Below are positions 1 through 23,616 of a DNA stretch of 23,616 nt, piece by piece. The notes under the pieces were generated by a model. It was given only the letters and a program-made list of their open reading frames with translations. It was not told the DNA's origin and ran no database searches. Made by a program: the position numbers and the translations under genes. Source of the stretch: a virus; the IMG/VR virus record IMGVR_UViG_3300025781_000077, positions 1 through 23,616 of that record; one strand, 5' to 3'. Every line of letters starts with the position of its first letter. Within the stretch, counting starts at the first letter, position 1.

Positions 1-99
1 GTCAGTTGGATCACTTTCACCAGTTACATTTCGTTTGGCATATTTTTCTCTATTTTTTAATATCTTTTTAACAACATCGTCAGTTGGATCACGTTCATC
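1..99 (-). repeat. In-frame 26-codon repeat unit at window edge
   Basis: A 21-base stretch at 79-99 recurs at 1-21 with 78-base spacing and about four mismatches, giving E-R-D-P-T-D and E-S-D-P-T-D in frame. It looks like the start of a tandem protein repeat that continues outside the window. Confidence 0.55.
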
Positions 100-1155
100 T
101 TCATACATCTGCTCAACTTCTTCTTTTTGAGTTTTCTTTTCTTCTGGCTTTTCTGTCTTTATTTTTTTCCATGAATAAGGACCAGAACGCTCATAGCCTG
201 CGGCTTTACGTTGTTGTGCTTCCTTTGCGGCCGCTTGATAATCAAAACCAGGACGCATAGCTTCTTCTACACCTTCAACTTCTTCGTGATGCATTTTCTT
301 AAGTGTCAATGCAAGTCTTGCACGTTTACCAGCTTTACCGGAATCGTGTTTGTGTTTCTCTTCGTATTCAGAAGTAGATTCGCCCGCTTTCTTAGCGGCG
401 GCTGTCAATGCACCGGGATGCTTGATAGCACCTTTGATCCAATTCTTTTCGTTTAATGTTTCTTCTTCGACTCTGACATTTTTTTCACCATTAATAACTT
501 TTGAAACTGCATTAATGAATGGCTCGTCTTTGTCTTCTGTAATTCTCTTATGCAAACCTTTTAAATGATTATATTTGTCCATTAAATCTCTACCTTGTGT
601 ATAAGATGAACCATTAGCATATTGATGTCCATGTTTTTCAATTGAACCATGACTGTATTCATATTTTTTCTTAACGTCATCCATTTGTTTTTTAATATCT
701 TCAGGCTTGTGTTGTTTCTTTAATTCTTCAGTATCTTTTTTTCTTCTTTCAGCCGCTTCTGCTTCTCTTGCAGGTCTATCTTTTTCACGTTGTGCCATTA
801 CAGCATCACGTTCCTTTTTCTGGTCTTCAACAGAACCACGCATTTTTGCAGTAGGGCTTACTTTCTTTGCAAGTGCTAGAATAGCATTAGCATCAATTTC
901 ATCTAGTTGCTCAGAATCTTCTTTAAGTTTTCCAGCTTTCTTTTCAGCTTTCAATTCAGCGGCAAGAAGCCAATCAGGTTTTTTACCTGTTGGTTTAGAA
1001 TCTTCTTTTAGTTTGCCCTCTCTTGCTTCTGCCGCTTTTTCAGCATCAATTAACCAACCTGGTTTTTTCTTTGTTGGTTCTTTTGTTTCTGCTTCAGCGA
1101 TAACAGAGTTAACTGCATCTAACATTGATTTGGTTACTTTGTCTTTTGCAAACAT
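1..1155 (-). CDS. Lys/Glu-rich putative internal head or scaffold-like protein, 3' end outside window
   Basis: Open reading frame of 385 codons running off the left edge; it starts at ATG 1155, which shares one base with the stop of the upstream gene (TAATG). Not recognised as a named T4 gene. It is very rich in Lys, Glu and Ala, with no membrane segment. Residues 30-53 and 58-81 form an imperfect tandem repeat (KKPxWL...GKLKEDS), and residues about 240-285 carry a 'WIKGAIKHPGALTAAAKKAG ... GKAGKRARLA' segment of a type I associate with phage hypothetical and structural proteins. Sites resembling T4 prohead protease cleavage ([IL]-x-E) occur at IAE|A (19-22) and again at LDE and LNE further on. 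It is the last gene seen in the late operon from 3429. Inference: a processed capsid-interior or scaffold-type protein. It is certainly coding; the function is unsure. Confidence 0.8.
   Translation of the reverse strand, partial: MFAKDKVTKSMLDAVNSVIAEAETKEPTKKKPGWLIDAEKAAEAREGKLKEDSKPTGKKPDWLLAAELKAEKKAGKLKEDSEQLDEIDANAILALAKKVSPTAKMRGSVEDQKKERDAVMAQREKDRPAREAEAAERRKKDTEELKKQHKPEDIKKQMDDVKKKYEYSHGSIEKHGHQYANGSSYTQGRDLMDKYNHLKGLHKRITEDKDEPFINAVSKVINGEKNVRVEEETLNEKNWIKGAIKHPGALTAAAKKAGESTSEYEEKHKHDSGKAGKRARLALTLKKMHHEEVEGVEEAMRPGFDYQAAAKEAQQRKAAGYERSGPYSWKKIKTEKPEEKKTQKEEVEQMYEDERDPTDDVVKKILKNREKYAKRNVTGESDPTD
913..1068 (-). repeat. Imperfect tandem repeat within CDS (28-residue period)
   Basis: Two copies of a K-K-P-[GD]-W-L-[IL]-x-A-E...G-K-L-K-E-D-S unit (residues 30-53 and 58-81). 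Similarity is also visible at the DNA level, so this is a fairly recent internal duplication in a soluble, highly charged protein. Confidence 0.75.
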
Positions 1156-2453
1156 TATGCTACTCCTAGTTTCTTTTTGTTTTTATTCTTAACAGAGGAT
1201 GCTAATTTTTCAATTTGATCCCTATCCTTATATGTATTCATCGGTTCTTTATTCATACCGCCTGTAGCATTACCAGAAACACCCCATGCGTTCTCGCCTG
1301 GACTATCTATTGATTCTGCCTGCTTTCTAAAAGCACTAAAACTGTTTTCCCCAAGACCCATTTGAAGTCCTGAACGTGAACTGAAGGTAGGACCTGTACC
1401 GCTACCTAATGTATTTCTACCGCCCGTTACTGCGTTTCCGTCTTTGGCGCCTTTGAGGATTTTGTTGATTTCTTTGTCTTTGTTAAAGTTTTTGACTTTG
1501 GGAGGTCCGCTGATTTTGAGCGTGGGCTTCGTTTCTTCGCTTGTGGCGTAGGCACCTGCTCCGGAGCCGCCGGTAACTGAATATCCATTAGGGTTCTTTC
1601 TAGGGAAGGTACCGCCTTTGATTTCGTCACCTTTTCCGAGGCGATTACCACCTGCTCTATTGTCGGGTGTGGTTCTTGTGTCGGCGACCAATCCTGGGTT
1701 GTATTTACCGATGGTTTTAAGCTGAATGTTTTTACTATCCAATTTCTTACTGCTTTCATTTATTTCTTCCTTCGAAACAAAGTAATTAAACGACTCATTG
1801 ATATCTAGTTTATTGTGAGAATCCAACCAATTATAGGCGACTTCATTTCTTGTATACCAACTTCTATCTTCTACAAACTCGAAGATTTTTTTTCTAAGTT
1901 GTTTAAGTTCACCTTGTATTTTATCAAGTTCAGAATCATTCTCAAATATCATGGTTTGACTGTAAGAATTATTCCAGTCACCGTAGATGAACTTACCGAG
2001 CACCTCGTTTGACTTTTGCCACTTTTCTTGTCTAATTGACTCGGAAATTGTTCTTGTCAATCTTTCATTTCGTTCTTTACTTGCTTCGTTTGAAACCTGA
2101 ACAAAAATTGGTAGAATTGCATATCCTAATTCAGATAGTTCTTCTCTTATGTAATCCATACGTTCATAATCGTCAGTAGGACCGTTTATAACGAGGGTTT
2201 CACGATTTCTGATGGCTTCTCTACGTGCATCAGAAGTTTTCTCTGAGAGGCGTTTCTTGTCAGCCAAATAGTTAAATGCCTGCACAGTATTTAACTCTGT
2301 GTAGGAACCGTGAGGAATCGCTTCTCTAATTACAATATCTTTACCAGAACCAGGTCCACCAGTAACAAATATAGCTTTGAAGTGAGACTTCTCAACTATA
2401 CCGTTTTTGGCTTCAGATATGGTTCTAAAAAATTCGTTTAGTGTTCGTTTCAT
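1155..2453 (-). CDS. P-loop NTPase/kinase-like protein with capsid-targeting-like N-terminus
   Basis: 432 residues. The N-terminus (MKRTLNEFFRTISEAKNG) resembles the capsid-targeting peptides of T4 internal proteins (MKTYQEFIAEA type) and ends in ISE|A, a match to the T4 gp21 prohead protease rule [IL]-x-E. Next comes a Walker A loop, G-G-P-G-S-G-K-D at residues 32-39, with Asp where Ser/Thr is usual. Residues 40-190 look like a P-loop kinase or Zeta-toxin-type domain (NGPTDDYERMDYIREEL, IFVQVSNEASKERNERL). The last 200 residues are Gly/Lys/Asn-rich and probably disordered. It begins within an ATGA overlap with the upstream gene and sits in the same late operon. Inference: an NTP-binding protein packaged in the head; the substrate is unknown. 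Confidence 0.8.
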   Translation of the reverse strand: MKRTLNEFFRTISEAKNGIVEKSHFKAIFVTGGPGSGKDIVIREAIPHGSYTELNTVQAFNYLADKKRLSEKTSDARREAIRNRETLVINGPTDDYERMDYIREELSELGYAILPIFVQVSNEASKERNERLTRTISESIRQEKWQKSNEVLGKFIYGDWNNSYSQTMIFENDSELDKIQGELKQLRKKIFEFVEDRSWYTRNEVAYNWLDSHNKLDINESFNYFVSKEEINESSKKLDSKNIQLKTIGKYNPGLVADTRTTPDNRAGGNRLGKGDEIKGGTFPRKNPNGYSVTGGSGAGAYATSEETKPTLKISGPPKVKNFNKDKEINKILKGAKDGNAVTGGRNTLGSGTGPTFSSRSGLQMGLGENSFSAFRKQAESIDSPGENAWGVSGNATGGMNKEPMNTYKDRDQIEKLASSVKNKNKKKLGVA

Positions 2454-3379
2454 TCGTCATGTACGTCAAGATGCTTTCTAAGATGGTTCAGCGCATGTTC
2501 ATGGCTAAATGCATCCTTAACATCAGAACTACCGGTTCTCTCTTTGAATTTATTATAGATTTCTTGATGATGTTCAGGTTTAACGTGTTTCTTAATTAAA
2601 TCTGTGACACCATGGAATGAATGAATCTTCTCGTGGTCTGCTTTAGCACCAAATAGACGTTTAGAAACTTCTTTGGGGTCTTTTGTTCTATCTGTTTGCT
2701 TTGATGGTGGTAGTTTGTTTGCTCTATTACCCAAACCGTATTGTGGTGAAAATACGTGTTTGTCTCTACCAGCGGCATTTATAAGAATCTTATGATGGGC
2801 GCCTTTGATACCAGCCTTTCTATCATGCCAGTTAGAACTATGTGTAAACTGGTCTCCCTTTGACGGTTCATCTTTTTCATAATCAGAACCTTCAAAGTCG
2901 ATTTGATGTTTTGCTTTGGTCTTATTGTGTTGCATGATAGCATGTCTCTGACCCGCACCTTTCTTTGTGCCTAGTAACGTATACGGTCCGAATTTCTTGC
3001 CAACATGTTGGTCTAAGTGTGCATGTAACTTATCCAGTGTATGATGCGGTACTTTTAAGTCAACGTCACCGGATTCTGGATGTGGTTTACCAGGTTTTGT
3101 CATACCATGATGAAACTCTGTATCGCTAATGTTCTTATCCATCGTATGATGTGTAGAACCTGCATAAGCAGAGCCGGTTGTTAATGCTTTGTGGTCTTTA
3201 CCAAAAAGGTGCTCACCGTGTGCTTTGTGGTAAGAATCTCCTACCGCTTTTGCAACCCCATGAATGTCTTTTTGAACTGCTTTGCGTTGACCTTGTGGAA
3301 TCTGAATAGGCTCAGCCGAATGACCGTTAGCCTTGATGTTCCCACCTTCTAATAGAATGAATTGCTTGAATGATAACAT
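2450..3379 (-). CDS. His-rich nucleotidyltransferase-like protein with capsid-targeting-like N-terminus
   Basis: 309 residues. It opens with MLSFKQFILLEGGN, close in pattern to T4 internal-protein capsid-targeting sequences, with a predicted cut at LLE|G (residues 9-12). The body has a polymerase-beta-type nucleotidyltransferase pattern: G69-S70, then D105-V-D107 (SGDVDLKV), and a possible third acidic residue D161 (HQIDFEG). I recognise the family as a recurring hypothetical in T4-like phages, but its substrate is not known to me. The protein is unusually rich in His and Lys. AAGGGA lies just upstream of the ATG, and an exact T4 late promoter lies 43 bases upstream. It is first in the late operon that ends with the P-loop and Lys/Glu-rich genes. 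Reading: probably a packaged enzyme acting on host RNA, protein or nucleotides after ejection (inference). Confidence 0.8.
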   Translation of the reverse strand: MLSFKQFILLEGGNIKANGHSAEPIQIPQGQRKAVQKDIHGVAKAVGDSYHKAHGEHLFGKDHKALTTGSAYAGSTHHTMDKNISDTEFHHGMTKPGKPHPESGDVDLKVPHHTLDKLHAHLDQHVGKKFGPYTLLGTKKGAGQRHAIMQHNKTKAKHQIDFEGSDYEKDEPSKGDQFTHSSNWHDRKAGIKGAHHKILINAAGRDKHVFSPQYGLGNRANKLPPSKQTDRTKDPKEVSKRLFGAKADHEKIHSFHGVTDLIKKHVKPEHHQEIYNKFKERTGSSDVKDAFSHEHALNHLRKHLDVHDE

Positions 3380-3421
3380 TGAATTCCCTTGAATTGTAAC
3401 ACACTATGGTTACCGTATTGG

Positions 3422-3429
3422 TATTTATA
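3422..3429 (-). promoter_or_regulatory. T4-type late promoter (TATAAATA)
   Basis: Exact TATAAATA on the minus strand, in the gap between the glycan cassette and the operon starting at 3379, with the box 43 bases before the ATG. T4 late promoters use this single -10-like box with the gp55 sigma factor. The spacing fits a leader of about 35 bases. Confidence 0.75.
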
Positions 3430-3435
3430 CGTTTT

Positions 3436-4107
3436 TTAATCGTTACGTATCGTACCGTCAGATGCTACGAAACATCTTAGACCTAAAACATCCTTTTCTA
3501 CCACTTTTGTTGGGGGAATAAGTTGATAATATACGTGCTCTAGGTCTAGACCAGAACTACAAGCCGTATTAAAAGCACCCTCGTGCATCTTGATAACTTC
3601 GTCTATGATAGAGTAGTCAAATGACCAGATTCGTGTATCATACAGTTTTAGACCTTTACCCATCCAAGAATCAACGCTTTTCTTAAATACGTATTTGTCT
3701 TTAAGCATAGTATTCGTCATATAGTACAGAATGTTGAAGTCATCTGTTAGTTCTGCTCTACCGGTAATCTTGAATACTCGGTCGACACCATAAAGACCTA
3801 ATTGTTTCAAATAGGTCAAGGCATTTTTCATATTATGAATCTCAGCAGGTGTCTGCATACGGTACATATTGAGTTGCTCTAGCGTAGAATCTTTGACGAA
3901 TATTACATCGTCACATAATTTTGCTAGATTTTCAACCCATTCTTCTGGTACCGCATTAGGACCTGAATCAGAAAGTAAAATAAACGAATTTGATACTTTA
4001 CTTCTGATTGATTTGATTGTGTTTAGTGTTTGTTCGTACCTTTGTTCTTTAGTGAAAACACCCGTATTGGGGCATAATGCAGACGTTACAACAAAGGCAT
4101 AACTCAT
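3436..4107 (-). CDS. Glycosyltransferase-like protein of surface-glycan cassette
   Basis: 223 residues from ATG 4107, chosen because it forms an ATGA overlap with the upstream stop; longer versions would need a TTG start inside the upstream gene. The protein has an N-terminal beta strand 'YAFVVTSALCPNTG', and a 'VDRVFKITGRAELTDDFNI' segment in the middle. The K-I-[ST]-G-R motif is seen in glycosyltransferase-like proteins of polysaccharide loci and some phages. No signal peptide or membrane segment. It is the last gene of a six-gene run of sugar-transfer and methyl-transfer genes, which supports a glycan role. Family assignment is tentative; specificity cannot be told. Confidence 0.6.
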   Translation of the reverse strand: MSYAFVVTSALCPNTGVFTKEQRYEQTLNTIKSIRSKVSNSFILLSDSGPNAVPEEWVENLAKLCDDVIFVKDSTLEQLNMYRMQTPAEIHNMKNALTYLKQLGLYGVDRVFKITGRAELTDDFNILYYMTNTMLKDKYVFKKSVDSWMGKGLKLYDTRIWSFDYSIIDEVIKMHEGAFNTACSSGLDLEHVYYQLIPPTKVVEKDVLGLRCFVASDGTIRND

Positions 4108-4661
4108 GGTTTGAACCACAACCAAACGTCATTAGCGGTAAACATTAATGACTTAGGATCAATATTTGCTTCTTTAATAAATTCTTTGAGTGCTTGAGTT
4201 ACACCAGGAAGACTAAAATCATGTCCTGCATACAAACCACCAGAACGAACTTTAGAATAATAGTTTGTAATATCGTGTTTAGCGTTCTCATATGAATGGT
4301 CGCCATCAACGAAAATAAAGTCTAATGAACCATCAGGTATTAATTCAAGTCCTTCAGCGGCAGTATTAAAGTAAAATTGAACTTTATCTTCATGTCCGGA
4401 TAACTTAATATTTTCCATAGATTGACGTTTTACATCATCAATCATTTCCTGTGTAATCATTCTGTTCCAATCTTGATATGGTTTATATGGATCCATACCA
4501 TACAATGTCTTGATGCCAGGACATTGTTGAAGTATATTTGCAAAGTTTTCACCGGTCCAAACACCTAACTCAAGTCCTACAGTACCTTCACCGAGTTGGT
4601 TAATGTATTGCGGTAAACCTTCACCTGAAACGTACACTTTCGAAAAATCTTTTGTTGTCAT
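4104..4661 (-). CDS. Class I SAM-dependent methyltransferase (Methyltransf_24-like)
   Basis: 185 residues. Motif I is GLELGVWTGENFANIL (SAM-binding Gly-rich loop, about residues 29-44), followed by an acidic residue at YGMDPYKP, then the DFIFVDGDHSYENAKHDI block and YAGHDF. These blocks are typical of the Methyltransf_24 group found in sugar and antibiotic loci. AAGGA lies 6 bases before the ATG, and the stop overlaps the next start as ATGA. It is likely to methylate a sugar or another small acceptor of the adjacent glycan cassette (inference from neighbours). The fold assignment is strong; the substrate is unknown. Confidence 0.8.
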   Translation of the reverse strand: MTTKDFSKVYVSGEGLPQYINQLGEGTVGLELGVWTGENFANILQQCPGIKTLYGMDPYKPYQDWNRMITQEMIDDVKRQSMENIKLSGHEDKVQFYFNTAAEGLELIPDGSLDFIFVDGDHSYENAKHDITNYYSKVRSGGLYAGHDFSLPGVTQALKEFIKEANIDPKSLMFTANDVWLWFKP

Positions 4662-4669
4662 ATTAGTCC

Positions 4670-5467
4670 TTAATTACAATATTCTCTAAACATTACAAAT
4701 GGATCACTCTCTACTATTCTATGTAGTTCGAATAAATCCGGCTGATACAAAGTTGCTAATAACATCATTGTCTGGTCGTCATCAATTAGATTTGCATCGG
4801 TGAGATTCTTAAATGCACCGCTAATTAATTCTCTTAGTTTAGGCCATAGGTTTTTATTTGCTACAATCTTAGCACCTAGTATGTGTACGTCATTGTTGGC
4901 AATAATTTGTTGTATAGGTTGCCCGTTATATGTTTTATAATCGAAGAAATGTATCTTGTCTTCAGCAAAGTCGTAAGCCCATTCTGTTTTACCATTCAAT
5001 GTAGATTCTTCTCTGCAATAGCCAAAGTCCATCCATGAAACTGTTTCGTTTGTTGCAAAACCTTCTTTAATTGCATATTCTACAAAGAAAGTCTTTAGAT
5101 AATTGACAAGAACATAATCAGCAGACCAGTATTCAGGATTCTTAACTTGATATGGGTTAATCATTCTTTGAAAGTTAGGGTCTTTCTGAATCTTGCTTAT
5201 AAATGCTCGTTGTTCTTGAAATTGATTGTCAAAATCAATAATGACAAAATGTGTTGTTGCACTTCTATCAGGACATTTGTCTTTAATCTTATCAACTAAA
5301 TCTTGTGAAGTGAACACAATCAATTCATTGTTGAGTTTTGCAAGATGACTAAATCTTTCGATGTATGTATCTGTTGTTCTCTGTAGATAGTGCGGTAAAC
5401 CTTTATCGGGGGTCCAATCACCTCTACCGATATCGAAAAACGCCGTGACTATTGATATATTACCCAT
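4670..5467 (-). CDS. HtrL/YibB-type putative glycosyltransferase
   Basis: 265 residues from ATG 5467. The start was chosen because AGGA sits 9 bases upstream and the previous stop lies only one base before it; a start 11 codons further up is possible but lies inside the upstream gene. The beginning (ISIVTAFFDIGRGDW ... LPHYLQRTTDTYIERFSHLAKLNNELIVFTS) is the signature of the HtrL/YibB/WlaTC family found in LPS and capsule loci, and W-S-A-D-Y ... F-F-V-E-Y and SWMDFGYCR fit the conserved core. Cytosolic, no membrane segments. It sits in the middle of the glycan cassette. Role: sugar transfer or modification on host surface polysaccharide or on virion proteins (inference). Confidence 0.75.
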   Translation of the reverse strand: MGNISIVTAFFDIGRGDWTPDKGLPHYLQRTTDTYIERFSHLAKLNNELIVFTSQDLVDKIKDKCPDRSATTHFVIIDFDNQFQEQRAFISKIQKDPNFQRMINPYQVKNPEYWSADYVLVNYLKTFFVEYAIKEGFATNETVSWMDFGYCREESTLNGKTEWAYDFAEDKIHFFDYKTYNGQPIQQIIANNDVHILGAKIVANKNLWPKLRELISGAFKNLTDANLIDDDQTMMLLATLYQPDLFELHRIVESDPFVMFREYCN

Positions 5468-5468
5468 A

Positions 5469-6197
5469 TTAATCTGTCCTAAATATAATTGTGTCGCCAT
5501 GTGTTGCTGAAGCTACCGGAAAACTACCGTTATTGAAAACTTGTTTAGGTACAACGAAATCAGCATCATTTATTTTTTGCATTATTACATTAATGTAACA
5601 ATATTTTTTTGGAACTGCACCAGTATATGGCTTTAATTGTCCTGCTTCAAGACCACTAACATCATGTAAGTATATACCAATTAAATTATATCCATTATCG
5701 TGTGCCATAGATTCAAAAAATACAGGACTATAAGAAAAGAAACCATGATTTGGCTCATTACAAGGTAGTGTACTTATTAAGATTCCCCCAGGTCTACATA
5801 AGTCGTGCATAAAAGTAAAAGCATTTGTTTGCCCACATAGATGCTCTGTTGTACCAAAATTTACAACAAGGTCAAAATAACCTTTAAATTCTGGTTTACA
5901 TTTATCGGTATTTAAGTCTGTCTTATGAACTTTATCATCAATCAAATCCAAATCAAAACTTTCATACGTATAACCCATAGACTCATGCATGAAACGTGCT
6001 GTCATGTTGTGATAAAAATTTTCTGATATTGATTTATCAAGGCCAAAACTTTCTAAAATAATATCAAAGAATGGTTTATCATCAAAATGTATTGTTTGGG
6101 CACCAATATCCGCAACTTTAATATTTGTAGAGAAATCTAAAAAATCATTATCATCAATTAATTTATATAGTATCAAACTCTCTCTTACCATTCCCAT
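5469..6197 (-). CDS. SAM-dependent methyltransferase, glycan cassette
   Basis: 242 residues. AAGGTG precedes the ATG by 6 bases, and the previous gene stops two bases before it. A methyltransferase-like core shows IKVADIGAQ (motif I region, about residues 26-34), then FDLDLIDD, then YFDLVVNFGTTEHLCGQ (motif IV/V region) and a post-core GGILISTLPCNEPNHGFFSYSP. The last is typical of type 11/12 methyltransferases acting on sugars in O-antigen loci, where NHG-FF-YSP follows the SAM domain. Motif I has A-Q in place of the usual G-x-G, so SAM binding is probable rather than proven. Flanked by glycosyltransferases on both sides. Confidence 0.65.
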   Translation of the reverse strand: MGMVRESLILYKLIDDNDFLDFSTNIKVADIGAQTIHFDDKPFFDIILESFGLDKSISENFYHNMTARFMHESMGYTYESFDLDLIDDKVHKTDLNTDKCKPEFKGYFDLVVNFGTTEHLCGQTNAFTFMHDLCRPGGILISTLPCNEPNHGFFSYSPVFFESMAHDNGYNLIGIYLHDVSGLEAGQLKPYTGAVPKKYCYINVIMQKINDADFVVPKQVFNNGSFPVASATHGDTIIFRTD

Positions 6198-6199
6198 GT

Positions 6200-7069
6200 T
6201 TACACCTTATAAGTAAAAAATTCGTCAGCATCTTCAATATCAAGTCTCTTCAATATTGCTTTTTTCCATTCAGGTACTCTATCATACTGATGAACGATAG
6301 AATATGGTCTTCCTGTTTTTGCAGTTACAACAAATGCATCTTCAGTAATTTCTGGTACCCCACATGTTAGGAATGGTCTAAATTGTTCAATCTGATCCGG
6401 TTTATTTGTTACATGTAAGTTACAAGCAAATTCTTCATCTAAATCTGAAACAAAAGATTGACTTCTATATGGCTCATAATTCATCATTACGTTATAGGCG
6501 GCTTGGTCTGCAACCCAATCGGCACGATTAGAAGACATATGAAATAACATCCCGCATAAGTCTCTAATATATTCTGATTTTCCGGCAAGAGTTCCTACAT
6601 TTAAGACTTCTTCACCTTTGATATTATTATATGTATATTCATTAAAACATTTAATAATATTATCTCGATTCCAAGGCTCGTTTTCTATTTGAATACATTC
6701 AGATACGGCAATAAATTTATTCAAAGGATTTTGCATCCTCTTAGAAATATAATCCATAGGGTCCGATTGAAAGATTACATCACGAACATCGGTAGTAAGT
6801 ATGTAGCGATAATTTTCACCATGTGTTCTTAGATAGTCATAGATATGTAAGAAACGTTCCATGTGAAACATCATGTTACCAGGAGTCTGTGATGGTAACA
6901 CAGTCATACCGGCATCTTGAAGTTTTTTATTTGTTTCTACAGATGAATTGATAGAGATAATTACTTTATCGCCTTCAAACCCACATTCGTTTAGAGATTT
7001 AACCCAAGGTTCAACTTGTTTAAAATTGTAACCTTTAAATGCACCGATTATTAAGTCTTTTGTTGCCAT
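6200..7069 (-). CDS. GT-A-type glycosyltransferase-like protein
   Basis: 289 residues. It has a GT-A-like arrangement: strand 'KDLIIGAFKGYNFKQVEPWVKSL', then an acidic metal-site-like motif 'YILTTDVRDVIFQSDP' with D94-x-x-D97, a 'VLNVGTLAGKSEYIRDL' segment, 'DQAAYNVMMNY' and a late 'SIVHQYDR'. These match patterns seen in phage and bacterial glycosyltransferases that work on surface sugars. The gene starts 19 bases inside the preceding glycosyltransferase gene, indicating translational coupling. No membrane anchor. The acceptor is unknown. Confidence 0.7.
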   Translation of the reverse strand: MATKDLIIGAFKGYNFKQVEPWVKSLNECGFEGDKVIISINSSVETNKKLQDAGMTVLPSQTPGNMMFHMERFLHIYDYLRTHGENYRYILTTDVRDVIFQSDPMDYISKRMQNPLNKFIAVSECIQIENEPWNRDNIIKCFNEYTYNNIKGEEVLNVGTLAGKSEYIRDLCGMLFHMSSNRADWVADQAAYNVMMNYEPYRSQSFVSDLDEEFACNLHVTNKPDQIEQFRPFLTCGVPEITEDAFVVTAKTGRPYSIVHQYDRVPEWKKAILKRLDIEDADEFFTYKV

Positions 7070-7776
7070 GGTAATTTCCCATTATATTTTTTTAACATCA
7101 CTTCATTTCCTTTTTGAAAGAAACCTGCTTGTACAGAATCTGCTCTACTTGCAACTCTGTAATTCACCGTATAATCATATGTGCAATCAAATTCTTTGAA
7201 ATTCTGCATCATAAACGGTGAAAGAATTCTATCAACCTCTGGTTGTTCTTGTGGATGTCTTGCTCTACGATACCAGTACGGTGAAAAACCTAAAGCGGCT
7301 ACTCTTGGTATCATATAACAGTTAACATCAATGAACTGGTCGTTGATAACAGAAGTCCATTTACCCAAAGATTCACAGTCATCATTACATATATATTTAC
7401 CCTCTTGGTCAACAATTTTACGTAACGTGTATGCCCACTTATTACCTTTCTCAATAACTTTTACAAGTTCTTCAATATGATTATGTTTGTACCAGTTGTC
7501 TTCATCTAAGAAACAAAGAAAATCGCCTTTAGCAATATATGTCATTGCACCATAGATTCTGTGACCGTTGTATTGGTCTTTACCGGTTGAATAAGGTAGT
7601 TTGATTTTGTCAATCTCAGGATAATCATCTAAAATTATCTTAGCGGCACCATGAGGGCCGTCTGTGACAACTAGATGTTGTATGTTATCGTAAGTTTGAT
7701 TTTTCACTGATTCGATTGCTTGTCGAACCACTTGATTGCCCGTAGTAGGCGTGATGACTGTGACCAAAGGTTTCAT
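7051..7776 (-). CDS. Family 2 glycosyltransferase
   Basis: 241 residues. Classical GT2 start 'PLVTVITPTTGNQVVRQAIESVKNQTYDNIQHLVVTDG', with D39 in the nucleotide-binding loop and a DxD metal motif in 'CFLDEDNWY' (D91, D93). This is a single-domain enzyme without membrane segments, at the short end for the family. It opens the glycan cassette and overlaps the next gene by 19 bases. The reaction is transfer of a nucleotide-activated sugar to an acceptor; together with the two methyltransferases and other transferases this suggests synthesis of a decorated oligosaccharide on virion fibres or host envelope (inference). Confidence 0.85.
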   Translation of the reverse strand: MKPLVTVITPTTGNQVVRQAIESVKNQTYDNIQHLVVTDGPHGAAKIILDDYPEIDKIKLPYSTGKDQYNGHRIYGAMTYIAKGDFLCFLDEDNWYKHNHIEELVKVIEKGNKWAYTLRKIVDQEGKYICNDDCESLGKWTSVINDQFIDVNCYMIPRVAALGFSPYWYRRARHPQEQPEVDRILSPFMMQNFKEFDCTYDYTVNYRVASRADSVQAGFFQKGNEVMLKKYNGKLPWQQKT

Positions 7777-7780
7777 AATA

Positions 7781-8062
7781 TTAACGTGTTAGTTGTAGTA
7801 TTCTCTTTATCTGTTCTTCGATGATAGGTTTACGATTAGGCCAGAAGATATATTCTTTGTCTCCTGTACTATGTAGTTTGTTTAGAAACGGGATAATAAT
7901 CTTTTCAAGTTCTTTGAGTTTCTTTTGATAATCTTCAACTGTCTGTGCTTTTGTATTGCTTACAACTGCATCATACTCTTCTTTACTGACTGTAGAGAAG
8001 CCAAAGTCATCATCAGAGTCTTTATACTCTTGTAGTATCTTATCGAATTCGCTTAGTGCCAT
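7781..8062 (-). CDS. Small conserved T4-like phage protein, unknown function
   Basis: 93 residues, starting on a TAATG overlap with the upstream stop. I recognise the layout (acidic N-terminus with DDDFGFS, then a Lys/Glu-rich helix, then 'EYIFWPNRKPIIEEQIKRIL') as a conserved hypothetical of aquatic T4-like phages. Probably all-alpha and soluble, with a coiled-coil stretch at residues 40-60. No catalytic motif seen. Coupled translation with the nuclease-like neighbour suggests a shared task. Confidence 0.75.
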   Translation of the reverse strand: MALSEFDKILQEYKDSDDDFGFSTVSKEEYDAVVSNTKAQTVEDYQKKLKELEKIIIPFLNKLHSTGDKEYIFWPNRKPIIEEQIKRILQLTR

Positions 8063-8886
8063 TATATTTTAACTCCGCCTGCTGGTTTTGCTGATAATCT
8101 AAAAGAAGCCATAACATCAATTGAAGGTGCTTTTGCACCACCGGTTAAACCTCTAGGTTGAATACGAACTTCTAACTTTGCTTTAAGAGTATTTAAGTGA
8201 GTTATTGTTTCAGTACCAAACATCTTTGCAACATCTTTTTTACTTGCTAAATCTAGATTACCGGTCTCTTCAACAAACCAAACTGTATCATCTAGCATCA
8301 TAAAAAGAATACTATGGTCTGCCTCTTTGTTCAGATTCTTAATAAACTTTTTGTGATAGTGATTTAGAATCTCAGCACCAAGATTACTGCTGTCAATATT
8401 TGCAATTGAAAACTTTTCAGTATTGTTTGAGAAGTGTTGTAGTCTAACTTTTCTCATAGCAAGATTCTTTTCAACTGAAAGCATACCCGATGAAATCTTT
8501 GTGATATTATACATCGGTTTTTTAGGATTGTCAAAGTAATTATGAAAGTCTTCAAGCAATCTTTCAGCATTATCTTTTGCCGCTTTTGTTGCGTTCATAA
8601 CTTCTAGCAGTTGCTGTTTTTCTTGTGAAGTTTCCGCATCCGGTGCATCAAAAACACCTTTCTCAAATGTCCAGTTTCTCATTGAACCCATTTGAGCCTT
8701 ATAACTTGATTTATATTCAAAGAATAAGTCAACACGTTTCTTATTGACAAATACTGAAAAACCAAAGTCAGGGAATCCTACATCAAAGCCTGCAGGTTCT
8801 GCAAATGTTTGTGGATTGCCAAGAAGTTTTTTGACCTTGTTAAAGGCCGCCTTCTCGTCTATTAGTGCTTGTGTATTGACTCCCAT
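8062..8886 (-). CDS. Conserved hypothetical, possible PD-(D/E)xK-like fold
   Basis: 274 residues. Near the N-terminus it shows 'FPDFGFSVFVNKKRVDLFFEYKSSYKAQM', spacing an Asp and an E-x-K in a way that resembles PD-(D/E)xK nucleases (D40, E57, K59), but I cannot confirm the fold. The rest is mixed alpha/beta, with a helical segment at about residues 85-120. It lies directly downstream of gp41 and ends in a TAATG overlap with the next gene. The start has only a distant AAGG (12 bases upstream). It could equally be a structural or DNA-metabolism accessory protein. Confidence 0.65.
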   Translation of the reverse strand: MGVNTQALIDEKAAFNKVKKLLGNPQTFAEPAGFDVGFPDFGFSVFVNKKRVDLFFEYKSSYKAQMGSMRNWTFEKGVFDAPDAETSQEKQQLLEVMNATKAAKDNAERLLEDFHNYFDNPKKPMYNITKISSGMLSVEKNLAMRKVRLQHFSNNTEKFSIANIDSSNLGAEILNHYHKKFIKNLNKEADHSILFMMLDDTVWFVEETGNLDLASKKDVAKMFGTETITHLNTLKAKLEVRIQPRGLTGGAKAPSIDVMASFRLSAKPAGGVKI

Positions 8887-8890
8887 CGTT

Positions 8891-8898
8891 TATTTATA
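8891..8898 (-). promoter_or_regulatory. TATAAATA box overlapping the gp41 stop codon (doubtful late promoter)
   Basis: Exact late-promoter octamer on the minus strand; its third to fifth bases are the TAA stop of the helicase gene. It ends only four bases before the next ATG, so a transcript from it would be nearly leaderless. It may be a real late start for the 8886 gene and the glycan cassette, or chance. Confidence 0.3.
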
Positions 8899-10264
8899 CC
8901 TTGAAACCTTCAAACTTTTTCTTAGGACTTTCAGATTTAAATGGCATACCTGAATCAACGATACCTGTTTGACCTGAATCATCAATATCATACAGTCTCA
9001 TTTTAGGTTTGTCAATACCTACAACAAATCTTTTGAATTGTGATGGGTCTGTGTATCTATTTTTCAACTGTTTGACCATTATCTGTCCGAGTCCTTCAAG
9101 TTCTTCAGAACTAATCAAGGCAAACATCATGTCGGCTGTAGCTGGCAAACCAAAAGACTCACTCGTGTCTTCGAGTCCTGGATCTGAACTACCATATCCT
9201 GACCGTGTTGTTTGTGTAGCAGAAACAATTGGTACTCCGAATTCAACGGCAAGACCTCGCAACTCTTCTGCAATGGATTTGACGTAGGTGTAGGAGTTGA
9301 TATTGGAACCGGGTTTAATTCGAGAAGAACAACAAATATTAAGATAATCAATATAGATGATATCTGGAACAAACGATTTTTTAAGATTAAGTTCATTAAG
9401 TAGGGTTCTGAAATGTAGTGATGATGCAGATGCGGTAGGATACTCTTTGATGATTAATTTACCTGTTACTTTGTTCTTAAGATTCGCAACTTTCTTATCA
9501 TAAGTCTCTTTAGGTAAATCTAACAAATCATCAAGTGTCACATTCAATAGATTTGCATCTATTCTTTCTGCAATACGTTCTTCAGCCATTTCCATAGTGA
9601 TGTAAAGAACGTTTCTACCCATCGACATATTTCCAGCGGCACAATGACACATAAAAAGGGACTTACCAACACCGGTGCCAGCAAGAGCAATATTAAGAGT
9701 CTTAATCGGGAGACCTCCTTTTGTAATCTTATTAAACATGTCGAGGTCAAACGGAATTCGTTCTTCTTTTCTGTGGTAGAAGTCGTATCGTTCATCAGAG
9801 TTCTCCAAGTAATCATGCCCAATTGAATTGTCAAAACTTACCGATAAAGCGTCCGATAATATTTTGGGTATCGCACCTTTGTCATTTGTTTTGTCCTTAC
9901 CGTCCAATATAGAAATAGACCCCAATACTGCGTTGTAGATTGCCCTTTCTTGACAAAAGGCTTCTGACTTTTCAATAAGCCATTGAATCTTGGATTCTTC
10001 TCCCTTAGACGATACAATCTCTTGTAGATAAGATTCTGACTTCTCCACTTCAGCATCTGAGAGATTTCTCCTCTCTTTGATGGCCAATCCAATTGCTTCA
10101 ATCGTTGGTGTAGTATTGTACTTTGAAACAAATGCGCTGAGTTCTTTGAAAATTGTCCTCTCAATTGAATCCGAGAAGTACTCATCTTTGAGGAAAGGGA
10201 GTACCTTGCGAATGTACTCTTCATTATAAATCAGGTTCCTTAATATCGTCTGTTCTAGTCTCAT
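8894..10264 (-). CDS. 41: Replicative DNA helicase gp41 (DnaB family)
   Basis: 456 residues from ATG 10264, which is preceded by GAGGAAATA; a TTG one codon upstream is less likely. The N-terminal domain (about residues 1-110) is DnaB-like and helical. The RecA-like motor shows Walker A A-G-T-G-V-G-K-S (residues about 195-202), ITMEMAEERIAERI (H1a-like), Walker B-like 'PDIIYIDYLNIC', and SATQTTRSGYG (H3 with sensor Gln). T4 gp41 is 475 residues, so the length fits. It unwinds duplex ahead of the gp43 fork and loads the primase. It overlaps the end of the upstream small gene by 41 bases, in the usual T4-like gp43-uvsX-gp41 order. Confidence 0.93.
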   Translation of the reverse strand: MRLEQTILRNLIYNEEYIRKVLPFLKDEYFSDSIERTIFKELSAFVSKYNTTPTIEAIGLAIKERRNLSDAEVEKSESYLQEIVSSKGEESKIQWLIEKSEAFCQERAIYNAVLGSISILDGKDKTNDKGAIPKILSDALSVSFDNSIGHDYLENSDERYDFYHRKEERIPFDLDMFNKITKGGLPIKTLNIALAGTGVGKSLFMCHCAAGNMSMGRNVLYITMEMAEERIAERIDANLLNVTLDDLLDLPKETYDKKVANLKNKVTGKLIIKEYPTASASSLHFRTLLNELNLKKSFVPDIIYIDYLNICCSSRIKPGSNINSYTYVKSIAEELRGLAVEFGVPIVSATQTTRSGYGSSDPGLEDTSESFGLPATADMMFALISSEELEGLGQIMVKQLKNRYTDPSQFKRFVVGIDKPKMRLYDIDDSGQTGIVDSGMPFKSESPKKKFEGFKV

Positions 10265-10544
10265 CAATTATTTCCTCGTCAATATTATCACTCATTAATT
10301 CAACTAACATATCACCAAGATACTGTTTGAAATTAACATCATTCTGTAGTTTTTTAGGCTTCTTGACTGTTGATTCTAACACATCGAAAGCAAAATGTAA
10401 ATGGGGTCCGTCTATTTCTTCCGTTATTTTTACTTTACCATATTTAAAAACGGTATCTTTGTATTCACCATCTAAAAGTTTGATGTGAGTTACCGTTTTA
10501 TCATTTTTAGGATAGATAAAGCAATAGTCAATACCTTCTGTCAT
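10224..10544 (-). CDS. Small conserved protein between SGNH hydrolase and gp41
   Basis: 106 residues. The start lies in an ATGA overlap with the upstream stop. It has a beta-rich N-terminal half ('YCFIYPKNDKTVTHIKLLDGEYKDTVFKYGKVKITEE'), then a helical segment ending 'YLGDMLVELMSDN' and an acidic tail that is read in the same DNA as the first 14 codons of gp41. I recognise it as a conserved hypothetical of aquatic T4-like phages next to gp41. Position suggests a role with the replisome (possibly helicase-associated), but nothing in the sequence proves it. Confidence 0.75.
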   Translation of the reverse strand: MTEGIDYCFIYPKNDKTVTHIKLLDGEYKDTVFKYGKVKITEEIDGPHLHFAFDVLESTVKKPKKLQNDVNFKQYLGDMLVELMSDNIDEEIIDETRTDDIKEPDL

Positions 10545-10936
10545 TTTGTTTCTCTGGCTAATTCTTTATAACCCGCCCAACTAGGATGTATACCGTCTGG
10601 TTGTAATTTTGTGATTGGTAGAACTGTGTCACCATGTTCTTCAGCAATTTCTTTTACGATTTGTTGAATATTAGGCTTGATTGCCGGTAGAATCCAGAAT
10701 ACTCTGCTACCTTTAATTTTACCACGGATGATTTCTAGTTCTTCTCTAGTCTTAACACCTTTGTGGTCGTTAGAACCAAGGCTAATGATAACTGTGTTAG
10801 CAGTCAAATCATTTTGAAGATAATCTTTCTTCCATTGCCAAGAATTCCAACCACCTTTAGCGTATGCAACACATTCAGGTCGGAACATTTCAGTCCCGAC
10901 CGCAATGCTATCACCTAGAATCATACAGTCTATCAT
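10541..10936 (-). CDS. Minimal SGNH/GDSL-type hydrolase
   Basis: 131 residues. Block I is MILGDSIAVG (nucleophile S10), block III is SLGSND (G54, N56) and block V is DGIHPS (D114, H117), so the catalytic Ser-Asp-His and oxyanion residues are all visible. At 131 residues it is much shorter than typical SGNH enzymes (about 180-220), with loops trimmed. No signal peptide, so it acts in the cytoplasm unless packaged. SGNH enzymes remove acyl groups from lipids or sugars. It is odd to find one between uvsX and gp41; it overlaps both neighbours by ATGA. Substrate unknown; an O-deacetylase acting on surface sugar is one option. Confidence 0.82.
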   Translation of the reverse strand: MIDCMILGDSIAVGTEMFRPECVAYAKGGWNSWQWKKDYLQNDLTANTVIISLGSNDHKGVKTREELEIIRGKIKGSRVFWILPAIKPNIQQIVKEIAEEHGDTVLPITKLQPDGIHPSWAGYKELARETK

Positions 10937-12003
10937 TCAGCACCATTAGTAGTTTCTACTGCAAATGCTTCTTCAATATCACCACGCATAATATTACCAG
11001 TAGCTATTCGATATTTCTGTTTGATAAAGTCTTGAAATGTTACATTTCTAAGAATTGGTGTCCAGAATTCTTTTGTATCAGTCTCTTTCAAACGATACTT
11101 TTTGTCTTCTACAACACCATCAAGGTCAACTTTAGAATACCATCCGTTAGAAGGTTTGATTACATGACCAGATTCGAGAGCGATATCAAGTAAGCCAGAC
11201 CACTTGCTAATACCACCATCAAAAGATACATTAACTGGTATTTTAGATTTCTCTTTGACATAACGACTCTTTTCTACGTTGATAATGAAATTGTAACCTA
11301 CAACTTCTGTGCCTTCTTTCTCTTGTTGTCTACCGAGAATAAAGATGTTATCCGCAGAGTAATAAGAACCTGTACCACCACCTACAATGTCTTTTGGGAA
11401 CATACCGATTTCTTTGTAAGTATGATTTACAACAATCATCGGTATATCTTTCATTGTCAGATGAGGTGTTACCATTCTAAACAATGATTTGACTTGTTTC
11501 GCACGAGACATATCAGCAACCGACTTACCTTCTAATGCATCGTCAACTTCTTTCTTAGATGCAAGATTACCGATTGAATCAATAATGATAATCAGTTTAT
11601 CTTTACGTTCTAATTGAGTTAACTGTTGCATAATATCAAACTTTAACTGTTCGATGTCAGTAAGTGGTGTATGTAAAACACGATTAGTGTCAATACCAAA
11701 CGAGTCAAAGTAAGACTGAGGAGTTCCAAACTCGCTATCGTAGAATAAGAGAGCCGCATCTTTATATTTGTCTAAGTAAGATTTTGCCATTAGAAGACTA
11801 AAAGCAGTTTTAAAGTGCTTTGAAGGACCGGCCCACATTGTGAGACCAGGTGTTAACCCACCATCAAGTGCACCGCTAAGTGCAACGTTGATGATAGGAA
11901 TTGAAGTAGGAATCATGTCCTTCTCTGTGAAGAACTTAGATTTAGAAAGAACAGCAGATTCCTTGATACTGGTGTTCTTCTTTAACTTCTCAAGTATACT
12001 CAT
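10933..12003 (-). CDS. uvsX: UvsX RecA-like recombinase
   Basis: 356 residues. The RecA-type core has Walker A G-P-S-K-H-F-K-T (residues 59-66, a form typical of UvsX rather than RecA), the catalytic Glu in 'FYDSEFG' (E91), Walker B 'LIIIIDSIGNL', and a DNA-binding-loop region around 'VGGGTGSYYSADNIFILGR'. Length is close to T4 UvsX (about 390). It drives strand exchange in recombination-dependent replication and repair. It sits in the replication block, three bases after the 69-residue gene and in ATGA overlap with the SGNH hydrolase. Confidence 0.95.
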   Translation of the reverse strand: MSILEKLKKNTSIKESAVLSKSKFFTEKDMIPTSIPIINVALSGALDGGLTPGLTMWAGPSKHFKTAFSLLMAKSYLDKYKDAALLFYDSEFGTPQSYFDSFGIDTNRVLHTPLTDIEQLKFDIMQQLTQLERKDKLIIIIDSIGNLASKKEVDDALEGKSVADMSRAKQVKSLFRMVTPHLTMKDIPMIVVNHTYKEIGMFPKDIVGGGTGSYYSADNIFILGRQQEKEGTEVVGYNFIINVEKSRYVKEKSKIPVNVSFDGGISKWSGLLDIALESGHVIKPSNGWYSKVDLDGVVEDKKYRLKETDTKEFWTPILRNVTFQDFIKQKYRIATGNIMRGDIEEAFAVETTNGAE

Positions 12004-12006
12004 AGA

Positions 12007-12216
12007 TTAATCTCTTGGTAGAGTTTGTGCCTCATTGATTAAGTCTACTAGGTCTTCAATTGTATTCACAACAATCTTTGCGCTTTTCCAATCATCTGTA
12101 TCATCACGACCAGAGATTTCAAACATAAAACCATTGTCATACATGTTGACAGTAAAACTATCATTTACTTTTGCCAACTTCTCACTAATTGTTGCTTTCT
12201 CTAACGCTTTTCCCAT
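12007..12216 (-). CDS. Small conserved protein upstream of uvsX
   Basis: 69 residues, preceded by a strong TAGGAG 6 bases before the ATG. It contains a short beta pattern 'SFTVNMYDNGFMFEISGRDDTDDWKSAKIVVNTIEDLVDLINEA', with an acidic middle and an amphipathic C-terminal helix. I recognise it as a conserved hypothetical immediately upstream of uvsX in cyanophage-like T4 relatives. Possibly an accessory to recombination or polymerase; no catalytic residues are evident. Confidence 0.75.
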   Translation of the reverse strand: MGKALEKATISEKLAKVNDSFTVNMYDNGFMFEISGRDDTDDWKSAKIVVNTIEDLVDLINEAQTLPRD

Positions 12217-12228
12217 AATGTTCTCCTA

Positions 12229-13212
12229 TTAAAACTTACCACTTGCTATATCTTTCGCCTTTTCAAAGGCAAAAGGAACTGAATAATCATATGTAGTCGA
12301 TGCGACTCCAGGTGATGCTATATTTGCTATATTCTCTTTATCAACTTGAACTGTTGTCCATAACGGAGGTGTTGTTATGTTCGGTGTGACTTCATTTACA
12401 AACGTTGTTGGTTTCTGTTCTTCTTTAGGTTCTTCTTTTTTGAACCACTTCTTAACTGACATCTCATCATATTGTTCTTTGATAGAACGATTAGCGGCAA
12501 TTAAAAGCAATACTGCTAATGGGTCAAACACAATCATAATTAACATTATGACTAGACGAACTGCTTTGTCAATCACATCTCGGTCACCAGAACCATAGAT
12601 TAACTCTGCAATATATTTTATCGGCCCAAAATCCGACTCTGCCTTTCTAAGCTCGTTCGCAATCGGTGCTCTCTCAGTATTGAGAACAGCAATCTTCTGT
12701 TGCGAAACGGTGATTTCGTTAAGTAGACGGCTACGTTCTGCTTTCTGACTGTTGCGTATAAAATTGGATTTCTCGGCACCTTTTTCTGTATCCGTTCTAC
12801 CCATAATTTGTTCAACGCTATCATCCATTTGTTTGAGATTTTTACGGACAGTTTCAATGTTTTCCCTTTCAACTTTTATGTTCTCATCAATGATTGCCAC
12901 TTTGTCAACAATAGGACCTAAGTCTGCTGAATGTTCTAAGTGTGCTTTTGATAGATACCCAAAGATACCCATTGATGTGATGAACATCAAAATAACAACT
13001 GCTGTGACAAAAGGTGCTTTAAGACTTCTCGGTGCAGTCTCCCAATTTCTATATGTCCATGATATTGTGACAAGTTTTGCCACTTCAAAGACAGAACCCA
13101 TTACAATAATAGGCCAATAAGAACCAGGGAAAATTGCAGTAAGTCCTATTACTGAATAGTATGCCGCTACACCGGAAAGTGATAAAGCGGTAAGTAAAGT
13201 TAAAAAAATCAT
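12229..13212 (-). CDS. Membrane protein with long coiled coil, between gp43 and uvsX
   Basis: 327 residues. Hydrophobic segments at about 1-24, 32-50 and 68-88, then a coiled coil of roughly 90 residues (about 105-195, 'DENIKVERENIETVRKNLKQ' onward), a fourth membrane segment near 218-242 ('VIMLIMIVFDPLAVLLLIAA'), and a charged, Thr/Pro-rich tail. The start forms an ATGA overlap with the end of the polymerase gene. A membrane protein made in step with the replication genes could tether replication to the membrane or be an early takeover protein; it is too large and too early for a holin. Similar proteins occur at this place in aquatic T4-like phages, function unknown to me. Confidence 0.8.
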   Translation of the reverse strand: MIFLTLLTALSLSGVAAYYSVIGLTAIFPGSYWPIIVMGSVFEVAKLVTISWTYRNWETAPRSLKAPFVTAVVILMFITSMGIFGYLSKAHLEHSADLGPIVDKVAIIDENIKVERENIETVRKNLKQMDDSVEQIMGRTDTEKGAEKSNFIRNSQKAERSRLLNEITVSQQKIAVLNTERAPIANELRKAESDFGPIKYIAELIYGSGDRDVIDKAVRLVIMLIMIVFDPLAVLLLIAANRSIKEQYDEMSVKKWFKKEEPKEEQKPTTFVNEVTPNITTPPLWTTVQVDKENIANIASPGVASTTYDYSVPFAFEKAKDIASGKF

Positions 13213-15758
13213 TTGAAGAATCCTTCTAGCGTATTAAGTTTCTCAGCCCTCCAGCCAACGCAATCAAGAATTGTCTGCATAGGTCCTAAGAATGTCTTTT
13301 CGAATTGTAACTCATAGTCTATGTACTTGTCAAGCCCAAACTCGGCAGGAATACGACTTGGGAATGATATTACCGAATCTTTGAATGGATTAGGTTCTTT
13401 CAGATAGGTAAACTTAATCTTCTCACCTTCTTTAATCAATTCATACTTTTTGGTAAGTTTCATTTGTTTTAGATAGTGATTATAAAGAATTGCGCCTTTG
13501 ACATGAATAGGTGTACCTTTTATATAGAGTTGCCCACCGGCATTAGAATAATTCTTTATACCATTCACACCTCTTGGGAAGGAAATCTCTTCTGCTGGCA
13601 TCGCTTTGAATTCTTTCTTGAAGTCTTTGATGAACTTCTGAATATCTTTTTCGGTACCTTTCATTATCAATGCAATCATCTCTTTCATCTTAACACGGAT
13701 AGCGGATGGTGTAGATGATTTAATAACTTCTAGACCCATAATCTTAAGGTCTGGCTCATTATATCGAACACCTTCATTATCATACACATTAAGAATATAT
13801 CGTTTCTTTGCAGTCCACATACCCTTGTCGGCAAGTGATTCACGTTTCATTTGCATCTTTTGTGCAAACACTTGCATATAATCACCGAGTTCTTTATAAG
13901 ACTTATCAATATAAGGCTCAAGTTTGTCTCTACAAACCTTGTCCATAAAGTCGATTATCTTAGTTTTAGGTAAAGATACTTCACCATCCACACCATAAAC
14001 TTTTTTGACCAAGTCACCAAGTCTTAAATAGATTGAATCAGTATCAGATGCAATTACATAATCAGTTTCTGTCTTCAACAGTTTGTTCATGTAATCATTA
14101 ATCTTATCTTGAATCCAACGAATACTTAACTGACCAGCCGTAGTAACAGCCAGAGCCAACCGAAGGTCAAAAAAGCGAAAGTACTGAGACCCAAGAGCAC
14201 CATAGGCAGAGTTGAGACCCACTTTTTTTGCAAGTTGTAGATTATTATATCTTGCAATTTTCTTTTCAATTTCATAGTGTTTAGAGACATCCTTTTCGTT
14301 TTCTAGTTCTTGTTTTGCTTGTAGGTATAGTTTCTTAAACTTCTTTCTATCTTCATACATCTCTTCCAACATCTGTGGTAAGAAACCACGAATATTTTTA
14401 CTGAAGAACTGACCATTCGGTGTTATAACAACATCTTTTGGTAAAGAAGACATATCAATACTCTTTGATAAAAGTTTATCAACATTAATACCTTGTGAAA
14501 TTACGGCTCGCATTTCATCATCATATTCTTCAGGCTCAATAAGAGTTTCAGGACTGATATTGTATTGCATCATTAAATGAGGATACAGAGAATTCAAGTC
14601 AAACGAAACAACATACTCATGGAAACCTACTTGAGGCTCTTTTACATACGCACCTTCAAATGCCATATCTTTGTCTTTAACAATACGTGGCGGTACAATG
14701 ATATCTTTCTCTTTTAGGTAAGAATAAGTCAATGCATCCCACATACGAGTCTGTGCAAACACATCATCGTAATTTGATTTCGTATCATAGGTCAAAGAGA
14801 TGGCAAGTTCAAGTAACTTTAACTTTTCTTCAAGTCTCATTACAAGACCAACGTCTTTGATGTTATATTCGATAAACTTTTGATAGTCGAGTCTATACAA
14901 TGTGTGTAGATTATCATATTCATCATACGATAACTTACCTTCACCCAATTCAACTTGTGCAATAGTTTCTAGACGATAGTTTTCTTGTGACTTACCGTTA
15001 GGAGCATACCATTTGTATAGGTCAATATAATCGAGACAAGAGACACCAAGTAATTCGTAATAAAGAACTTGTTTACCATTAATGATAGTCTTACGTTCTT
15101 TGATTATGTTCCATGGTGAAAGTTGTTTTGCGAAATCTTCGCCTACAATACGTCTAAAACGATTGACGAGATATGGTACGTCAAAGTCTTTCATGTACCA
15201 GCCGGATAGAATATCTGGTGGATCTTCAGCCCATAGCATTACGAATTTTTTGCAAAGGTCATATTCATCTTTACACTTCACATAAATTTCGTCACCTTTA
15301 GTCTCATAGTCGCCACAGCCAAAAACATAGGTCTTACCATTGACCCATTGAATACAAATTGCTGTGATGGGTTCTGTCGCTTCGTATGGGTCAGGAAAAC
15401 CATTCTCTGAACCGACCTCGATATCAATTACGGCAACTCTTACATGCTCAAAGTCGTAATCAATCAAACCAGGGTAATGGTCTGTGATATAAGCATATTC
15501 AAAACGAGCCTGACCATATATCTTAGGTGCATTAGAAACATCTCGCCAACCGTCTAGAAAGTCTCTAGCATCACGGATAGTTTCAAATTTTCTTTGCTCT
15601 AAGTTTAGACCTTGCAGACTTTTGTATTTGGAATCTTTTTTTGTTTCAAGATACAGAGATGGTGAGTATTCAATCTTTTGTCTGACTCTTTTACCATTTC
15701 TGATACCTCGAAACATTACGTTATTGCCGATAACGTGAACGCTTGTGTAAAAGTTCAT
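13209..15758 (-). CDS. 43: Family B DNA polymerase gp43
   Basis: 849 residues (T4 gp43 has 898). 3'-5' exonuclease motifs: Exo I 'AVIDIEVGSENG' with D112 and E114 at the T4 numbering, Exo II 'GWYMKDFDVPYL' (D193), Exo III 'YNIKDVGLV' (Y298, D302). Polymerase motif A is DLNSLYP (387-393), motif B KKVGLNSAYG (511-520) and motif C SDTDSIY (D572, D574). The C-terminus 'TLEGFFK' resembles the short hydrophobic tail that binds the sliding clamp. Exo II has Tyr where T4 has Asn (GWN). It starts by ATGA overlap with the Sm-like gene and lies downstream of a strong sigma70-type promoter. Confidence 0.97.
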   Translation of the reverse strand: MNFYTSVHVIGNNVMFRGIRNGKRVRQKIEYSPSLYLETKKDSKYKSLQGLNLEQRKFETIRDARDFLDGWRDVSNAPKIYGQARFEYAYITDHYPGLIDYDFEHVRVAVIDIEVGSENGFPDPYEATEPITAICIQWVNGKTYVFGCGDYETKGDEIYVKCKDEYDLCKKFVMLWAEDPPDILSGWYMKDFDVPYLVNRFRRIVGEDFAKQLSPWNIIKERKTIINGKQVLYYELLGVSCLDYIDLYKWYAPNGKSQENYRLETIAQVELGEGKLSYDEYDNLHTLYRLDYQKFIEYNIKDVGLVMRLEEKLKLLELAISLTYDTKSNYDDVFAQTRMWDALTYSYLKEKDIIVPPRIVKDKDMAFEGAYVKEPQVGFHEYVVSFDLNSLYPHLMMQYNISPETLIEPEEYDDEMRAVISQGINVDKLLSKSIDMSSLPKDVVITPNGQFFSKNIRGFLPQMLEEMYEDRKKFKKLYLQAKQELENEKDVSKHYEIEKKIARYNNLQLAKKVGLNSAYGALGSQYFRFFDLRLALAVTTAGQLSIRWIQDKINDYMNKLLKTETDYVIASDTDSIYLRLGDLVKKVYGVDGEVSLPKTKIIDFMDKVCRDKLEPYIDKSYKELGDYMQVFAQKMQMKRESLADKGMWTAKKRYILNVYDNEGVRYNEPDLKIMGLEVIKSSTPSAIRVKMKEMIALIMKGTEKDIQKFIKDFKKEFKAMPAEEISFPRGVNGIKNYSNAGGQLYIKGTPIHVKGAILYNHYLKQMKLTKKYELIKEGEKIKFTYLKEPNPFKDSVISFPSRIPAEFGLDKYIDYELQFEKTFLGPMQTILDCVGWRAEKLNTLEGFFK

Positions 15759-16060
15759 CCTAGGATAATTTCTTTTGGTTTTGGAAGTACGATGCCTGAA
15801 CCGAAGATTTGATTGTAGTTATCAATAAAATCTTGTGCTGGTGTGTATGAGTATACTACAGAATCGACCGAAAAGTCAATAGTTAAATCTTTGACTGGAT
15901 CAGCATGTAGTGGAAATGGTGAAAATCCGATGTTCGGTTGCCCATCTTTACCACGAACGGCAACGACACCTACCGGATTTTTAACTGTGAGGATTTTGTC
16001 GGTCTTAGTGATTTCACCCAAAACTTCTTCACCTGTAACCAATTTCAATATTTGAATCAT
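15755..16060 (-). CDS. Sm/LSm-like small protein upstream of gp43
   Basis: 101 residues. 'MIQILKLVTGEEVLGEITKTDKILTVKNPVGVVAV' has the bent beta-strand pattern of Sm/LSm folds (compare bacterial Hfq or YbaK-like phage proteins), followed by 'IGFSPFPLHADPVKDLTIDFSVDSVVYSYTP'. AAGG precedes the ATG. A protein of this kind directly before DNA polymerase is common in aquatic T4-like phages; in T4 this place is taken by the translational repressor RegA, which is not similar. Inference: RNA-binding or an assembly factor. The fold is a judgement by eye. Confidence 0.7.
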   Translation of the reverse strand: MIQILKLVTGEEVLGEITKTDKILTVKNPVGVVAVRGKDGQPNIGFSPFPLHADPVKDLTIDFSVDSVVYSYTPAQDFIDNYNQIFGSGIVLPKPKEIILG

Positions 16061-16076
16061 AATAACCTTATAATGT

Positions 16077-16150
16077 TGGAGCGTGGTAGGGGAATCGAAC
16101 CCCTGTCTTGAGCTTGGAAGGCTCTAATTCTACCATTAAACTAACCACGC
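16077..16150 (-). tRNA. tRNA-Gly(UCC)
   Basis: Cloverleaf with acceptor GCGTGGT/ACCACGC, discriminator T and encoded CCA, and anticodon loop CTTCCAA. The outer anticodon-stem pair is A-A. It lies 16 bases before the Sm-like/gp43 operon and after a perfect promoter, so it heads that early transcript. Confidence 0.96.
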
Positions 16151-16157
16151 ATAAATA
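16150..16157 (+). promoter_or_regulatory. CATAAATA, one mismatch from late promoter box (weak)
   Basis: Plus-strand CATAAATA about 100 bases before the plus-strand gene at 16259, the only late-like box upstream of it. One base overlaps the 5' end of the opposite-strand tRNA. Weak evidence. Confidence 0.2.
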
Positions 16158-16169
16158 GATAGTTCATCT

Positions 16170-16198
16170 ATTATATATGAAATCGTCCGAACTGTCAA
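16170..16198 (-). promoter_or_regulatory. Perfect sigma70-type promoter (TTGACA-N17-TATAAT)
   Basis: On the minus strand, TTGACA (16193-16198) and TATAAT (16170-16175) are spaced exactly 17 bases. It would start transcription about 10-15 bases before tRNA-Gly(UCC) and read on into the Sm-like, gp43, uvsX and gp41 genes. This is a host-polymerase early promoter. Confidence 0.9.
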
Positions 16199-16258
16199 GC
16201 AGTTCCTGTTATCTTTACCATGTATTTTGACTATTAAATCTGGTAATCATAACGCTAC

Positions 16259-17065
16259 ATGGATCCAATTACACTATTCGCTATGGCGAATGCCGCTGTT
16301 GCGGCGGTTAAAAAAGGTTGTCAACTCTACAAAGATATCAAAGGTGCGGCAGGCAATGTTAAAGAAGTGCTTGACGACCTTGATAAGCAGTTCCACGCCA
16401 ATCATAAAGATAAGCCTCCTACATACGAGCAAAAGAAACAATTACAAGAAAAGAAAAATGAAATCATCGAACTCAATAAAAAGGGCGGTGAAACTGACGA
16501 TGTGTATTCAGAAATCGGTGAAAAACTTGGCGAATTCTTTGATGCTTTCCACAAATGCAAAACTGTCCTAGAGGAAGAAGAAAAGCATAGTCAAACACAT
16601 ATCTATGAAGGTGATGCTAGTATAGGTAAACGTGCATTACAACGAGTTTTAATGAAAAAGAAATTAGAACAAATGAGTGTCGATTTACGTGAGCTTGTTG
16701 TATACCAAAGCCCACCGGAACTTGGTGCTCTATGGTCTGATGTAAACAAAATGATGGATGAACTTGGTAAACAAGAAAAAGTTCTTATTGCCAAGAGAAT
16801 GAAAATGGAAGCGGCCGCTTTAAGAAGAAAAGAAGCCTTAATGCGAACACTAAAAGCTGATGCTTATTTTGGTGGTCTTTTTCTAATTATTTTGTTTGCC
16901 GCAGGATGCATTTTTGCTGTAGTTGCAAATGATGCACAAAAAAGATATCCAGATTTAATGCACCACACTAATCAATATCGTTATGAAGAACTTCGTAAAA
17001 GAGAAATTCTAAACTATATTGAAAGGTCACAGAAGCCTACTTTTGAAAGCCCACCAGAGGAATAG
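16259..17065 (+). CDS. Membrane-anchored coiled-coil protein, MDPIT-type
   Basis: 268 residues. The 'MDPITLFAMANAAVAAVKKGCQLYKDI' start is a pattern I associate with hypothetical/structural proteins of aquatic T4-like phages. The middle is highly charged and helical (Lys/Glu, residues 55-200). One membrane segment lies at about 204-223 (YFGGLFLIILFAAGCIFAVVA), followed by about 45 soluble residues ending in Glu-Glu. No clear Shine-Dalgarno sequence is visible before the ATG. It opens a two-gene plus-strand island in an otherwise minus-strand region, before the DD-peptidase, so an envelope role or a spanin/holin-like accessory role is possible (inference). Confidence 0.75.
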   Translation: MDPITLFAMANAAVAAVKKGCQLYKDIKGAAGNVKEVLDDLDKQFHANHKDKPPTYEQKKQLQEKKNEIIELNKKGGETDDVYSEIGEKLGEFFDAFHKCKTVLEEEEKHSQTHIYEGDASIGKRALQRVLMKKKLEQMSVDLRELVVYQSPPELGALWSDVNKMMDELGKQEKVLIAKRMKMEAAALRRKEALMRTLKADAYFGGLFLIILFAAGCIFAVVANDAQKRYPDLMHHTNQYRYEELRKREILNYIERSQKPTFESPPEE

Positions 17066-17221
17066 TAAAACAAAAACGGTGACTGATATACCAAATATAA
17101 AAAACATCAGAAAAAATTTACCGACATTTTCTATTGTTTCTAAATGTTCTAAAAGTTTTGTTGTGAAGCGCATTTGATTGTTGAAATGAGTGTATATGAA
17201 CGTCCATAAATATTCATTCAT
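17027..17221 (-). CDS. Possible small membrane protein opposite the plus-strand island
   Basis: 64 residues if started at ATG 17221. The C-terminal half is a strong membrane segment (FFLMFFIFGISVTVFVLLFL, then WWAF) with a basic end. It lies between the two plus-strand genes on the opposite strand and overlaps the last 39 bases of the first. No Shine-Dalgarno sequence is visible upstream. It could be real (small phage inner-membrane protein), or an AT-rich accident. Confidence 0.35.
   Translation of the reverse strand: MNEYLWTFIYTHFNNQMRFTTKLLEHLETIENVGKFFLMFFIFGISVTVFVLLFLWWAFKSRLL
17205..17212 (+). promoter_or_regulatory. Near-consensus late promoter (CATAAATA)
   Basis: CATAAATA, one mismatch from the T4 late box, 31 bases before the TTG start of the DD-peptidase gene and on its strand. 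The spacing suits a late promoter for an envelope-acting enzyme. Confidence 0.4.
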
Positions 17222-17242
17222 CAATGCAAAAAGAGGTTTTAT

Positions 17243-17980
17243 TTGTCTCGTCTATTATTTATCTGTCTATTAACGTTTTCACTATTCTGTAATGCAAAAA
17301 CATTAACAGCAAAGTCATGGCTATTGGCTGATATTAATGGCACTATTATAGCATCTCAAAATATAGATGAAGTGCGTTCAATCGCTAGTATCACAAAATT
17401 ACTTACTGCAATGGTAGTAATAGATGCTAAACAAGATTTAACACAAGTCTTAACTCTTACTACAGAACTAAGAGATAAGTTACCAAGAAAAAATCAAAAG
17501 ACTACAAGAAAAGATTTGATAGAGATGGCATTAGTATCGTCAGATAATCGTGCCGCTTTAACTTTATGTCAAAATTATACCGGTGGTTTAAATGCTTGTA
17601 TTGAGGCAATTAATAATAAAGCAATTCAAATAGGTATGCAGAATACTAAAATTATTGAGCCAACAGGATTAGATAAAGAAAATATCAGTACGGCAAAAGA
17701 CTTAATGTTACTCGTCAAAGAAGCAAAAAATTATCCTTTGATATCATTAAGCAAACAATATAGAACTAAAATTCTAATCAATGATAAATGGGTAGATTAC
17801 ACAAACACAAACCCACTTACAGAAAAACATACCAATATTCAAGTCAGTAAGACTGGATGGACGTTTCCCGCAGGTGGGTGTATTGTAATGTTGACGGATG
17901 ATAAGATACTTGTAATCTTAGGTAGCAGAAGTACCAGAACAAGAATACAAGAAGCTGAACAAATATTAAATTTGAAGTAG
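17243..17980 (+). CDS. Exported S11-type D-alanyl-D-alanine carboxypeptidase/endopeptidase
   Basis: 245 residues from TTG 17243, supported by AGAGG upstream and by a signal peptide beginning at residue 1 (MSRLLFICLLTFSLFCNA, cleavage near residue 18). All three serine-peptidase motifs of the penicillin-binding S11 family are present: S49-I-T-K52, S100-D-N102 and K203-T-G205, plus the conserved E-P-T-G-L loop at 139-143. It lacks the C-terminal domain of DacA (PBP5) and is closest in size to a trimmed PBP7/PbpG. It would act in the periplasm, cutting D-Ala cross-links or tails of peptidoglycan. It probably aids lysis or remodels the wall during infection (inference). It appears host-derived. 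Confidence 0.88.
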   Translation: MSRLLFICLLTFSLFCNAKTLTAKSWLLADINGTIIASQNIDEVRSIASITKLLTAMVVIDAKQDLTQVLTLTTELRDKLPRKNQKTTRKDLIEMALVSSDNRAALTLCQNYTGGLNACIEAINNKAIQIGMQNTKIIEPTGLDKENISTAKDLMLLVKEAKNYPLISLSKQYRTKILINDKWVDYTNTNPLTEKHTNIQVSKTGWTFPAGGCIVMLTDDKILVILGSRSTRTRIQEAEQILNLK

Positions 17981-17984
17981 TTTT

Positions 17985-18058
17985 TGGTTGCGGGACCAAG
18001 ATTCGAACGAGGAACTGAGGATTATGAGTCCTCTGTGATACCATTTCACCATCCCGCA
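17985..18058 (-). tRNA. tRNA-Met or tRNA-Ile2 (CAU)
   Basis: Acceptor TGCGGGA/TCCCGCA, discriminator A, encoded CCA, anticodon loop CTCATAA on stem GAGGA/TCCTC. The initiator hallmarks (C1-A72 mismatch, three G-C pairs below the loop) are absent. Elongator Met and lysidine-modified Ile cannot be told apart by eye. Its 3' end converges on the DD-peptidase gene, four bases away. Confidence 0.93.
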
Positions 18059-18076
18059 ATATATTTATAATGACTT

Positions 18077-18151
18077 TGGAGCGGGTAACGAGAATCGAAC
18101 TCGTAACTTAACTTTGGCAAAGTCATGTGTTACCACTAGCACCATACCCGC
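18077..18151 (-). tRNA. tRNA-Gly(GCC)
   Basis: Acceptor GCGGGTA with discriminator T and encoded CCA; anticodon loop TTGCCAA. Its first base directly follows the TAA stop of the methyltransferase gene, with no spacer. Confidence 0.95.
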
Positions 18152-18697
18152 TTATTTTTTAATACCGTAAAAATATAAATCGTGAGCTTCATCGTTTACT
18201 TCAAATTTATATTCACTAAACATTTCATCTAAATTAAAGTTTTCTCTGAAGTCTTCTTCGGTTAGATTCTTATAATAATCTTTCCACCCTTCACCTTTTG
18301 CAATCGTCAAAGGACTATCATCTGATTTTTCTTTTTCAGTACCATGTTCAGGGCATCCTGTTGTCGGTACAGATATAAAATGTAAACCACCAGATTTTAA
18401 TATTCTGTGCATATCTTTAAAATTGGATACCCAATTAGGATTATGCTCAAAACAATTACAACTTCCGGTAGTATCAAATTCTATATCTTCTGCTCTAAAT
18501 GTGATCCCATCATAAACAACATCAACGAGTTTTCCTTCACCTACATCATAACCAATATAGTTGCAGTTTTCAAAATACTCTCTAATAGATCCATTTATAT
18601 CTAGACTACCAATTTCAAGCATTTTAATGTTTCTGAAATTATTTGGGAATTTTTCTTTGAGTTTAGTAATAAAATCTCTTTGTTCTTTATGTGACAT
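18152..18697 (-). CDS. SAM-dependent methyltransferase (type 11-like)
   Basis: 181 residues. Motif I is MLEIGSLDINGS (residues 26-37), followed by acidic YIGYDVGEGKLVDVV, a motif IV-like 'IEFDTTGSCNCFEH' and a post-core 'MHRILKSGGLHFISVPTTGCPEHG'. It resembles small type 11 methyltransferases of polysaccharide or tRNA-modifying kind. It lies inside the tRNA array, directly abutting tRNA-Gly(GCC), with an exact late promoter 24 bases before the ATG. Its substrate could be a sugar (as in the glycan cassette) or RNA (given the tRNA neighbours); the sequence does not decide. Confidence 0.75.
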   Translation of the reverse strand: MSHKEQRDFITKLKEKFPNNFRNIKMLEIGSLDINGSIREYFENCNYIGYDVGEGKLVDVVYDGITFRAEDIEFDTTGSCNCFEHNPNWVSNFKDMHRILKSGGLHFISVPTTGCPEHGTEKEKSDDSPLTIAKGEGWKDYYKNLTEEDFRENFNLDEMFSEYKFEVNDEAHDLYFYGIKK

Positions 18698-18720
18698 GGT
18701 GTAGCATATTATTAAATCTT

Positions 18721-18728
18721 TATTTATA
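18721..18728 (-). promoter_or_regulatory. T4-type late promoter (TATAAATA)
   Basis: Exact TATAAATA on the minus strand, one base after the CCA of tRNA-Leu and 24 bases before the methyltransferase ATG. It lets the methyltransferase be expressed late, independently of the tRNA transcript. Confidence 0.7.
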
Positions 18729-18729
18729 C

Positions 18730-18813
18730 TGGTGCCCTAGGAGAGACTCGAACTCTCATGCTTTTGGCGCTGGCTTCTAATACCAGTGTGTCTACCAATT
18801 CCACCACCAGGGC
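18730..18813 (-). tRNA. tRNA-Leu(UAG)
   Basis: Class II tRNA: acceptor GCCCTGG/CTAGGGC, discriminator A, encoded CCA, TGGTGGAA D-arm start typical of Leu, anticodon loop ATTAGAA and a long variable arm. Three bases separate it from tRNA-Phe. Confidence 0.95.
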
Positions 18814-18816
18814 ATC

Positions 18817-18892
18817 TGGTGCAACCTACAGGAATCGAACCTGTTTCAATGGCTCTTCAAACCACCGCTATGACCACATCAGCTAAAGTTGC
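18817..18892 (-). tRNA. tRNA-Phe(GAA)
   Basis: Acceptor GCAACTT/AGGTTGC, discriminator A, encoded CCA, anticodon loop TTGAAGA (Phe). The anticodon stem contains wobble pairs. Three-base gaps on both sides. Confidence 0.93.
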
Positions 18893-18895
18893 ATC

Positions 18896-18969
18896 TGGTA
18901 CCTCGTTGGAGAATCGAACTCCCGTATGCACCGTGTAAGGATGCCGTTCTACCATTAAACTACCGAGGC
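18896..18969 (-). tRNA. tRNA-Val(UAC), 5' end inside the GroES-like CDS
   Basis: Anticodon loop CTTACAC, encoded CCA, D-arm and TTCGATT T-loop present. Irregular: G1-T72 wobble, and mismatches at 7-66 and 49-65. Its first 15 bases (GCCTCGGTAGTTTAA) also encode the last four residues and stop of the co-chaperonin gene. Confidence 0.88.
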
Positions 18970-19215
18970 ATTATCTTCAAAAACACCTACAACGTGTTCT
19001 ACTTTTAAAGTATATAAGTCATCTTTTACTTTAATTGCTCCGTTCCAGTTTACGAGAATTTCTTCTCCTACAGCAACTTCTTCAACATCAGGACCGATAG
19101 AAACAACTTTTGCTCTATCTGGTTCGGGTGAAGATTTGAGTATAATACCGGAAGCGGTTTGATTGACTTTTTCAAGTCGTTGAACGATAATCTTGTCATG
19201 CAAGGGTGTGTACAT
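18955..19215 (-). CDS. GroES-like co-chaperonin
   Basis: 86 residues, with AAAGGAA before the ATG. 'MYTPLHDKIIVQRLEKVNQTASGIILKSS' aligns with the GroES start (RPLHDRVIVKR...SAGGIVL), including the mobile-loop G-I-[IV]-L that binds GroEL; then 'RAKVVSIGPDVEEVAVGEEILVNWNGAIKVK' and 'YTLKVEHVVGVFED' match the rest of the barrel. It is shorter than E. coli GroES (97), mostly in the roof loop. It probably replaces or supplements host GroES to fold phage proteins, the role T4 gp31 plays for the capsid protein, though gp31 itself is much more divergent. The last codons overlap tRNA-Val. Confidence 0.9.
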   Translation of the reverse strand: MYTPLHDKIIVQRLEKVNQTASGIILKSSPEPDRAKVVSIGPDVEEVAVGEEILVNWNGAIKVKDDLYTLKVEHVVGVFEDNASVV

Positions 19216-19224
19216 AATATTCCT

Positions 19225-19497
19225 TTATAATAAATCGGTCAGAAAATCTTTGTTATCTTCAATGAAACCTATTAGCGCATGTGCGGTATAGATTACTTGT
19301 TCTTCGGTTAATTTAAGATGATAGGTGCTGTCTAGTATGTGCAAAATCTCATGCACTAAAGCAATTTTTTGAGTTTGCATTGTATGGTCAGTATTGATGC
19401 TAATTTCTTGTCTATTGAAATCAGCAAGACCAATATTGCCATTCATTTCTTCATTTGTCTTATGAAGAATCTCATAATAGATACCACCTATTTTCAT
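19225..19497 (-). CDS. Minimal HExxH metallopeptidase-like protein
   Basis: 90 residues from ATG 19497, preferred over an upstream TTG at 19512 because AAGGA lies 6 bases before this ATG. The active-site helix is 'IALVHEILHILD' with H49-E50-x-x-H53, preceded by 'GLADFNRQEISINTD', a pattern common to small ImmA/IrrE- or SprT-like phage zincins. A third ligand is not obvious. It may cleave a host regulator or process a phage protein; some family members are probably inactive binding modules. It sits between tRNA-His and the co-chaperonin. Confidence 0.8.
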   Translation of the reverse strand: MKIGGIYYEILHKTNEEMNGNIGLADFNRQEISINTDHTMQTQKIALVHEILHILDSTYHLKLTEEQVIYTAHALIGFIEDNKDFLTDLL

Positions 19498-19516
19498 AAT
19501 TTTCCTTAACAAAGTT

Positions 19517-19593
19517 TGGGGAGACTAATGGGAGACGAACCCATTCTACGACTTTCACAGAGTCGGGTGCTAAACCGTTACACTATAGTCTCC
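19517..19593 (-). tRNA. tRNA-His(GUG)
   Basis: Anticodon loop CTGTGAA. The extra 5' G(-1) opposite discriminator C73, the identity mark of tRNA-His, is encoded, and CCA is encoded. It follows the DUF458 gene stop by five bases. Confidence 0.96.
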
Positions 19594-19598
19594 ATTAT

Positions 19599-20075
19599 TT
19601 ATTCCTGCTCTGCCAAGATTCTTTTCAATCTGTCAGCGCAAAAACTTGCGGCAGGTGCATCTGGTTTCACCATAGGAGTGATATCACATGTACCTTTGAT
19701 GTATCCTATTGCTTGTTGCACAACGCAAGAAGAACCAAATTCATCAGATTTATTTAAGTCTAAATGTACTTCGACATGGCGGTCTTCTAAGACATCTGCC
19801 ATTTCTTGAAACAATTCAGATACTTTATATACCTCTGTCATCAAACGCATTGCTGGTTTACTTTTCTTGTGGTCGTAATCTAATTCACGGTCTACAAAAC
19901 CGAAAATCTTACAACCATGGCAACCATCAATATGAACAACAACGGCAAGTGCATAGTCGGCATACCATACACCATTAACTCTAAGACGTTCTGAGTCGGC
20001 ACCAAGATATACTCTAGTATCTGGACCTTGAGACAAGATAAAATCTTTGACTTTTTGTACATCGAAATCTCTCAT
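19599..20075 (-). CDS. RNase H-like DUF458 (YkuK-type) protein
   Basis: 158 residues, with a GAGAGG Shine-Dalgarno sequence before the ATG. Signature blocks of the DUF458/YkuK family: 'VYLGADSE' (D27), 'ALAVVVHIDGCHGCKIFG', 'RLMTEVYKVSELFQ' (E81), 'VEVHLDLNKSDEFGSS' (D106) and 'VKPDAPAASFCADRL' (D139). The four acidic residues are placed as in an RNase H-like active site. The family is proposed to be a ribonuclease; its true substrate is not established. Divergent from the J-domain gene across a 53-base gap. Its location among tRNA genes makes a role in RNA processing attractive but unproven. Confidence 0.82.
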   Translation of the reverse strand: MRDFDVQKVKDFILSQGPDTRVYLGADSERLRVNGVWYADYALAVVVHIDGCHGCKIFGFVDRELDYDHKKSKPAMRLMTEVYKVSELFQEMADVLEDRHVEVHLDLNKSDEFGSSCVVQQAIGYIKGTCDITPMVKPDAPAASFCADRLKRILAEQE

Positions 20076-20128
20076 AGAACACCTCTCTTTTACAACAATA
20101 AATAACTAACAACTACTATTTAAACATC

Positions 20129-20719
20129 ATGGACCTATACAAACTACTGGAATTATCACCAGACTGTACAAGTGAAGAAATTAAACATGCATACAGAACT
20201 TTAGCACAAATACATCATCCAGACAAAGGTGGTGATGAAGAAACGTTTAAAAAAATTAAAATGGCTTATGAGATCCTTAGCGATCCTCAAAGACGAGCCA
20301 ATTATGATGCTACCGGCAATTACGAACAACCTAGAGACATAAATGCCGAAGTTATGAATGAACTTGCTAATCTGTTGCACCATTTCATAAACAAAATGGA
20401 TCCTATTACGGATGATTTAATTATGATGATGAAAGGTGATATTATTGAGGGTATTAAAAACGTCAACAATAACATTGCCGAAATAAGTAAACAAATACAC
20501 AAATTTGAATTGATTGTTGTACGAATCAAATCAAAGAAAAAAGAAAACATGTTGCAAAAGTTCACACAGAACCATATTGACAACTTGAAGAATACTCGTA
20601 AGAACATGGAAAGAAGAATTGAAATTCTCAATCTTATGTCGGAAAATCTTTTAGATTACTTCTATTCATCCGATGCAATTCAAGATGCAATCAGCGAGAT
20701 ACAAGGATTTCTAAGATAA
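20129..20719 (+). CDS. J-domain (DnaJ-like) protein
   Basis: 196 residues. The J domain spans residues 1-62: 'DLYKLLELSPDCTSEEIKHA', HPD at 30-32, 'FKKIKMAYEILSDPQRRANYD'. There is no Gly/Phe region or zinc finger; instead a roughly 130-residue helical, charged C-terminal part (coiled coil about 95-175). It would stimulate host DnaK on a phage-chosen client. It is the only plus-strand gene within the tRNA array, with no clear Shine-Dalgarno sequence and a late-like AATAAATA about 25 bases before the ATG. Its stop converges on tRNA-Trp one base away. Confidence 0.9.
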   Translation: MDLYKLLELSPDCTSEEIKHAYRTLAQIHHPDKGGDEETFKKIKMAYEILSDPQRRANYDATGNYEQPRDINAEVMNELANLLHHFINKMDPITDDLIMMMKGDIIEGIKNVNNNIAEISKQIHKFELIVVRIKSKKKENMLQKFTQNHIDNLKNTRKNMERRIEILNLMSENLLDYFYSSDAIQDAISEIQGFLR

Positions 20720-20720
20720 T

Positions 20721-20794
20721 TGGCCTCTCGCCAGGGAATCGAACCCCGTCCAAGGCTTTTGGAGAACCTTGTGCTACCGGAACACTTGCGAGAG
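20721..20794 (-). tRNA. tRNA-Trp(CCA)
   Basis: Perfect 7-bp acceptor CTCTCGC/GCGAGAG, discriminator G as expected for Trp, encoded CCA, anticodon loop CTCCAAA. Confidence 0.95.
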
Positions 20795-20798
20795 ATAT

Positions 20799-20872
20799 TG
20801 GTACCCTGTAGAAGAATCGAACTTCTGTCTCAGCGTTATCAGCACTTTGCTCTGCCATTGAGCTAACGGGGT
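20799..20872 (-). tRNA. tRNA-Ile(GAU)
   Basis: Acceptor ACCCCGT/ACAGGGT with one C-A mismatch, discriminator A, encoded CCA, anticodon loop CTGATAA. Confidence 0.94.
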
Positions 20873-20879
20873 ATGTATT

Positions 20880-20953
20880 TGGTGCCCCAAGAGAGAATCG
20901 AACTCCCGTCAACGGGTTACAAATCCGTTGTAATACCACTATACTATAAGGGC
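20880..20953 (-). tRNA. tRNA-Thr(UGU)
   Basis: Acceptor GCCCTTA/TTGGGGC with a T-T mismatch, discriminator A, encoded CCA, anticodon loop TTTGTAA; A-C at the pair closing the anticodon loop. Confidence 0.92.
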
Positions 20954-20957
20954 TAAT

Positions 20958-21032
20958 TGGACGGTCCTGAGAGAATCAAACTCCCACTTCCTCGTTCGTA
21001 GCAAGGTGTAATATTCATTTTACTAAAGACCG
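20958..21032 (-). tRNA. tRNA-Arg(ACG)
   Basis: Acceptor CGGTCTT/AGGACCG, encoded CCA after an unusual T discriminator, anticodon loop CTACGAA (ACG, would need A-to-I editing by TadA). The T-loop is TTTGATT, lacking the near-universal C56. Confidence 0.88.
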
Positions 21033-21034
21033 TT

Positions 21035-21108
21035 TGGCAGGGGATATAGGAATCGAACCTATGATGATGGAATCAAAATCCATTGTTATACCATTTAACT
21101 AATCCCCA
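21035..21108 (-). tRNA. tRNA-Gln(UUG)
   Basis: Anticodon loop TTTTGAT, discriminator G and encoded CCA. The first acceptor pair is T1-T72 instead of U1-A72; GlnRS normally melts this pair. Confidence 0.93.
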
Positions 21109-21114
21109 ACAATT

Positions 21115-21189
21115 TGGTAGTGACGGAGGGAACCGAGCCCACAACCTTTTCCGTATGAAGGAAATGCTCTACCGTTGAGCTACGTCACC
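21115..21189 (-). tRNA. tRNA-Met or tRNA-Ile2 (CAU), atypical T-arm
   Basis: Acceptor GGTGACG/CGTCACT (G1-T72 wobble), discriminator A, encoded CCA, TAGCTCA D-arm start, anticodon loop TTCATAC. The T-loop CTCGGTT departs from TTCRANY at 54 and 58, with a T-T in the stem. Confidence 0.88.
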
Positions 21190-21192
21190 ATA

Positions 21193-21228
21193 TTACATAC
21201 TACTTTTCCTATTGTACACCGTATGTAA
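21193..21228 (-). repeat. 8-bp inverted repeat in Met-Ala spacer
   Basis: TTACATAC and GTATGTAA form a perfect 8-bp stem around a 20-base loop in the spacer between tRNA-Ala and tRNA-Met. No U-run follows, so it is not a classical terminator; it may be a processing hairpin. Confidence 0.6.
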
Positions 21229-21238
21229 GGGTGAGATT

Positions 21239-21313
21239 TGGTGGAGGATAGGAGAATCGAACTCCTACTTCATGCTTGCAAAGCACATGTGCTCCCATTA
21301 TCACTAATCCCCC
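21239..21313 (-). tRNA. tRNA-Ala(UGC)
   Basis: Acceptor GGGGGAT/ATCCTCC, discriminator A, encoded CCA, anticodon loop TTTGCAA. Its first 10 bases overlap the end and TAG stop of the small membrane protein gene. Confidence 0.95.
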
Positions 21314-21549
21314 AATAATGTTTTTCTCAACTTCATTGCAACATATGTACCACAAAATGCACCTAATACAGATGCAATTATCATTGTATGGTCATCAATA
21401 TAATTAATTGCCGCTACACTTGCGGCAAATGTTACTAAGCAACTCCAGATACTTGCAAGAAACATTTTATCTTCGCTCATTGCTTTTATAAAAAAACAAT
21501 ACAAGATATCTGTAATGAATACTGCTAAAAATGTTATGATATAATTCAT
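21304..21549 (-). CDS. Small membrane protein within the tRNA array
   Basis: 81 residues from ATG 21549, chosen because AGGA sits 6 bases upstream; a longer reading would run into tRNA-Tyr. Three hydrophobic stretches (about residues 1-20, 28-48 and 56-73) fit a small polytopic inner-membrane protein: 'MNYIITFLAVFITDILYCFF', 'MFLASIWSCLVTFAASVAAI', 'MIIASVLGAFCGTYVAM', then a basic end. Proteins of this kind are common phage hypotheticals of unknown function. The stop codon lies inside the tRNA-Ala gene. Size and topology would allow a holin-like role, but there is no lysis context beyond the distant DD-peptidase. Confidence 0.78.
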   Translation of the reverse strand: MNYIITFLAVFITDILYCFFIKAMSEDKMFLASIWSCLVTFAASVAAINYIDDHTMIIASVLGAFCGTYVAMKLRKTLLGD

Positions 21550-21561
21550 AATTTTCCTAAA

Positions 21562-21646
21562 TGGTGGAGATGATTGGGATCGAACCAATCGTGACCGAAG
21601 TCGGAGGATTTACAGTCCCCTGCCACACCATTGCGGCGGCATCTCC
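21562..21646 (-). tRNA. tRNA-Tyr(GUA)
   Basis: Class II tRNA: acceptor GGAGATG/CATCTCC-type, discriminator A, encoded CCA, anticodon loop CTGTAAA, long variable arm with TTCG. Confidence 0.95.
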
Positions 21647-21653
21647 ATTATAT

Positions 21654-21731
21654 TGGTCTCGGTAGCAAGATTCGAACTTGCGATATCCTGCTCCCAAAGC
21701 AGGTGACTTGACCGGGCTAGCCTATACCGAG
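21654..21731 (-). tRNA. tRNA-Pro(UGG)
   Basis: Perfect acceptor CTCGGTA/TACCGAG, discriminator A, encoded CCA, anticodon loop TTTGGGA. Confidence 0.95.
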
Positions 21732-21736
21732 TTATT

Positions 21737-21811
21737 TGGCTCCTCAGCGTGGGATCGAACCACGGACCCAAGCATTAACAGTGCTTTGCTCTGCCTCTGA
21801 GCTACTGAGGA
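21737..21811 (-). tRNA. tRNA-Asn(GUU)
   Basis: Perfect acceptor TCCTCAG/CTGAGGA, discriminator G, encoded CCA, anticodon loop CTGTTAA. Confidence 0.95.
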
Positions 21812-21868
21812 ATATTAGATTGGACTTACAATGCACTATCTTGGTGACTGTGCAAATGCCACAAAATC
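21812..21868 (-). other. 57-base spacer Asp-Asn with weak stems
   Basis: No ORF or tRNA. It holds TGCAC/GTGCA and AGATT/AATCT pairings that nest into a long weak hairpin, far weaker than the stems of the two preceding spacers. Possibly a decayed version of the same arrangement. Confidence 0.4.
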
Positions 21869-21945
21869 TGGCGGTCCCAAGGGGATTCGAACCCCTGTTG
21901 ACGGCGTGACAAGCCGCTGTAATCACCAGGCTATACTATGAGACC
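21869..21945 (-). tRNA. tRNA-Asp(GUC)
   Basis: Acceptor GGTCTCA/TGGGACC, discriminator G, encoded CCA, anticodon loop TTGTCAC. Its first three bases belong to the inverted repeat upstream. Confidence 0.95.
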
Positions 21946-22029
21946 ATATAAAAACACATTGCGACACCCCTTGTGAGCCTATTGTGTCATTCATCTCACC
22001 GCTTCTAGGGCAATGTGTTTTTATATGGT
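21943..22029 (-). repeat. Perfect 20-bp inverted repeat around a 47-base loop, Lys-Asp spacer
   Basis: ACCATATAAAAACACATTGC (minus strand 22029-22010) and its exact complement (21962-21943) bound a 47-base loop. The upstream arm begins with the discriminator and CCA of tRNA-Lys; the downstream arm ends with the first three bases of tRNA-Asp. In the transcript the two tRNAs would sit at the foot of a long stem. The loop contains GTGAG/CTCAC and GACAC/GTGTC in interleaved order. No ORF of note. Confidence 0.9.
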
Positions 22030-22100
22030 AGGGACACAGAGAATCGAACTCTGATTTACTGGTTAAAAGCCAGTTACTTTAGCCGTTAAGTTATATCCCC
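22026..22100 (-). tRNA. tRNA-Lys(UUU)
   Basis: Acceptor GGGGATA/TGTCCCT with G1-T72, discriminator A, encoded CCA, anticodon stem ACTGG/CCAGT with loop CTTTTAA. Flanked on both sides by long inverted repeats. Confidence 0.95.
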
Positions 22101-22105
22101 AATAA

Positions 22106-22232
22106 TACCATTTGTTTTGCTGACGCACTATTTGCTACGTTCAACGGAATTAGTGGCCACCTTACCGTTTATATACGCAGTTACTCAGGGTTGACGTTTC
22201 CCCCATGGCTTACGTCAGCAAAACAAATGGTA
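22106..22232 (-). repeat. Perfect 20-bp inverted repeat around an 87-base loop, Glu-Lys spacer
   Basis: TACCATTTGTTTTGCTGACG (minus strand 22232-22213) and its exact complement (22125-22106) enclose 87 bases. The upstream arm starts with position 72, the discriminator and CCA of tRNA-Glu; the downstream arm stops five bases before tRNA-Lys. The loop can form AACGG/CCGTT with an inner GTGGCCAC palindrome, and TGACGT at the stem end can instead pair with ACGTCA 14 bases later. The arms share no sequence with the next repeat, only the design. Confidence 0.9.
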
Positions 22233-22302
22233 CTCGGTACCAGAATCGAACTGGTCTTCCCGCCGTGAAAGAGCGGTGTCCTAACCGATAGACGAACCGA
22301 GC
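22228..22302 (-). tRNA. tRNA-Glu(UUC)
   Basis: Acceptor GCTCGGT/ACCGAGT (G1-T72), discriminator A, encoded CCA, anticodon stem CCGCT/GGCGG with loop CTTTCAC. First tRNA of the transcript from the promoter at 22337-22365. Confidence 0.95.
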
Positions 22303-22314
22303 AAAAACTACCTC

Positions 22315-22330
22315 AAATTTTTAAAGAACA
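22315..22330 (-). promoter_or_regulatory. boxA-like antitermination sequence
   Basis: TGTTCTTTAAAAATTT lies between the promoter and tRNA-Glu on the minus strand. It resembles the boxA of proteobacterial rRNA leaders and spacers (E. coli TGCTCTTTAACA), where NusB-NusE bind. Confidence 0.5.
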
Positions 22331-22336
22331 GACTCT

Positions 22337-22365
22337 AGTGTAACACACTAAAAATCATTTGTCAA
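22337..22365 (-). promoter_or_regulatory. Sigma70-type promoter (TTGACA-N17-TACACT)
   Basis: Perfect -35 at 22360-22365, 17-base spacer, 4/6 -10 box at 22337-22342. The predicted start near 22330 leads into the boxA-like leader and the Glu-Lys-Asp tRNA run. Confidence 0.75.
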
Positions 22366-22368
22366 TAC

Positions 22369-22390
22369 TTTGTTGCAAGATTACAACAAA
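22369..22390 (-). repeat. 7-bp inverted repeat just upstream of the promoter
   Basis: TTTGTTG / CAACAAA around an 8-base loop, directly between tRNA-Cys and the -35 box of the next promoter. It may end or process the upstream tRNA transcript; there is no clean U-run. Confidence 0.45.
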
Positions 22391-22397
22391 ATAATTT

Positions 22398-22473
22398 TGG
22401 AGTACGTGATAGGAATCGAACCTACATAAAACAGATTTGCAATCTGCTCCCTAGCCTTTCGGGTCACACGTAC
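22398..22473 (-). tRNA. tRNA-Cys(GCA)
   Basis: Perfect acceptor GTACGTG/CACGTAC, discriminator T as expected for Cys, encoded CCA, anticodon loop TTGCAAA. Confidence 0.95.
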
Positions 22474-22479
22474 ATATCC

Positions 22480-22566
22480 TGGCGGAAGATATAGGAATCG
22501 AACCTATCTGCCCATTTCTGAACGAAGGTTTAGCAAACCTCTGTCGCACCTTGCAACACATCTTCC
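22480..22566 (-). tRNA. tRNA-Ser(GCU)
   Basis: Class II tRNA: acceptor GGAAGAT, discriminator G, encoded CCA, anticodon loop TTGCTAA, long variable arm containing TTCAGAAATGGG, shared with the neighbouring Ser tRNA. Confidence 0.95.
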
Positions 22567-22573
22567 AAAATAC

Positions 22574-22665
22574 TGGCGGAAGTCGGAGGAGTCGAACCCC
22601 ATCCCATTTCTGAGAACCCAGTTTTCAAGGCTGGTCGGCGCACCAACGCACCTGCATCAACTTCC
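22574..22665 (-). tRNA. tRNA-Ser(UGA)
   Basis: Class II tRNA: acceptor GGAAGTT/GACTTCC, discriminator G, encoded CCA, anticodon loop CTTGAAA, long variable arm similar to tRNA-Ser(GCU). It begins nine bases after the terminator stem, inside or just after its U-run. Confidence 0.95.
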
Positions 22666-22670
22666 AAAAA

Positions 22671-22702
22671 CAAAAAACCCCTAGTTTTTACGCTAGGGGT
22701 TT
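22671..22702 (-). terminator. Intrinsic terminator
   Basis: AAACCCCTAG / CTAGGGGTTT, a perfect 10-bp stem with an 8-base loop (22675-22702), followed on the minus strand by a T-rich run. It closes the small transcript from the promoter at 22850-22882. The opposite reading also has a T-rich flank but is less clean. Confidence 0.85.
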
Positions 22703-22727
22703 GTGTATAATCTCTTAGATTAAAAAC

Positions 22728-22817
22728 TTATACAGAAACCCCTTTTGGGAAGGCCCATGATTGATTATCGCAAATCTCTGTGCGATAACTTATATGGGAT
22801 GTCGGTTTCGTAAACAT
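22728..22817 (-). CDS. 29-codon ORF in a promoter-terminator minigene
   Basis: ATG 22817 to TAA 22728: MFTKPTSHISYRTEICDN... ending FPKGVSV. Only a weak AAGAAAG precedes it. It is the only ORF in a transcript that starts at a perfect promoter and ends at an intrinsic terminator 26 bases after the stop, which argues that something here is meant to be expressed. The same DNA also folds (TTATCGCA/TGCGATAA 8-bp stem inside CCCAT/ATGGG), so the product may be a structured small RNA instead, comparable in setting to the stable RNAs C and D in the T4 tRNA cluster. I do not recognise the peptide. Confidence 0.45.
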   Translation of the reverse strand: MFTKPTSHISYRTEICDNQSWAFPKGVSV

Positions 22818-22849
22818 TTTTATTTCTTTCTTAATTAATTTAATAAGTC

Positions 22850-22882
22850 TCTATTATATAGCAATTTTTAATTCTTGTCAAT
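22850..22882 (-). promoter_or_regulatory. Perfect sigma70-type promoter (TTGACA-N17-TATAAT)
   Basis: On the minus strand TTGACA and TATAAT are separated by exactly 17 bases in the non-coding stretch between tRNA-Met(22923) and the minigene. Predicted start near 22843, about 25 bases before the ORF. Confidence 0.88.
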
Positions 22883-22922
22883 ACATTTGTTGTGTTTTTA
22901 CTACATCATTACCGAAAATAAA

Positions 22923-22997
22923 TGGTCCTGGCAAAAGGATTCGAACCTTTCCCGTAAGAATTATGAGTTCTCGGCACTACCACTATGCTATACCAGG
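22923..22997 (-). tRNA. tRNA-Met or tRNA-Ile2 (CAU)
   Basis: Acceptor CCTGGTA/TGCCAGG, discriminator A, encoded CCA, anticodon loop CTCATAA on stem GAGAA/TTCTT. C1-G72 and the weak stem argue against an initiator. Third CAU tRNA of the window. Confidence 0.93.
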
Positions 22998-22998
22998 T

Positions 22999-23073
22999 TG
23001 GTCCGGCGTAGAGGAATCGAACCTCTATTAAGACTTTAGAAGAATCCTGTCCTATCCATTGAACGAACGCCAG
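22999..23073 (-). tRNA. tRNA-Arg(UCU)
   Basis: Acceptor CTGGCGT/ACGCCGG, discriminator A, encoded CCA, anticodon loop CTTCTAA. Only one base from the next tRNA and three bases after the stop of the upstream small gene. Confidence 0.95.
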
Positions 23074-23076
23074 AAA

Positions 23077-23280
23077 TTAAAACTCTCGTATCTTTTCCAA
23101 ACTGTTTGACCTAACATAATGCAATTCAGTATTATGTTTTTGATTAGGCATAAACTTTGTAACAGGAGTAAACATCTCACCGTCTATCTCTTTCTCTTCC
23201 CAATTAGAGTAAGTCCAGTAAGTTTGCTTTGTGTTCGTTAGCGAACGCAGTTCAATTAGAATTGGTTTATTCGTTTTCAT
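23077..23280 (-). CDS. Small hypothetical protein, possibly leaderless
   Basis: 67 residues: 'MKTNKPILIELRSLTNTKQ', a central 'YWTYSNWEEKEIDGEMFTPV' rich in aromatic and acidic residues, and a basic C-terminal part. It looks like a small beta-rich soluble protein; no family recognised. A promoter (-35 TTGACA 23310-23315, -10 TAGAAT 23287-23292) ends six bases before the ATG, so its transcript would begin at or next to the start codon, and there is no Shine-Dalgarno sequence. It is followed by tRNA-Arg after three bases, so it may be the leader gene of a tRNA transcript. Confidence 0.7.
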   Translation of the reverse strand: MKTNKPILIELRSLTNTKQTYWTYSNWEEKEIDGEMFTPVTKFMPNQKHNTELHYVRSNSLEKIREF

Positions 23281-23286
23281 GGTTGT

Positions 23287-23315
23287 ATTCTACTATAAAA
23301 AAAGGGGTCTGTCAA
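23287..23315 (-). promoter_or_regulatory. Sigma70-type promoter with -35 in a terminator loop
   Basis: TTGACA (23310-23315), 17-base spacer, TAGAAT (23287-23292, 5/6). The -35 hexamer is exactly the six-base loop of the terminator hairpin at 23302-23323, and the T-run is part of the spacer. Confidence 0.75.
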
Positions 23316-23323
23316 GACCCCTT
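23302..23323 (-). terminator. Intrinsic terminator of the Hsp20 operon
   Basis: Stem AAGGGGTC / GACCCCTT with loop TTGACA, followed by a run of T on the minus strand. It lies 21 bases after the stop of the 25-codon gene. Confidence 0.88.
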
Positions 23324-23344
23324 GTTGTTTTTCCGCAACAGGAA

Positions 23345-23422
23345 TTACTTCTTGTTTTGGAACTTCTCAGGGTAATTTAGACGTTCCCATTCTTCGTCTG
23401 ATACGGGCCAGTAGTTATTCAT
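23345..23422 (-). CDS. 25-residue protein overlapping the end of hsp20
   Basis: MNNYWPVSDEEWERLNYPEK then FQNKK, stop TAA. Its ATG lies eight bases inside the end of the Hsp20 gene in another frame, a coupling style used throughout this genome, and an intrinsic terminator follows. The composition (Trp, Tyr, Pro, acidic) looks protein-like. No family recognised. Moderately likely to be translated. Confidence 0.5.
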   Translation of the reverse strand: MNNYWPVSDEEWERLNYPEKFQNKK

Positions 23423-23616
23423 CTTTGGTATTTATGGTTATTTTCTTGACCGCATCTTGTGCTTTTACCATATTCTCTAACCAAATTTTCAACATACCGT
23501 TGACCATTTCAGCGTTCTTGATTTCAACCTTATCGGCAATCTTGAACTCGTGCGTGAAGGCTCTGTCAGCAATTCCTTTATAAAGGTATTGATCCTTAAC
23601 TTCAGCATCTTTATTG
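23415..23616 (-). CDS. hsp20: Hsp20 small heat-shock protein (IbpA-like), C-terminal part
   Basis: The 5' end lies outside the window; 66 residues plus stop are visible. 'QYLYKGIADRAFTHEFKIAD' followed by 'KVEIKNAEMVNGMLKIWLEN' is the second half of an alpha-crystallin domain, matching IbpA's 'YLHRGIAERSFERRFQLAD..VEVKGA...NGLL.I.L'. The end 'KKITIN' corresponds to the C-terminal I-x-I oligomerisation motif. Hsp20 holdases are characteristic of aquatic T4-like phages, where they are thought to protect proteins during infection. It shares a transcript with the 25-residue gene and ends at the terminator at 23302. Confidence 0.9.
   Translation of the reverse strand, partial: NKDAEVKDQYLYKGIADRAFTHEFKIADKVEIKNAEMVNGMLKIWLENMVKAQDAVKKITINTKDE

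Follow-up and report, generated by a model that had tools for sequence, protein, structure and literature searches.

The spacer between tRNA-Glu and tRNA-Lys at positions 22106-22232 (minus strand) of the window, the whole 23,616-nucleotide stretch of virus DNA analysed here (IMG/VR record IMGVR_UViG_3300025781_000077), encodes a structured noncoding RNA of about 127 nt that belongs to a new family, which we call family A. That family A is a real structured RNA is practically certain, and we have good though not full confidence in the fuller statement that it is a structured RNA with self-pairing loops whose copies probably stick together. A repeat search recovered the exact inverted repeat on which the original prediction was built, with 20-nt arms at 22106-22125 and 22213-22232 that are 100% complementary and enclose 87 nt. 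The repeat frames nearly the whole spacer, the Lys-side arm ending 5 nt short of tRNA-Lys, and ARAGORN places the 3'-end ACCA of tRNA-Glu (22228-22231) inside the minus-strand 5' arm, so that both the perfect 20-bp repeat and the presence of the tRNA-Glu CCA in its upstream arm hold as predicted. Folding of the minus-strand 127-nt RNA gave -49.7 kcal/mol (z = -6.2), which none of 200 shuffles equalled, and lengthened the 20-bp repeat to a 22-bp stem. The original prediction had overlooked the conservation of stem and interior in about 120 other contigs, as well as a second exact 20-bp repeat in the Lys-Asp spacer. As the DNA polymerase of the window is T4-like (49% identity to cyanophage gp43), this copy of family A belongs to a T4-like phage.

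Features of the window around the family-A element (all on the minus strand)
Feature	Position	Strand	Evidence and remarks
Family-A RNA, whole element, ~127 nt	22106..22232	-	covariance model R1, 148 bits, E 5e-30 (copy among the sequences used to build R1); alignment A3, 80 distinct members
tRNA-Glu (ttc)	22228..22302	-	ARAGORN; immediately upstream of family-A element
tRNA-Lys (ttt)	22026..22100	-	ARAGORN; immediately downstream of family-A element
P1 5' strand	22211..22232	-	repeat search, fold, helix 1 of covariation analysis; 22228-22231 also tRNA-Glu ACCA
P1 3' strand	22106..22127	-	repeat search, fold, covariation
P2 hairpin (GGG/CCC)	22188..22203	-	helix 2 of covariation analysis; L2 ACGT at 22194-22197
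P3 (22175-22180 with 22135-22140) enclosing P4 (22165-22168 with 22144-22147)	22135..22180	-	helices 3 and 4 of covariation analysis, MFE fold
L4 palindrome GTGGCCAC, proposed symmetric kissing loop	22153..22160	-	palindrome shuffles, per-pair analysis
Type B element, Lys-Asp spacer	21943..22029	-	repeat search; exact 20-bp stem 21943-21962/22010-22029, 47-nt interior
Sigma-70-type promoter TTGACA-17-TACACT	22337..22365	-	promoter scan
boxA-like leader motif TGTTCTTTAAAAATTT	22315..22330	-	leader motif comparison

The 20-mer arm is present in 53 IMG/VR stretches, with the same surrounding element in all of them. Two broader DNA patterns and covariance model R1, which was built from 46 sequences, led to about 120 uncultured phage contigs (IMG/VR), a number that is a tally of result rows and includes many members retrieved by patterns taken from family A's own sequence; one broader pattern that did not contain the P1 sequence of the window brought in members with unrelated and yet pairing P1. 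One forward copy was found in each of 14 large records (96-367 kb), additional rows in this count being the reverse strand at the same place. Carriers of family A are T4-like and perhaps other uncultured phages. Every locus lies in a phage tRNA island, as do GOLLD and ROOL-like assemblies, with a median of 17 tRNA genes and with the member on the tRNA strand within the array. In 39 of 83 members the gene directly upstream is tRNA-Glu, in 34 of the 83 tRNA-Lys follows within 30 nt, and the next gene typically begins 1-6 nt downstream. About half of the members (40/83) have a P1 that overlaps a tRNA CCA, whereas in many others the tRNA lies ~210 nt upstream with another stem element in between; the overlap is therefore not required. 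The suggestion that the stem sets the ends of the flanking tRNAs is thus not general.

Family A was absent from the catalogues that we searched. When 50,697 phage records were searched by BLASTN with three members and a conserved 31-mer, no related match came back; the method is poorly suited to diverged RNA, and isolated phages may therefore still carry the family. A 20-base pattern searched in 84,980 prokaryote genomes hit a single contig (L252), which has no covariance-model match. Among the 4227 families of Rfam, including GOLLD, ROOL and OLE, none reaches its gathering threshold for family A. The segment 21940-22235 of the window matched just tRNA-Lys, apart from a chance sub-threshold match, two further members gave either a best score of 20.7 bits where 96 are needed (L214) or no match (L223), and a wider Rfam scan of the loci contained no family-A match among the best 150 of 314 matches. 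No description of a family-A RNA was found in open-licence papers. A small ORF as explanation was discarded, as just 20-30 aa frames cross the element and its variation follows pairing. As a separate observation in the same array, a tRNA-like gene missed by ARAGORN lies at 22578-22665 (minus strand); it has a sub-threshold tRNA-Sec score in Rfam and is more likely a tRNA-Ser than a tRNA-Sec.

The structure of family A consists of P1 (21 pairs), P2, P3 and P4, 36 pairs in total, and was evaluated in 83 model-aligned members comprising 80 distinct sequences. In this alignment, which had been fitted to the structure beforehand, 96.7% of cells were paired, compared with 76.3% after shuffling and at most 48% with slid partners, the covariation score was 0.566 against 0.173 in shuffles, double-sided changes occurred in 29 of 36 pairs, and no shuffle reached any of five measures. 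RNAalifold recovered the same helices from a structure-free MAFFT alignment, with double-sided changes in 24 of the 36 pairs. P1 alone was paired in 98.2% of cells, and 17 of its 21 pairs carried double-sided changes: its sequence has been rewritten many times with the pairing kept. Related phages therefore show the reverse of a spacer that keeps its sequence and loses its pairing, and the original prediction survives the comparison. Conservation extends from the stem into the interior, which is conserved and covarying, and includes the invariant single-stranded joints GTAAGC, TAAC and GCA.A.AGT.C. As the interior helices covary and the joints are invariant, the 87-nt "payload" and the stem together make up one RNA.

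The original prediction further held that the stem is a processing stalk that frees the enclosed RNA. The structured RNA and the selection on its stem as RNA stand, but the inert payload does not, given the covarying interior and its invariant joints. P1 has the duplex expected of an RNase III processing stalk (~20 bp or more, perfect); the spacer RNA is probably excised from the transcript, and cleavage of the P1 stem by RNase III is possible as judged from the sequence. An internal TGACGT/ACGTCA pairing, which had been read as hinting at a switch, exists in the window copy but is not conserved as a switch across the family. Of the 43 members whose loop is ACGT, 36 have at least 6 bp of such complementarity, but in members with GATC or GTAC it is mostly 3-4 bp, which rules it out as a family feature.

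The loops of P2 and P4 carry a second pattern. In L4 a palindrome of at least 6 nt was present in 41 of 41 distinct segments (shuffles: mean 7.7, maximum 16) and one of at least 8 nt in 36 of 41 (mean 1.8, maximum 7), and yet the members contain 17 distinct octamers with nine core hexamers, only the symmetry being kept. The pairs -1/+1, -2/+2 and -3/+3 were Watson-Crick in all 17 distinct octamers, the strongest being -2/+2 with three pair types (17/17 against a shuffle maximum of 13); as L4 was defined by the longest palindrome of its segment, these per-pair figures are biased upward, whereas the palindrome shuffles apply the same choice. The core of L2 was always self-complementary, being ACGT, GATC, GTAC, GCGC or CTAG, in a count that searched for the five tetramers seen and had no shuffle control. 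A tree from which the loop columns had been left out required a minimum of 9 palindrome-to-palindrome changes for L2 and 31 for L4, which are rough counts, as the tree is that of a short element and recombination could inflate them. The self-complementary loop bases covary and are unable to pair in cis, as in GOLLD and ROOL-like assemblies; since adjacent loop bases cannot pair with each other, the pattern argues for contacts between two copies. The loop palindromes of OLE L9.3 and GOLLD L21a likewise switch, for example from GGCC to GAUC or AGCU (PMC12286853), and the argument made there for an intermolecular contact is the one that we apply to family A. L2 and L4 are thus most likely symmetric kissing loops that join RNA copies, as far as sequence comparison can tell; for L4 a 2-bp mini-hairpin closing a tetraloop is an alternative.

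The second repeat of the window, in the Lys-Asp spacer, belongs to another kind of element, type B, whose stem here begins with the ACCA of tRNA-Lys and ends in the initial GGT of tRNA-Asp. B-like stems occur in more than 120 stretches among the matches listed; a type B stem has its start at a tRNA CCA and in many cases reaches two bases into the tRNA that follows. The conserved stem CCATATARAAACACAYT...ARTGTGTTTYTATATGG of type B was seen at L007, L022 and over 100 further loci, its commonest form having an A.C mismatch at position 8 and a U.G pair at 16, and BLASTN of a type B element against the 50,697 phage records gave no related match. The interiors are very variable (133 distinct, in 86 groups). 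In one subgroup (L131, L093, L142, L168) the element reads GATAAGCAGGAACT...AGGTCGCCTCG, or GGGTCGCCTCG in L168, and its hairpin loop is palindromic (TGGCCA, TGTACA or TTCGAA), and some interiors (L134, L198, L105, L136) resemble decayed tRNAs with GGTTCGATTCC T-arm motifs. The palindromic-loop test applied to stem elements other than family A was weakly positive (13 of 109 loops, 4.7 expected), an excess partly due to the TTCGAA of tRNA-like T loops. Further recurrent and apparently uncatalogued spacer families were noticed (L040, L070, L083, L119, L114 and others), one with 170-230 nt elements framed by GTTTTGTAAGTG...CACTTACAAATT, others with GGTATCG...GGACGC elements or AGGATACTT-CAGCAA...AAGTATCCTGTTG elements.

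Could P1 be a processing stalk and nothing else, an RNase III-type substrate that parts tRNA-Glu from tRNA-Lys around a filler? Such a stalk would look much like P1, a long and perfect duplex that separates two tRNAs and, in most members, ends 1-6 nt before the second of them; yet family A has a conserved interior that includes invariant joints and covarying P2-P4, and there is one copy per genome despite the many spacers of each array. We therefore hold this reading to be quite unlikely for family A; it fits type B better, where a conserved stem encloses interiors that fall into 86 groups among 133 distinct elements. The exact inverted repeats at the spacer edges could also belong to a mobile element of the MITE or REP kind inserted at tRNA 3' ends. 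Type B stems, which recur at 1-3 per locus around variable interiors and of which 149 out of 178 have a tRNA CCA as their exact start, agree with that idea, which for type B is not disfavoured as it is for family A. For family A it is highly improbable, as the element occurs once per genome and always in tRNA arrays, with neither the many copies nor the conserved termini of a MITE, and its arms change in compensation, unlike transposon ends.

Two other explanations concern the palindromes themselves. Dimeric proteins that bind dyad sites, and restriction or modification enzymes, typically recognise self-complementary 4-8 mers, so the palindromes might work as DNA; however, they are located in the loops of two RNA hairpins with covarying stems, and a protein target should keep its sequence, whereas L4 has nine core hexamers and L2 five tetramers, and we judge a role as DNA very unlikely. 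It is somewhat easier to imagine, though still unlikely, that the structured RNA acts as a monomer, for instance as a binding partner of a protein or the ribosome, in which the palindromic loops would make other contacts. In favour of a monomer, the structure is well supported and oligomerisation is inferred, and L2 of the window copy, self-complementary over just 4 nt, is weak alone; a monomer would nevertheless leave unexplained why two loop centres retain two-fold complementarity through many changes. Contact between copies through L2 and L4 remains the reading that we prefer.

Where tRNA-Glu precedes family A, its leader usually has a sigma-70-type promoter and a boxA-like motif. The promoter was found in 37 of 49 distinct Glu leaders preceding family A as compared to 211 of 3109 other tRNA upstream regions, the leader motif, which we take to resemble rRNA boxA, in 31 of 49 as compared to 105 of 3109 controls, and the promoter followed by the motif in 28 of 49 as compared to 64 of 3109 other tRNAs. 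Upstream of this leader (22315-22365) in the window a hairpin, TTGTTGTAATCTTGCAACAA (22370-22389, minus strand), is possibly the end of an upstream tRNA-Cys unit. A perfect 12/12 sigma-70 match and a strong intrinsic terminator-like hairpin were also noted at 22853-22881 and 22675-22702 (minus strand), near the tRNA-Ser/tRNA-Met boundary.

Among known RNAs, GOLLD (RF02032) is similarly phage-encoded near tRNA islands. It is a homo-oligomer whose symmetric kissing loops are backed by covarying self-complementary loop bases (PMC12286853), whereas the oligomers of family A are inferred from sequence; GOLLD members are often longer than 800 nt and have another structure, and the ~127 nt of family A have no GOLLD match. 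As GOLLD is also encoded in 2 of the 14 family-A genomes, within ~1 kb and ~5 kb of family A, the latter is a companion and not a version of GOLLD. ROOL is a phage or prophage RNA near tRNA islands that forms an RNA-only multimer (PMC12286853), but at ~660 nt with multiple pseudoknots it differs from family A, for which the full Rfam scan gave no ROOL match. In OLE, a large bacterial RNA with protein partners and in this unlike a phage tRNA-array RNA, the switching of the L9.3 loop tetramer between palindromes was read as a symmetric intermolecular contact (PMC12286853). At L114 (1-458), L256 and L257, GOLLD RNA shares its tRNA array with family-A or type B elements or lies in an adjoining array. 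The precedent named in the original prediction, the stable RNAs C (139 nt) and D (119 nt) annotated as adjoining the T4 tRNAs, shares with family A its place in a tRNA cluster but has no covariance-model match: an unfiltered cmsearch over the T4 tRNA cluster gave a best E of 0.3, with 0 of 30 weak matches over RNA C or D. Their predicted folds have neither a comparable long framing P1 stem nor a palindromic hairpin loop, save a tRNA-like TTCGAAT loop in RNA C, and together with the covariance model these folds rule out homology. RNA-RNA assembly by loop-loop pairing is familiar from the retroviral dimerisation site and phi29 pRNA, and it is for this proposed mode of contact alone that we compare them with family A. 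Both have been cited as precedents (PMC12286853).

Based on these data we propose that the family-A RNA would be co-transcribed with the tRNAs, usually from the promoter upstream of tRNA-Glu and behind the boxA-like leader, and cut out at the base of P1 by tRNA-trimming enzymes, perhaps with RNase III. It would then adopt the fold that the covariation demonstrates, a long P1, the P2 hairpin and the P3/P4 arm, and L2 of one copy would most likely pair with L2 of another, and L4 with L4. With two such symmetric contacts of different kinds on each RNA, dimers, closed rings or chains would be expected. As a tentative possibility we put forward that family A comprises small (~127 nt) RNAs, well below GOLLD, ROOL or OLE in size, assembling into defined RNA-only rings, cages or chains via two independent symmetric kissing loops, each of which jumps from palindrome to palindrome, so that an RNA would pair best with its own kind rather than with that of a rival phage. 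As a guess at its role, family A may supply a plentiful scaffold or cage of RNA next to the tRNAs, by analogy with the proposals made for GOLLD and ROOL.

Homo-oligomers of RNA are rare in nature, and those described so far are mostly large. If our reading is true, family A, at 127 nt and with a pair of covarying palindromic loops, would stand out among natural RNA assemblies for its simplicity and be easy to make and test, and as family A resides in tRNA arrays, sometimes beside GOLLD, the question why tRNA islands carry self-assembling RNAs would become testable. Our results suggest that the "spacers" of phage tRNA arrays hold largely uncatalogued structured RNAs.
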